Assembly: GCA_026705925.1 (NCBI GenBank)
Contig: JAPOZT010000037.1
Coordinates: forward strand, 117,173-181,172
Source: Gemmatimonadota bacterium
GTDB taxonomy: Bacteria; JAAXHH01
DNA length: 64,000 nt
Reading direction: 5' to 3'
The notes beneath the pieces were generated by a model, which was not told the origin of the DNA, ran no database searches, and saw nothing but the letters and a program-made list of their open reading frames with translations. This document shows positions 1 to 64,000 of the stretch, piece by piece. A program made the position numbers and the translations under genes. How positions within the stretch are numbered: position 1 is the stretch's first letter; every line of letters starts with the position of its first letter.

Positions 1-201
1 GCGCAGCGGCGCGGTTCGCTGATGAGCCTGAGCATCGCCACCGGCCAGCTGGCCATGGGACTGTGCAGCGCGGCAGCGGGCGTCGTCTATACCGAGGTCG
101 GGTACGTATTCAGTTCTGTGATCGGAGGAACAGGCATGCTCGCCATGGGGTTCATCATATGGCGGTTCATCCCCGAGACGCGGCATGCAGTCCGCCGATG
201 A
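1..201 (+). CDS. MFS-type transporter, C-terminal fragment (5' truncated by window edge)
   Basis: Frame 1 is open from base 1 to TGA at 199-201 (AQRRGSLMSLSIATGQLAMGLCSAAAGVVYTEVGYVFSSVIGGTGMLAMGFIIWRFIPETRHAVRR); hydrophobic helices typical of an MFS C-terminus. Overlaps the convergent gene at 167. Confidence 0.5.
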   Translation, partial: AQRRGSLMSLSIATGQLAMGLCSAAAGVVYTEVGYVFSSVIGGTGMLAMGFIIWRFIPETRHAVRR

Positions 202-1039
202 ACCCGGTGACGACGGCGTTGAACCGGTCGGGTTCCTCGTAGAACAGCGCGTGGCCGCTGTCCTCGAAGATTTCCATGCGCGCGGCGGGGATGTGTTCGT
301 ACATGTACCTGCAGCCGGGGAATGCACCACTTTTCCCGCCCGTGGTGATCAGGACCGGGAGGTCGATGGAAGGCAGCATGGGACGCCAGTCCTGTGCCTG
401 GTAGTCGGGTCCGAGGGTGACCCCCTGGGCCGGCGTGTTCTCCCTGCTTTCTTCCAGCAGTACGTCCAGTTCGGCGTCCGGGACGTCCAGGGAGACGAAC
501 ATACTCCGAAGTTGCCCGCGCTTGCGCTCCGTCTCGTCCTCAGGTGGAGGGTCAGGTTTGGATCCCGGTCGGATTTCGGGATCGGCGTCGGCAGCGGATT
601 CGGGATCGGCTTCGGCATCAGGCTCGGGCGGATCAGGCGGGCCGTGGACTTCGATGCTGGGCACTTCGTCCACCAGTACCACTCCTTTGAGCCGGTAATC
701 GCGGAAGAGTTCGATATAGGAAAGGACGGTCCGGGCACCGATGGACCATCCCACGAGGGTAACTTCATCGAGATCGAGCGTCTCGATGATCTGGCGCACG
801 TCCATGGCGTACCGGGCCGTGCGGTGGCCCCACGGGGTCTTGTCGGACCGGCCGTTGCCCCGGGTGTCGGCGGCAATGACCCGAAATCGTTGGCTGAGGG
901 CCGGAACCTGTTTGCGCCACCAACCCAGGCTCAACCCGCCGCCATGGATCAGGAAGACCGGTTTTCCGGATCCTGAGTCTTCATAGTAGAGACGAACACC
1001 GTCGTTTGCCTCGACGAAGCCGGAGCGCTTCTCCATCAC
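167..1039 (-). CDS. alpha/beta hydrolase
   Basis: ORF with VFLIHGGGLSLGWWRKQVPAL, AADTRGNGRSD, VGWSIGA nucleophile-elbow-like region and C-terminal DSGHALFYEEPDRFN; contains a D/P/A-rich low-complexity insert. Confidence 0.85.
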   Translation of the reverse strand: MMEKRSGFVEANDGVRLYYEDSGSGKPVFLIHGGGLSLGWWRKQVPALSQRFRVIAADTRGNGRSDKTPWGHRTARYAMDVRQIIETLDLDEVTLVGWSIGARTVLSYIELFRDYRLKGVVLVDEVPSIEVHGPPDPPEPDAEADPESAADADPEIRPGSKPDPPPEDETERKRGQLRSMFVSLDVPDAELDVLLEESRENTPAQGVTLGPDYQAQDWRPMLPSIDLPVLITTGGKSGAFPGCRYMYEHIPAARMEIFEDSGHALFYEEPDRFNAVVTGFIGGLHAASRG

Positions 1040-1066
1040 AAATTCCAGTGATTCCCCTCCATGGCC

Positions 1067-2248
1067 TTAGTCCGTCTGGATTTCGACGCCGACCCCGTCC
1101 GCGATGCGGGGGTTGGGATGCAGGATGACGGGGTCGCCGGGGGCAAGGCCTTCGAGGATTTCGGCCTCGATCCCGTTACGCTGTCCAACCGATACTTCCC
1201 GTGAACTGGCCAGGCCTTCTTCGACGACGAAGACGCCCCAGCTTTCGCCTATTCTGAACAATGCGCTGGAAGGGATCTTGAGGACGTTCTCTTTCTCCCA
1301 GACGACGATCCGTCCCGTGACGCGGTAGCCGTCGCCGAGTTCCGCCGGCGTCTCGTCAAGGTCCACGATGACATTGACCCGCTGCTCGTCCACGCCCAGC
1401 GCGGACACGCGCGTGAACGCGGCCGGCTCTACGCGGCTCACCTTTCCGGACAGCGGATCGGGTCCGCCCCACTCTTCGATCAACACCGTCTGACCGACGT
1501 CGACACTCACGGCGTCGGTGGACAGCACGTCGATCGTCACCTCCATGTCTCCCGGATTGCCCACTTCCATCAGGGGCGTGCCCGCGGCGACGACCCGCTC
1601 GCTTTCTTCGAACAGGCGCAGCACCCGCCCGTCCACCGGCGCCGTGACGGAAAGCACGGCCCGGGCATCGCCGCGCTCCTCCTGGAGGGCCAGGAGCGCC
1701 GCCTGGGCGACCTCGTGTTCGGAGACGGCCGCCCGGTGGCGGAACAGGGAGGATTCAAGAGATCTTTCAGCGACGGTTGCCGCGTGCTCGGCGCGCTCCA
1801 GGCGCTCCCTCGATATGCTGCCGCTCGCGGCGAGTTTCTCCGCCCTTTCCCGCCCGCGGGCAGCTTCTTCCTGTTCTACCCGCGCACGGGCGACGTTTGC
1901 CTCGGCCTCGCGGACCAGGGCCTGGGCCGTCTCGATCCGGGCGCGGGCCTCCGCGGACTCGCGGGAACCGAGGGGCGAAGGCGTGATGCGCGCCAGTTCA
2001 TCGCCCTGGCCGACCTGGTCCCCTTCATTCAACGCCGGTCTCGCCAGCCGGCCGGACGCCGGGGCCGTAATCAGGTAGCGCTGGCGCACGCGGGTCCGGC
2101 CTTCCTCACTGATCGTCACCCGCAGGGGACCAATCTCCGCAGTGGCCGAGTCGACCAGGACCGGCGCCGGCATGAACGCGCGGACGAGGAGGGCCAGGAC
2201 GGCGGCGAGGATCACGAAGGAGATGATGTGCTTGCGACGTATTTTCAT
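1067..2248 (-). CDS. HlyD/RND-type periplasmic adaptor subunit
   Basis: Start chosen at MKIRRKHIISFVILAAVLALLVRAF (N-terminal TM anchor); biotinyl-lipoyl-like and coiled-coil regions; adjacent to ABC permease and ATPase. Confidence 0.85.
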   Translation of the reverse strand: MKIRRKHIISFVILAAVLALLVRAFMPAPVLVDSATAEIGPLRVTISEEGRTRVRQRYLITAPASGRLARPALNEGDQVGQGDELARITPSPLGSRESAEARARIETAQALVREAEANVARARVEQEEAARGRERAEKLAASGSISRERLERAEHAATVAERSLESSLFRHRAAVSEHEVAQAALLALQEERGDARAVLSVTAPVDGRVLRLFEESERVVAAGTPLMEVGNPGDMEVTIDVLSTDAVSVDVGQTVLIEEWGGPDPLSGKVSRVEPAAFTRVSALGVDEQRVNVIVDLDETPAELGDGYRVTGRIVVWEKENVLKIPSSALFRIGESWGVFVVEEGLASSREVSVGQRNGIEAEILEGLAPGDPVILHPNPRIADGVGVEIQTD

Positions 2249-2261
2249 GACGGTCTCTCGG

Positions 2262-4628
2262 TTATTCCTGGGTCTTGAGCACGCCGACCAGATCCAGGTA
2301 GCGCAGTTTCCGGTGGACGATGTACGCGGACGCCACGGCCGCCGAGGTGACGACCAGGAAGGCGAACGCGTAGGTTTTCCAGGTGATGACCAGCGGCATT
2401 CGGAAGAGTTCCTGGGCGGTGGCGTCCACGGCAAGATAACATAATGCCCATCCGATCAGAAATCCAATCGGTATCGAAAAAAGGGTGATGATGGCCTGCT
2501 CGCCCAGGAGGACCACCGATATCTCCCGCTCGGTGAACCCGAGTACCCTCAGGCTGGCCATTTCGCGGTTTCGTTCCGCCAGGGCGATGCGGGCGCCGTT
2601 GTAGACCATGCCGCAGGCGATGACGCACGCGAAGATGGTCAAGGTAAACGTTGTGGCGTTCGTGCTTTCGGCGATGGTATCTTCGAAACCCTTGATCACG
2701 GCCTCGCGGACGGCGACGCCTGCCACGGCCGGCGTTTCTTTCAATGTGCTGTACAACTCGGCCGCCCGGAGGGGATCCACGGAGAGATAGGCGCCGGAGA
2801 TCGTCCGGCCTTCGCCCAGAAATCGGTTCAGTGCGCGGCTGTCCATGTACGCGGTGGTGCCGATCAACTCGTCGACGATCAGGGTTACCGGCAGGCTGCC
2901 CCGCATTCTCGACCCTTCCTGGACTTCGACGGCGAGCATATCGCCTTCCCGCACCGCCAGAAGGTCGGCCAGCGTCTTGTTCAGCACGATACCCTCCGGC
3001 GGCAGGGACTGCACCCGGCCGTCCCGGTCGATCAGCTGCCGCAGCTCCCCGGCCGGATCGAGTCCCGTAATGGCGGTCTGCTTCACGAGATGACCGGCTC
3101 GAAGCCGGACGGGCACGGCGCGGTACGGCTCGGAGCGGACGACGCCGGGCAGATGGGCCAGTTCGAACCGGGCGCGCGCAGGACGGGGCCCCGCGAATAC
3201 GACGGCCGCGTTGTCGCGCTGTACCGTGCGGAACTGGTAGTCGATCATGTAATCGATGGAGTCGAAGGTAAAACGACCCATGACCAGGATCGCCACCGAC
3301 ATGGCAATGCCGAAGGCGGACAGCATCGTCCTGGCCGGCCTTCGTTCCATGTTGCGGAAGATCATCCGCCAGACCGGCGAGAGCATCCGGTGCAGGCCCA
3401 TGCGTTCCATCGCGAGCGGCCTGAAGTGGGGCGGCGACTCCGGCCGCATCGCTTCCGCGGGTGGCAGGGCCATGGCCGAGCGAAGGGCGTGCAAAGTGCC
3501 CGCCAACGCGGCGAAAACGCTGATCACCGCGGCAAGGGTGATGACGTCTACGTGCAGCTCGTAGACCAGGTCGGGAAAACGATAATAGGCCTGGTACATG
3601 CCGGTGAGCGGCCGGCCGATCCAGAAGCCGCCCACGATGCCGAGGAGGGTCCCGCCCGATACGGCCAGAAAGGCGAATTTCAGATAGTGCCAACCGATCG
3701 AAAGGTTGCGGTAGCCAAAGGCCTTCATGATGGCGATCTGGTCCCGCTGGGCTCGCACCATGCGGGAGAACACGATGTGCAGCAGAATCGCTGCGATCCC
3801 GAGGAAGATGGTCGGCGTAACGTTGCTGGATACGCTCAGGCCCAGGATTTCATCCGAAAGGAACTTGTGGGAGATCTGGCTGCCCCGGCCGAAGGCGCCC
3901 GCGCTCCCGTAGGGTTCGAGGATGAGGTCCATGCGGTCGATTACGTCCCGCTCGCGCGCATCCGGCGACAGGGCGACCGCCAGATCGTTGAACCCGCCCT
4001 CCATGTCGAAGGCCGCGCCTAAGGCGTCCCGGCTCATCCAGATCACGCCGAAGCGCAGGTTGTCGGGAAAGATGGATCCGGATCCCTGCACTTCGTAGAC
4101 GTACTCGGGCGACAGGCCGATGCCCACCACGCGCAGCGCTTTCCTCCGGCCGTTGATGACCGCCCCGATCCAGGCGTCCGGCACCAGTCCGTTGGCCAGC
4201 GCGAAGGCTTCGCTGATGATTACCTCCTCGGGCCGGCCGACCGCCGGGTAGCGGCCCTCCTGGATCGCAATGTCGTTGAGCACGGGTCTGCGCACATCGG
4301 GCATGGAGACCAACCGGCCGATGGCGGGCTCATCCAGGCCGGGGACATCCAGGTTCACGTCCATCACGATCCGGGTGCGGACGCTGGAGACGCCCGGGAT
4401 CCGGGCGATGCGCTCCGCGACCGGCGCCGGCGCCCGCTTGATGCCGGCGAACACGTCGGCGAAGCGGTAGCTGGTGTAGTAGGATTCCTGCGACTCCAGC
4501 AGGGCGATATAGGTGTGGCGAGACGAGACGTAGACCATGATCCCGCAGGCCATCACCAGCGTGATGGCGATGACCTGGCCGCGCATGCGCGCCAGTTCGC
4601 GGAACACCTTGCGGTTCAGGATGGTCAT
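2262..4628 (-). CDS. ABC transporter permease (FtsX/MacB-like)
   Basis: 788 aa ORF with two FtsX-like membrane regions and extracytoplasmic domains; between ATPase and HlyD genes. Confidence 0.85.
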   Translation of the reverse strand: MTILNRKVFRELARMRGQVIAITLVMACGIMVYVSSRHTYIALLESQESYYTSYRFADVFAGIKRAPAPVAERIARIPGVSSVRTRIVMDVNLDVPGLDEPAIGRLVSMPDVRRPVLNDIAIQEGRYPAVGRPEEVIISEAFALANGLVPDAWIGAVINGRRKALRVVGIGLSPEYVYEVQGSGSIFPDNLRFGVIWMSRDALGAAFDMEGGFNDLAVALSPDARERDVIDRMDLILEPYGSAGAFGRGSQISHKFLSDEILGLSVSSNVTPTIFLGIAAILLHIVFSRMVRAQRDQIAIMKAFGYRNLSIGWHYLKFAFLAVSGGTLLGIVGGFWIGRPLTGMYQAYYRFPDLVYELHVDVITLAAVISVFAALAGTLHALRSAMALPPAEAMRPESPPHFRPLAMERMGLHRMLSPVWRMIFRNMERRPARTMLSAFGIAMSVAILVMGRFTFDSIDYMIDYQFRTVQRDNAAVVFAGPRPARARFELAHLPGVVRSEPYRAVPVRLRAGHLVKQTAITGLDPAGELRQLIDRDGRVQSLPPEGIVLNKTLADLLAVREGDMLAVEVQEGSRMRGSLPVTLIVDELIGTTAYMDSRALNRFLGEGRTISGAYLSVDPLRAAELYSTLKETPAVAGVAVREAVIKGFEDTIAESTNATTFTLTIFACVIACGMVYNGARIALAERNREMASLRVLGFTEREISVVLLGEQAIITLFSIPIGFLIGWALCYLAVDATAQELFRMPLVITWKTYAFAFLVVTSAAVASAYIVHRKLRYLDLVGVLKTQE

Positions 4629-4699
4629 GGCGGTTACGCTCCGCGGAATGATACGGCTCGCATCGGGCAGCGCAGATCGGGCCCGGCGGGCCGGACAGC

Positions 4700-5419
<720 letters not shown>

Positions 5420-5447
5420 GCCGGTTTCTCCTTGTCCCCTGTCCTGG

Positions 5448-7196
5448 CTACCGGTCCCACGGAAATCGGGCCGTCGGCTGGTTGACGTAGCGTTGCAGGC
5501 CCAGCGTCAGGCGTGCGCCGCACCCGGGCGCAAGGCGTACGGTGAAATCGGTGTCTTCGACGGTAACCTCTCGTCCGTCGTACTCGACCGTGCCCACCCT
5601 GTGTTCTCCGTAGGCGCCGCCCTGGACGATCACGGTGCGCGCTTCGACCGGGTTGGCGTTCACCAGGTGCACGTCGAGCTCATCGGCATCGATCCGGTCG
5701 ACCAGGGCTGCCACGTCCTCCGGTACGCCGGGCCGTCCGCGTTCCGGGTCGAAGTACCAGAGCCGGCAGTGAAGCGGACGGGCGTAGGCGGGTCGGGGTC
5801 CCCCGGTCATGAGATTCACGAGGGTCTCGATCCGCGCCGGGTTGAAGGGATTGGGATTGTCCGACAGGCGTGTGTCCCGCGTCGACGTATCGTTGCGGAT
5901 CTTCTCCACCTGCCCCCGCAGATGCTCGAAATCCTGCTTCAACGCGTCCACGGGAAAACCGGGGTTCGACCCGTCCAGGAAATCCAGCCAGGGTTGGTCG
6001 CCGGCCAGCGCGCGGTCGTCTGGGTTCATGGACCAGTCGTAGACCTCGACCGCGCCCCGGTCATAGGGTTCGGGCGCGTAATCGTACCAGCCGTCATCGC
6101 CATGCATATGGGGATACATGGTGACGCCGTCCACGGTCTTCCTGTTGGCGTTGACCGATTCGAGGACGGTGCGCCAGACGTCCACGTACTTCCGGTCGCC
6201 GGTGAGCAGCAGGGCGTTGCCGAATCCGTCCACCGCGTGAGCGACGGCGTTCAGGGTGAAGTTGTCCAGCCGGCCGTGGCGATGGGCGAACACCTTGTGG
6301 TCCCATCCGTAGACGCCGCCCCACCACCGGCCATCACAGGCGCTGCCGATGACGCCGTCCAGCCCCACGTTCGAGGGGATCACGCCTCCGTTGGCATAGG
6401 TGCGGTCCACCCATGCGTCCGCGTACTCGAGGATCCAGTCCCGGTACTTCGCTTCGCCGGTAAGCGCATAGGCGTTGAAGGCCAGTCCCGTGCTCGTAAG
6501 GTTCAGCGGGTGGTCGCCGGCCACGTCGTTGTAGGTCTCGAACCGCTCGCACATCTCCGCGTAATCGCGCTGCCCGTGGAGCAGGTCGTACCGGCCGTCC
6601 TCCAGCGGGTCGCCAGCCCAGTCCAGGGCCGTGGTCTTCCGCAGCATCGGCCCCCGGCTGCCGTTGAACATGCTCCGGATCAACCGGCGTTCCGGGTCGT
6701 AGTTCTTCGCCTGGGGATCCTCGTCCATGTAGAAGCCGGCGAATCTTTTTACACGGCGGATATGGTTTTCGTCGTCCGGATCGCAGTTGCCCAGCAGGTT
6801 GAACACCACCAGGCCCTCGGCGTGATGGGCCCAGTCGCTGTGCACCGGGAACTCCTTGTAGTACATGCCGTCCCGGGCAAAGGGCACGTCGACGGTCTTC
6901 GCCTCTGTGTACTGGAGGATATGGCCGTCCTGCGCCGTCGTGCACATATCCAGGATGCGGTCTCCCCCGCCGAGCAGGTAGAGGACGGGCCAGTTCGCCA
7001 GGTTTTCGATGGCGTCGTCCGGGCCGTCGAGGGCGCCCCAGCGGGGCACGCATTCCAGGTAGCCTTGCTCGTCGAAGTACTTGTCGTAGAACAGCTCGAG
7101 GGCCTGGGACATGGAACGGATAAGCGCGCGCTCCAGCAAGGCCCACCGCGGCGGGGCCACGGGGGTGTCGACGTTTATTCTGATGCGAGAAGGCAT
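5448..7196 (-). CDS. Hypothetical protein, possible six-hairpin/glycosidase-like fold
   Basis: 582 aa uninterrupted ORF with repeated W/Y-rich helical segments ([24 protein letters not shown]); fold assignment tentative. Confidence 0.6.
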
Positions 7197-7559
7197 GAAT
7201 GGAAACCTGAGCTTTCTTTTTAAGAATGAATACTTTGGGATGGCCCGTTGTAAAAGTAGTGAATGTAGCCCGTTTCGCAGTTCACTTTCGGACCTGGATC
7301 CGGAACCAGACCTGCCGGTACGATCGGCAGGCTATTTTATTGAACGGACTGTATTTACGTTCCCGTACTGTTTAGTTGATCGACAGGAAGATAGGGCTTC
7401 AGACCCCCATCGTCAAGCGGATCGTGGACCGCTCCGGAGACGTCTGGACACCACCGCGCGCACCACGATTCCCAGCGCCGTGCATCCCCGTCCGTGTACC
7501 GGTAGTAATGCCGTCACCCCGGAAATCTCAGGTCCAGTATGTTTGAAAGGAATGGCCGT

Positions 7560-8972
7560 ATGACCAGTCGCGTCGTTTTGATGATGACCGCGTTGTTCCT
7601 TCTCCTCACGCACCCGGGCGTAACCGCGGCCCAATTGCCGACGGTCGACCGGTCCAACCTGGTCCTCGAACTGCTGTTCGACGGCGACGCCCGGGATACG
7701 AGCGGAAACGGGCATCACGGCGAAGTGTTCGGTCCGGTCTCCACGGACGACCGGTTCGGGCAGCCGAATGCGGCCTTTGCCTTCGACGGAAAGAACGACC
7801 ATATCCGCGTCGCGCCGCCGCCGGCACTGTCCAGCGAGGCCTTCACCCTGTCGGTCTGGGTGAAATACGACGACGACGCATTCTCCCGGTATTGGACCAA
7901 CGGGGTCATCACGCAGGACAACGGCGGCTCCAGCGAACGACGCGTCTTCCAACTCAGCGCATTCGGCCCCTTGCCCACGTGGCATATCATGGGCCGGGGC
8001 CGCGATCCCCTGATTACCCGTCCTGTCGGGACCTCTGTCTGGCGGCACCTGGTCGCTACCCACGACGGCAAGGTACACCGATTTTACATGGACGGTGAAC
8101 TGCATGATCAGGCCGAAGCACCCTTCCCGCCGCACCCGCAGGAACCTGTCTACGTCGGACGCAAGGGTTCGGGCGAAGCGGATTTCTATTTCAAGGGCGT
8201 GATCGACGACGTCCGTATCTACACGGAGACGCTCTCTCCGGAGGCCATCCTGGCCCTGACGCGGGAGAACGGATGGCAGCCTCCGGCCCTGCCGGGCATC
8301 GAAGTACCGGATCCGCCGGAGTCATCGATCGAAGACGCCCTCGTGGCCCACTGGCCGATGGATTCCGACGAAATGCGCGACGTGTCGGGCAGTGGATTGA
8401 AAACCATCGTGATGGGACAACCGGAGTCCATTGAAGGTCTAAAGGGCAGAGCGCTGCGGTTCGATGGCAGCGATGACTGGGCGGTGGTTAAAAACCCGTC
8501 GCTCGACCTCCTCCACTACCTGTCCATTACGTGCTGGATACGGGGATTCGATATCGATAGCGAGTACAGCCAGGTACTCTGGTACGGTGACGGGGCCTGG
8601 GGACAGGACCCCTATTCCATGTCGATACAGGGAGGGAAGGTCGGATTCCGCGTGGACGACGTGGCGACCCAATGGGAAGTGATGACCGAATCGGCACCCG
8701 CGCCCGATGCCTGGACGTTCGTGGCGGCGACGTTGAATACCCGGCCTGACGGACTCATGGATCAGAAAATCTACGTCAACGGTGTACTTTCCGTGGAACA
8801 GGTGACGGAGAAACCCTACCGGTACATCGAACTGGGCCGCATGTGGCTGACCTTCGCTACTTTCGGGAGCGGATGGGACCTGTCGCGCCTGGACCTGGAC
8901 GACGTCAGACTGTATAACCGCCCGCTGAGCCACCGGGAGATCGAATCCCTTTTCGAAGATGCACAGGAGTAA
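7560..8972 (+). CDS. LamG/concanavalin A-like domain protein, secreted
   Basis: Signal peptide MTSRVVLMMTALFLLLTHPGVTAAQ; two LamG-type repeats (LVLELLFDGDARDTSGNGHHGEVFG; ALVAHWPMDSDEMRDVSGSGL). Confidence 0.85.
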   Translation: MTSRVVLMMTALFLLLTHPGVTAAQLPTVDRSNLVLELLFDGDARDTSGNGHHGEVFGPVSTDDRFGQPNAAFAFDGKNDHIRVAPPPALSSEAFTLSVWVKYDDDAFSRYWTNGVITQDNGGSSERRVFQLSAFGPLPTWHIMGRGRDPLITRPVGTSVWRHLVATHDGKVHRFYMDGELHDQAEAPFPPHPQEPVYVGRKGSGEADFYFKGVIDDVRIYTETLSPEAILALTRENGWQPPALPGIEVPDPPESSIEDALVAHWPMDSDEMRDVSGSGLKTIVMGQPESIEGLKGRALRFDGSDDWAVVKNPSLDLLHYLSITCWIRGFDIDSEYSQVLWYGDGAWGQDPYSMSIQGGKVGFRVDDVATQWEVMTESAPAPDAWTFVAATLNTRPDGLMDQKIYVNGVLSVEQVTEKPYRYIELGRMWLTFATFGSGWDLSRLDLDDVRLYNRPLSHREIESLFEDAQE

Positions 8973-8976
8973 CCGC

Positions 8977-10332
8977 ATGAATCGCAACGAAGGTCCAGCA
9001 GACGAAGCGTCGGTCGGCCGGATCGAATCGAAGGACACAGCAATGGACGAACCGGGAAGCCGGCGGCGGTTTCTCAAGGGCGGTCTCGCGGCGGCGGCCG
9101 GTGTCGCGGCGTCCTCGATGTGGGACGCGACGGCGTTCGCGCAGGAGAGCGAAGCGCCTCCCTCCGGTCCGCCCGACAGGATCGACGATGAAGCCTACTG
9201 GGAGAAGGTCCGCGCGCAGTTCCACCTGAATCCTGATACCATCTATCTGAACAACGGGACCCTCGGTCTGTGTCCGAAACCGGTCACGCAGGCGGTCTAC
9301 GACGGGTACGTGTATCTCGCGGAAGCCGGCAGCGAGGGAAGGTCCCAGCTATGGGACGAAGTGGAGGCTAGCCGGAAGACGGCCGCCCGGTTTCTGGGGG
9401 CGGGCGAGAACGAAATGGTGCTGACCCGGAACGCTACGCAAGGACTGAGCGTCATCGCGAACGGGATCCGGATGGAACCGGGGGACGAAGTGCTCATGAC
9501 TTCGGATGAGCACATCGCGGGCATCCAGCCGTGGACGCGCCGTGCCCGGCGATTCGGCATTCAGGTCAATCAGGTTCAGATCCCCAGTCCGCCGAAGAGC
9601 AAACAGGAAGTGGTGGACCTGTTCGAACAGGCGCTGACCCCGAGGACGAAAGTGGTTTTCTTCTGCCACGTCACCCGCGGTCCCGGCCTGCTCTACCCGG
9701 TCAGGGAACTGTGCGACATGGCCCGCGAGAAGGGCATCGTGTCGGCGGTAGACGGCGCGCAGACGCCTGGCATGACCCCCGTCAACCTGCATGAAATGGG
9801 GTGCGATCTCTTCGCCACGAGCCTCCATAAGTGGGCGCTGACCCCATCCGGCACCGGATGTCTGTACGTCCGGGAAGGATTCCAGGAGACCTTCTGGCCC
9901 ACGTCCGACGGCAACGGCCCGTGGGACGACCGGGAACAACAACTCTGGCGCATCGGCCCCCACGGCACGTATGAGAGACCCATCCGGGCCGCGATAAAAC
10001 CCGCGCTGGACTTTCTGAATTCCATTGGAATGGACACGATTTACGCCCGCGACCGCATGTTGTCCGACTATCTGAAGGAACAACTCATGGAGATGCCCGG
10101 TATCAGCCTGGGAACCTCCACGGACCATGGGCTGTCGAGTCCGGGCATCACTTCCTTCGGCGTAGAGGGATGGGACACCTCGCTTCTTCGAGGCATCCTC
10201 CGCGGAAAGGCCGGCATCGTCGTGAGCCGGGACCAGAGACGATCACACGATATGATCCGGGTATCCACCCACTTCTACAACACGCCGTCGGAGATCGATC
10301 GACTGCTCGAGGTGATGAAGGAAATCCTGTAG
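8977..10332 (+). CDS. Class-V aminotransferase (isopenicillin-N-epimerase-like) with Tat signal
   Basis: ATG preceded by AGGAG; twin-arginine motif SRRRFLKGGLAAAAGVAASSM; PLP-lysine region CDLFATSLHKWALTPSGTG. Confidence 0.85.
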   Translation: MNRNEGPADEASVGRIESKDTAMDEPGSRRRFLKGGLAAAAGVAASSMWDATAFAQESEAPPSGPPDRIDDEAYWEKVRAQFHLNPDTIYLNNGTLGLCPKPVTQAVYDGYVYLAEAGSEGRSQLWDEVEASRKTAARFLGAGENEMVLTRNATQGLSVIANGIRMEPGDEVLMTSDEHIAGIQPWTRRARRFGIQVNQVQIPSPPKSKQEVVDLFEQALTPRTKVVFFCHVTRGPGLLYPVRELCDMAREKGIVSAVDGAQTPGMTPVNLHEMGCDLFATSLHKWALTPSGTGCLYVREGFQETFWPTSDGNGPWDDREQQLWRIGPHGTYERPIRAAIKPALDFLNSIGMDTIYARDRMLSDYLKEQLMEMPGISLGTSTDHGLSSPGITSFGVEGWDTSLLRGILRGKAGIVVSRDQRRSHDMIRVSTHFYNTPSEIDRLLEVMKEIL

Positions 10333-10408
10333 TCGGCGGCCGGGGCAGCTGCCGGCCGGGTGTTGCGCCGGTCGGTACCTCGTGGGATCAAATCCCGCCG
10401 TGGCACGG

Positions 10409-11353
10409 TTAGTCCCCGTCGTCGAAGTGTTCCGCGCCACGTTCCCGCAGGAAATCCATCGCGCCGCTTAAGTTCGGAATCCCGGTTCGTCCCCCGAGCC
10501 GGGTGCAGCTTAAGGCGGCGACGGCCGATGAGAAAACTGCCGCCTTCTCAAGACTCCATCCATGCAGCAGTCCGAATGTGTAGGCACCGTGGAATACATC
10601 GCCCGCACCGGTCGTATCGACGACTTCCACGGGGAAAGCCGGTGTGTGGAATGACCGGTCGCCTGCCAGCGTGTAACTGCCTTCTTCTCCAAGCGTTACG
10701 ACCGTGACGGACGATCCGTAACCGGACAGAGATTTGGCGGATTCTGCCGGATCGGACCGGCCGGTCAGTGCTTCGGCGAACACCCGCGAAGCGATCAGGT
10801 AGTCCGTCGCCCGAAGCAGATCCTCGATGTCCTGCGGGCGGGACAGGCTGTCCGCGTCCAGGACCACGGGCACGCCCGACCCGCGCGCAATCTCCGCGGC
10901 GGCCAGTGCGGCCCTCCGGCCCGTGGTGTCGAGATGGAGGTACTTCGTGTCGGCGATCAATCCGTCAGGTATTTCCGATGGGGAGATTTCCACGGTCGTC
11001 CCGCCGGCCATGATGGTGCGCTGTCCGGTCGATTCATCGACGAGAATCATGCTGACGGGGGTCGTTGCATCGGAATCCACGATCAAATGGCCCGAGTCGA
11101 CCCCGTAGAGGTCGAATTCCTCCTTCACGGCACGGCCCGCCATGTCATTTCCAACTTTGCCCGCGAAGGCGGTGGACATCCCCAGACTGGAAAGCGTGAC
11201 CAGCGCGGTGGAGACCATCCCGCCGCCCTGCTGGGTCGAATCGCTCATCCAGACCTGGTCGTCCTGGTCCGGCAGGTGGGGCACGATGCCCAGGAAGTCC
11301 AGGCAGGCGCATCCCAGGCCGACGACGTCATGGGCCATTTTCTGGTTCCTCAC
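10409..11353 (-). CDS. PfkB-family carbohydrate kinase
   Basis: GKVGNDMAGRAV and VDTTGAGDVFHGAYTFGLLHGWSLEKA signatures. Confidence 0.92.
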   Translation of the reverse strand: MRNQKMAHDVVGLGCACLDFLGIVPHLPDQDDQVWMSDSTQQGGGMVSTALVTLSSLGMSTAFAGKVGNDMAGRAVKEEFDLYGVDSGHLIVDSDATTPVSMILVDESTGQRTIMAGGTTVEISPSEIPDGLIADTKYLHLDTTGRRAALAAAEIARGSGVPVVLDADSLSRPQDIEDLLRATDYLIASRVFAEALTGRSDPAESAKSLSGYGSSVTVVTLGEEGSYTLAGDRSFHTPAFPVEVVDTTGAGDVFHGAYTFGLLHGWSLEKAAVFSSAVAALSCTRLGGRTGIPNLSGAMDFLRERGAEHFDDGD

Positions 11354-11487
11354 ACGTCAGATGCTCCGTGGCATGGGCTATCCGTCCCCGGATCGAGATG
11401 GTACGAAGAGGTGCGGGCAAATTAACCCAGTGGACGCCGGCGTCAAGCCCAATTCAATTGACAGGCCCCTCGGGCAACCCTACCCTT

Positions 11488-11640
11488 TCACGACGATCGG
11501 GACTGGACACTGCTATGCATATTGACCATCCCGACTAGGAGGAGGCCGATCAGGAGGAGACCGATCAGGAGGAGGCCGGCTAGTATGAGGCCGACGAGGA
11601 TGAGGCCGGCCAGGATAAGGCCGGGCCACAGTATACCCAC
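11488..11640 (-). CDS. Candidate 50-aa hydrophobic repeat small ORF (GTG start)
   Basis: Translation MGILWPGLILAGLILVGLILAGLLLIGLLLIGLLLVGMVNMHSSVQSRSS; six pentapeptide repeats. No convincing ribosome-binding site. Confidence 0.2.
   Translation of the reverse strand: MGILWPGLILAGLILVGLILAGLLLIGLLLIGLLLVGMVNMHSSVQSRSS
11531..11620. repeat. 15-bp imperfect tandem repeat, 6 units
   Basis: ccgactaggaggagg / ccgatcaggaggaga / ccgatcaggaggagg / ccggctagtatgagg / ccgacgaggatgagg / ccggccaggataagg read directly. Confidence 0.95.
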
Positions 11641-11664
11641 CAGAAGCTACAAGGAACACGGTCC

Positions 11665-12843
11665 ATGTCACTGACCGCAGACGTTCGGGCCATGCTGCCC
11701 GACCTGGACGGATACGCGTATTTTCAGACCAGCGGGTTCTCTCCCAAACTGAATCCCGTCGTCGATGAAGTCGTCCACTGGCTGAAGTTCCAGAGCCGGG
11801 GCCCCGCCCTGCCTTTCGTCACCCGGCAGATCGAGGAACTGAAGCGGGACATCAGAGGCAAGGTCGCCCGTACCGTCAATGCCACGCCAGAAGAAATCGT
11901 CATGACGGAAAACACCACGATCGGTATCAACATCGTGGCGAACGGCATCGACTGGAAACCGGGCGACAACGTTCTGCTCACCAACCACGAGCACCCGGGC
12001 AACCGGCTGACCTGGTACAACCTGACCGGTCGGTACGACGTGGAACTGCGGTTCGCGCCGATGTACAACGACCTCGGCAGAACGCTCGAAGAGATGGACC
12101 GCCTGATCGACGGCCGCACGCGACTCGTCAGTGTCAGCCATGTCTCGAGACGCACGGGTCTGCGCCTTCCTGGCCGGGCAGTCTGCGACCTGGCCCACGG
12201 GAAGGACACGCCTGTCCTTTTTGACGGCGCGCAGTCCTTCGGGGCCATACCGATCGACGTGCGGGAGCTTGACTGCGACTTCTACAGCTTCTGCGGGCAC
12301 AAGTACACCATGGCGCCGCAGGGCACCGGGGGCCTGTTCATCCGCAAGGACCGCATCGATTGGCTAAAGCCCAGCTGGATCGGGTCCCACTCTCAGAAAA
12401 CCTTCGACCAGGAAGGAAACATGGACCTGCACGACGAAGCCCGGCGTTTCGAGTTCGCCACGCGGAGCGTGCCGGACCAGGCCGGTTTCGGAAAGGCCCT
12501 GGATATCTGGGAAGGGCTGGGTTGGGAAGCGATTTTCGCCGGCATCGCAGCGTACACGGACCGGATGAAGGCCGCCTTGCTCGAGATTCCGGAACTCGTG
12601 CTGGAAACGCCGGCGTCCTACGATGATTCATCGGGCATCGTTACTTTCCACGTGCCGGGCCTGGAGGCGGGTCCCCTGTCGGAGAGCCTGCAGCAGCATG
12701 AGAAAGTGCTGGTCTCCCCCCTCGAATTCGCGGCGGAAAGCACCCGCGTTTCCACGCACGTGTTCAACTCGGACGAGGATCTGGAGCGGTTAACGTCGGG
12801 GATCCGAAGGGTGCAGAGAGAGGGGTTGGAAGCGTCGAATTAG
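11665..12843 (+). CDS. Class-V aminotransferase (isopenicillin-N-epimerase-like), cytosolic
   Basis: ENTTIGINIVANGIDWKPGDNVLLTNHEHPGN; PLP-lysine CDFYSFCGHKYTMAPQGTGG. Confidence 0.9.
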   Translation: MSLTADVRAMLPDLDGYAYFQTSGFSPKLNPVVDEVVHWLKFQSRGPALPFVTRQIEELKRDIRGKVARTVNATPEEIVMTENTTIGINIVANGIDWKPGDNVLLTNHEHPGNRLTWYNLTGRYDVELRFAPMYNDLGRTLEEMDRLIDGRTRLVSVSHVSRRTGLRLPGRAVCDLAHGKDTPVLFDGAQSFGAIPIDVRELDCDFYSFCGHKYTMAPQGTGGLFIRKDRIDWLKPSWIGSHSQKTFDQEGNMDLHDEARRFEFATRSVPDQAGFGKALDIWEGLGWEAIFAGIAAYTDRMKAALLEIPELVLETPASYDDSSGIVTFHVPGLEAGPLSESLQQHEKVLVSPLEFAAESTRVSTHVFNSDEDLERLTSGIRRVQREGLEASN

Positions 12844-12899
12844 ATCCGGCCACGGCGAATGTTGAACTTGGCCCGGACCGGTCCCTTAGCAAAACCCGC

Positions 12900-13994
12900 C
12901 TACCGAAACCAGTCGTAGTTGAGCCCCAGCGAACGGTCTTCAAGGGGCAGGTCGACGCGCACGCCGCCTCGCGCGGAGGAAAGTTTCAAGGCGATCTCCA
13001 CTTCCAGTGCCATGGCGACCCTGCGGCCGGAGTTCTTGGGCTCGTCCAGCTTCCCCGCCAGGCAGTCCATCACGTCGTTCAGCGAATACACCCCGCCATA
13101 GGGGGGCACGAACTGGGGACCCGGCCAGGGCACTTCCACCCGGTAGGGCCGCCCTTCCACCTCCATGCCCTCCCATCGCTGCCAGCCCGTGGGGAAGTCG
13201 TATGCCAGGTCGCCCTTGCTCCCGTGCAGGCGCACGCCGGGTGCGCCCTTGCGAAAATGCACCACGAGGCCGCTTTCAGTCACCATCAGGCCCTGACCGG
13301 TGAATTCGTCGCTGCCCGTTTCCCGCCGCGGTTCATCGCCGGTACCGATTACCCAGGCCGGTTCGCTGTCCAGGAAATATGACCAGTTCTGGTGTTGGGC
13401 GAAGGGTCCCGGCGCTTCGATCGACAGCAGCTCCCCGATGTCGCCGTCACGCACCAGCGCGCCGGCACGGGCGAAGGATGGATGGGTGGTGGCGATCGCC
13501 CCGCAGCTCAACGGCACGCCCGCTTCCGCGCAGGTACGCACCATCCGGTCCGCTTCCTCAAGGGTATGGGCCATGGGCTTCTCGGTAAAGATACCCTTCG
13601 CGCCATGGTGGACGGCGAGGCAGGTGAAATCGGCGCGATGCTTGGTGTTCGTCGCTATGGCTACGATGTCCGGCCTTTCAATGGCCAGCATATCCCCGGC
13701 GTCGTCATAGAGGGACGCGACGCCGTACCGTTCCCGAAAGGCACGCAGCCGTTTCACGTCCCGCTCCGCCGCCGCGACCAACTCGACGTCCGGGCGGTCC
13801 CACAATGCTTCGGCGTAGGAGGAAGGCAACCCTTCCGTGCCCGGGTTCTCGTGGTAGAGGAAACGCCGGTGGATGTTCAATTCGGGCGTCGGGCGATCGA
13901 TGTCGTCCACGTCCCAAACGCCCGTCCGCTGCGCGAGATCGTAAAGCATGCCCATCCAGCCGAGCCCGATGAGTCCTGCCCGGTACTTTGACAC
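12900..13994 (-). CDS. Gfo/Idh/MocA-family oxidoreductase
   Basis: N-terminal Rossmann-like YRAGLIGLGWMGMLY; GIFTEKPMAHTLEEADRMV. Confidence 0.9.
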   Translation of the reverse strand: MSKYRAGLIGLGWMGMLYDLAQRTGVWDVDDIDRPTPELNIHRRFLYHENPGTEGLPSSYAEALWDRPDVELVAAAERDVKRLRAFRERYGVASLYDDAGDMLAIERPDIVAIATNTKHRADFTCLAVHHGAKGIFTEKPMAHTLEEADRMVRTCAEAGVPLSCGAIATTHPSFARAGALVRDGDIGELLSIEAPGPFAQHQNWSYFLDSEPAWVIGTGDEPRRETGSDEFTGQGLMVTESGLVVHFRKGAPGVRLHGSKGDLAYDFPTGWQRWEGMEVEGRPYRVEVPWPGPQFVPPYGGVYSLNDVMDCLAGKLDEPKNSGRRVAMALEVEIALKLSSARGGVRVDLPLEDRSLGLNYDWFR

Positions 13995-14044
13995 GATGTT
14001 TCTCCTCTCGACTGAATGACGACTGTGCGCTGTGAGCGTTTACG

Positions 14045-15046
14045 CTAGAACGGCAACGGAACGTCCAGTCGCTCACCCATCTCCCGTACAGTACGCTGTT
14101 CGATCTCGCCGAACCGGATGCCCTGCTCCCGGTGGAGTGCCATACGTTCCTCTTCAATCGCACCGGGTAACAAGGCCTCGTCATATCCCGGCATGGGCTC
14201 GTAGGTCTCCCGCACGTCCTTAACGAAGCGATCGACTTCCTTGCTGAAATCTCCCCCGGGAATCACCGTTTCGATGTGAATGGCCAGGACCATGCCGCCG
14301 TGATTCGCGCCTGGCCACCGGTCCTGCACTTCATCGGCTTCCGGCAGCGCGGCGCCGGCCAGCGCGCATCCCAGGACCGTGGCGACCGCGCCGTAACCGA
14401 TGCTCTTGAAGAAGGCGGCCGGTATGCGGGACAGGAGATCGTCGAATTCGGGCGAATGCTGGTAATCGGCCAGGATGCGCGTGGCCACGTCCTGCACGAT
14501 AGGCGGCTCGTCGCCCGCCGGCATGCCGAAACAGAGCGGCGGATTGCCGAAATAACCGATCTGCGGTTTCGGATCCAAGCCGCGGGCATCCCCCATATTG
14601 CGGTAACCCTGGACCGAGAATCCGATGCAGCCCGATTCCATGCACATGCGGGAGTAGTGGCCCGCCGATCCATAGTGCCCGATATGCCGGGCCAATCCCA
14701 TGCCCAGTCCGGTTTCACAGGCCTTTGCGATGGCGCCTTCCGTCGCCTCCACCATGGGCCAGTACCCGAGCGTGCCGTCGCCGTCCACGATGACGGAAGT
14801 AGGCGATTCGGCGATGACCCGTACATTGGGCCGTGGATTGTGATGGCCCTCGGCGAATGACCGCGTATAGCCGGATGCCGCGCGGACCCCGTGACTACGA
14901 ACGCCTCTGAGATCGGAGTTTACCAGCAACCGGCTGATGATCGAAGCATGGTGGGCGGACAGGCCCACCTTCTCGAAACAGGCCGTCGTGAAAGCCAGCA
15001 GGGATGTTTCATCGACATGGATGTATGCTTCCGGCGGACGGTTCAT
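14045..15046 (-). CDS. Ldh-family (malate/L-lactate dehydrogenase type) oxidoreductase
   Basis: Start at MNRPPEAYIHVDE; SDLRGVRSHGVRA, GDGTLGYWPMVEATEGAIAKA, GLARHIGHYGSAGHYSRM. Confidence 0.9.
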   Translation of the reverse strand: MNRPPEAYIHVDETSLLAFTTACFEKVGLSAHHASIISRLLVNSDLRGVRSHGVRAASGYTRSFAEGHHNPRPNVRVIAESPTSVIVDGDGTLGYWPMVEATEGAIAKACETGLGMGLARHIGHYGSAGHYSRMCMESGCIGFSVQGYRNMGDARGLDPKPQIGYFGNPPLCFGMPAGDEPPIVQDVATRILADYQHSPEFDDLLSRIPAAFFKSIGYGAVATVLGCALAGAALPEADEVQDRWPGANHGGMVLAIHIETVIPGGDFSKEVDRFVKDVRETYEPMPGYDEALLPGAIEEERMALHREQGIRFGEIEQRTVREMGERLDVPLPF

Positions 15047-15075
15047 CGATGGTTCCTTTGAGTTGAAGGTCCGGA

Positions 15076-15801
15076 TTAGACCACCATGGGCGTCTGGAGC
15101 ACGGTCAAGCCCATGTCGATATACTTCTGCCGGTCCGATGGGTCCAGGAGCGCCAGGCTGACGGCGACGGACGTTCCCTCCATTTCCCGGGCGACGTGGC
15201 GGACGCAATCGTCCAGAGTCCGGAATGGCGGGTTCCGGTACCGTTCGATGTCGTACATGAGATCGTTGGGCCCGAAGGTGAGGACGTCTACGCCCTCCAG
15301 CGCCAGTTTCCGGCAATTGATGACTGCGTCTACCGATTCGAGCTGAAGCCACAGCACGCCCGTGTCGTTCCACCAGGCTGCGTACTCGAGGCGGTCGTCA
15401 CGCCCGGCAATACCGTGGCGCGCGCTTCCGCCCCAGCTTCTTCCTCCGAACTGCGGATAGTAGAAGAAATGGACGGCCTCGCGCACCGTGGCTTCCTCCC
15501 TGACTTCGGGAACGAGGATGCCCGCGGGGCCCAGGTCCAGGTAGTTCCCCACCAGGTAGGTGTGCCGGGTATGCTTGATTCGCAGGATCACCGGTACGCC
15601 CAACGCCTCGGCTGAGGCGCAGAATGAGACAATTCGGTCCTCGCTCTGGGGGCCGTGCTGGCAGTCCACGTTGAAGAAATCGATCTCGCCTTGCTGTAGA
15701 AACCGTTCCAGGTCCTCCCGGCCGGAATCCATGGATACCCCCAGGCCGGTCACGATTTCGCCGCTGCGAATGCGGTGTTTCAATGAAATGGGCTGGACCA
15801 T
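15076..15801 (-). CDS. HpcH/HpaI aldolase family protein
   Basis: Start at MVQPISLKHRIRSGEIVTGLGVSMDS; ORF has FFNVDCQHGP and LQLESVDAVINCRKLALEGVDVLTFGPNDLMYD. Confidence 0.88.
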   Translation of the reverse strand: MVQPISLKHRIRSGEIVTGLGVSMDSGREDLERFLQQGEIDFFNVDCQHGPQSEDRIVSFCASAEALGVPVILRIKHTRHTYLVGNYLDLGPAGILVPEVREEATVREAVHFFYYPQFGGRSWGGSARHGIAGRDDRLEYAAWWNDTGVLWLQLESVDAVINCRKLALEGVDVLTFGPNDLMYDIERYRNPPFRTLDDCVRHVAREMEGTSVAVSLALLDPSDRQKYIDMGLTVLQTPMVV

Positions 15802-15833
15802 GGCGGAACGCTCGCTCCTTTCCTCTATATCTT

Positions 15834-16577
15834 CTATACCTTTGTCAGTACCTGAAGTTGTACTGGAGTATCTACACGGATCACCGCCGAGGGATGACGC
15901 CTCAAGGTTCGTTCGAGGAGGCGCCGGTCCGCGACGGGAATATGCGCCTTGTCCCACCACCGGGCCCTGCACCGGTCGAACAGCTCCAGGCTGTCGAAGT
16001 AGTGCCGAAATACGAAATCGATGCGCGCACTTGACGCGAGCATTCGGCCGGCGACCGCCTCGGCCACCACCCGGTCCGCGAGATGAAAGTCGACGTATTC
16101 GCGGGCCAGCGTGGCCACCAGGTTCACTTCATGGGCGACCTGGCAGTATACCTGCTGCCTCGCGTGTCGACGTTTGCCAAGGCTTGCCGGGAAATACGGA
16201 CGGATGTCGACGACCCGGCCACCGGGCTTCAGTACGCGAATCGATTCGTGAAGGGCATGCCCCATGCCCTCTTGTCGCACTCATCACAAAGACCACGAGT
16301 ACAGGGCCAGGTCGAAACTCCGGTCCTGAAAGGGCAGGCGGGACGCATCGGCCACGGCGAAGCGCGCGATGCCGTCCAACCGCTTCCGGGCATGGGCGCG
16401 CCCGACGTCATTCCCGGCCATATCGACCCCGACGATGGATTCGATCCATCCCCTGATTCGGTTCGACAACCGGCCGTCGCCGCAACCAATGTCGAGGACG
16501 CGCGCGCCGGCAAACGGTACGTGCCGCCTGAGTATCCGCGTTTCCCGCCGTTCCGGATCTACTCGAACGCCCTTCAT
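15834..16577 (-). CDS. SAM-dependent methyltransferase with two tandem in-frame TGA codons; candidate selenoprotein (or nonsense-interrupted gene)
   Basis: One continuous frame: MKGVRVDPERRETRILRRHVPFAGARVLDIGCGDGRL...FDLALYSWSL-(TGA TGA)-VRQEGMGHALHESIRVLKPGGRVVDIRPY...LTKV-TAG. AGGAG lies 6 nt before the ATG. Both halves are methyltransferase-like with no frameshift. Confidence 0.7.
16251..16271 (-). promoter_or_regulatory. Candidate bacterial SECIS hairpin
   Basis: mRNA GAGGGCAUG-GGG-CAUGCCCUU: 9-bp stem including one G-U, loop GGG starting 18 nt after the second UGA; 3-bp GUG/CAC lower helix possible. Confidence 0.55.
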
Positions 16578-16618
16578 GGCGCACTCCTGGCACTATTGAT
16601 GTCGGGCCAGACCGGACA

Positions 16619-17623
16619 TCAACCCAGTCCGGCCACCTCTTCGATCTCGACCCAGCTGCCGGTTTCCTTCGACTGCTCTATGGCCAGTCCCGTGAGGTAC
16701 AACCGCGCTGCCATCCTGGCGTCGGTGCGGTTCGGCGTGCCCTTTTCCACGGCGTCCAGGAAATCGGCGACGCTTTCCGCCTCGCCGGGCCAACCGCCGA
16801 CCACCGGCATCGCGGGCTCCACGTGGATCGTTTCGCCTTCGGGACCGGACTTGCTGCGCAGTTTTATTGTGTTGCGAAAATAGTCGACGAGCAAGTCGCC
16901 TTCGTCGCCGGTCAACTCGATCGTGGTCTCCAGCGTATCGACCGAGTCGATGTTAAGGTGGATCGTGCCCCAGAGGCCGCCGTAGTCGAAATGGACCAGG
17001 CTGTGGAACTGTCGCCGGCCCGGCTGCCCGTGGCCGTCCATGACGAGCACCTTGTCCGGCGAACGGCCGATGATGCTGTTCAACCCGTCCACGTACCAGG
17101 GCCCCAGGTGGTGAGCGAGGCACAGGTCCGGGCCGCCGAATTGCGCCCAGTTGCTTCGCAGTTTTAGGTGGACGGTCTGCGGCACGCCGATCGCGCCCTG
17201 CCGCAACAGTTCCGCGGCGCGGCGAATGACCGAAGCGTAGCCGATTTCAAGATCGCCGTGGGTGACCTGGCCGGCCGTGACCAGCCGCTTCAGCATCCTG
17301 CGTATGTCGTCAGGACGGTCGGCGAGCGGCGGTTCGTAGTAGGCGGCGACCCCCGCGTCGAGGACGGCATCCATGGCTGCCTCGTGGATGGCATCGGGTA
17401 TGGCCATCATGACGGCATCGAGTTCGGGACCGTCCAGCAATTCCTCGAAACCGCCATAGACCTGCACATCCGGACCCAGTTCCTCACGGATGCGATCCTG
17501 GGACGCTTCGCTGAACGCCGCGGCGGAAACGATCACTACCCGGTCGTGCTGCCGCAGGGCGGGTACGAAGGCTATCCTGGACCAACCTCCATATCCAATC
17601 AGGCCGACGCGAACGCTGGTCAT
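16619..17623 (-). CDS. Gfo/Idh/MocA-family oxidoreductase
   Basis: VRVGLIGYGGWSRIAFVPAL; YEPPLADRPDDIRRML. Confidence 0.88.
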   Translation of the reverse strand: MTSVRVGLIGYGGWSRIAFVPALRQHDRVVIVSAAAFSEASQDRIREELGPDVQVYGGFEELLDGPELDAVMMAIPDAIHEAAMDAVLDAGVAAYYEPPLADRPDDIRRMLKRLVTAGQVTHGDLEIGYASVIRRAAELLRQGAIGVPQTVHLKLRSNWAQFGGPDLCLAHHLGPWYVDGLNSIIGRSPDKVLVMDGHGQPGRRQFHSLVHFDYGGLWGTIHLNIDSVDTLETTIELTGDEGDLLVDYFRNTIKLRSKSGPEGETIHVEPAMPVVGGWPGEAESVADFLDAVEKGTPNRTDARMAARLYLTGLAIEQSKETGSWVEIEEVAGLG

Positions 17624-17743
17624 TTATAGGTCTTTCACAGGATTACTTATCGTTTCACTACGGACGGGAATCGAAGTATATTACGACAATGAAAATCGCC
17701 ATGGAACGGTATGGCAAGCACTAAGTAATTTGGAGACTCCGGC

Positions 17744-18514
17744 TTGAGATACCTTTACCTGATCGTCTTCCTGCTCCTGGCTTTGGCTTCAGGCCATTCG
17801 GCGGCCCAGGTGAACATCGAAGCGCTGCGTGGAGACACGGGCGCCACCGGTTTCTCGGGCGCGCTGGCCCTGAACCTGGAGATGCATACGGGGAATACTG
17901 ACCTGAAGGAAATCGGACTGGAAGGGCGATTGGACTTCGATCACCACAGGGTGCATACGTTTTTGCTGGCCCGGAACGACTTCGGATGGGAACAGGGCGA
18001 GCGTTTCGCCGATGAAGGTCTGATCCACCTCCGCCAGCACTACCCCCTGCATGGGCGGTTCGGCATCGAGGCGTTCACCCAGTACAACTATGATACGACC
18101 TATCGGCTCGACGCCCGTGCACTGGCCGGCGGAGGGCTTCGATTCCACCTGGTCGAGTCCGAGGTGTTCCAGCTGTGGGAGGGCGCTTCCGCCTTCGTGG
18201 AACACGAGCGGCTGAGTGAATTGATGCCGACGGATGACCACCCCGACAACGCGACCGTTGTCCGCTGGAGCCACTATCTGTCGTCAAGAATCGCCGTCAA
18301 TGACCGCGTCGTGTCCACGTGCACGGTGTATTTCCAACCGCTGTGGAACGAGATCGGCGATACCCGCATCCTCGGCGAACTCAACCTGGAGATCGACCTG
18401 GCCGGACCGCTTGTGCTGGCCCTGAATTTCGTCACGCGCTACGACAGCCGACCTCCGGAAGGCGTCAGCAAGTTGGATACGGTGCTGGAAAATGGCCTGG
18501 CGGTTACGTTTTAG
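17744..18514 (+). CDS. DUF481-like outer-membrane protein
   Basis: Signal peptide; LNLEMHTGNTDLKEIGLEGRLDFDHHRVHTFLLARNDFG and beta-barrel-like alternation. Confidence 0.75.
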   Translation: MRYLYLIVFLLLALASGHSAAQVNIEALRGDTGATGFSGALALNLEMHTGNTDLKEIGLEGRLDFDHHRVHTFLLARNDFGWEQGERFADEGLIHLRQHYPLHGRFGIEAFTQYNYDTTYRLDARALAGGGLRFHLVESEVFQLWEGASAFVEHERLSELMPTDDHPDNATVVRWSHYLSSRIAVNDRVVSTCTVYFQPLWNEIGDTRILGELNLEIDLAGPLVLALNFVTRYDSRPPEGVSKLDTVLENGLAVTF

Positions 18515-18584
18515 GATGGTAAAAAGCGGAAGAGTACCATAGGTTTAAGCCAGGGGCCAAGGCCTAAGCACAGGAGACCAGGAA

Positions 18585-19337
18585 ATGGAGTTCAACGACG
18601 GGGTAAAGCAGGAATTCGATCGCGACGGCTTCGTGCTGCTCAAGGGGTATCTGGCACCGGCGGAAGCGGCCGAGATCAACAACAACATCGATCGGTTCAT
18701 CGAAGAGGTGCTTCCGGGGGCGCCTGATACGACGGCCTTCTACGAGGACAAAGAAGATCCGTCGTCCATCAAGCGGCTGCAGAACATGGCTGAACTGGAC
18801 CCGTACTTCGACGAGCTTTTCGGGTCCTACGGTTTTGCGGAACTGGCGAGATTCCTGCTCGCGGACGACGTGCTTCCCAAGAATCCCCAGTGGTTCAACA
18901 AGCCGGCCAGGGTGGGCGACGTAACCCCGCCCCACCAGGACGGCTTCTATTTCATGCTGGAACCAAACGAGGCCGTGACCCTTTGGATCGCCCTGGATGA
19001 AATTGATGAGGAAAACGGATGCATGCGGTACGTGCGGGGATCGCATCGGCGGGGCATGCGTCCCCACCGGACGTCCAACGTGCTTGGGTTCTCACAGGGG
19101 ATACCCGATTTCTCCGACGAGGACCGGGAACGGGAAGTGGCCATGCGCGCCAGCCCGGGCGATGTCTTCGCCCATCACAGCATGATCATTCACCGGGCGG
19201 ACGCGAACCGGTCCGACCGCCGCCGCGCCGCCCTTGGGCTGGTGTATTTCGCGGCCAGGGCACGGAAGGACGAAGAAAAGGCCGAACGCTATCGCCAGGA
19301 ACTCTTTGCCCGATGGGAGAAGGAAGGCAAACTCTAA
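18585..19337 (+). CDS. Phytanoyl-CoA dioxygenase (PhyH) family protein
   Basis: DGFVLLKGYLAPAEAAEINN; PPHQDGFYF; TLWIALDEIDEENGCMRYVRGSHRRG. Confidence 0.93.
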   Translation: MEFNDGVKQEFDRDGFVLLKGYLAPAEAAEINNNIDRFIEEVLPGAPDTTAFYEDKEDPSSIKRLQNMAELDPYFDELFGSYGFAELARFLLADDVLPKNPQWFNKPARVGDVTPPHQDGFYFMLEPNEAVTLWIALDEIDEENGCMRYVRGSHRRGMRPHRTSNVLGFSQGIPDFSDEDREREVAMRASPGDVFAHHSMIIHRADANRSDRRRAALGLVYFAARARKDEEKAERYRQELFARWEKEGKL

Positions 19338-19348
19338 CTGGTGGCGCG

Positions 19349-19909
19349 CTATTCGTTGCGTTCCGCATCGCGGTCTTCGGCGAGCTCCCCGCCCCACAGG
19401 TGCATGGTGTTGACCGGCTTGCCCTGTAGTTTCAGGTAGTAGAACAGCTGCCCCTTGTGCTGAACCAGGTGCTGCACCATTTCAAGCATGCGATGGCCAA
19501 GCACGGGTGTGGAAGGGTCCCACGGCGCGGGTGCGGGTTCGTTCTGCATCCTTTCCTCGCCGGCAAGCTCGATCATTTCGAAGGCCAGGTCCCGGTCCGC
19601 CGCGAGTTTTTCCCTTGCTTCCGCCACCGAGGCGACCGTGGCCATCGCTTCGGCCGGGGGCAGCATATCCCCGGATCCCATGTCGTCCGCGCTGACGCCT
19701 TCGGGCAAACCGAAGTCGCCGGTTACGAATCCCTTGATCGCCATTCCGCAAGCTTCGCCCACGTGAAAAAGCAGCTGGCCCGTCGTCATCCAGTTGTCGC
19801 CCGACGACGGTTTCCAGTCGAGATCCTTGTCCTCGACGAGGTCCATCAATCCGTCTGCCGCCAGGTAGGAGTATTTCAGTTCACGAGTCAGTATTTCGGT
19901 CCAGTTCAT
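19349..19909 (-). CDS. DinB-family metalloenzyme-like protein
   Basis: SGDNWMTTGQLLFHVGEACG; MLEMVQHLVQHKGQLFYYLKLQG. Confidence 0.88.
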   Translation of the reverse strand: MNWTEILTRELKYSYLAADGLMDLVEDKDLDWKPSSGDNWMTTGQLLFHVGEACGMAIKGFVTGDFGLPEGVSADDMGSGDMLPPAEAMATVASVAEAREKLAADRDLAFEMIELAGEERMQNEPAPAPWDPSTPVLGHRMLEMVQHLVQHKGQLFYYLKLQGKPVNTMHLWGGELAEDRDAERNE

Positions 19910-19920
19910 GTTTTATCCTT

Positions 19921-20325
19921 TCAGGGTGTGGTCTGCCACGCGCCTTCATTCAGTTCCACGAGCGCAATATAGTTTCCGCAGGAATCGTCGAAAATGGCCT
20001 GGATGCCGAAGTCCTGTTTCGTCGGGTCCACGCTGAACCGGACACCCAGCTTCTTCAACCGTTCGTATTCGGAAGCGATATCGTCCACGGAAAACACGAT
20101 GGATGGCATCCCCGATTCATAGAGTTCCTTGTGGTAAACCTGGGACCACTCGGTACCCTTCGGTTCCAGCAGGAGGGTCGTGCCATCGGGTTCCTCGGGA
20201 GAAGCTACGATGGCGAGACTGGCCTCGGGCACGAACATGATCTCCTTGAAGCCCAGGATCTTCGTGTAGAACTCGTGCGCCTCGATGGGATCGTTCACGA
20301 ACACGCCCGTCATTTCGATTCGCAT
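19921..20325 (-). CDS. VOC-family (glyoxalase-like) protein
   Basis: Start MRIEMTGVFVNDPIEAHEFYTKILGFKE; FDDSCGNYIALVELNE. Confidence 0.88.
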   Translation of the reverse strand: MRIEMTGVFVNDPIEAHEFYTKILGFKEIMFVPEASLAIVASPEEPDGTTLLLEPKGTEWSQVYHKELYESGMPSIVFSVDDIASEYERLKKLGVRFSVDPTKQDFGIQAIFDDSCGNYIALVELNEGAWQTTP

Positions 20326-20618
20326 TTTCTTCCTCCATGGATCCGAATCATTTTGTGATACCTTGTACGTGCGAGCACTTAAGTCCACGTGTTGGATAGG
20401 ATGCTGTTCCTTAACCCAGGTAAATTTACGAATGGCCCGGGTATGACGCCACAGATTTTGGCTGATACCGGCTAACCGAACCGGTGGGCGAGATGTTGAC
20501 ACATACCGGGCCCACGCCTACATTATCATACCATATACCGGGACCTGGTATTCAGACGGATTGCAGGCGTCAAAAGCCAGGAATCCAGGTGGAATGCAGA
20601 CAAGGAACAGGAGCGATT

Positions 20619-21730
<1,112 letters not shown>

Positions 21731-21734
<4 letters not shown>

Positions 21735-22033
21735 TCCGCGTCGTGCTGCCCTACCATCTGCGGAACCTGGCGGGCTGCCGGGACAAGGAAGTCATCCTGC
21801 AGGTCGCCGGCGGGGTCGTGACCCAGCGCAAGATCCTGGATGCGCTGGAAGCGCGCTTTCCGCAGCTTGGCGGAACGGTCCGGGACTACGGATCGGGCTG
21901 CCGGCGTCCCCTCGTAAGATTCTTCGGCTGTGGGCGGGACCTTTCCCTCGAATCGCCCGACGCGCCCGTACCGGAAGCCATCGCGCAAGGCGAGGAACCC
22001 TATCGGATCGTCGGTTCGGTGGCCGGCGGGTAG
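21731..22033 (+). CDS. MoaD/ThiS-family ubiquitin-like protein
   Basis: [48 protein letters not shown] overlap with preceding stop. Confidence 0.75.
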
Positions 22034-22038
22034 CGGCG

Positions 22039-23013
22039 TCAGGGCGCGCCGAGCGTCTTGAGTACCGCCAGTTCCCTGCTAGCTTCTCTCCAGACCGGAC
22101 CTTCAGAGAACCGCTTCGCGTATCCCAGGGGCGTCAGTTCCAGCACTTCCTCGAAAAAGTGTTCTTTCCCCTTGTGGATGCAGTCCATGACCAGGTCGTT
22201 GTCGCCGGGGTTCGACTGGATCATGGCCTCCACTGCCAGGTCGGGCTTCAGTTCCAGCAGTTGTTCGAATACGTGAAAGCCCGTCCCCTGGTTTGTGCCG
22301 ATGGCATGGAATAAGGGTGTGTGGCCTCCCACGCCGTTCCTGCCCACCGCGACTCGCGCGTTCAGATCGGCCCCGTGTTTCAGCAGCAGGGCAATCGCCT
22401 CCAGTTCGTGAAACTCCACGGCCACGTGGAGCAACGTACTTCCCCGCAGAGTCAAATGACTGCCGTAGTCGAGCGCGAAACGCGCCGAAACGAGCCCAGC
22501 GTCCACTTCGAGGCGGGCCGCCAGGCCATCCAGGTCTCCCCGGTGGATGTCCATGACCGGACCGTCTTCAAAGGCGGCGCCATGGTCGATCAACAGGTTG
22601 ATACAGGTGTGGAGATGGTCCGGGCTCGACCGGGTGTAGGTCTGCAGGAAGCCGTAAAGCACGTCGCAGTCCCAACCGTCGTTCCGCGCGTCGCTCGGGT
22701 TGACGCCGACGGCCAGTAACCGCCGCAGGTGTTCCAGGTCGTGGCCCTCGCAACAACCGAAGAGCGATGCATCCAGGTCATGGATGTCGGCACCGGCCTG
22801 CAGCAGCCGCTTCGTCAGGTCGACCCGCGCCAGCATGTCTGCGAGCACCAGGGGCTTGACCGGGCGCTCCCTGCCTCGACGATCGATCCACCTGCAGGGC
22901 GTATCCACCAGTTCGGACCTAGTGGTGATCGCCGTTTCGAAGACGGCCCGGTCATTACGCACGATGGCCTCGCCCAGTGCGTGAGTTTCCGCCAGGCATT
23001 CGGTTTGCGGCAT
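22039..23013 (-). CDS. Ankyrin-repeat protein
   Basis: Repeats such as GSTLLHVAVEFHELEAIALLLKHGADLNARV, GGHTPLFHAIGTNQG. Confidence 0.85.
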   Translation of the reverse strand: MPQTECLAETHALGEAIVRNDRAVFETAITTRSELVDTPCRWIDRRGRERPVKPLVLADMLARVDLTKRLLQAGADIHDLDASLFGCCEGHDLEHLRRLLAVGVNPSDARNDGWDCDVLYGFLQTYTRSSPDHLHTCINLLIDHGAAFEDGPVMDIHRGDLDGLAARLEVDAGLVSARFALDYGSHLTLRGSTLLHVAVEFHELEAIALLLKHGADLNARVAVGRNGVGGHTPLFHAIGTNQGTGFHVFEQLLELKPDLAVEAMIQSNPGDNDLVMDCIHKGKEHFFEEVLELTPLGYAKRFSEGPVWREASRELAVLKTLGAP

Positions 23014-23042
23014 GATCTATTTCACTTCGTTGGTATGCTGTT

Positions 23043-25289
23043 CTATCTCAACAGCTCAACGATATCCTGGTGCCCGGCTTTCTCCGCACGCGCCAGCGGG
23101 GTCGCCCACTCCGCGCCGCCGCCCCGGGGATCCGCGCCCCGCTCCAACAGGTATGCCACAAGGTCCCGGTGTCCCCATCGTGCGGCCCATCCCAGCGGGG
23201 TGGAGCGCCACTCGTCGTCGACGGCCTCGACGGACGCGCCGCGGTCGAGCAGCAGGGCGGATTTCTCCACGTCGCCGATCACGGCCAGTTTGTGCAGGTA
23301 GGTGACGCCGTGCCAGTTCGCGTTATTGGGATCGGCGCCGTGGTCGAAGAACAGGTTCAACATGTCGAGGATGTCGTTATTGGGGGTCAGGGCGCGACCG
23401 TCCAGATGCCAGCCCTTGCGCCGGCGGAACGCGTAGCCCATGTAGTTGTTGGCATACCAGGGCCGGTTCAGTTCCGCCCCCGCCCGGAGCAGCATTTCGA
23501 TGATCTCCCTGCGGGCGAAACCGGCCGCCATGCAGAGCACACCGTAGTCGCCGCCATAGTTGGCCAGGCCGGGATCCGCGCCGAGGAGCTCGCCGACCAC
23601 CGGGATGTTGTCCAGCAGCACGTACATGCTGATGTCGGCCGTCGCCCCGTGCCGGTACAGCAGGTTGATCATCTCCTCGTTCTTTCCCTGGCCCAGGGCT
23701 TGGGAGAGGGGCACGCCGCTGGATTCCACCGGGGCGTTGGGGTCGGCACCGTGATCGAGCAGCAGTTTCGCCGTTTCCATGTGATTGCCGGCCACGGCTT
23801 CGTACAGCGCGTGTCCCCGGGGCGCGTTGTGTTCCGGTGCGTTGGGATCGGCTCCGTGGTCCAGCAGAAGCTGCACGATGTCGCTGTATCCCTGTGACGC
23901 CGCGCTGAACAGCGGGGAGTGTCCGCAGGTATCCTGGTCGTTGGCCAGGTTTCGGTCTTGTGCCAGGAGTGCTCCAACGCGCCGTTCGTCCCCCAGGGCG
24001 CACGCGACCGTCATGCTGTAGTTCGCTCCTCTTGCGATCAGGTATCCGGTCAGCAGCGGATTCAGGCCTCCCCTGGACTTGCGCGCGCGAAACACGGCCA
24101 CGTGCAGCGGTTTGCATCCATCCCACCTGACCGGATCCGGATCGGCCCCCCTGTCCAGCAGCAGGGCTGTCATTTCCAGGTTGTGCTCTTCCACGGCCTC
24201 GTGGAGGGGACGGTTGCCGCGTTCGTCCGAGGCATTGATCAAATCGGGAGAAGCCTCGAACAACGCCCGGGCCGCCGCAAGGTCACCTCGCCGGACCACT
24301 TCGCAGGCACGTTCGCCCACGGGCGGCGCGTTGTACCTGGAAGCGATGGCGTCCGTCAGGAGTCCGGCGATCACGTCGTACCCACGGTCCCTGGCCCGTT
24401 CGAGCGGCGGCACGTGATAATCGAGTCCTGACGCCGACGAAGGATCCGCGCCGTGGTCGAGCAACAGGCGGACTGCCTCCGTGTGCTCTTCCCGGACGGC
24501 GAAGTGCAGGGGCTGGTAGTACGCCCAGTTGCAATTGACCAGGCCGGGATCCGCATCCAGCAACTTCCTGATGCTGCCCAGGTCTCCTTCCACCGCAGCC
24601 AACAGCATATCCCAGACTTTGTCCGGCTTTCCATCCATGAAATGGCCTTGCTCGCTCTTGAAATCGGGTCGTATCCAATGCATAACTCGGTCTCCGAAGG
24701 TTTTGTTTACAGACGGCGCGTGACCGTTCAGTTCGCTTGATAAAGTGCGAAGCAGACTCGGCTTCAGCTTGTTCCGTGCTTCGAACAGCCTTTTGCGTAC
24801 CGTTCCCGCTTTCAGTCCCATGAAGTTTGCGATTTCAGATGCCGAATAGTCTCCAATATACCGCAGTACAGTTACTTCCCTTAGTGTTTCCGGCAATGTT
24901 TCCACCGCGCTGCGGACTTTTTCACTCATGTCCCTGCGTGCTGCCCGGTCCAGGGGACTTTCATCCGTCGCCTCGATGTCACCTTCCATGGGTACGAAAC
25001 GGTGATTATTTCGTCTCTTGAACCGGAAACACTGCCACTTTATGATCCGCCTCAGCCAGGCTGGGAACGAATCCGGCTCGCGAAGCGATTCGATGTGCTG
25101 CCATGCGGCGATGAATCCTTCCTGCGCGGCATCTTCCGCCAGGTGCCGTTCGCCCAGAAGTCCCAGCGCGTAGCCGAAGGCCATGTCCTGGTAATTGGCC
25201 ACCACCTCGCCGAAAGCGGTACTGCGTTCCGCATGAGGTAAAGACCGGTCGGCTGAAACCCGAATGTGTTGTTTGAGGTCGTTGGTCAT
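23043..25289 (-). CDS. ECF sigma factor fused to a long ankyrin-repeat domain
   Basis: N-terminal sigma region 2 (DMAFGYALGLLGERHLAEDAAQEGFIAAWQHI) and region 4 (SAVETLPETLREVTVLRYIGDYSASEIANFMGLKAGTVRKRLFEARNKLK), followed in the same 748-aa frame by many ankyrin repeats. Confidence 0.93.
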   Translation of the reverse strand: MTNDLKQHIRVSADRSLPHAERSTAFGEVVANYQDMAFGYALGLLGERHLAEDAAQEGFIAAWQHIESLREPDSFPAWLRRIIKWQCFRFKRRNNHRFVPMEGDIEATDESPLDRAARRDMSEKVRSAVETLPETLREVTVLRYIGDYSASEIANFMGLKAGTVRKRLFEARNKLKPSLLRTLSSELNGHAPSVNKTFGDRVMHWIRPDFKSEQGHFMDGKPDKVWDMLLAAVEGDLGSIRKLLDADPGLVNCNWAYYQPLHFAVREEHTEAVRLLLDHGADPSSASGLDYHVPPLERARDRGYDVIAGLLTDAIASRYNAPPVGERACEVVRRGDLAAARALFEASPDLINASDERGNRPLHEAVEEHNLEMTALLLDRGADPDPVRWDGCKPLHVAVFRARKSRGGLNPLLTGYLIARGANYSMTVACALGDERRVGALLAQDRNLANDQDTCGHSPLFSAASQGYSDIVQLLLDHGADPNAPEHNAPRGHALYEAVAGNHMETAKLLLDHGADPNAPVESSGVPLSQALGQGKNEEMINLLYRHGATADISMYVLLDNIPVVGELLGADPGLANYGGDYGVLCMAAGFARREIIEMLLRAGAELNRPWYANNYMGYAFRRRKGWHLDGRALTPNNDILDMLNLFFDHGADPNNANWHGVTYLHKLAVIGDVEKSALLLDRGASVEAVDDEWRSTPLGWAARWGHRDLVAYLLERGADPRGGGAEWATPLARAEKAGHQDIVELLR

Positions 25290-25414
25290 ATCGAACCGTC
25301 GTCCCGGTAACCGGCGCCTTGCGCCTTCCGTCCATTCCCCATTACCATAGTGTCATCAAAGGGGCCAGGTGTTACAATTTCGTCTGGATAGTCGCGCAAG
25401 TGGAGGGACCTGCC

Positions 25415-25786
25415 GTGCATAACCTGAAAGTAAGCGCGCTCCGGGTCTTCGTACCGGCAAAAGATTACGACGTTTCGACCCGGTTCTACGAGGACATGGG
25501 TTTTGAGACCGTCTGGTCGGGACACGGAGTAAGTGAGATGCGCATCGAGGGATACAGCTTCTACCTTCAGAACTACTATCAGAAGGAGTGGGCGGACAAC
25601 TTCATGATGCATCTGAAAGTGGCGGACCTGGACGCCTGGTGGGAGCATATCGTAGAAAAAGACCTCGCAGGGCGGTACGAGGGCGTCCGCGCCGCGGCGC
25701 CCAAAGTCTACCCCTGGGGGCTTCGCGAGATCAATCTGATCGATCCGGCGGGCGTGCTCTGGCACATCGCCCAAGACCCGGACTGA
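25415..25786 (+). CDS. VOC-family protein
   Basis: Likely GTG start VHNLKVSALRVFVPAKDYDVSTRFYEDMGFETVW. Confidence 0.75.
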   Translation: MHNLKVSALRVFVPAKDYDVSTRFYEDMGFETVWSGHGVSEMRIEGYSFYLQNYYQKEWADNFMMHLKVADLDAWWEHIVEKDLAGRYEGVRAAAPKVYPWGLREINLIDPAGVLWHIAQDPD

Positions 25787-25814
25787 CCGGACAGACCGTT
25801 TTGAATGCGTAGGA

Positions 25815-26819
25815 TCAAGTGCCGCCGGATCCGTAATCGGCCAGGAGGTACTGCACGGCCAGGTTCGTGTAATCGCCCCACCGGTCCGCGAAGTCCCGGA
25901 TCTGCTGCTCGGAAAGGCGTTCTCCGTTAAAGTAGTGCCGCTCGATGGACCGTTTGACCGCGAGATCGCCCGCGGCTATGACATTGCCCCGGCCCAGGTA
26001 ACGCGCGCGAAACCAATCCGCCGTCCACCGCCCGATGCCCACCAGGGCCGTCAGTTCCCGTTCAACCGACGCGTCATCCTTCTCCGCGAGCCCGGACAGG
26101 TCGATCTCACCCTCCCGAACGGCCCGTGCCAGGTTCAGGATGTACCGTTCTTTCTGTCTCGAGAACTGAAGCGGCAGCAGATCGCCGGGCTCCGCTTCCG
26201 CCATCTGGTCGGGCGTCGGAAAGGCATAGTGGGTTTCGCCGCCGAAGACGTGAGATTCGCCGTATTCAGCTACAAGCCTGCTTCGCACGGTATAGGCGAA
26301 ACCCAGGTTGATCTGCTGGGCCGTGATCGAGGACACGATCATCTCGAAGGGGTCGACCTGCAGATTGGGACGCAGGCCGTGATTGTTTTCCACCGCGGCG
26401 GCGAGGACCGGGTCCCCGGACGCGAACGCGTAGAAGGCCTGCAGCGGGAAGGACAAGCCCAGGATCTTCCCCGCCGCCGCGATCGCCTCGTCGAGTGCCG
26501 TGTCGGACACCACACAGGCCGCTGCGAATGACGCCGTGCCGGTCGCCTCACCGGTCGCTGTGTCTGCTGCCGTGTCTGCTGTCGCGCCGGTCGCCGGGGC
26601 ATCCGGCCGGACAGACCCGTCTTCGGGCGACAGGCGCAATTCGATCCGGTCGTCGACGCGGTACAGGGACAAAAGACACGGTCCCCCGGCTGTACGGACC
26701 ACCTTGCTGAAGACACCCGCTTCAAACCGGTTGGCAAGATCGGTGCCATACCGCCGGTAACGATCTAGCGTAGCCTCGAAGTCGATGATCGTACCGCTGT
26801 CCGCTACGGTATGGGCCAC
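25815..26819 (-). CDS. AlkA-like HhH-GPD DNA glycosylase
   Basis: PFEMIVSSITAQQINLGFAYTVRSRLV; LVGIGRWTADWFRARYLGRGNVIAAGDLAVKRSIERHY; low-complexity A/T/D insert near the N-terminal third. Confidence 0.88.
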   Translation of the reverse strand: MAHTVADSGTIIDFEATLDRYRRYGTDLANRFEAGVFSKVVRTAGGPCLLSLYRVDDRIELRLSPEDGSVRPDAPATGATADTAADTATGEATGTASFAAACVVSDTALDEAIAAAGKILGLSFPLQAFYAFASGDPVLAAAVENNHGLRPNLQVDPFEMIVSSITAQQINLGFAYTVRSRLVAEYGESHVFGGETHYAFPTPDQMAEAEPGDLLPLQFSRQKERYILNLARAVREGEIDLSGLAEKDDASVERELTALVGIGRWTADWFRARYLGRGNVIAAGDLAVKRSIERHYFNGERLSEQQIRDFADRWGDYTNLAVQYLLADYGSGGT

Positions 26820-26906
26820 GTTTCTTATGGTCTGGTTAACCCCTTGCAGACGTTGACGTTACGGTCAAATGAAAGATGCGTTTCCACCGGAGACCGAAGA
26901 AGCGGA

Positions 26907-27260
26907 TTACGATTCCAGAGGCTTCCACAACCCGACGAACGTACCCTCGTTGTCCGCAATCCACGCGAAGTGGCCCATGCCCGGCACTTCGGTTGGAGGC
27001 ACGATGGACGCTCCACCCAGTGCCTCGGCCTTCGCGACATATGCGTCCAGATCGTCGACCTGCACATAGACCAGCGTGTAGTTGTGCGGCTCGTGACCGA
27101 GGGCGGAAATATGTCCGTTGATCCCTTCATCTCCCCCGGTGTCGATCATGGAGGCGTGTTCATGGGACTCCATATCCCACCCGAACAGGCCGGAGTAGAA
27201 GGCCTGGGTTTCTTCTCTGTTCTTGCATCCGATCTCGAAATGCATGACGGGGTTCGCCAT
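26907..27260 (-). CDS. VOC-family protein
   Basis: MANPVMHFEIGCKNREETQAFYSGLFGWDMES; GMGHFAWIADNEGTFVGLWKP. Confidence 0.9.
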   Translation of the reverse strand: MANPVMHFEIGCKNREETQAFYSGLFGWDMESHEHASMIDTGGDEGINGHISALGHEPHNYTLVYVQVDDLDAYVAKAEALGGASIVPPTEVPGMGHFAWIADNEGTFVGLWKPLES

Positions 27261-27284
27261 AGCGCGCTCCTCTCTGGTTGTGGT

Positions 27285-27329
27285 GCGTGTTGCTGCGATG
27301 CGTGTTGCTGTGGTGCGTGTTGCTGCGGT
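27285..27329. repeat. 15-bp tandem repeat, 3 clear units plus degenerate flank
   Basis: gcgtgttgctgcgat / gcgtgttgctgtggt / gcgtgttgctgcggt; fills the gap between two minus-strand genes. Confidence 0.9.
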
Positions 27330-27354
27330 TCATGATGCTACTTTGTGGTTCGTG

Positions 27355-27948
27355 CTAACGCTTGTACTTGTCATTAAGCCCGTGGCCGGCCCGGATCATG
27401 GGCAGGATTTTCTCCAGGCGCCTGGTCCTGGTTTCCGCCCGTTTGGCCTCGGCGATATACTCGGTGTACTCGCGCTGCTTGCCCGGTGTAAGGGCGTTGA
27501 ACCGCTCGCCGGCGTCGCGGTCTTCCGCCAGTGCGCCGGCCAGTTCATCCGGCACTTCCACCGGCTTTTTCGTTTCTGCCTTGATTTCCTTGCCCAGCCG
27601 CTGGTTTTCGATGGACTCGTCTACGTAGGCGCGCAGCAGTGGTTCGTCGATCTCTTCAATCGCCTGAAACCGCCATTGACGCATGGCCCTGGTCTTGCCT
27701 TCCTGCGCATTGACCAGGACGCCCTGTTTGTCGCGCAGCAACGCGCCCTGGAAGAACCAGACGCTTACGAACTCCTTGAACGCCCCGATCCCTACCACGT
27801 TCTTGCCTGCGTGGGTATAGCAGGGCTGACCCCACTTGACGGTCTCTTCGACCTCGCATTCGTTCATGATGTTGCGCAGTCTTTCCAGTAGGGAGCGCCA
27901 TTCCACGTGACATTCCAGGTAATCTTCGACCGATTTGTACCGTTGCAC
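27355..27948 (-). CDS. YdeI/DUF1801-family protein
   Basis: VKWGQPCYTHAGKNVVGIGAFKEFVSVWFFQGALL; LTPGKQREYTEYIAEAKRAETRTRRLEKI. Confidence 0.85.
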   Translation of the reverse strand: MQRYKSVEDYLECHVEWRSLLERLRNIMNECEVEETVKWGQPCYTHAGKNVVGIGAFKEFVSVWFFQGALLRDKQGVLVNAQEGKTRAMRQWRFQAIEEIDEPLLRAYVDESIENQRLGKEIKAETKKPVEVPDELAGALAEDRDAGERFNALTPGKQREYTEYIAEAKRAETRTRRLEKILPMIRAGHGLNDKYKR

Positions 27949-27973
27949 GATCCATCCTTTCCATGAATTCGGC

Positions 27974-30436
27974 CTACGGCGTGACTTCAGGCCGTCCCGA
28001 TCCGTACTGCGGGGTGTTCAGGGTGTTTCCGAAGAGACTGAGCCGGCCGGACAGGGCGGCCTCCAAGTCCAGTTCATACGCGTGGGCGACGGTCGTGACG
28101 ATGGGGCGGATCTGTTTCTCGATGTAGTGCCCGTAGTCAATGGGGGCGGTGATTCGGCTCTCCGGTTGCGGTCCGTCAAGGGTTATCACGTACCGGATGA
28201 CGCCCGTCGGATTGTCCATGAGCCGAGCCGCCTTGACGTGGGGAGGCACCGAACGGGTGTAGGATTCGACGGGCTTGCGCAGGTTCTTCCGGTAGACGAG
28301 CAACTCGTCCCGGCGACCGGTGCGGACCTCCTGGACCCAGTGGTAGATCTCTGCTTCGATCTCGGCACCGGGCACGTCGTGAAACACCCGGTCGAGCAGC
28401 ACGCCCTGCAGCCGGTGGGCCAGATCGGTCCAGTCCCGCCGTACGGCTTCCATGCCCACGATTTCCACGCGGTCGCCATCGGTCTCGCGTCGCAGCCCCG
28501 CGTAACCCTTTGCCCTGCCGCGCTCTACGTCGCCCCGCATGGAAGGCAGCAGGAACCGGTGGTAGCACTTTTCGAGTTCCAGTTCGAGGAAAGACGCCAC
28601 GCCGTACCGTTCCCGCACGTGGGCGGCCAAACGGGCATTGATCCGTTCGCAAACCTCCCGCCCCCTATCCGTGGCCTGGTCCGATTCCGGACTGTCCGCT
28701 GGGTCGAGATCAACGAACACCGAATCCGTATCCCCGTATAGCACTTTGTACCCGTCTTTCTCCAACTCATCCCGGCACCACTTCAGAATATAGTGTCCGA
28801 ATTCTGTGATCGCACCGGCCAGTTGAGGCGCGGCGAAGCGGCAGGAAGCGGAGGCCAGTACGCCGTAAAAGGAATTCATGACGATCTTGTAGGTAAAGGA
28901 GGCGAGTTCGTCCCCGGTGGTCCTGGCCTCCTCACGACGCATGAAAAACTGTTCCAGCATGGAAGGCAGTATGCCCGGAGTCCGTGAAAACCGCGCGCCG
29001 TTGGGTGCTTCAAGAAATCCCCCTTCCTGGCCCTCGATATGTGCCAGGGGATCGATGTTGAAGGTGCGGATGATGGACGGGTAGAGACTCTTGAAGTCGA
29101 AGACGAAGACGTTGCGGTAGAGTCCTGCTTTCGCGGGGATGATCAACCCTCCCGGCGCGCCGGCGCCCGGGGTGCGGTCCACGCCGGTCGTCGGCGCCAC
29201 CATGCCCCGTTGGTGAAGGGCATTGATGTAGATGTTATCGAAGGCGGCCACGCTGACCCACGCCCGTTCCAGCGGCAGGCCCGTCAGCAGGCCCCTGCGC
29301 AGGGTCAGGTTGATCAGTCCTTCCGCCTCCAGGATGTCGAGTACCAGCCTCGCGTCCTCGAGACAGTAGGCGCAGAAGGTCGCCCGGTCCTCGTGATAGA
29401 CCTCCGTGATCTTCTCCGCCCGGGAGCTCCCCTCATCGTCCTCCAGCAACTTGCCCCTTCCCAGTATGGCGTTGGCCACGGTGTCCAGCCGGTAGTCCTC
29501 GAACCGCTGCAGCGTGCCGCGAAGCAGGTGCAGGGCGTCCAGGATCTGCCGGCCGTGGATCACCATGGTGCTTCCGCCCCAGACCTCCCCGGACCGGTAC
29601 CAGGACGTGTCATCGGTCCGGCCGAGTTGAAACGGCACGTTCAGGTCCCGGAAGCGTCTCTGCAGGACCTGCAGGTCGAAGTCGACCAGGTTCCATCCCG
29701 TGATCAGGTCGGGATCCATTTCGAGTACGCGGGTCGACAGGGCGCGCAGCATCGACACCTCGTCGGGCCAGCAGACCAGGTGCGGTGGGTCCCCGTCGGC
29801 CGGTTCGCCGACCATGTGTATTTCTTCCGAGTCTATCCCGCCGTCCGGACCCGACAGCACCAGGCCCACGGCGTAGATGGTGGTCGCTTCGGGGTCCGTT
29901 TCGATATCCAGGGCCAGCACGCTGAAGGCGGGTTCCCAGTATTCCGGTTGAAGTTCGGGGTTGGCGTAGACCCGGTCGACCCGGCTGCCGGATGTCCAGG
30001 CGCCGCTGATCCTCACCCCGCCACGAAGGCCTCGTCCGATCAGGAACTGCCTGGCGAAGGGGATATCGCCTTCGTAAGTCCGCGGATGTTGGACCTCCAG
30101 GCTCTTGACCAGGTTGCGCTGTTCGCGCACACGCTCAAACTGGATGCCTGCCACGGGTTCGCCGTCCATCGTGGTGTACTCCGATGGGACCACCCGGGCG
30201 TAAATCCCGTCGGAACTGATCCGGGCGTCGAGCAAAGGTTGTTCCGAGACCCGGACGTAGAGTGTGGGTGAAACCCGGTCGTCCATGAACTGGAAGGTCT
30301 GGCCGTCCTGGAGTTTCCCGACCCCGCAGATCACGTCCCGGCCGTTCTCCGCCCGATGGAACACGTGGAGCAGGTATCCCACGTCATTCGACGCGGTTTC
30401 CCCGCCGGTGTTGTTATGCGGTTGCGCGTTGGACAT
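27974..30436 (-). CDS. polB: Family B DNA polymerase (DNA polymerase II)
   Basis: Exo motif [39 protein letters not shown]. Confidence 0.93.
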
Positions 30437-33404
30437 GGCTCAAGTGGTCCCGGAGAAACCGGCCGGTGTAGGAGGCGTCGATGCCTGCCACCTCCTCGGG
30501 CGTGCCGGTGGCGATGACTTTGCCGCCGCTGTGTCCGCCTTCGGGCCCCAGGTCGATGATGTGGTCGGCCGTCTTGATCACGTCGAGATGGTGCTCGATC
30601 ACCACGACGCTGTGACCGGCTTCGATGAGCCGGTTCAGGCTGGACAGCAGGTGGACGATGTCGGCCAGGTGAAGCCCGGTGGTGGGCTCGTCCAGGATGT
30701 ACAGGATATGGCTGCCCCGGCGCAGCTTCCCCAGTTCGCTCGCCAGCTTGATGCGCTGGGCCTCGCCCCCGGAGAGGGTGGTGGCGGACTGGCCCAGCGT
30801 GAGGTAACCCAGGCCCAGCTGGTCCAGCGTCCCGATTTTCTTCGCGATGGAGGGCTTTTCTTCGAAGAAGGTGACCCCTTCCTCGACGGACATGTTCAAC
30901 ACGTCGGCGATGGTCTTGCCCCGGTAGGTCACTTCCAGCGTTTCCGGATTGTACCTGGCCCCCTTGCAGGCCTCGCAGGGCACCTCCACGTCCGGCATGA
31001 AATAAAGCTGGGTGGTGATCGTGCCCTCCCCGTTGCATTCGGCGCAGCGTCCCTCGGCCACGTTGAAACTGAACCGGCCGGGCCGGTATCCGCGCGATAC
31101 CGCCTCGTCCGTTTTCGAAAATAGCGTCCTGATCTGGTCGTAGAACCCGATGTAGGTGGCCGGGTTCGAACGGGCGTTCCGGCCGATGGGCGACTGGTCT
31201 ATGTTGATGACATGCTTGATGTGCTCGACGCCTTCGAGCCGGTCGTGGTCTCCCGCGAGTACCCGGCTGTCGTACAGCTGGTTGTACAGTTTTTTGAACA
31301 GCACTTCGTTGATCAGCGTACTTTTCCCGGATCCGGATGCACCGGTCACGCAGACGAACTGTCCCAGGGGAATCTCGACGTCTATATCGTTGAGGTTGTT
31401 CTCCCGCGCACCCAGGATGCGCAGCGATTTTCCGGTAGGCCCGCGCCGCATCTGCGGAGTCTCGATGGTCCGTGCGCCCGAGAGATACTGGCCGGTCGGC
31501 GATGCGGCGCAGTGCAGAATATCGTCGAGATCGCCCTGCACCACCACCTCACCACCGTGCACGCCCGGTCCCGGTCCCATTTCCACGATGTGGTCGGCCG
31601 CCCGGATGGTCTCCTCGTCGTGCTCCACCACGATGACCGTATTGCCAAGATCGCGCAGTTGCCTGAGCGTGCGGATCATCTTCACGTTGTCGCGGGGATG
31701 CAGCCCGATACTCGGTTCGTCCAGCACGTACAGCATGCCCATCAGGCCCGAGCCGATCTGCGTGGAGAGCCGGATGCGCTGCGCTTCACCGCCCGAAAGG
31801 GTGCCGGCGCGGCGGTTGAAGTTGAGGTAGTCCAGGCCGATACCCAGCAGCAGGTCGAGCCGGCCGGTTATCTCCCGGATCACCTGCCGGCCGGCCAGTT
31901 CCTGTCGTCCCGAAGGTTCGATGGCATCCAGTTCGGCGCGAAGCTCGTCGAAGTTGATCTCCCCGAAATCGTGGACCGTGCGGCCGTTGATCCGGAACAG
32001 GTGGCGCGTTTCCTTGAGCCGGGAACCCTTGCAGTCGGGACACACCCGCTCCACCATGACCTTTTCGAGCCAGGCCTCCATGCCCGAACTGGCCACCTGC
32101 TTCTGCCGGTACCGCTTGTAGTTCCGCTCGATGCCCTTGCCGATCCCGCCGAAACCCCAGGGCTTTCCAAGCAGCTTGTGATCGGGTTCCTTCGCATCCG
32201 GAGGCGCCAGCAAGGGGAACTTGTCCGGCGTGCCGTCGAACAGCACGTCCTGGATAGGAGGAGGCAACGCATCGAAGGGCGTGTCGAGGCTGAATCCCTT
32301 GTGTACCGAGAGGCTGTACATGACCCGCCCGGACCAGGTATCCGGCTTGTAGTTGAAGGCGTCCTTGACGAAACAGCCGTCCCGGATGCTCAGCGATTTG
32401 TCTGGTACCAGCAGGTCCCGGTGCACGACCATGTAGGTACCGAGTCCGAGACAGGTCCGGCACGCGCTGGTCGGATTGTTGAACTGGAAATAGTCCGGAG
32501 CCAGGTCGCCCACCGCGAGATGATGTTCCGGGCAGCCGAAGGACGCGTAGAACCGTTCGGCGGCGGATTTCCTGCCGCATGACGCCACGTGGATCCTGAG
32601 GAACTGGTCCCCGGCAATCAGGGCGTCCTGTATCCCCTTGACCAGCTGTTTCTCTACGCCGGGCTTCAGGACGAATCGGTCGACGATCACTTCCATGCGC
32701 AGGTCACCGGATTCATCGACATCGACCTCGCCGCTGATATCCACGGTCGCATCGTTGATCACCATGCGGCGGTACCCCTTCTTCCGGATTTCCGCGAAGA
32801 GAAAGTCGAGGTCCTCACCATAGATACGGGATACCGGCGCGCGCAGTTCCACTTCGGTGCCTTCGGGCAGTGACAGCAGTTCATCGAGAATCTGCACGCC
32901 GGTCTTGATCGGAAGGTCGTGGCCGCAATAGGGACAGCGGGCGTTGCTGATCGTGGCGAACAGCAGGTTCAGGTAACTGCTGACATCGGTCATGGTGCCC
33001 ACGGTGGAGCGTGGGTTGCGTGCGACGGTCTTCTGCTCGATGGAAATGACGGGAGAAAGGCCGAAGAGATAATCCACGTCCGGCTTGCCCACCTGCTGGA
33101 TGAACCGGCGGGCATAGGAGGACAGCGACTCCATGTAACGCCGCTGGCCTTCCGCGTAGATGGTATCGAAGGCCAGGGACGATTTCCCCGATCCGGAAAG
33201 CCCCGTTACCACGATCAACCGGTTGCGCGGCAGTTCTACGGTGATGTCCCGGAGGTTATGCTCCCGTGCGCCCTGAACCAGGATCGTTGTGCGGGGTCCA
33301 GTCCCTTCGCCGCTTTCGATGGCGTGCGGACCGGAAGAAGCGGCACCCGTTGTGCGAGGACCGGCGGATGTACGCCGCCGGACCGGGATTTCAGACATGC
33401 CCAT
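30414..33404 (-). CDS. uvrA: Excinuclease ABC subunit A
   Basis: Two ABC ATPase modules ([52 protein letters not shown]), zinc-finger CAECNGEG...[16 protein letters not shown], two LSGGEAQRI signatures. Confidence 0.97.
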
Positions 33405-33449
33405 GCTCCAGAATTACCATGCGACTGTTCACCCAGGTCTGCGCATGAA

Positions 33450-34448
33450 TCACCCACGGTAGTAGTAGAACCCGAGTTCCTCGTACTCCACGTTGCTCTT
33501 CAAAGTAAGCCGCAGCGGACTGGATACCCGGGAAATGACGTCCTTGTCCGCGAGCCATTCACACACGGTGGTAACGCCCCTGAGATTCATCTGGTTGTCA
33601 AACCAGGTTTCGATTTCCGTAACCGACCTGGCCGATCCTTCTTCTGCGAGGTAGTCGAGAATGGGTTGGAACAGGTCCGATTGGCGTTCCTCTAGATAGG
33701 TGTCGATCAGCCCGAGCGCTTCACCCACCACCGCCTCGGTCTTCGGCTGGTCGATCAGGTCCGAATACACCGTCTTGAAAAACCCCGGATTGAGTTCCAT
33801 TGCCTGCTGGATGACTTCGCGACCGGCCAGTTGGCCGTGCATGAAAACCTCGATCTTCGCGAGACTGCTCACGCACAACATGATATAGAGAAACGCATAG
33901 TGCAGATCGTGCCGGACGTGAAACCATTTCTCCGCCTTGTACAGGGTGGGTATCACGTGCGATGCCGCGTGCATGAGCTGGACCTGCCGGTCTCTCGCAT
34001 GCAACGCCTGAATGCCGTCGTACAGTTCGCGGATCGTCTCGTCGTGGGTGAAGAGCAGGCGGCTGCGGGCCAGGGCGGAGTGCATGAACGAGCTTTGCAG
34101 TCCGCCTTCGACCATCTTCCTGAATGCGGAGCGTGGCTGCATGAACACGTGGATGTATACGTCGTTCTCCAGGAGCGCGGCGCCTTCGGAAACCTCGTCG
34201 TCATCCCTGTTTCCCCGACGAAACAGGTCCTTGTCGTCCCGGGTGACGACGATCAGGTCGATATCGGATTTCTCCCATACCCGGTCGGCGGAGAGACTGC
34301 CGAAGAGAATCGCCGCCAGAACGTGCCGATCTTCACGCGCTTTGCTTACGAAAGACGCGAGGGCCGACTCGAATTTACGCTCAATGGTCGAGGGCGTGGT
34401 TTCCATCGGGGGATCCCCGGAAAAGGCATCCAAAAGGATAAAGCGCAT
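33450..34448 (-). CDS. Nucleotidyltransferase-domain protein
   Basis: LAAILFGSLSADRVWEKSDIDLIVVTRDDKD (NT GS...DxD motif) plus helical C-terminal region. Confidence 0.8.
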   Translation of the reverse strand: MRFILLDAFSGDPPMETTPSTIERKFESALASFVSKAREDRHVLAAILFGSLSADRVWEKSDIDLIVVTRDDKDLFRRGNRDDDEVSEGAALLENDVYIHVFMQPRSAFRKMVEGGLQSSFMHSALARSRLLFTHDETIRELYDGIQALHARDRQVQLMHAASHVIPTLYKAEKWFHVRHDLHYAFLYIMLCVSSLAKIEVFMHGQLAGREVIQQAMELNPGFFKTVYSDLIDQPKTEAVVGEALGLIDTYLEERQSDLFQPILDYLAEEGSARSVTEIETWFDNQMNLRGVTTVCEWLADKDVISRVSSPLRLTLKSNVEYEELGFYYYRG

Positions 34449-34689
34449 TCCGCAAAACCGCGACCGGTCAGTGGATGCGCCCGTTTCTATATAACGCGCG
34501 CATGTGGCGGCGTCAACGCAGAATTACGGGTGGACAGGCGATGAAACCCCTTGATTGGAACGCCCGATCGCGGCTACTTTGCACCAGGTCCAGAATCCCA
34601 ATCGCGCAGGAATCTCCAGGTCCCACATTCCGACGTTGCGAGAATCTCCAGTCACGTACGGCCAGATTTCATGGCCCGAGGATGGTGCA

Positions 34690-36258
34690 ATGCCGGCATC
34701 ACCAACAACCAGCGATTCGTCCCGGATCCAGGCCCTGCTGGCCCACCGGGGCGGGCTTGCAGCCGTGTTGAGGCCCGATCCGACCCTCTTTGAGCGCGTC
34801 GGCGGCCGATCCGTGGTCGCGGGCATCATCGACGGCCTGTATGATCGCATCGAAAAGGACGCCGAACTACGGCCCATGTTCACCCGTACGCTGGCTCCCG
34901 AACGCATGAAGCAGAAGGCGTTCATTGAGGAGTGGATGGGCGGCACACCGGGTTACACGCGGCACCACGCCTACGGCGGCCTGAAAAACCGGCACGGTCA
35001 CATACACATCACCCGGGCATCCGCCGACCGGTGGCTGTCGCACATGGCCGCGTCGCTGCGGGACCACATCGGTGACGAACCGCTCGTGGCCGAAGTGCTG
35101 CACGTGCTCCGGCCTCTTGCCCACGGCCTCGTCAACGAGCGGAAACCCGCCGGGCACGGGTGGGAGATGAGATGTCACCGGGAGAAGCGATGGCGAGCAC
35201 CCGCGAACATGGCGGCCAGGGGCCAGTTGGAGAGCCTTGAGCGATTCCTGGATGAGGACGATTCAGTGCTGGACGACCCCCGTCACAGCGCAATCCTGCT
35301 TGGAGAAGCGGCGTTGAGGGGACACACGCAGGTCGCGGCCCTGCTGCTCGACCGGGGGGTGGACGTAAACATACCGTCGGCCCATTCGAGCGACATCATG
35401 ATGACCGCCCACTGTGCCGCGCGAAGCAAGAAGAAAGAGGAAACGGCCGCGTTTCTGCTGGAGCGGGGTGCGGTGTATGATGTCTTCAGCGCTTGTTTTC
35501 TCGGTGACCTGGACCGGGTAGGCGAACTGCTGGATACAGCGCCCGGCCTGGTCGATGCCCACGACCCCGCCTGCGACCTGCTGCCCGTTACCCCGTTGCA
35601 TCACGCGGTGCAGGCCGGACATGAAGAGGTCGCGAGGACCCTGTTCGACAGGGGCGCCAACGTCGGCGTAAACAGCACGGCCCTGGTCAGTTATGCCGCT
35701 GGCCGGGGGCGGTCCGATCTGCTTCGGATGGTGCTGGAGCAGGGCGCGGATGCCACCCGGATCGGCTGCGGCAGATGGGTACTCGACGAAGAAGAGTCGG
35801 CCCTGCTTATCGCCCGCGGCGCCGACGTCAACTACCCGGAAGGAGACTGGATCTGGACGGCCTGTACGGGGAACAACAGCCAGCGGGACGATCCCCGGTA
35901 CGTGCAGGCCCTGCTGGACAAAGGGGCCCGGATCGACACGGTACTGCGCGGCGCCGGCGCACTGCACTTTGCCGCCAAGGCCGGATTCACCGGGGTGATG
36001 GAGGTGCTGCTGGACAACGGCGCTCCGGTCGACGGGCGAAGTGAAAAGGGCGAGACCCCACTCTTCTATGCACTGAAGGCGGGTCCCCGGGCGGACGTGG
36101 TGAAGTCGGCGGCCCTGCTGTTAGCCCGCGGAGCGGACCCGACCCTTGAAGACAGACTGGGCAAGTCCCCCCTGAGGATCGCCCGCCGGATGAAGCGTCC
36201 CGACAAGGATCGCATCGTCTCGATGTTCGAAGCCGCCAGTCCTACCGTGCCGGCGTGA
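34690..36258 (+). CDS. Truncated hemoglobin (group II-like) fused to ankyrin repeats
   Basis: LFERVGGRSVVAGIIDGLYDRIEKDAELRPMFTRTLAPERMKQKAFIEEWMGGTPGYTRHHAYGGLKNRHGHIHITRASADRWLSHM matches the trHb pattern including proximal-His region and WLxxM; then ankyrin repeats. Confidence 0.88.
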   Translation: MPASPTTSDSSRIQALLAHRGGLAAVLRPDPTLFERVGGRSVVAGIIDGLYDRIEKDAELRPMFTRTLAPERMKQKAFIEEWMGGTPGYTRHHAYGGLKNRHGHIHITRASADRWLSHMAASLRDHIGDEPLVAEVLHVLRPLAHGLVNERKPAGHGWEMRCHREKRWRAPANMAARGQLESLERFLDEDDSVLDDPRHSAILLGEAALRGHTQVAALLLDRGVDVNIPSAHSSDIMMTAHCAARSKKKEETAAFLLERGAVYDVFSACFLGDLDRVGELLDTAPGLVDAHDPACDLLPVTPLHHAVQAGHEEVARTLFDRGANVGVNSTALVSYAAGRGRSDLLRMVLEQGADATRIGCGRWVLDEEESALLIARGADVNYPEGDWIWTACTGNNSQRDDPRYVQALLDKGARIDTVLRGAGALHFAAKAGFTGVMEVLLDNGAPVDGRSEKGETPLFYALKAGPRADVVKSAALLLARGADPTLEDRLGKSPLRIARRMKRPDKDRIVSMFEAASPTVPA

Positions 36259-37447
36259 TATCCTTCAAATACGAGACCAGGGCCTCGCGCTCCGGCGTCG
36301 AGCCGTGGATTTCAATCCCCACTTCCGCCCATACGAGCGGCGTCGTGCCGTGTTCATCATCAATCGCACCCGGATCGGCGCCGGCATCGACGAGTATCTT
36401 CGCGATCCCTGGATATCCGCACAGATGCAGGGGCGTCTGCCCGGAGTCCGCCCGGGCGTTCACATCCGCGCCCAGGCCCAGCAGTGCGCTGACCGTTTCC
36501 TGCCGTCCGTGCTGTACCGCGGCGTGCAGGGGCGTCCCCACCACGGCGTGCACCCCGATCTTCCCTTCGTAGGCCACCGTGTCTGCATCGGTCCGGCAAA
36601 GCCGGCCGAGTTGGTCGGTCTTTCCCAGGGCGGCGAGCTGGCAGGGATCCGCCGGCGCACCCCGGTCGATCAGGAACTCCGCCAGCCGGCGACAATGTAC
36701 GCCGCGGGACAGCGCCGAACCGAGCGGCGAGTTGCCGTCGCCGTCGGTCGTATCCAGCCGCGCTCCGTGGTCCAGCAGGATCCCGGCCGTTTCCGCGGAC
36801 ACCGCCACGTGGAGAGGCGGCTCTCCCCCCAATGCCGGACGGGATGCCGCGCCGGGATCTTCCGCCAGCATCGCCCGGACGGCGGTGACATCATCCAGCA
36901 GACACGCGGCATGCAGGTCCACGTTCGCGCCGAATGACCGCAACGTATCGGCTGCATCCCTGTGTCCCCAGTGGGCCGAGAGATGAAGGGCGGTCCACCC
37001 TCCATAGGAATCAGTACCGTGGTTCGGGTCCGCACCACTGCGCAACAGGATTTCGATGACCTTCGTGTCCCCCCGTTCCGCCGCCAGTTGAATCGGCACA
37101 GGACGGCCTCCCCAGCGCGGGTGGTTCACGGCATCGTTGACTATATTCTTATCCAGTTCCAGGACGGCTTCGACGGACGCCGCGTCACCACTCCAGATGG
37201 CAGCACGCAACCGGCGCCGGCACACTTCCCGGCGAAGGACAGGCCAACTCGAAAACCCGTATTCCCGGGCCAGAACCAGTTGAGCGTCGGCGAGTTTCAC
37301 CGCAGTGGGATCAATCGTGCGAGGATGCGCGGCGAACGACTGGGCCGCCTTGGTATCACCCGAGCGATATGCTTTGAGGAGTTCCCGCGCCTGGGTTTTG
37401 AGCTGATCCAGGTCGGGATGCTGAGGAAGCGTGCGAGGGTCTTTCAT
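36242..37447 (-). CDS. Ankyrin-repeat protein with N-terminal LKxQAxxLL...AREYGFSSWP module
   Basis: LPQHPDLDQLKTQARELLKAYRSGD...LADAQLVLAREYGFSSWPVLRREV then ankyrin repeats. Confidence 0.88.
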   Translation of the reverse strand: MKDPRTLPQHPDLDQLKTQARELLKAYRSGDTKAAQSFAAHPRTIDPTAVKLADAQLVLAREYGFSSWPVLRREVCRRRLRAAIWSGDAASVEAVLELDKNIVNDAVNHPRWGGRPVPIQLAAERGDTKVIEILLRSGADPNHGTDSYGGWTALHLSAHWGHRDAADTLRSFGANVDLHAACLLDDVTAVRAMLAEDPGAASRPALGGEPPLHVAVSAETAGILLDHGARLDTTDGDGNSPLGSALSRGVHCRRLAEFLIDRGAPADPCQLAALGKTDQLGRLCRTDADTVAYEGKIGVHAVVGTPLHAAVQHGRQETVSALLGLGADVNARADSGQTPLHLCGYPGIAKILVDAGADPGAIDDEHGTTPLVWAEVGIEIHGSTPEREALVSYLKDITPAR

Positions 37448-37635
37448 CGGCGAATTCCTTTCCATGGCACTCCGATTCCGCATTTTCGGAGAAGAAAGAG
37501 ATTCGCGTATTCTTAAGTTACGAAATGGATCGGGTAGGCTCGGCCTTTTCCGCGGAATGGATACGCCCCGGTGCGCAACGGACATCAAACTAACGCCTGG
37601 TCCGTTTCGCGTCAAGCCCATCATCCAAATTCCAT

Positions 37636-38331
37636 CTAAGCAGCGTTTTTCTCAAGGATCCGGGACAACAACCCGTATCTTCGAACGCCAAACGGGGTGT
37701 TTCGCCTAATGGTATTCACGCGGCGTTCGCATTCTGGAAAGGCGTACGACACAGCGCGCCGGGCATTCGGCGTGTCTACCTCGGACAGGGCAAGCAAAGT
37801 GTAGTAGAAGGGGAACCGGCGCCACGTCCCCGCCCCGTCTTCGTGGCTCGCCAATACGCCGATTCCTTCGTCCAGGTGACGGGCGTAGTCACCAAGACCG
37901 CCAATGGCCATGTGCCGCCAGAGCGAGACGGTGCTCGGACCGCAGCAGAACGTACCCCGCGGTTTGCCCTTCGCGTGCGCCGCCTCGAAACACCCGAGCA
38001 GTTCGGACGTTGCCGCCTCGAGTTCGGGAAGCCGGTCGCGCCCGACACGGCGGTTCAGCAGGATGATCGCCCGGCAGGTTTCTTCGGCCTGGATATGCCG
38101 CAGTGACGCCGATTGAAGCCGTTCACCCGTGAAGGTATAGGTTTTGGATCGCCTGTCCTGTTCCGTCAGGCCGAACGTCCCGGCATAGGCGGAATCCGAG
38201 CCGAAACGACCGGCCAGCCAGTCCAGTGTGCGTTCCGCTTCGGTCCGGTCGAATGAATCGCCGAGGAAGTGCCGTTCGTTGATACGGTCCAGCGTTATGG
38301 AGAGACTGTTTGGATGGGGAATGCTGCCCAT
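37636..38331 (-). CDS. Hypothetical protein
   Basis: Intact ORF, start MGSIPHPNSLSITLDRINERH; no confident family. Confidence 0.55.
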   Translation of the reverse strand: MGSIPHPNSLSITLDRINERHFLGDSFDRTEAERTLDWLAGRFGSDSAYAGTFGLTEQDRRSKTYTFTGERLQSASLRHIQAEETCRAIILLNRRVGRDRLPELEAATSELLGCFEAAHAKGKPRGTFCCGPSTVSLWRHMAIGGLGDYARHLDEGIGVLASHEDGAGTWRRFPFYYTLLALSEVDTPNARRAVSYAFPECERRVNTIRRNTPFGVRRYGLLSRILEKNAA

Positions 38332-38426
38332 GGACAATATTATATTGACAATAAAGGCCTTACGCCAGAAAATCATCCTCGTTTCGTAAGCATTCCCGCA
38401 GGCTTCACGCACCATCGAGGTTAACC

Positions 38427-39599
38427 ATGCAACACCGAATCGTTGTGAAAGAAAAAGGACGCTACAACGCGTTCCCCGTATTGAATCAACTTCCGGACGG
38501 GCGGCTGACTATCGGCTGTATCTCTTCGCCTTTCGGGGATCACTACGGTCTGGGAGGCTGGCTGACGTTTGAGTCCCGCGACGACGGGCGAACCTGGACG
38601 CCGTCGGAAGATCCCTTGCTACCGCCCAACTGGCCGGGAGTATCGCCACGGGAGCGCTACGACCGGCTTTCCGGCGTTTTACCCGACGGAACCCTGATGG
38701 CGGTGGGCTCGGTGGGGCATGAATTCTGGACAATGGACCGCCGGGAGGAAGCCGAGGCTCGCGGCCTGCGATTCGTAGAGGATGAGACGTACACGTCCCG
38801 TTTTCCGGGAAAGTTAATCATCACGGGGTATCGACTGGCGGTGATCAGGTCCCGGGATGGGGGGCATACCTGGGACCGGCGCACCTGGAACGTGCCTGGC
38901 TATCAATTCACGGTCGGATTTCCACGCGGTATCATTCTCGAAGACGGTACGTGGTTGTTGCCCATATACGCGATGCGCGCCGGGAGCGAGAGCGACTGCC
39001 TCCTGTTCCGGTCCGTCGACGACGGAGAGACCTGGCATCTCCATGAAGCCGTGCCGCGGATCGGCAGCGAATGGGCCCTGGTGGAGACGGAGCCGAACCG
39101 TGTCCTGGGCCATATCCGATCGACGTGTTACTGGGATCCGGCTACCGTTGAGCGTACCTATCACAAGGACCGGTTCTACACCCTGGAAGTCTGGTCCGAA
39201 GACGGCGGCAAGACCTGGACCCGCCCGGTTGAGACGTCATTCGAGGGCTATCCGAACCACCTGCTCAAACTCCGTGACGGACGCATTCTGTGTACCTACG
39301 GCTACCGCCGCGCCCCGATGGGCATTCGGGCCTTAATCAGCGAGGACGGCGGACGTACCTGGGACACGGACCACGAATACGTGCTCCGGGATGACGGCGG
39401 GGGTGTATCGAGTGCGTGGCCGCCGGAGAAGCGTCCCCGGATGGGCGGTGCGGACGTGGGCTATCCGATCTCGGCGGAATTGAGTGACGGTACCGTACTG
39501 ACGGTCTATTACATCACGACGGAAGATGAAACCACCCATGTCGCCGCCACCCACTGGCATCCTGACCGGGACAGGCCGCCAGACCCTCGAGGCGGGTGA
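38427..39599 (+). CDS. Sialidase/BNR-like glycosyl hydrolase-family protein
   Basis: FESRDDGRTWTPSEDP, IRSRDGGHTWDRRTW, RSVDDGETWHLHEA, WSEDGGKTWTRP, ISEDGGRTWDTDHE (Asp-box repeats). Confidence 0.88.
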   Translation: MQHRIVVKEKGRYNAFPVLNQLPDGRLTIGCISSPFGDHYGLGGWLTFESRDDGRTWTPSEDPLLPPNWPGVSPRERYDRLSGVLPDGTLMAVGSVGHEFWTMDRREEAEARGLRFVEDETYTSRFPGKLIITGYRLAVIRSRDGGHTWDRRTWNVPGYQFTVGFPRGIILEDGTWLLPIYAMRAGSESDCLLFRSVDDGETWHLHEAVPRIGSEWALVETEPNRVLGHIRSTCYWDPATVERTYHKDRFYTLEVWSEDGGKTWTRPVETSFEGYPNHLLKLRDGRILCTYGYRRAPMGIRALISEDGGRTWDTDHEYVLRDDGGGVSSAWPPEKRPRMGGADVGYPISAELSDGTVLTVYYITTEDETTHVAATHWHPDRDRPPDPRGG

Positions 39600-39606
39600 G
39601 CAACAG

Positions 39607-39708
39607 TCGTTCAGGATACGGCGCCGGCTTCCCGAAAATGTCGTTCAGGATACGGCGTCTGCGTACCGCATGAGTCGTTCAGGAAACGGCGCCGGCTTGC
39701 CGCAGACG
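39607..39708. repeat. 34-bp tandem repeat x3 spanning the stop codon of the ankyrin gene at 39679
   Basis: tcgttcaggatacggcgccggcttcccgaaaatg / tcgttcaggatacggcgtctgcgtaccgcatgag / tcgttcaggaaacggcgccggcttgccgcagacg. Confidence 0.95.
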
Positions 39709-41388
39709 CTCCACGATGGCAGCGTGCCCGTATCGTTGGGCCCAGGCGAGCGGCGTGGTCCAGGTTTCCCCGTCGGGCTGCGGATCTGCGCCGTGCTCGA
39801 GATAGAGGTCGACCAGCGCATCGCGGCCCCAGCGGGCTGCCCAGGCCAGGGGCGTGGAATGGAGCAGCGTATCCCTGCCGTCGAGCGAGGCGCCGTATTC
39901 GAGGAGCAGGCGCGCGAACTCGATCCGTTCGTCCTCTTTCAGATTCGGCTGACCCCAGACCTTCCCGGTAGCCGCGATATAATGCGGAAGTGATGTGTCG
40001 CGCCGGCCCTTCACGTTCGGGTCCACCCCGTGATCCAGGAACATGCGCAGGATCTCCGGAAATACGGAACGATCGAAGTCCCGGTACTTGCGATGTGGAC
40101 CGCAGGGCCAGATGCCGATGGGCTGGATGAGGAGTCTGTACCACCGATGATCGTCCAGTGCCCAGTCCAGCTTACGCAGGCACACGCCGACCACGCTGGG
40201 ATCACCTCCGCAGGCGGCGCCCCACAGGATCTGCTCGACCAGGTCGGGCTGCAGGTTCAGTGCCATGACGGCCGCTGAGGTATCGCATTCCAGGGCCGCG
40301 CCATCCGGCGTCATCGATCCTCCGTACCGGTAAAGCAACCGTTTCATCCGCTCGTCCCGGTTATTGTAGGCACGGCTCATGGGATTGCCGGAGGCATACA
40401 CGGCGGCGTTGGCGTCGGCGCCCCGTTCGAGCAGCAACTGCGCGATGTCGTGCTGGCCGTCGCCGGCCGCGATCCACAGCGGTTCGCCCCAGTTGTAGGT
40501 CTCTTCCTCCAATGACTGGATGCGGTAACGCTGGTTGGGATCCATGCCGAGATCGAGCAGCAGCTTCACCATCTCGTACCGATTGTGGCGGACGGCGTCC
40601 CCCAGCAAGTGGGTTTCGGTATCAACATCCGGTTCGAACAGACCGGGGTGGCTCGCCGCGACCTGTCGCACGGCTTCCTCGTCCCCCAGCATCACGTTCG
40701 TACGCAGGCTTCTTGGGGCGCCCGCGCTCATGAGGATGCCGGCGGCCATGAAACATCCTTCCGACCGCCGCCGGTCCGTTGCGGACGTTTGATCTACGGC
40801 CAGCTCGAGCGGCGTCAAGCCTTCGAGATTGGTCTTGCCCGTGTCGGCCTTGAGCGATAGCAGCGCCTGAACGAGTCCGGGATGGCCGTGGCTGGCCGCA
40901 TGGTGCAGGACCGTATTCCCGTCTTCGTCGCAGGCTTCCGCGAGTTCGGGCGCGGCGTGGATTTCCCGCATCGCGCCGGCTACGTCGCCATCGGCGACTT
41001 TTTTAGCGAGGCGCACCACTTCCGGCGCAACGGTCAGGTTCGGGCAGAGGTTCGCTTCCCGCCGCCGCTCCATTTCCTCGTTGATCGTTTCAACGACGTC
41101 TTCAAAACCGCGGTCGCGGGCCATGACCAGGGGCGTGGAGGCATCCCGGTGGGGATAGACGCCCTGGTTCGGGTCTGCCCCCGCGGCCATGAGCGCGGAG
41201 ACCGCGTCGATCCGGCGGTTCATTACCGCGTGGTGCAGGGCGCGGTGCTCGTCGTAGGACGCCGTGTCCACACCCACCAGGTGGGGGGCAACGGCCAGAA
41301 TGGATTGGATGCGATTCAAATCACCATCGGCCGACGCTTCACACAGTTCGGCCACGGTGAAGGCGCCGGAGGTCGTCTCGTTCGTCAT
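39679..41388 (-). CDS. Ankyrin-repeat protein
   Basis: DEHRALHHAVMNRRIDAVSALMAAGADPNQG; TLLHSTPLAWAARWGRDALVDLYLEHGADP. Confidence 0.9.
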   Translation of the reverse strand: MTNETTSGAFTVAELCEASADGDLNRIQSILAVAPHLVGVDTASYDEHRALHHAVMNRRIDAVSALMAAGADPNQGVYPHRDASTPLVMARDRGFEDVVETINEEMERRREANLCPNLTVAPEVVRLAKKVADGDVAGAMREIHAAPELAEACDEDGNTVLHHAASHGHPGLVQALLSLKADTGKTNLEGLTPLELAVDQTSATDRRRSEGCFMAAGILMSAGAPRSLRTNVMLGDEEAVRQVAASHPGLFEPDVDTETHLLGDAVRHNRYEMVKLLLDLGMDPNQRYRIQSLEEETYNWGEPLWIAAGDGQHDIAQLLLERGADANAAVYASGNPMSRAYNNRDERMKRLLYRYGGSMTPDGAALECDTSAAVMALNLQPDLVEQILWGAACGGDPSVVGVCLRKLDWALDDHRWYRLLIQPIGIWPCGPHRKYRDFDRSVFPEILRMFLDHGVDPNVKGRRDTSLPHYIAATGKVWGQPNLKEDERIEFARLLLEYGASLDGRDTLLHSTPLAWAARWGRDALVDLYLEHGADPQPDGETWTTPLAWAQRYGHAAIVERLRQAGAVS

Positions 41389-41903
41389 GTCTTTTTCTCC
41401 TCGGAGTCGTCATTGTCCGCGTCGTTGTCCGCGATCAGGTGGCCATATCGATCTGCATAGACCTCCATGAGATCGTCATACCGGTCTTCCACGGTGGTCC
41501 CGGCCAGGTAAGGTCCCAGGTGGTCGATGAAGGCGTGCCAGCCGGCGGCAAATCCCATCAGGATGTCGGGGGTGACGTGGGAATTCGTGAAATGCAGTCG
41601 CGTGCCGCCCTCACAGGGCTCGAGCACCCACCGGACCACGGATAGTCCCCAGGTGTAGGCAAACACCCGTTCCGGGACCCATTCGCAGACCGTGCCTTCC
41701 AGGTTACCTTCCGACTTGAAGTCCACGAAGATCCTGCCGCCCAGGCGGCGGTCCAACGTGGCTTCATACTTCATCCAGGCCGAGATCCCCTCCGCCGTCG
41801 TAACGGCCGCCCAGACACGGTCGACCGGGAAGGGGTACTCCCGTTCGATGTCGATACAGTATTCCGGTGTTATCCTGGCCAGAGGTTCTGCCATAGTGAT
41901 CAC
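41385..41903 (-). CDS. SRPBCC/AHSA1-like protein
   Basis: EREYPFPVDRVWAAVTTAEGISAWMKYEATLDRRLGGRIFVDF; 4-bp ATGA overlap with downstream ankyrin gene. Confidence 0.88.
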   Translation of the reverse strand: MITMAEPLARITPEYCIDIEREYPFPVDRVWAAVTTAEGISAWMKYEATLDRRLGGRIFVDFKSEGNLEGTVCEWVPERVFAYTWGLSVVRWVLEPCEGGTRLHFTNSHVTPDILMGFAAGWHAFIDHLGPYLAGTTVEDRYDDLMEVYADRYGHLIADNDADNDDSEEKKT

Positions 41904-42106
41904 TGCGCTATGGTATTAGTGTCAGTTAGAACGGTCAACGTTACAAATACTTGAGTTTCGGTCAAGAATTCGAACCCAATTTGCCGGAAACTCTGATCCG
42001 ATGCGATTCAGCCGACGCTCTTCACTGCTGGGGCGTATCGAGGTTTGTATTGACAGTGCAACCCTGCGGAACTAACCATGTTTTGTCGATATTATGGGAG
42101 TAGACG

Positions 42107-42901
42107 ATGCGCTATGACAAGGAAAAACAGTGGATCGGCGCCGTGTACGCCGAAGACCTCGTCCTCATGGCCGAAATGCTGGCTGAAGACCCGTCTCTGG
42201 CCAATTTCAGCCACGAAGCCTTCGACGATCCTTACCGGGAGGGCCGCTTCCCGGTATATACACTTTCCTTTGCCGTCAGCGGTCCTCCGCAACAGCAGAT
42301 CGACTGGCGACAGGTAGAACGCAAGACAAACTTTGACATGGTGAAGCTGCTCGTCGAAGCAGGCGCCGACCCCAATATCGAAAACGTGCACGGCCGGCCC
42401 CTCTGCCTGTGCCGTGAAGAACGCATGGCGCGGTACCTGATCGATCATGGCGGTGACATCAACCGATGGCACGACAACGGGGGCGCGCCAGTGTATTTCG
42501 CGGTCTGGCAGATCGATCCCAATCGGTTGACGATGCTGATCCGGCTGGGCGCAAATCCCGGACAGATCAATCCCCATAACGGATCATCTGCCCTTCATTC
42601 CGCCGCGGAGGTCAGACCCGGCGACGAACAGGTTGCCGATCACCTCGAGAATATCCAGATTCTCAATCAAGCCGGCCTGGATCCGAACCACCGTGCGGGC
42701 GTCGGTGTCCAATCGGACTGGGGTCCCGTTTACCGGGGCGATGCGCCGCTGCACATGGCCGCCCAGTTGAACAGGCCCGAAGTGATCGAGGCACTGATCG
42801 CCGCCGGCTGCAGCCGGTCCCAGACCAACGTCGCCCATGAAACGCCCCGCGAAACAGCCTTAAGGGTCGGGCGAGGCGAGGACATCGTCCGTCTGCTGTA
42901 G
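42107..42901 (+). CDS. Ankyrin-repeat protein
   Basis: NFDMVKLLVEAGADPNIENVHGRPLCLCREERMARYLIDHGGDINRW; DAPLHMAAQLNRPEVIEALIAAG. Confidence 0.88.
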   Translation: MRYDKEKQWIGAVYAEDLVLMAEMLAEDPSLANFSHEAFDDPYREGRFPVYTLSFAVSGPPQQQIDWRQVERKTNFDMVKLLVEAGADPNIENVHGRPLCLCREERMARYLIDHGGDINRWHDNGGAPVYFAVWQIDPNRLTMLIRLGANPGQINPHNGSSALHSAAEVRPGDEQVADHLENIQILNQAGLDPNHRAGVGVQSDWGPVYRGDAPLHMAAQLNRPEVIEALIAAGCSRSQTNVAHETPRETALRVGRGEDIVRLL

Positions 42902-42985
42902 GCCGACGCGGGGATGTACCCGGTAGGGGAACGCACCCGACGTCCAGTGCTCCAGACCGGGTTACGGAGAACAGTGGAACAGGCC

Positions 42986-43735
42986 ATGGCCTACGACTTT
43001 TCCGGCAGAACCGCCCTGGTGACCGGTGCGTGCAAGGGAATCGGGCGATTCACGACAATTGCCATGCTGGAGGCCGGCGCTTCGGTGATCGCGGCCGACC
43101 TGACTCCGTGCCCACGCAGCCTGGAGCTTTTCCGTACACGCAGCGAGAAGGTGCACTTCATTCGCACCGATGTAACCGATGCCGCCCAGGTCCGGGCAAT
43201 GGTACGGCAGACCGGAAAACGCTTCGGAAGCCTGGATTTCGCCGTAAACAACGCCGGCGTCTACAGGTACCAGACACTGACGCATAAGTGGAGAGAAGAT
43301 CAGTGGGATGACATGATCGACGTCAACCTGAAGGGTGTCTGGCTCTCCATGAAGTACGAGATACCCGTCATGCTCGATCAGGGTGGAGGGGCTATCGTGA
43401 ATGTCTCGTCCGTCGCCGGCCTTGTGGGCATAGGCGGCATGTCCGGCTACGCCGCCAGCAAGCACGGCGTGATCGGCCTGACGAAATCAGCGGCGCTGGA
43501 ATACGCACAGGAAGGCATTCGGATCAATGCGGTATGCCCCGGCAGCCTGACCCGTCCGTCCCTTCGTTTTCCACGCGTCTTCACCGAGGTCAAGAAGGAC
43601 GACGGACGGCACCCAATGGGGCGTTGGTGCAAGGGCGAGGAAGTGGCTGAAGCCATACTCTGGCTGTGTTCGGACCGGTCATCCTTCACGACGGGACACG
43701 CACTGTCCGTCGACGGAGGCTGGTCGGCGCGCTGA
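42986..43735 (+). CDS. SDR-family oxidoreductase
   Basis: RTALVTGACKGIGRFTTIAMLEAGA; FAVNNAGVY; SGYAASKHGVIGLTKSAALEYAQEGIRINAVCPG. Confidence 0.95.
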   Translation: MAYDFSGRTALVTGACKGIGRFTTIAMLEAGASVIAADLTPCPRSLELFRTRSEKVHFIRTDVTDAAQVRAMVRQTGKRFGSLDFAVNNAGVYRYQTLTHKWREDQWDDMIDVNLKGVWLSMKYEIPVMLDQGGGAIVNVSSVAGLVGIGGMSGYAASKHGVIGLTKSAALEYAQEGIRINAVCPGSLTRPSLRFPRVFTEVKKDDGRHPMGRWCKGEEVAEAILWLCSDRSSFTTGHALSVDGGWSAR

Positions 43736-43769
43736 TCCCCCTCTGACCTGCGGCGAACTTCCCGCGTGT

Positions 43770-44831
43770 TCAGCCGATGTGCACCTTTTCGCCGGTCTTC
43801 GCGCTGTCGTACATGGCGTCGAGCAGCTGCATGTACCGGTAGGCGTCATTCGCATCGACATCGGGCTTTACGCGGCCGGCGACCGCCCGGGCGAAGTGTT
43901 CGACTTCGTGGAAGAAGGGCAGGCCGTCTTTCGGCGGATCGGAATGGGGCACGTCGGATTCGTCGTCGATATCCCGGGAGGTGAAAACGCCGTCTTCCAT
44001 GTGCCACAGTTGACCGTGGGAATAGGCGCCCTCACTCCCGTACACTTCCACCACGGTGGGCGTGTCGCAGTGCACCCAGCGGGAGCAGTCGATCTGGATC
44101 GTCTTGCCTCCTTCGAAACCAGCAATCCCCGATAAATAGTCTTCGGCCGGCCCTTCCGGACCGTCGTACAATGCCTCGACGACATGCTTGGCGGCAAAAG
44201 CCCATTGGGGATCCGGACAGCCCATCCACCACCAGGCCAGGTCCAGCTCGTGGGACGCGTGCTGGCCCAAAGCGCCGCCCTTCTGGCCGAACACGTGGGT
44301 CCAGCCTTCGGGACTGTCCAATGGCGCCCTGTGGTTGTATTTCAGGAAGATGCGGGCGTGGTAGGGCTCGCCGATGCGCCCGCGGCTTAACGCAACGCGC
44401 GTCCTGCGGTTCACCGGTGCGTGACGCATGAAGAAGCAGAACTGCATCGTTACGCCGGCGCGCTCGGCCGCTTCCTTGAACGTCAGGATGTGGTCGGCGC
44501 GGGTGGCGTGCGGTTTCTGAACCAGCACGTGCTTGCCCGCGGCGATCGCGTCGAGGACCATGGGATAGCGGGCGGGCGGATTCACCGCCAGGAGTACGGC
44601 TTCCACCTCCTGGTCGGCCAGCAGGTCCTGGTAGGGTCCGTACAGACGGGGGATGCCCTCCGCACGGCCCACCCGTATCCGGCGCTCTTCGAGCAGATCG
44701 CTGATCGCGACGACATCGAGCAGCGTGCTGGCGCAGGCCGAGCGTATGGCGGCATGGCCGGCACCTCCGCAGCCCACTACGCCGAACCTAATCGCTTTTT
44801 CCTTCGGTGCCATCGCTTGGTTTTTAGTCAT
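43770..44831 (-). CDS. Gfo/Idh/MocA-family oxidoreductase
   Basis: IRFGVVGCGGAGHAAIRSA; GKHVLVQKPHATRADHILTFKEAAERAGV. Confidence 0.92.
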   Translation of the reverse strand: MTKNQAMAPKEKAIRFGVVGCGGAGHAAIRSACASTLLDVVAISDLLEERRIRVGRAEGIPRLYGPYQDLLADQEVEAVLLAVNPPARYPMVLDAIAAGKHVLVQKPHATRADHILTFKEAAERAGVTMQFCFFMRHAPVNRRTRVALSRGRIGEPYHARIFLKYNHRAPLDSPEGWTHVFGQKGGALGQHASHELDLAWWWMGCPDPQWAFAAKHVVEALYDGPEGPAEDYLSGIAGFEGGKTIQIDCSRWVHCDTPTVVEVYGSEGAYSHGQLWHMEDGVFTSRDIDDESDVPHSDPPKDGLPFFHEVEHFARAVAGRVKPDVDANDAYRYMQLLDAMYDSAKTGEKVHIG

Positions 44832-44879
44832 CGTTTGTTCCCGTGTCAGTGACGGCGGGATCCAGGGAGACGGCGATAT

Positions 44880-45518
44880 CTAGGGTGAAAGCCGTTCGAT
44901 CACCCATAGGCCGTCTTCCCCTCGCCGGTATCGTATACGATCGTGCAGACGGAGTTCCCGTCCCTGCCAGAATTCGAACTCATCGGGCGTAACGCGGTAT
45001 CCGCCCCAGTTGTCGGGACAGGGTATGTCACCTGAGGGATATTCCGCCCTCAGCGCCTCGAAGCGGTCTTCCAGCACCTTCCGATCGGCTATGACCTCGG
45101 TCTGGCTCGAAGCCAGGGCCGCAATGCGGCTCTCAAGGGGTCTGGATTGGAAGTAACGGGCGGATTCTTGCGCGGATACCCGGTGAACCGCGCCCGAAAT
45201 CCGGACCTGGCGTCCAAGCTCGCGCCAGTAGAACACCAGCGCGGCCCTGGGATTCTCGTCCAGGTCCCGGCTTTTCGCGCTTCGGTAGTCCGTGTAGAAT
45301 ACGAACCCCCGCTCGTCGACACCCCGCAGCACGACGATCCTGGCCGACGGCACGCCAGCCTGCGAAGCCGTGGCGACCGTCATCACGTCCGCCAATTCGA
45401 TCCCCGCGTCGACCGCGTTCCCGAACCAGGTGTCGAACTGCTTGAACGGATCCGCGTTCAGATCCTGTTCATCCAGACTGCCGAATACGTATTCCCTGCG
45501 AAGTGCGTCCGGGTCCAT
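44880..45518 (-). CDS. pdxH: Pyridoxamine 5'-phosphate oxidase
   Basis: PSARIVVLRGVDERGFVFYTDYRSAKSRDLDENPRAALVFYW; WGGYRVTPDEFEFWQGRELRLHDRIRY; C-terminal ERLSP. Confidence 0.95.
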   Translation of the reverse strand: MDPDALRREYVFGSLDEQDLNADPFKQFDTWFGNAVDAGIELADVMTVATASQAGVPSARIVVLRGVDERGFVFYTDYRSAKSRDLDENPRAALVFYWRELGRQVRISGAVHRVSAQESARYFQSRPLESRIAALASSQTEVIADRKVLEDRFEALRAEYPSGDIPCPDNWGGYRVTPDEFEFWQGRELRLHDRIRYRRGEDGLWVIERLSP

Positions 45519-45578
45519 GAGGGTACTTTCCGTGCCGTACGTGCTTTCCGTGCTTTCCTTGCTTTCCGTGCGGCCCGC

Positions 45579-45983
45579 CTACCGCCACATGGCGAGAATC
45601 GCGCCCATCACCACGCTGTAGAGCACGCGGTATCCGGACTGGATCAACCACAGTTTCAGCCCCGTGTCGCCGAAGGCGGCGTCCGAAGCCATCGCCGTGG
45701 CGATGAAGCCGATTCCCACGAGGAGTCCGATCGACACGCCTCCACCCAGTGTCGATATGTTCAAGGCGCTGATTAACATCGCGAGTACGACCGCCGTAAT
45801 CAGGGCGGTGAAGAAACTGATGACGAACGGGGCGGCGGACGGTTGAATCTGGTCCGCCGTCTTGCCCAGCGCGGACAACCACGCTTCGCCGAAAATCGGG
45901 CCGTACCAGATCGCGCCCAGTGCGAATCCAGCGACCGTTGCCACGAGAATGGCCAGCCAGTTCAGTCCGGTTAACTCAAGCAT
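45579..45983 (-). CDS. DUF1761-like membrane protein
   Basis: MLELTGLNWLAILVATVAGFALGAIWYGPIFGEAWLSALGKT. Confidence 0.8.
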   Translation of the reverse strand: MLELTGLNWLAILVATVAGFALGAIWYGPIFGEAWLSALGKTADQIQPSAAPFVISFFTALITAVVLAMLISALNISTLGGGVSIGLLVGIGFIATAMASDAAFGDTGLKLWLIQSGYRVLYSVVMGAILAMWR

Positions 45984-46026
45984 GACGCCTCCTTGGTTCA
46001 GCAAGGGTTCACAAGTGCGGAAGGAT

Positions 46027-46718
46027 TCAATCCGGTACGACCGTACCTTCCGATGGTTCGCTTTCGGTACTTCCGGCAGGATCCGAGGTGGTTCCGCCAT
46101 CCGGAGGTTCCGTCATCGGTTTGATCACGTATCGCAGGATGGTGACGTATTCCTCGGGGTTCCCCCTGAAAATCATGCCGGGACCCTTCAGGTATTCTTC
46201 CTCGTGGGGACCGGCGAACGTATATCCTCTTTCCGCCGCGAAGCTGCGCAGCCTTTCAATGGAGGGGGTTTCGTCTTCATAGGGACCGATGTAAAGCAGT
46301 TCCGCGACTTCACCGTAATCCCATGTCGTGAGCGAAACCGTCATGCCAGGAAAGTGGACGTACTCCGGCAGTTCCTCCACCGAATCGGGAACGGGTATGC
46401 CATAGATTCCGATCCACTCTTCCCTGGGGAGACCGGGCGAGATCGGCCAGCGGGCCCTGGGCGCCGGCAGGGGCCAGTAATCCACGCCATCGACACCGTA
46501 GTACAGATCGTACAGCATTTCGTAAGCTTCGGAAGCTACATGGTCCGGGTCCCCCCTGACCTCGACCACGATCATCCGCTGAGGCGGCATGGTTGAAATC
46601 GCAGGTTCGACGAGATGGCCATAGGAGGAAAGGTCGGGGCCCTTCCACAGGTAATAGCCCATCACGGAAACGCCGGCCACGACCGCGACGACAAAGACCA
46701 GCAACGTTTTTTTATCAT
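46027..46718 (-). CDS. Membrane-anchored GyrI-like effector-binding-domain protein; N-terminal frame disputed (A7 run)
   Basis: Body VEPAISTMPPQRMIVVEVRGDPDHV...PGMTVSLTTWDYGEVAELLYIGPYEDETPSIERLRSFAAERGYTFAGPHEEEYL. Best start ATG 46716-46718 (GGAGG upstream) is out of frame with the body across a 7-A run. Confidence 0.55.
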
Positions 46719-46739
46719 AATCCTCCCAGTCCTGTATTT

Positions 46740-46841
46740 CGCACGTCCGAACGCGGATCACGCCCTCGTCGCGGATCAGACATTTATTGCGGGTTCGAGC
46801 GCGGATCAGGCCTTCAACGCCGATCAGGCTTTCATCGCGGA
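46740..46841. repeat. 18-bp (one 30-bp) tandem repeats duplicating the dinB terminal codons and stop
   Basis: Minus strand: TCCGCGATGAAAGCCTGA / TCGGCGTTGAAGGCCTGA / TCCGCGCTCGAACCCGCAATAAATGTCTGA / TCCGCGACGAGGGCGTGA / TCCGCGTTCGGACGTGCG. Confidence 0.95.
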
Positions 46842-47993
46842 TGGGCCGTGCCGTATGGCGCGGCGGCCATAGCGGTCCCTGATGGTGTCGAGCGCGCGCA
46901 CGAGGCGATCCGACGGTCCGTCGCCTTCCGTGAAGAGGTCGGTCTGCACGGGCTCCTCCGGCCTGACCAGGTTGCCGACGGCCACGCCGAGCAGCCGAAT
47001 GCCCGTCTTGCCGTCCCATACGCCGTCGAACAGTTCCACGGCGGCCTTGCCGATTACGAAGTCATTGTCGGTCGGCGCCACGGCCGCCTGCCGGGTGAGG
47101 GTCTTGAAATCCCCGAAACGGACCTTGATCCGGACTGTCCTGCCCAGTCGCCCCGCTTTCCGCAGCCGGCGTCCCACCATGTCGCTCTGATCCACCAGCA
47201 CGCTGTGGCATTCCTCCCGGTCCGCCAGGTCCGTGCCGAACGTGTTTTCGTGACCCACCGACTTCGCGGGGTGCCCTGTCACTACGGGCCGGTCGTCCTC
47301 TCCCCGGGAGATCCTTGCGAAATGGGCGCCGGCGGCGTTTCCGAGCAACCGTTGAAGATCATCGGCCGATCGCTGCTGCACATCCCCGATCGTCCTGAGT
47401 CCGTGACGGACCATGCGTTCCTGCATGTCCCTGCCCGCGCCCCAGAGGCAGGAAACGGGCAGTGGCGCCAGGAAATCCAGTACGTGGTCCGGAGGGACGA
47501 TCACCAGGCCATCGGGCTTGTCCAGGTCGGAGGCTACCTTGGCCACGAATTTGCACGGCGACACGCCGACGGAAATGGTAAGACGCGTCTCCTTCAGCAC
47601 GTCCGCCTTGATCGACCGGGCAATCGTTTCGCCGTCGCCGAACAGCTGCGACGAACCGGTGACATCCAGGAACGCCTCGTCAAGCGACAGCGGCTCGACG
47701 AGGGGCGTATACCGGTGGAAGACCTCCTGTACCTGCCGTGAAACCGCGCTGTAGACCTCCGATCTGACGGGCAGAAAGATTCCCTGGGGACACAGCTTCC
47801 TGGCCGTCGTGCCCGGCATGGCGGAATGCACGCCGAATTTGCGCGCCTCGTAGGAACAGGTCGACACGACGGACCGCGGGCCATCGCCGCCGACGATGAC
47901 CGGCTTGCCGCGCAGTTCGGGACGGTCCCGCTGCTCGACGGCCGCGAAGAAGGCATCCATATCCGCGTGCAGGATGGTGCGTGGGTGATTCAC
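46824..47993 (-). CDS. dinB: DNA polymerase IV (Y-family)
   Basis: RTILHADMDAFFAAVEQRDRPELRGKPVIVGG; VEPLSLDEAFLDVTGS; LTISVGVSPCKFVAKVASDLDKPDG. GTG start at 47991-47993 preferred. Confidence 0.95.
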   Translation of the reverse strand: MNHPRTILHADMDAFFAAVEQRDRPELRGKPVIVGGDGPRSVVSTCSYEARKFGVHSAMPGTTARKLCPQGIFLPVRSEVYSAVSRQVQEVFHRYTPLVEPLSLDEAFLDVTGSSQLFGDGETIARSIKADVLKETRLTISVGVSPCKFVAKVASDLDKPDGLVIVPPDHVLDFLAPLPVSCLWGAGRDMQERMVRHGLRTIGDVQQRSADDLQRLLGNAAGAHFARISRGEDDRPVVTGHPAKSVGHENTFGTDLADREECHSVLVDQSDMVGRRLRKAGRLGRTVRIKVRFGDFKTLTRQAAVAPTDNDFVIGKAAVELFDGVWDGKTGIRLLGVAVGNLVRPEEPVQTDLFTEGDGPSDRLVRALDTIRDRYGRRAIRHGPSAMKA

Positions 47994-48142
47994 GGCAGAT
48001 GCCAGAACACTGTGGATGTGAATGCGTTGACCGATTACTATACATCCAATTAAACTAAACGCACGGCTGGCATACAAGGGCTTTGTTGACCGGCAGGTTC
48101 AGGGCGTCTTTTTCCCGGTCTGCCGACGGAAGTGAGGCAATC

Positions 48143-48754
48143 GTGTCCGACAAGGCAGACCTGAACGCGACATTGATCGACGCCGTGGAGAACGGAGACC
48201 CGGCGAAGGTGTACAGGGCGGTCGAGCTGGGCGCCGACCCGGCCTGCATTACACCGGCCCACATCCCGCAGCGGCAGGAAACCGATGAACATTACGAGAT
48301 TATGAAGTATCTTTTTACCGAGGGCACCGACGTAAACTTTGCCGGGTTCGACGAGGGCATCCTCATGACGTTTTCCGCTTACCGCGGCCAACTGCGGTAC
48401 CTGCGCCTCTACCTGGAAGCGGGCGCCGACATCAATCTCGCCCAGCCCATGAACGGCGTCACGGGACTGCACGTGGCGGTCCAGCACAACCTGCCGGAGG
48501 TCGTGCGTTTCTTCCTCGAGCACGGCGCTAACGTCGACCAGGCCTGCCACGATGACGCGCCGACGCCCGATCCCGGACACGTATACGGTGAGACGGCCCT
48601 GCATTTCGCCGCCGCGGGGGCCGACCGGGAAATCATCGAAATGCTTCTGACCCATGGCGCGGACCGGTCGGCGAAGTCCTCCCGGGGAGAAACGCCGCTG
48701 GATTACGCGATTCGCAATGGCCGTACGCCGGAAGTGCTGCAGTTGCTCAGTTGA
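48143..48754 (+). CDS. Ankyrin-repeat protein
   Basis: VTGLHVAVQHNLPEVVRFFLEHGANVDQA; GETALHFAAAGADREIIEMLLTHGAD. Start GTG 48143 or upstream ATG 48083. Confidence 0.85.
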   Translation: MSDKADLNATLIDAVENGDPAKVYRAVELGADPACITPAHIPQRQETDEHYEIMKYLFTEGTDVNFAGFDEGILMTFSAYRGQLRYLRLYLEAGADINLAQPMNGVTGLHVAVQHNLPEVVRFFLEHGANVDQACHDDAPTPDPGHVYGETALHFAAAGADREIIEMLLTHGADRSAKSSRGETPLDYAIRNGRTPEVLQLLS

Positions 48755-48793
48755 GCTGCAACTGCTCAAGTAAGTTGCAACTGCTCAGTTGAG
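48737..48793. repeat. 19-bp tandem repeat x3 spanning the stop codon of the ankyrin gene
   Basis: ctgcagttgctcagttgag / ctgcaactgctcaagtaag / ttgcaactgctcagttgag. Confidence 0.95.
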
Positions 48794-48827
48794 CCTCTAG
48801 TACGCGGCGACTTAGATGAAAGGCGTT

Positions 48828-49976
48828 TCAGTGCGGATCCGGCAGCAGCCGGCGCGGCATGCGGAAGTCCAGGAGCGCCTCCTGGAACTCGGGCGTTGGT
48901 ACCGGGTCGATTGCGCACCTGAACGTCCAGCCGTCGGCGTCTTCTGACGCTTCTCCATAGAGTTCTGACAGCACGCCCATCATACCCTCCGAACCGTCGA
49001 TGGAAGACCGGACGGGGAATACCGCGCTTGCGTGGTCCGTGCGGCCGTCGCGATCTGCGCCACCGGCGTTGCTCGCGCGATCTGTGCGACCTGCGCGGCC
49101 CATGCGCGTCCCCACTAACCGCGTCCCCTCCAGCCGCGTCCCCGCCCTCCTGGACAGCTCGTCCGAATAGCGCGTCAGCGAGACCCGGTATCCCGTCCCA
49201 TCGCGATCGACACGGACCAGGTGGCCCCGGTCCACGCATTCTGTGCGGATGGTGTCCCACGGGATGATTACCCGCGGATTCGAGACACGGAATCGCAGTT
49301 CCGGCGTCCATTCCAGCGCAGCCGCCAAAACGGGCAGTCGGTCCTCCACTTCGCAGAATGCCCTCGCGAATGCGAAATCAGTGTGATAGTCCGGGAGAAA
49401 AGCCCTGGCATTGCCGTGGTGTATCAGGAAAAGCAAGGCGCCGCGCTTACCCTCCGCCTGCATCTGCGCCAGTGCCAACAGATGCCTGCGCCCCCGGTCC
49501 GTGACCGCGTCAGGGAACATGGCGACATCGTTCGCGGACAGGGTACAGGACTTGACCTCCAGGTACAGGTCTACCGCGTTGTCACGCAGGAGGAGGTCGA
49601 ACCGGTGGGCGCCGACGATCACCTCCGTTCCCGCCACCGCGAAGTTCCTCAGTCCGGGGATCGCACGGGCTGCGGCCAGGCGGCGTGCCACAAGGTTATT
49701 CAGATGGGTGTGGAGGAACACGATGCGCGCCTGGTAGCGCACGGCCATCACCGCATACCGCGTCCTTCGGTTTGGCTGCCGGCCGTGATCGGCCAGGATC
49801 AGCTTCACCCCCGGCAGAAGGAGTTCTCTCATCCTGCCGGGATTCGGCATGAAGACGTACTCCTCCATGCCGTCAATCAGGCACGTTGCGCTGAATCGGT
49901 TGGGCCGGGACAGATACGTCCCCTCGACGAGGGAGAGGGAAGTAACAGACGGGTAGTACGAAGGTTCAGATGGCAT
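48828..49976 (-). CDS. sfsA: SfsA-family protein with C-terminal extension
   Basis: LSRPNRFSATCLIDGMEEYVFMPNPGRMRELLLPGVKLIL; DLYLEVKSCTLSANDVAMFPDAVTDRGRRHLLAL. Confidence 0.85.
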   Translation of the reverse strand: MPSEPSYYPSVTSLSLVEGTYLSRPNRFSATCLIDGMEEYVFMPNPGRMRELLLPGVKLILADHGRQPNRRTRYAVMAVRYQARIVFLHTHLNNLVARRLAAARAIPGLRNFAVAGTEVIVGAHRFDLLLRDNAVDLYLEVKSCTLSANDVAMFPDAVTDRGRRHLLALAQMQAEGKRGALLFLIHHGNARAFLPDYHTDFAFARAFCEVEDRLPVLAAALEWTPELRFRVSNPRVIIPWDTIRTECVDRGHLVRVDRDGTGYRVSLTRYSDELSRRAGTRLEGTRLVGTRMGRAGRTDRASNAGGADRDGRTDHASAVFPVRSSIDGSEGMMGVLSELYGEASEDADGWTFRCAIDPVPTPEFQEALLDFRMPRRLLPDPH

Positions 49977-49991
49977 GACGATCCTGCGCGC

Positions 49992-50129
49992 TCAGTCGCA
50001 TAACAGTTCCCGCAGCCGCCGGATCACCCGGTCTACCGCGCAGGGCCACATGATGGACCCGCCGTAACGCGTGTAGTGGTCCGGGGCGTTGATGAACGGA
50101 CGGACGCCCAGTTCCTCGTAGACTCCCAT
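49992..50129 (-). pseudogene. Remnant of a SelA-like PLP enzyme (N-terminal fragment, 45 aa)
   Basis: MGVYEELGVRPFINAPDHYTRYGGSIMWPCAVDRVIRRLRELLCD resembles the N-terminus of SelA-like/DgaE-type proteins, then stops. Confidence 0.55.
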
Positions 50130-50334
50130 GTCTGATCCTTCGCAAGCATCATTCGTGTGATGTTGATGCAACGGTGCGGTCAGACTGGACTCGGACGACG
50201 CATACCAACGTACTTCCGGCACGAAAGCCGGACAAGTCCTATAACCGGCGTTGATTTGCTTTGCCAGCGTGCCGGGGGAAAGGTAGATTTCACAGGAACC
50301 AGCCACACTCCCCACCAGACAACGAGGGCACCTC

Positions 50335-50745
50335 ATGAGCAGAACGATCAGAATCATCCTGGCAGTGGTTCTGGGCATGGCGTTCGGCAGCGCGGTCAAC
50401 ATGGGCCTGGTCCTGCTGGGTCCCACGATCATTCCGCCGCCGCCGGGCGTCGACGTAACGGATATGGAATCCCTGTCGACGTCCATGCACCTGTTCCAAT
50501 TCAGACATTTTGTCTTTCCTTTCCTCGCCCACGCAGCCGGTACCCTTGCGGCCGCGTACCTGGCCGTGAAGATTGCGTCGGGGCACAGGCTGAAGCTATC
50601 CATGCTCATCGGATCGCTGTTCCTCCTCGGCGGCATCGCCAATGCCATGATGCTGCCTGCGCCGGGCTGGTTCATTGCGGCGGACCTGATCGTCGCGTAT
50701 CTGCCCATGGCATGGATAGGCGGGCGGCTGGCGGCCAGGGACTAA
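50335..50745 (+). CDS. Small integral membrane protein
   Basis: 136 aa with four hydrophobic segments (MSRTIRIILAVVLGMAFGSAVNMGLVLLG...). Confidence 0.75.
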   Translation: MSRTIRIILAVVLGMAFGSAVNMGLVLLGPTIIPPPPGVDVTDMESLSTSMHLFQFRHFVFPFLAHAAGTLAAAYLAVKIASGHRLKLSMLIGSLFLLGGIANAMMLPAPGWFIAADLIVAYLPMAWIGGRLAARD

Positions 50746-50820
50746 GACGCCAGGAATTGAGGCATCTGGGATTAACGCGCCAGGGACTGAGACGCCAGGG
50801 ATTAAGGCGCCTGGGATTGA
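50731..50820. repeat. 15-bp tandem repeat x6; every unit ends in an in-phase stop codon
   Basis: gcggccagggactaa / gacgccaggaattga / ggcatctgggattaa / cgcgccagggactga / gacgccagggattaa / ggcgcctgggattga. Confidence 0.97.
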
Positions 50821-50850
50821 GGCACGGCGTGCCCGGAGGGATCAACCGGC

Positions 50851-51762
50851 ATGGAATCGGGAACTGACGAAGCATTCCTTGCTTTGTTCGAAAGTGGGGA
50901 TATGGAAGCCGCGCGTGTATTTATCGATAGCCGGCCCCGTCTCGCCGGCTACAACGGGATCGCGGCCCACCCTCTCCTGCGGGAGTTGGTCCACCGGAAC
51001 TGCGGCCACTGCTATAAGCCTGCCCATCGGGCGATCGCGGATCTGCTGATTCCCGAACGGGTACGCGCCTTCAGGGATGCCGTGATGGCGGATCGGATCG
51101 AAGCGGTCCGGTCCTTGCTGTCGGACGATCCCGAACTCGTACATGCCGAATTCACCGGCGGCCGCGGTATCGCCCGGGCGATACATCACTGGCGGTCCGT
51201 CGCTGTCGGCAGGCTGCTGCTGGACGCTGGGGCCGATGTGAACATCCTGACTACCGTGGGGTGTGCCGGGGAATCTCCGCTCATGATGCAACTGCGATTC
51301 GGCACCGTGGACGGCGCGCGGTTCCTGTTGGAAAACGGCGCGGAACCGAACCGGGGCGGACTCAAGCATACGCCGAGTGCATCGATGGCCGAGGGGCTCA
51401 AGTTGCTGGTTGGGCACGGTTGGGACATCAACGAACGGGTGGGCGGACGCACCCTCCTGCACCACGACGCCAATCACGGCCACGGCAATCGGGTCCGGCT
51501 TCTTCTGGAACTCGGGGCCGATCCCAACCTCCAGGACGGTGAAGGCCGTACCGCGCTGCACCTGGTCTGCGCGAGAGGGGTTGGAGCAGAGACGATCCGC
51601 GCGCTGGTCGAAGCCGGCGCCGACCTCGATGCGCGGGACCACGGGGGCAGAACGCCCATGGACTGTGCCGAGTCGGCATCACGCAATACGGCTGCCCGTA
51701 CATTGGTGAAGTTAGGCGCGAAAGGGATTGAACCCGTGGACTGCGAATCCGATCTTGGTTAA
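50851..51762 (+). CDS. Ankyrin-repeat protein
   Basis: RLLLDAGADVNILTTVGCAGESPLMMQLRFG; GRTALHLVCARGVGAETIRALVEAGADLDARDHGGRTPMD. Confidence 0.9.
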   Translation: MESGTDEAFLALFESGDMEAARVFIDSRPRLAGYNGIAAHPLLRELVHRNCGHCYKPAHRAIADLLIPERVRAFRDAVMADRIEAVRSLLSDDPELVHAEFTGGRGIARAIHHWRSVAVGRLLLDAGADVNILTTVGCAGESPLMMQLRFGTVDGARFLLENGAEPNRGGLKHTPSASMAEGLKLLVGHGWDINERVGGRTLLHHDANHGHGNRVRLLLELGADPNLQDGEGRTALHLVCARGVGAETIRALVEAGADLDARDHGGRTPMDCAESASRNTAARTLVKLGAKGIEPVDCESDLG

Positions 51763-51823
51763 GGCTGACCAGCATAGGCTCGATCAGTCCATAGGCGGCC
51801 GGTATCCCGATCGCGCCGCGCGC

Positions 51824-53467
51824 ATGGCCTTTCCCGGTAAGTTCTTCGGACGGGTGCATCTCAATGCCTGCCGGACCGGGTTCATGATCTGTCCGGGCCT
51901 GGGTCCGGATTACGGCCGGCCTTGCTATGACGACCGATGGGGAGACGAATCCGATTGGATCGACGGCGGGGCCGCCTGGACCCTGTTCAGGGCCAGCGCG
52001 GCAGGCGATATGCGGACTGTTACGTCACTACTCGATGACGATCCGCGTCTCGTGAATGCCCTGCACTGGTACACCCAGCCGGTACACATGGCCGCGCGCC
52101 ACGGCCATGCCGATGCCGTGAGACTGCTGCTCGACCGTGGCGCTGATCCGGGCCTGAACATCTTCGGTTCGACCTGGACGAGTCTCCTTGAAGAGGCGCA
52201 AACGCGTGGTTTCAACGACGTTGCGGATATCATAGCGCATGAAATGGGGGCGCGATTCGGTTACGATCCCGCGTTCGGGGAGGTCTCCGCGCTGGTGAAA
52301 AGCGGCAGTGCCGATTACGTTGAGACGGCCCTTGGAGAACGGCCCGAGCTCGCTGACCGGTCCGACGAAGACGGAAACAACGGTCTCCACCTGGGTGTGC
52401 TGAACGGCCGGAAAGAAATGGTCGAACTGTTTCTTGAACGAGGTGTACCCATTGATTCACGGCGGGCCGATGGCAAGACTCCGCTGACCCTGTCGTTCGA
52501 CACGGGTTTCGGACATGCGCCGACGGACCCGCAACTGGGCCTTCCGGAGTACCTCCTCGAACGCGGAGCGCACTACGCTGTCACCGCGGCCAGCTATCTC
52601 GGTGATATTGAACGGGTACGGCAGGTACTTGCCGAGGATCCCGGCAGCACAGGCCGCGATTCTGCTTTAAAGAGTCCCTTGGCGTACGCGGCCCGGGCTG
52701 GGCATGAAGAAATCGCCGCTTTGCTTTTGGTTACGAACACGGACAGCCATGCCGTGGACCAGGCGCTGTTCGAAGCGGTCTGGTATAGGCATCCGAATGT
52801 CGCCGCTCTGTTACTCAAGCACGGAGCCAACCCGAACGTGGAACTTGATTCCTGCGGATGTGCCGCTGGCACCGACGATCTTGAGATCAGAGCGTTGCTG
52901 GTTGGTTACGGTGCCGTGTACCCGCCGTCCTGGGGTTTATCGGAAGAAGAACTACGGGAACTAGTGGTGAGCAAGGCGACGCGAGTTTGCGATCCGTATC
53001 TGGTTGCGTTAGTGCTTGAAACAGGGGATAGTCGGCTGATCGATACGCTTCTGGTAGATCATCCCGACGCACTGCACCGCCTGGCGGAACTGCAGTACCT
53101 GCCGGGGTGGGGCGATGACGATACACTCACGCGCAAGCTCGTTGCCGCCGGTCTTGATCCGAACCGACGTACATTCGAGGGGCAGACGTATCTTCATATC
53201 TGTGCCAGGCACGGTTGGGAGGCTAACGCCCGGTCTCTGATCGAACACGGCGCCCTGGTGAATGCGCTGGACGAGAAAGACGGCCAGACTCCCCTGGCGG
53301 TCGCGGTTAGAAACGGCCGAATCGCCATGGCTCGCCTGTTGCTGAAACACGGCGCCGACCCCGATCTGGCCGACTGGCCGTGGACCCGGCCGCTTTCGAT
53401 TGCGGAGGAATCCGGCAACACGGCCGTAGCCGAGGTGATTCGGCGACACGTACGCGGAGGTTTTTGA
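51824..53467 (+). CDS. Ankyrin-repeat protein (start uncertain)
   Basis: YTQPVHMAARHGHADAVRLLLDRGADPG; GQTPLAVAVRNGRIAMARLLLKHGADPDLA. Confidence 0.88.
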   Translation: MAFPGKFFGRVHLNACRTGFMICPGLGPDYGRPCYDDRWGDESDWIDGGAAWTLFRASAAGDMRTVTSLLDDDPRLVNALHWYTQPVHMAARHGHADAVRLLLDRGADPGLNIFGSTWTSLLEEAQTRGFNDVADIIAHEMGARFGYDPAFGEVSALVKSGSADYVETALGERPELADRSDEDGNNGLHLGVLNGRKEMVELFLERGVPIDSRRADGKTPLTLSFDTGFGHAPTDPQLGLPEYLLERGAHYAVTAASYLGDIERVRQVLAEDPGSTGRDSALKSPLAYAARAGHEEIAALLLVTNTDSHAVDQALFEAVWYRHPNVAALLLKHGANPNVELDSCGCAAGTDDLEIRALLVGYGAVYPPSWGLSEEELRELVVSKATRVCDPYLVALVLETGDSRLIDTLLVDHPDALHRLAELQYLPGWGDDDTLTRKLVAAGLDPNRRTFEGQTYLHICARHGWEANARSLIEHGALVNALDEKDGQTPLAVAVRNGRIAMARLLLKHGADPDLADWPWTRPLSIAEESGNTAVAEVIRRHVRGGF

Positions 53468-53662
53468 ATCACGTTCGTCAGTCGCCCACATCGATTACCC
53501 TTGACCGCCGTTCCCGCATGAACTACCCTAAGTGCGGTGCGGGACAGGCCGCCTCCGGTACGTGGACAGGGTAGAAGCCCACCTGTTGGTCAGTTATCAT
53601 ACCGCTGCACTTCCTTTGGCCCGAAAAAACGGACACCGGGCAGCCAGTCAAGGAGGTCAGCC

Positions 53663-54886
53663 ATGTCAGAATCCACCGTAGTACAACTCCCCGATCAGCC
53701 CGACCTGCGCCACCTCAAAGACCAGGCGAAAGACCTGGTGAGCGCCGGTTCCTGTCCGACGCTCGCCAAAGCGATGTTCCACGTCGCGCGGCGGTATGGT
53801 TTTCCCAGTTGGCCGAAGTTGAAGGCCTATGTGGAGTCCGTCGGATCCATGGGGGCGCTGGAACGGGCGATCCTCAATGACGACGCTGGCCGTCTGAACG
53901 ACCTGCTGGTCGAGGATCCCGGCCTCATACACCGGGAAGGACACTGGGTCAGACGCCGCCGTCACAATGGGTACCGGCCGCTCGCCTACGCCGCGTTTTT
54001 CGGCAAGGTAAAGGCCATGGAAGTCCTGATCACCGCCGGCGCGGATGTGCACGAAGGGGGCGACAGGGCATTGCGGGCCGCGGCGTGCTTCGATCACAAC
54101 CTGGACGCTGTGGCGTTGCTACTCCTCCATGGCGCCGATCCGAATGCAACGACGGTATCGCCGTCCGGCCGGCCATACCGGGTTATCGATTATCCCTGTA
54201 TGACGCTGGCGTCCGGGATGTTGCGCCACCTCACTTCAAAGGGCGGCAGGCTACTCCCGGACAACGCAGGCATGATCCTGGCGACCAACGAGCGAAATCC
54301 CGTGAATAAGGCCGATTGCCTCCGCGTCATGGTGGAAGCGGGTGTCGAGTTGCCGGACACGCCGCCTATGGCGTTGCATCTCAGGGACAGGGACCGTCTC
54401 GAGCGGCATCTGGCAGACGATCCTCACATGTTCGCAAGGTCGTTTAGCGCGGAGGACATCTTCCCGCCGGACTACGGGATCAAGCATCCCTCACCTTATG
54501 CCTATGCGACTCCCCTGGCCGGCGGTGTAACGCTGCTCCACATGGCGGTAGAGTTCTGCGACGTGGAAATGACCGGATGGCTGCTCGAACAAGGCGCCGA
54601 CGTCAATGCGCCCGCTGGAACCGATCCCGAGGGGTTCGGCGGTTGGACGCCACTGTTCCATGCCATGGCCTCTCTGCATGTGCCGCGCGACTTTGCGGAC
54701 ATGGTTGTCCTGCTCCTGGAACACGGCGCCGATCCGAGGGTGCGCGCGTCCCTACGCAAACCGACGACGGACGGCGGGGTATACACGTGGAGGGATGTGA
54801 CGGCGGTCGAATACGCCCGAAAATTCGTCTATCCCGACCTCGTCAACCAGGACGCCCTTCGACGCGTCATGGAGGCGGGCGGCTGA
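53663..54886 (+). CDS. Ankyrin-repeat protein with N-terminal LKDQAKDL...ARRYGFPSWP module
   Basis: MSESTVVQLPDQPDLRHLKDQAKDL...HVARRYGFPSWPKLKAYVES; VTLLHMAVEFCDVEMTGWLLEQGADVNA. Confidence 0.9.
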   Translation: MSESTVVQLPDQPDLRHLKDQAKDLVSAGSCPTLAKAMFHVARRYGFPSWPKLKAYVESVGSMGALERAILNDDAGRLNDLLVEDPGLIHREGHWVRRRRHNGYRPLAYAAFFGKVKAMEVLITAGADVHEGGDRALRAAACFDHNLDAVALLLLHGADPNATTVSPSGRPYRVIDYPCMTLASGMLRHLTSKGGRLLPDNAGMILATNERNPVNKADCLRVMVEAGVELPDTPPMALHLRDRDRLERHLADDPHMFARSFSAEDIFPPDYGIKHPSPYAYATPLAGGVTLLHMAVEFCDVEMTGWLLEQGADVNAPAGTDPEGFGGWTPLFHAMASLHVPRDFADMVVLLLEHGADPRVRASLRKPTTDGGVYTWRDVTAVEYARKFVYPDLVNQDALRRVMEAGG

Positions 54887-54936
54887 TCCGGACGCCCCGG
54901 TTACGGGCGGAAGATCCGAACACGAGAACAGGAAGG

Positions 54937-56745
54937 ATGTCGCCATTGGATCCACTTCCTCCCAGACCATGGCCGTACCCGGTCGCCCTGAACGATATCG
55001 CTGCGGAAGCCCGCGAGCTGTTCGAGGCGCAACGGGCCGGAGCGGTAGCAATGCCGGACGCGGCAGCCCGGAACCATCCCCCACTGGATCCGTCTACCCT
55101 CACTCCGCTGGACGCTCGCGATGCCGTGGCCCGAAACTACGGTTTTCCGGACTGGAACCACATCGAACGGTACTTCCACACCGTCGAAAGCCGTTCGCGC
55201 AGTCCCAACGTGGAACCCACGCCGTCTAAGCCAAATGACGGCGCCGGATACGCCGACGATTTCATCCGTCTAGCCTGCCTGACGCAAGGCGCACAGGATC
55301 ACCCGTCGAGATGGAAAAGGGCCCGGAGCATGCTGGAGGCCCATCCGGCATTGTCCCGTACGAACATATACACCGCGGTGACCGCGGGAGACGTCGAATC
55401 GGTGAAGGCGTTTCTGGATGCAGACTCCACACTGGCGGGAACACCGGGCGGCCCACATGACTGGGAACCGCTGCTTTACGTGGCGTTTTCCCGTCTGGAC
55501 ACCGGGACATCGGAACACGCGGCCGTCGAAACAGCTCGGCTGCTGCTTGCCCATGGCGCCGACCCGAACGCGGGCTTTCTCTGGGCGGGCTTCCCCTGTC
55601 CTTACACGGTCCTTACCGGCCTGTTCGGAGAGGGGGAAAATGGCCCGGCGAGGTGCCCGCCGCACCGGAACTGCTACGAACTGGCGGAGATCCTGATCGA
55701 GGCCGGCGCCGATCCGAACGACGCGCAGACGCTCTACAACCGGATGTTCAGCCGTGACGACGAACACCTGCGGTTCCTGTTCGCCCACGGTCTGGGTAAG
55801 GAAGGGAACCGGCCCTGGCACCGACTGCTGGGTGAGCAGTCGCGGGGTTGGCTGAGCAGTCCGGCGGACATGCTGGCCTATCAACTGCAGTGGGCTGCCC
55901 GTTGGAACTATCCGGATCGGGTTCGACTACTGGTCGAAAACGGCGCAGACGTAAACCGGCCTTCCAACCGGCCTGATGCGCGCTCCCCTTACGGCGAAGC
56001 CATCTACCACGGGAATGAGGCCATCGCCGAGTACCTGGCGGCCCGCGGTGCGCGTACGTTCCCGCTGGACGACCTGGACCGGTTCGTGGGCGCGTGCATC
56101 CGTGGAGACCGGGACCGTGCCTGCGCGTTGCTGGACCGAGACCCATTACTGGTTGATAATCTCGACGAACGCGGTAACGTGCTCGTGGAGAACGCCATCG
56201 GATCGGACAACCGGGATGCGGTCCGGCTGATGGCCGAACTGGGCTTCGACTTGAATACCGGGAGCATGCACGAAGCGGCCCGGTACGGCCACCTGGACAT
56301 GATCAAACTGCTGGTCGGGCTTGGAGCGGATCCGTCCCATCGGGACGCGGGACACGGAATCGACGCCATCGGCCATGCCAGCCACTACCAGCAGGATCAC
56401 GTGGTCGAATTCCTTGCACCGTTCGCCGGGATACACCGGGCCGTAAAATCGGATCTGCTGGCCCGCGTGCGGGAGCTACTGGAGAACGATCCTGCCTGTG
56501 TCCGCGAACGGGACGACGCGGGGAACACACCGCTGCACGGTCTCGACGTGGACAACCGGATGGAAGATACGGAGAAGATACTCCGGCTGCTCGTAACGCA
56601 CGGAGCCGATGTCAATGCCAGGAACGATGAGGGCCTGACACCGCTCGACAGGCTGGAGCGTCTTACCGGTTTGAGCCGAAGAGACGATCTGGCCGAATTG
56701 CTGCGCGGATACGGGGACGTAGAATCGGACGCCGCGCCTGAATGA
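54937..56745 (+). CDS. Ankyrin-repeat protein with variant N-terminal module
   Basis: GGAAGG upstream; ALNDIAAEARELFEAQRAG...LDARDAVARNYGFPDWNHIERYFHT; multiple ankyrin repeats. Confidence 0.9.
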   Translation: MSPLDPLPPRPWPYPVALNDIAAEARELFEAQRAGAVAMPDAAARNHPPLDPSTLTPLDARDAVARNYGFPDWNHIERYFHTVESRSRSPNVEPTPSKPNDGAGYADDFIRLACLTQGAQDHPSRWKRARSMLEAHPALSRTNIYTAVTAGDVESVKAFLDADSTLAGTPGGPHDWEPLLYVAFSRLDTGTSEHAAVETARLLLAHGADPNAGFLWAGFPCPYTVLTGLFGEGENGPARCPPHRNCYELAEILIEAGADPNDAQTLYNRMFSRDDEHLRFLFAHGLGKEGNRPWHRLLGEQSRGWLSSPADMLAYQLQWAARWNYPDRVRLLVENGADVNRPSNRPDARSPYGEAIYHGNEAIAEYLAARGARTFPLDDLDRFVGACIRGDRDRACALLDRDPLLVDNLDERGNVLVENAIGSDNRDAVRLMAELGFDLNTGSMHEAARYGHLDMIKLLVGLGADPSHRDAGHGIDAIGHASHYQQDHVVEFLAPFAGIHRAVKSDLLARVRELLENDPACVRERDDAGNTPLHGLDVDNRMEDTEKILRLLVTHGADVNARNDEGLTPLDRLERLTGLSRRDDLAELLRGYGDVESDAAPE

Positions 56746-56765
56746 GCCTCAGCCGGTTCCCGGGA

Positions 56766-57092
56766 TCACTTTCCCCATTTAGAAACAGTCAGACCCGCCA
56801 GCAACCCGATGACGATCCCCGTGGGCACGATCTCGACGTAGGAGCCGGTGGAGGCCGCCGCGAGCAGCGAAAGGACCGCACCCACCGCGCCGCCGGCTAG
56901 TATGTTCTTACCGACCCCCTCGATCCTGCTCGCGATCAGGCTGACCAGCAGACCCGTGACCAGGCCCTTCGCCGTCCCCCATACGATAATCTCGGTCATC
57001 ATACCCTGCGCCTCGGGAATCAAGAAGGCGGACAGCCCGTCCAGCAGGCCGAGCGCCGCACCGGCGATCAGACCTAATGGCACACGCTTCAT
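56766..57092 (-). CDS. Small glycine-rich membrane protein
   Basis: MKRVPLGLIAGAALGLLDGLSAFLIPEAQGM; overlaps next gene by ATGA. Confidence 0.7.
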   Translation of the reverse strand: MKRVPLGLIAGAALGLLDGLSAFLIPEAQGMMTEIIVWGTAKGLVTGLLVSLIASRIEGVGKNILAGGAVGAVLSLLAAASTGSYVEIVPTGIVIGLLAGLTVSKWGK

Positions 57093-57514
57093 GACGGCTG
57101 CTCCTCTGTATTCAGGTGACAGTTGAACATCCAGTTTGTGCCGAATTTGTCCGTGATCATTCCGAATCGGGAGCCCCAGAAGGTATCCTGCAGCGGCATG
57201 GTCACTTCGCCGCCTGCGGACATGGCGCTGAACGCCTTTTCCTGTTCATCCACGCTCGCGAAGTCGATCGAGAGCGAGATGTTCGTGTCCGATGGAACCG
57301 TTTCAATATGGTCGGAACCCATGAGCATGTTCTCGCCGAATTGGATGGACATGTGCATGGCCTGACCCTCCATGTGGTCGGGGATTTCCATGCCGATGTC
57401 CTGGTCTTTGGAGTAGCGGCTCAAGTTCACGACTGAACCGCCCAGGCAATCGCGGTAGAACTCAAGAGCCTCCTCGCATTGTCCGTTGAATGCCAGATAG
57501 GGTACCAGTTTCAC
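57089..57514 (-). CDS. VOC/PhnB-like protein
   Basis: MKLVPYLAFNGQCEEALEFYRDCLGG; GSRFGMITDKFGTNWMFN. Confidence 0.93.
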   Translation of the reverse strand: MKLVPYLAFNGQCEEALEFYRDCLGGSVVNLSRYSKDQDIGMEIPDHMEGQAMHMSIQFGENMLMGSDHIETVPSDTNISLSIDFASVDEQEKAFSAMSAGGEVTMPLQDTFWGSRFGMITDKFGTNWMFNCHLNTEEQPS

Positions 57515-57663
57515 GATAGGTCTCCTTTCGGTAAGCCACCGTGCGGGTGGCGGGTTTGCCAGGTCACCAAAAGCGCAGGTGGCAAGTTCGCCGAGATCAG
57601 ATCACTTTCATGACAAAAGATACAACACGCGATGCGTCAGAATTGTAAAAAAGAGACACAGGA

Positions 57664-58506
57664 CTAAAGTTCCGCGTAACTCACGTTGTTTTTTGCGAAG
57701 AAGGCCTTAGGAGTAAACCCGGTAAAAGCGCTGAATTCTCGGATGAAATGGGCCTGGTCGAAATACCCGCATTCGTAGGCCAGTTGGGTCAACGTCTTTC
57801 CACGGTACCTGTCCAGATGATGGCAGATATTCAGGAACCGGCTGATGCGGGCGAAAGTCTTTGGCGTTGTGCCGACCGTAGCCACGAACTTCCTTTCCAG
57901 CTGCTTCCTGGATAGACCGACGCGCTCACCGACCTCTTCGACGGACAGTTGCCCGCCCGTGGACCGGATGAGCTTGACCGCTTCGTCGAGCGCCGAGTCA
58001 TCCTTGTAATGCTCCGCCAACCGGTCCAACAGGAACTCCTGCAAACCAGCGGCGAAACCCGCACCGCCCGCGCCGCTCGCGAAGCCCTCGCCGCCCTCGC
58101 CTGCGGCCGCCGCACGGAGTTTCTTCATCAAATCCTCGTAATGGACCGGCCACAGGGTCGCGGTGCTCACCGTTTCATCCAGAAATTCGTGTACGGGTTT
58201 GTCGAAAAAATGGTAGGCGCCCCACGGATAGAAGCGCACCGACACGAAGCCGGTCCGGCCGTTGGATTCGATTTCGATATACTTGCGCATCTGGGAGACC
58301 GCGAAACTCCGAGGCTGGACCATGCGCTTCCCGCCCGCCACGGTCGTGATCCACGGATCGCCGTAGTGGAAGACGATCTCCACGATGCCGTCCGGCACGA
58401 TGAGCGACCCGGGCGCGTGGTCGTCCTCGTGCTCAGATTCCATCATCCATACGAGTTGGACGTAGGGATCCAGGCCGGTGTGCGTCTCAAATTCCCGATA
58501 GATCAT
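57664..58506 (-). CDS. AraC-family transcriptional regulator
   Basis: C-terminal HTH SVEEVGERVGLSRKQLERKFVATVGTTPKTFARISRFLNI...LAYECGYFDQAHFIREFSAFTGFTPKAF. Confidence 0.93.
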   Translation of the reverse strand: MIYREFETHTGLDPYVQLVWMMESEHEDDHAPGSLIVPDGIVEIVFHYGDPWITTVAGGKRMVQPRSFAVSQMRKYIEIESNGRTGFVSVRFYPWGAYHFFDKPVHEFLDETVSTATLWPVHYEDLMKKLRAAAAGEGGEGFASGAGGAGFAAGLQEFLLDRLAEHYKDDSALDEAVKLIRSTGGQLSVEEVGERVGLSRKQLERKFVATVGTTPKTFARISRFLNICHHLDRYRGKTLTQLAYECGYFDQAHFIREFSAFTGFTPKAFFAKNNVSYAEL

Positions 58507-58742
58507 GACTGATGCGATAGGTAACGGGAAAAGGCGCCTGCGTCAAGCCGGACGCTTTAGCTTGACGCACCCGTGAGGCGTCTGTACAATTCCATCACCG
58601 GCGTGTGCAGGACGCCGCCCGTCCGCGGAAAGAACACAAGTTCACCTGTATCGGTTCCCTTCTGCCGTGGCAACCTTCTTCCTGCCCGTACGGCGGACAC
58701 ACGGGTGTTCCGGCGGTTTCACGATCGCCTGAAGGAGGTTCC

Positions 58743-60263
58743 ATGCCTTCCCTGCCATCCCATCCCGATATACGCCATCTCAGGCTGCAGGTAAAAACGC
58801 TGCTGAAATCAGCGCGCAGCGGCGAAACCGACGCCGTCGACAGGATCCGGTCGGCCACCGGCGCGCGGCGCGACCGCGTCGTGCTTTCGGACGCCTATCA
58901 CGCCATCGCCCGGGAACACGGGTTCAGGTCCTGGCCCCACCTGAAGATCCACCTCGAAATCGCCGCAAGGAACCTGGACGAGAAGCGGGAGATGTTTCTG
59001 TCCTCGGCCTGGTTATGGGGCGATCGGAAACGCGCCGAGGCCGTGCTCGAATCGGCGCCGGAACTCGTCCGGGGAGATATCCATACCGCCTGCGCCGCCG
59101 GGGACGTGGATGCCGTCACAGACATCCTGGAGCGCGAACCCGCGGCGGCCACGACGAAGGGCGGCCCGAAAGACTGGACCCCGATCCTCCACGCGGCGTG
59201 GTCCTGTTTTCTGTCCGAGCGTGCCGACGCCATGGTCCGTATCCTCGAACTGCTCCTGCGGCACGGCGCCGATCCGGACAGTTACTGGGTGAACGATGAC
59301 GACTGGAAGGAATCGGCCCTCTACGGATGCGTGGAAAACAACAGCGTGCCGGCGGCCCGGGTGCTGGTGGACGCGGGCGCCGACCCCAACGACAACGAAT
59401 CCCTGTACCACGCCTGCGAAAAATTCAACCTGGAACTGCTGGATACGGTCGCGGCGAACGGGCTGGACGCGGAAGCCGTTTCTTATTGCATCAAGCACGT
59501 CATGGACATGAACTGGACCGAGGGCATCCAATGGTTTCTCGGCCAGGGCGCGGATCCCAATGCCATCCATCCCGCCGACGGGGAAACGTCCCTGCACTGG
59601 GCCGTAAAGCGAAACAACTCGGCCTCAGTGATCGGTGCGCTCCTGGAGGCCGGCGCGGATCCCAATGCCCGCACCTCGACCGGGAAGAGCACGGCACTCG
59701 GGATCGTCGGTTGGACGCCCCTGGATTTCGCCCTGCGGCTCGGCCGCGGGGAGGTCGCGGCACTCCTCAGGAAGCATGGCGCCGTGCCGTCCCCCATGTC
59801 CGAATACGATCGCTTCGTAGTCGCCTGCGCCAATACGGATCTCGATGTCGTGGAACAGTTGAAAGAACGGCATCTGCCCGGCCTGACGGACGACGACCGC
59901 ACCCTGATCAGCCACGTGGCCCAGGTGGACAACTGGGCCGCGGTCCGTCTTATGGCGGACCTGGGATGGCCGGTTGACGCCCGGGGCTGGATGGAGGCCA
60001 CGCCCCTCTACTGGGCCCTGTGCAAGGGAAATTCCGATATGGTCGAATTTCTCCTCCAGCGGGACGTCTCCACCGAACCCATCGGCGGCTATTTCCAGGA
60101 CCCGATCCACGCCGTGATCCACTGCCAGTGGAATCGGGATAACGGCGGGTATCCCGCTGCGCTCGGTCTGCTGCTCGACCACGGTCTCGCCATTCCGGAT
60201 GGTCGCTATCCCAGCGGCAACGCCGAAATGGACGTGGTGCTGACGCAGTACATCGAGGACTGA
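58743..60263 (+). CDS. Ankyrin-repeat protein with N-terminal LRLQVKTLL...AREHGFRSWP module
   Basis: MPSLPSHPDIRHLRLQVKTLLKSARSGETDAVDRI...AIAREHGFRSWPHLKIHLE; ETSLHWAVKRNNSASVIGALLEAGADPNA. Confidence 0.9.
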   Translation: MPSLPSHPDIRHLRLQVKTLLKSARSGETDAVDRIRSATGARRDRVVLSDAYHAIAREHGFRSWPHLKIHLEIAARNLDEKREMFLSSAWLWGDRKRAEAVLESAPELVRGDIHTACAAGDVDAVTDILEREPAAATTKGGPKDWTPILHAAWSCFLSERADAMVRILELLLRHGADPDSYWVNDDDWKESALYGCVENNSVPAARVLVDAGADPNDNESLYHACEKFNLELLDTVAANGLDAEAVSYCIKHVMDMNWTEGIQWFLGQGADPNAIHPADGETSLHWAVKRNNSASVIGALLEAGADPNARTSTGKSTALGIVGWTPLDFALRLGRGEVAALLRKHGAVPSPMSEYDRFVVACANTDLDVVEQLKERHLPGLTDDDRTLISHVAQVDNWAAVRLMADLGWPVDARGWMEATPLYWALCKGNSDMVEFLLQRDVSTEPIGGYFQDPIHAVIHCQWNRDNGGYPAALGLLLDHGLAIPDGRYPSGNAEMDVVLTQYIED

Positions 60264-60454
60264 GGCGGTCTGCGCGGGAACGCATTAGGGCGCCAGCGGG
60301 TTCCGCGTCCGGCAGCTGCACTTCGACACCGTCAAACGGTCACGGTCAACTTGACAAACAGTGGGCAGGCGGGTATATAGCCTGTGTTGTAACGCAAGCG
60401 ATACCAACCGGCATATGATCAGCAAGGAATACGCCCGTTACGAGGAGGCCCGGC

Positions 60455-60730
60455 ATGGCCCGCATGGTCCAATGCGCCAAGCTCAACGAGGAACTCGAAG
60501 GACTCGACTTCGTCCCCTTCCCCAACGAACTCGGCCAGCGCATCTATGACAACATATCCAAACAGGCCTGGCAGATGTGGATCAACTATTCGGTCATGGT
60601 CATCAACGAGTACCGCCTGAATCTCGCCACGACCGAGGGACAGGAAGTCTACGACCGGCACCTGGAAGAGTTCTTCTTTGGCGAAGGCGCGGAAATGCCG
60701 CCGGGATACCGCCCCCCTCAGACGAAATAA
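60455..60730 (+). CDS. yggX: Oxidative damage protection / Fe(II)-trafficking protein
   Basis: MARMVQCAKLNEELEGLDFVPFPNELGQRIYDNISKQAWQMWINYSVMVINEYRLNL. Confidence 0.95.
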   Translation: MARMVQCAKLNEELEGLDFVPFPNELGQRIYDNISKQAWQMWINYSVMVINEYRLNLATTEGQEVYDRHLEEFFFGEGAEMPPGYRPPQTK

Positions 60731-60762
60731 CCCGGCCGCCGTCGCCGCCCCGTGGTTTCATC

Positions 60763-62277
60763 ATGAAGCGTGACGATGATATCCTGCTCATCTCCTGCTA
60801 TGAACTGGGCCATCAACCCATCAGCCTGGCCTCCCCCGCAGCTCGCCTGAAGTCCGAAGGATACAAAGTCTCAGTCGTCGACGCCGCGATCGAACCGGTC
60901 CCGGAGGATATCGTCCGCCGGGCCGGCTTCATCGGCATCTCGGTGCCCATGCACACGGCCATGCGGGTCGGAATGGACCTGTCGCGCCGCATCCGGAATC
61001 TCAATCCCGGCGCCCATCTTTGCTTCTACGGACTCTACGCCACCCTGAACGCCGAGTATCTCCTGTCCCACGGGGCCGAATCGGTGATCGGCGGCGAGTT
61101 CGAACAGCCGCTCTGTGACCTGGTCGGACGCCTGTGCGCGGACGTACCTTCAGCGGCGGCCACGAATCCCGTATCGTGCGGAAGTTCCGCATCGGCCGGC
61201 GTACCAGCATCGGCCGCGGATCCCGCATCGGCCGGCGGTGCCGCTTTGGCAAGACGTGCGGCTGCCACCACGAATAACGCTTTGGCCGGCGGTGCGTCTG
61301 CCGCGCCGAATCTCTCCCGCCAGACCTGGCTGGTCCCGGACCGCGATACGCTGCCCGGTTTGAAGCGGTACGCCCAGCTGGACAACGGCATTGAACTGCT
61401 TCCCGCCGGTTACGCCGAGACCACGCGCGGCTGCCTGCATACCTGTCTGCACTGCCCAATCACGCCGGTGTACAACGGGCGGTTCTTCGCCGTGCCTGCC
61501 GACGTGGTGCTCGCCGACGTGGAACAGCAGGTGCGCATGGGGGCCCGGCACATCACCTTCGGGGATCCGGATTTCCTGAACGGTCCCACCCACGTCCTGC
61601 GTATCTTGCGCAGGATGAGCGAGGCCCACCCCGGCCTTACCTTCGATTTCACCACCAAGATCGAACACATCCTCCAGCACCCGTCCTTTTTCCCGGAAGC
61701 CCGGGACCTGGGCGGCATCTTCGTCGTATCGGCCGTGGAATCGGTCAGCGACCTGGTGCTGGAGCGCCTCAGGAAAGGACACACCCGCGACGACGTCGTC
61801 CGGGCGCTGGCCATCCTGCGCGACGCGGACCTGCCCATGCGGCCCTCGCTGGTGGCCTTCACGCCCTGGACGACCCTGGACGACTACCTGGATCTGCTGG
61901 ATTTCGTCGAAGTCCACGAACTGGTCGACCACATCGACCCGGTGCAGTACACCATCCGCCTGCTCGTGCCACCCGGGTCGGCCCTGCTGGATGAACCGGA
62001 TACCCGGTCATGGATCGGCGCGCTGGATGAGGCCGGCTTCACCTACACGTGGCGCCATGGCGATGCACGCATGGACCGCCTGCATCAACGGGTTTCCCGA
62101 CTCGTGGAGGAGGCCGACGCATCTGGAGAGGAAAGGGACAACCGGCGCGTGTTCCACCGGATCAGGTGCCTGGCGGCGGAAGCGGCAGGCGTCGAGGCGC
62201 CAGCGGAGCGGCCTTTTCATGACATACCGCTCAAAAGGCGGCGCATCCCCAGGCTGACCGAGGCCTGGTTCTGCTGA
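60763..62277 (+). CDS. B12-binding-domain radical SAM protein
   Basis: N-terminal cobalamin-binding-like region; CLHTCLHC (CxxxCxxC) in TTRGCLHTCLHCPITPVYNGRF. Confidence 0.9.
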   Translation: MKRDDDILLISCYELGHQPISLASPAARLKSEGYKVSVVDAAIEPVPEDIVRRAGFIGISVPMHTAMRVGMDLSRRIRNLNPGAHLCFYGLYATLNAEYLLSHGAESVIGGEFEQPLCDLVGRLCADVPSAAATNPVSCGSSASAGVPASAADPASAGGAALARRAAATTNNALAGGASAAPNLSRQTWLVPDRDTLPGLKRYAQLDNGIELLPAGYAETTRGCLHTCLHCPITPVYNGRFFAVPADVVLADVEQQVRMGARHITFGDPDFLNGPTHVLRILRRMSEAHPGLTFDFTTKIEHILQHPSFFPEARDLGGIFVVSAVESVSDLVLERLRKGHTRDDVVRALAILRDADLPMRPSLVAFTPWTTLDDYLDLLDFVEVHELVDHIDPVQYTIRLLVPPGSALLDEPDTRSWIGALDEAGFTYTWRHGDARMDRLHQRVSRLVEEADASGEERDNRRVFHRIRCLAAEAAGVEAPAERPFHDIPLKRRRIPRLTEAWFC

Positions 62278-62290
62278 GCGGAGCCCACCG

Positions 62291-62307
62291 CGAGCCGGAA
62301 AGGCTCG
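62291..62307 (+). terminator. Weak hairpin after radical SAM gene
   Basis: CGAGCC-GGAAA-GGCTCG, 14 nt after the stop codon; no strong T-tract. Confidence 0.3.
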
Positions 62308-62349
62308 TTCATCTAATCGTCATCTAATCAAATCTTCGTAATAGCTTGT

Positions 62350-63549
62350 TCAGGAAGAATATCCGTCCTGCGCGGGACCGCAGTGCTGCGACCGGGCCGG
62401 CGCCCGGTACTGCACGCGGTGATCGGGCGTTTCAAGGCGAATGCCGCCCCGCTGTTTCGACGTGAGGCAATGGTCGAGGATGCCGCATACGGTGAGCGTC
62501 CGTTCCACCGGAATCGGGGACACGCCGGTGTCGAACATCTCGTCGATCTTCGACACCAGGCAGGCGGAATAGGTGACCGGCGGGGTGGGCGGCAGGAAGA
62601 ACTGGGTCGACTTCGGCTCCGGTTCGTCCTTCAGGCGGGCGGCGAAGCAGTAATCCCCGATGGCGCCGTTGAGCATGAGCAGCGTGGTTTTGAGTCCATC
62701 CACGTGTTCGATGAAGTAGGCGGCCGGCTCAGTAGCGAGCCGTTGCAGCTCGCCCGTGCCCAGCAGGTCCTGGGTACGGCCGTCCTCGTCCGTAAGCCCC
62801 TTGGGACTGTCGCAGCGGGACAGCGCCGATTCCAGCAGTTCCTTCGAATAGCGTCCCTGCTCGCCAGCCTCCCACACGGTGTCGCCCACGATCATCTGCA
62901 CCGCTTTGACCCCCGTCTCTCCGCCCCGGCGCCGCTCGATCATGCACTGCATGGCTTCGAGGGCGTGGTAGTCCATGGCGTCCGAACCGCCAACGCCCAC
63001 CATCAACGCTTCCTCGATGTCGCATTCCAGCGGGAGTTCCAGGTCGGGCAGCCGCCAGGTGACCGGCAGGCTCGAGCCTGCGAGCACGGGGAATTCGAGC
63101 CGCTTCGAATCGGCCACCATCTCCAGGCCCCTGTCGAAGCTGTAGGACAGGTTCTTGTCGTTGTAGACCGGCACCGAGCGGCCGTCCTGCTCGAACACCT
63201 CGACGCAGGCCTTGAACATCTCGTAGCGCGGGTAGAGCTTCTGTCCTTTTTCGTTGTCCGGATAATCGCCGTGTTCGCAGATGATGAGGACCCCGTCCAC
63301 CGCCAGGGAGTCCCCGCCACACCGCAGCGCTTCGGCGATGGTGGGATAGACCTCGAACCCGTACTCGCGGGCGCGGCCGGTACTCTGGTCGCCATCGGGC
63401 CGCTGGTCGACGTAGAGGGACACCACTTCCACTTCCGGCCGGTGCCAGCGGCCGGACCGCGGATACCCCACGAGGAACCGGTCCGCGAAATGCTGCGTGT
63501 GGGAGAGATAGGTGTAGATGGAACTGATGACGGCGAGCCGTTTGGGCAT
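62350..63549 (-). CDS. Conserved hypothetical protein, tandem paralog of the next gene
   Basis: 399 aa; C-terminal region aligns by eye with the neighbour (HVDGLKTTLLMLNGAIGDYCFAARL vs HRDGLRCTMILFNGLVEDFNFAARI; PVERTL). Confidence 0.7.
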   Translation of the reverse strand: MPKRLAVISSIYTYLSHTQHFADRFLVGYPRSGRWHRPEVEVVSLYVDQRPDGDQSTGRAREYGFEVYPTIAEALRCGGDSLAVDGVLIICEHGDYPDNEKGQKLYPRYEMFKACVEVFEQDGRSVPVYNDKNLSYSFDRGLEMVADSKRLEFPVLAGSSLPVTWRLPDLELPLECDIEEALMVGVGGSDAMDYHALEAMQCMIERRRGGETGVKAVQMIVGDTVWEAGEQGRYSKELLESALSRCDSPKGLTDEDGRTQDLLGTGELQRLATEPAAYFIEHVDGLKTTLLMLNGAIGDYCFAARLKDEPEPKSTQFFLPPTPPVTYSACLVSKIDEMFDTGVSPIPVERTLTVCGILDHCLTSKQRGGIRLETPDHRVQYRAPARSQHCGPAQDGYSS

Positions 63550-63551
63550 GG

Positions 63552-63585
63552 TTTCAAAATCTCCAGAACATCAATATCTCCAGAA
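63552..63585. repeat. 17-bp tandem duplication spanning the stop of the gene at 63571
   Basis: tttcaaaatctccagaa / catcaatatctccagaa. Confidence 0.85.
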
Positions 63586-64000
63586 CGTGGAGTGCTCGGG
63601 CGCCGGGTAGGCCACGTCGAGATGAGGCGTTTCGAGGCGTACCTGTCCCTCGTGCAGGCTGTCCACTCCCGCCGCGGTGAGGCCCGTCGTCAGCAGGGTC
63701 CGTTCCACGGGATAGGCGGCCTCGCCGGTGAGGAACATCTGCTCCACATTGTTGACCTGCGGCGAGAAGAAGTTGGCCAGCGTGGTGCGCGCGGGCGGCA
63801 TGGGCAGGTACATCTGGGTCGACAGCGGTTCGCTCCGCCCCGCGATGCGCGCCGCGAAGTTGAAGTCCTCCACCAGTCCGTTGAAGAGGATCATGGTGCA
63901 CCGGAGCCCGTCACGGTGCTCGTAGGTGTAGGCCACCGGATCCTCCACCATCCGCTTCATCTCGTTGATGGTGGGGAAGATATGGTTGAAGCCGTCGCGT
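63571..64000 (-). CDS. Conserved hypothetical protein, tandem paralog (5' end beyond window)
   Basis: Frame open to base 64000 (RDGFNHIFPTINEMKRMVEDPVAYTYEHRDGLRC...). Confidence 0.7.
   Translation of the reverse strand, partial: RDGFNHIFPTINEMKRMVEDPVAYTYEHRDGLRCTMILFNGLVEDFNFAARIAGRSEPLSTQMYLPMPPARTTLANFFSPQVNNVEQMFLTGEAAYPVERTLLTTGLTAAGVDSLHEGQVRLETPHLDVAYPAPEHSTFWRY

Follow-up and report, generated by a model that had tools for sequence, protein, structure and literature searches.

The window, a stretch of 64,000 nucleotides from a Gemmatimonadota contig, contains on its minus strand a frame (16577..15834) that runs from ATG to TAG without frame change and comprises 247 codons before the stop. 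Codons 98 and 99 both read TGA (window 16286-16281) and are the only internal stops. An earlier note, made without database searches, had described this single frame with its TGA pair, a SAM motif upstream and an LKPGG motif downstream of the pair, and an AGGAG ahead of the ATG; all of this held. The features of the locus are the following.

15834..16577, minus strand: UU methyltransferase gene, 247 residues if each UGA is decoded as Sec (Pfam Methyltransf_11; 14 full-length homologs)
16584..16588, minus strand: Shine-Dalgarno-like AGGAG, 6 nt before the methyltransferase ATG
16284..16286, minus strand: UGA-1, codon 98, proposed Sec (TGA in 14/14 homologs; hairpin loop starts 21 nt downstream)
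16281..16283, minus strand: UGA-2, codon 99, proposed Sec (TGA in 14/14 homologs; hairpin loop starts 18 nt downstream)
16251..16271, minus strand: SECIS-like hairpin (7-bp core pairing 16269-16263 with 16259-16253; loop GGG at 16262-16260; two further outer pairs)
15834..16280, minus strand: downstream half, codons 100-247 (reading frame conserved, purifying selection; translation inferred)
16619..17623, minus strand: upstream neighbour, a GFO/IDH/MocA oxidoreductase (context only; TGA is its ordinary stop)
15076..15801, minus strand: downstream neighbour, an HpcH/HpaI aldolase (context only)

Purine runs resembling AGGAG precede the ATG in most methyltransferase homologs. Besides the oxidoreductase and the aldolase, the neighbours in the window include an Ldh_2 dehydrogenase, in an order that matches L007. 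This context is common within the genus, as seen in L007, and different in other genera; because the neighbours vary in this way, the substrate cannot be read from them, and we dropped the neighbourhood as a guide to it. Elsewhere in the window we observed a fusion of a sigma-70 family factor (regions 2 and 4) with a long domain of ankyrin repeats (23043-25289, minus strand) and two genes close together that resemble class V aminotransferases by eye (8959-10332 and 11665-12843, plus strand).

The TGA pair separates two recognizable parts of a methyltransferase, with VLDIGCGDG in the upstream half and RVLKPGGRVV in the downstream half. The read-through frame matched Pfam Methyltransf_11 with 68.5 bits over residues 28-123 (cut-off 21.2), while the first half alone gave 47.6 bits. 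As the whole frame outscored the first half, the two halves form one domain. The protein fulfils the criterion for a class I SAM methyltransferase, a Rossmann core that spans SAM motif I to the segment following beta4 (fold search E 3e-12).

The earlier note had proposed that the pair is recoded as Sec-Sec and that a search for selA, selB, selC and selD would be a suitable check. The genome that contains the methyltransferase encodes all four: SelA (5e-134), SelB (322.6 bits, over cut-off), a tRNA-Sec with anticodon TCA that adjoins selB, and SelD (254.7 bits) within an 802-residue frame. In this last frame (L060:142-2550; G000:C23) SelD is the C-terminal part, and the N-terminal half resembles, on visual inspection, an FAD/NAD(P) oxidoreductase. 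Across the phylum, a strong SelA was found in 15 of 16 genomes and tRNA-Sec in 13. UGA is the ordinary stop of 4 of the 14 neighbouring genes that were checked, and two relatives end the methyltransferase gene itself with UGA. Thus, UGA has not been reassigned in these organisms.

Conservation of the pair was assessed at two depths. Five near relatives emerged when GTDB r220 was scanned with each species represented by one genome; they are MAGs titled Latescibacterota or Gemmatimonadetes. Their genes are 77-97% identical to that of the window, have TGA-TGA at the same codons and are otherwise open. When 16 genomes of the phylum were searched with a profile, 14 proved to have a full-length homolog, representing 4/5 genera and 3/3 families; eleven of these genomes belong to one genus, its family contributes one more from a second genus, and the last two come from other families. 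The three homologs outside the main genus share 42-49% identity with the window protein. In each of the 14 the internal stops are precisely two adjacent, in-frame TGAs at the same site, within the aligned motif S-(W/C)-S-(L/Y)-U-U-V-x-x-(E/K)-G-M-G-H-A, a recurrence far beyond chance. Since the same TGAs occur in independent assemblies, sequencing error is ruled out.

The two genomes of the 16 that lack the methyltransferase gene are G007 (87% complete) and G013. The latter (L141; listed completeness 99%) has no strong SelA, tRNA-Sec or tandem-Sec methyltransferase and has kept a TGA-containing peroxiredoxin. An argument from phylogenetic profiles, based on the joint lack of SelA and the methyltransferase in G013, was dropped for this reason. 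The missing SelA and tRNA-Sec could reflect assembly gaps; the genome may lack contigs or be contaminated, or it may have lost the Sec trait recently.

Outside the phylum, a search of 384 genomes returned only distant methyltransferases (at most 66 bits) without internal stops, with varied residues at the positions aligned to the UGA pair. Viral contigs and plasmids likewise contained distant methyltransferases only, the best plasmid match (Halobaculum) having SYNGID at the site and not Cys-Cys. No close homolog with Cys-Cys or other sense codons at the UGA sites was found in the 384 genomes, plasmids and viral contigs. The earlier note had named a conserved UGA-UGA or Cys-Cys at the aligned positions as supporting evidence; the first was met in 14/14 homologs and the second was not. 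Homologs with Cys aligned to the UGA are the rule for bacterial selenoproteins but no strict requirement, and a selenoprotein without them is already known (PMC12013277).

Comparison of the window gene with ten homologs of the same genus gave dN/dS values of about 0.06-0.41 upstream of the UGA pair and of about 0.07-0.28 downstream of it. Both halves are therefore under purifying selection, and from this and from the conservation of the frame we infer that the second half is translated; there are no expression data.

The strongest evidence added to the earlier note, which did not mention it, is a SECIS-like hairpin. The sequence directly 3' of UGA-2 is GUGCGACAA-GAGGGCAUG-GGG-CAUGCCCUU, and the hairpin GGGCAUG-GGG-CAUGCCC, with its core stem and GGG loop, can form in all 14 homologs, the loop lying in each 18 nt from UGA-2 and 21 nt from UGA-1. 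PMC13188914 quotes a model of the bacterial SECIS that specifies a loop of 3-9 nt with a G in the first two positions, a stem of 4-16 bp, a distance of 16-37 nt from the UGA and an energy of -7.5 kcal/mol or lower. The methyltransferase hairpin meets this model, with a 3-nt loop starting with G, a 7-bp core in all homologs and both spacings within range. Folding 44 nt of the hairpin region of the homologs gave energies of -11.5 to -17.5 kcal/mol. About 4% of synonymous recodings of the window gene alone form a stem this long, so that the case for the hairpin rests on its conservation and not on one sequence.

This conservation extends to synonymous positions. Among 47 alignment columns with an invariant, degenerate amino acid, five show no synonymous variation across the 14 genes; four of these five are hairpin codons (Gly104, Gly106, His107 and Ala108; chance 5/178365, about 3e-5). 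The core is unvaried across the 14 homologs except for one compensated pair, G-C to A-U, in the G001 homolog; covariation is limited to this pair because the hairpin barely varies. An Rfam scan of the region matched no family.

A second protein of the same genome served as an internal standard. It is a peroxiredoxin-like protein with the motif RGWIGYW-U-PLC (UxxC) and one in-frame TGA (G000:C19:6608-7180; L129, also L093). This TGA is kept in 15 of 16 genomes, and in 15/15 it is followed by a hairpin with a 7-8-bp stem and a 3-nt loop (GGG, GGA or GCT) that starts exactly 21 nt after the TGA. As design and spacing are the same, the methyltransferase hairpin has the SECIS design of the phylum and is in register with UGA-1; from UGA-2 the distance to the hairpin is shorter by one codon than in the peroxiredoxin. 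Of the matches to the same loop sequence in a pattern search of the genome, 30 were examined and gave only the peroxiredoxin; the other 21, including the methyltransferase, were left out.

The conservation of the UGA pair, the hairpin and the downstream frame, together with the presence of all four Sec genes, is shown by these data. They make it very likely that this class I SAM methyltransferase, with Sec-Sec (U98-U99) after beta4, represents a new selenoprotein family; the evidence is comparative, with nothing direct on selenium or on expression. It is likely, with only slightly less certainty, that a single SECIS directs two adjacent UGAs in succession, yielding a natural Sec-Sec dipeptide beside the methyltransferase active site. 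In the mechanism that we propose, SelB and tRNA-Sec would decode both adjacent codons, guided by the one hairpin within the coding sequence. UGA-1 would be read at 21 nt from the loop, the spacing used by the other selenoprotein of these organisms, and UGA-2 at 18 nt, still within the published 16-37 nt. Decoding of both UGAs as Sec, rather than of one, is inferred. In the usual picture of bacterial Sec insertion, each hairpin serves a single UGA from a fixed distance, and to our knowledge one bacterial SECIS serving two adjacent UGAs has not been demonstrated. The Sec-Sec reading of the earlier note is thus supported, with selenium in the protein and Sec at both positions remaining unproven. 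The note had also listed three outcomes that would refute it: a genome without Sec machinery, homologs lacking Cys or Sec at the two positions, and resequencing that removes the TGAs. None was met; there was no resequencing, and the TGAs recur in independent assemblies.

We considered four other explanations. In the first, Sec is inserted at UGA-1 alone and translation terminates at UGA-2, so that the product is a short protein with Sec as its last residue. In its favour, only UGA-1 has the 21-nt spacing of the other selenoprotein, and two adjacent inefficient recodings would yield little full-length product. Against it, the 148 codons after UGA-2 are kept in frame in 14 genomes under purifying selection, and the LKPGG segment downstream completes the methyltransferase domain. 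We judge this alternative very unlikely.

A split gene, in which the first half stops at UGA-1 and the second half is re-initiated separately, for example at the ATG of Met105, appears highly improbable as well. Met105 is invariant and has a purine-rich run upstream, and the conserved hairpin might regulate initiation. However, the codon right after the UGA pair is GTG in 12 homologs and GTC in 2, so that it is no conserved start; the ATG of Met105 is part of the conserved stem, and no more than about 2 nt separate it from the purine run; the split would cut one Rossmann domain; and the machinery and the hairpin fit Sec decoding.

There is similarly very little likelihood of programmed readthrough inserting an ordinary amino acid, such as Trp, at both UGAs. 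A conserved tandem UGA followed by a stem-loop does resemble some readthrough signals. However, UGA acts as a normal stop in the four neighbouring genes mentioned above, at least some of the 14 lineages should have a sense codon if an ordinary residue sufficed, the hairpin matches that of the UxxC selenoprotein, and all Sec genes are present. Finally, decay into a pseudogene, or a mistake in sequencing or assembly, suggested by two in-frame stops within an otherwise complete gene, is all but excluded, because the same two stops occur in 14 genomes from different assemblies with no other lesion and dN/dS is far below 1; the view of the earlier note that decay is unlikely thus held.

With the Sec-Sec methyltransferase as the preferred reading, its structure was modelled with AlphaFold from the 14-row alignment, Sec being written as Cys (pLDDT 80, pTM 0.79). 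In the predicted model, residues 98-99 directly follow strand 88-94 (beta4). The loop after beta4 touches the methyl acceptor in this methyltransferase superfamily; from this we infer that the selenolates face the substrate and that those of U98-U99 line the methyl-acceptor pocket. The only other Cys kept in all 14 homologs is Cys32 of SAM motif I. The role that we favour, which on present evidence falls a little short of being probable, is that the vicinal selenolates would bind or activate a soft substrate for methyl transfer; the acceptor is undetermined, and methyl transfer activity is itself inferred. Such a substrate could be a thiol or selenol, or else a metal or metalloid (arsenic, mercury and tellurium are examples).

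Two consecutive UGAs sharing one hairpin, at 21 and 18 nt, make double action of SelB and its tolerance to spacing testable. A methyltransferase with vicinal selenolates would be chemically well placed to handle soft metals or to take part in redox control. Searches based on Cys/UGA pairs would miss a family of this kind, since it has no known Cys homologs. No NCBIfam model scored over its cut-off with the window protein, and no natural tandem Sec-Sec in bacteria was found in the full-text literature searched; most subscription journals were outside its scope, so that priority is uncertain.

A 2026 review (PMC13188914) lists 119 prokaryotic selenoprotein families, including double-Sec methyltransferase proteins (MduS, ArsM fusions), none with a UU motif. 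MduS, the methyltransferase domain-containing double selenoprotein (NF045649), shares with the window protein a methyltransferase domain and two predicted Sec, but its motif in that review is CxxU instead of UU, and the window protein did not qualify as a member (33.7 bits, cut-off 380). The ArsM-type selenoproteins and fusions NF041537 (ArsM_AhpD_UU), NF041536 (ArsM_DUF2284_UU) and NF047649 (MTase_UXPK_star) are also SAM methyltransferases with Sec. Their Sec motifs are UxxG or CxxU, not UU, and the scores of the window protein (46.7, 40.0 and 46.8 bits, respectively, for cut-offs of 510, 575 and 460) fell far short of membership, the match being distant and covering only the shared methyltransferase core (residues 23-141).

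The nearest solved structures are methyltransferases of the TleD, RebM, SpnF and MitM type (E about 1e-11, TM 0.5-0.6). TleD, RebM and MitM (PDB 5gm1, 3bus and 8zc8), which act on small molecules, are the closest solved proteins in both sequence and fold, but they lack Sec and share about 20% identity with the window protein at a modest TM-score; its Sec-Sec aligns with Cys-His in TleD and with His-His in RebM. Two closely placed Sec also occur in the Prx-like 2 family of marine metagenomes (PMC2398784), where they form UxxU, with two residues between them, and are not adjacent. The Prx-like UxxC selenoprotein of the same genomes resembles the methyltransferase in its 7-bp stem and 3-nt loop placed 21 nt after the UGA, and differs from it in having a single UGA and a thioredoxin-type fold.
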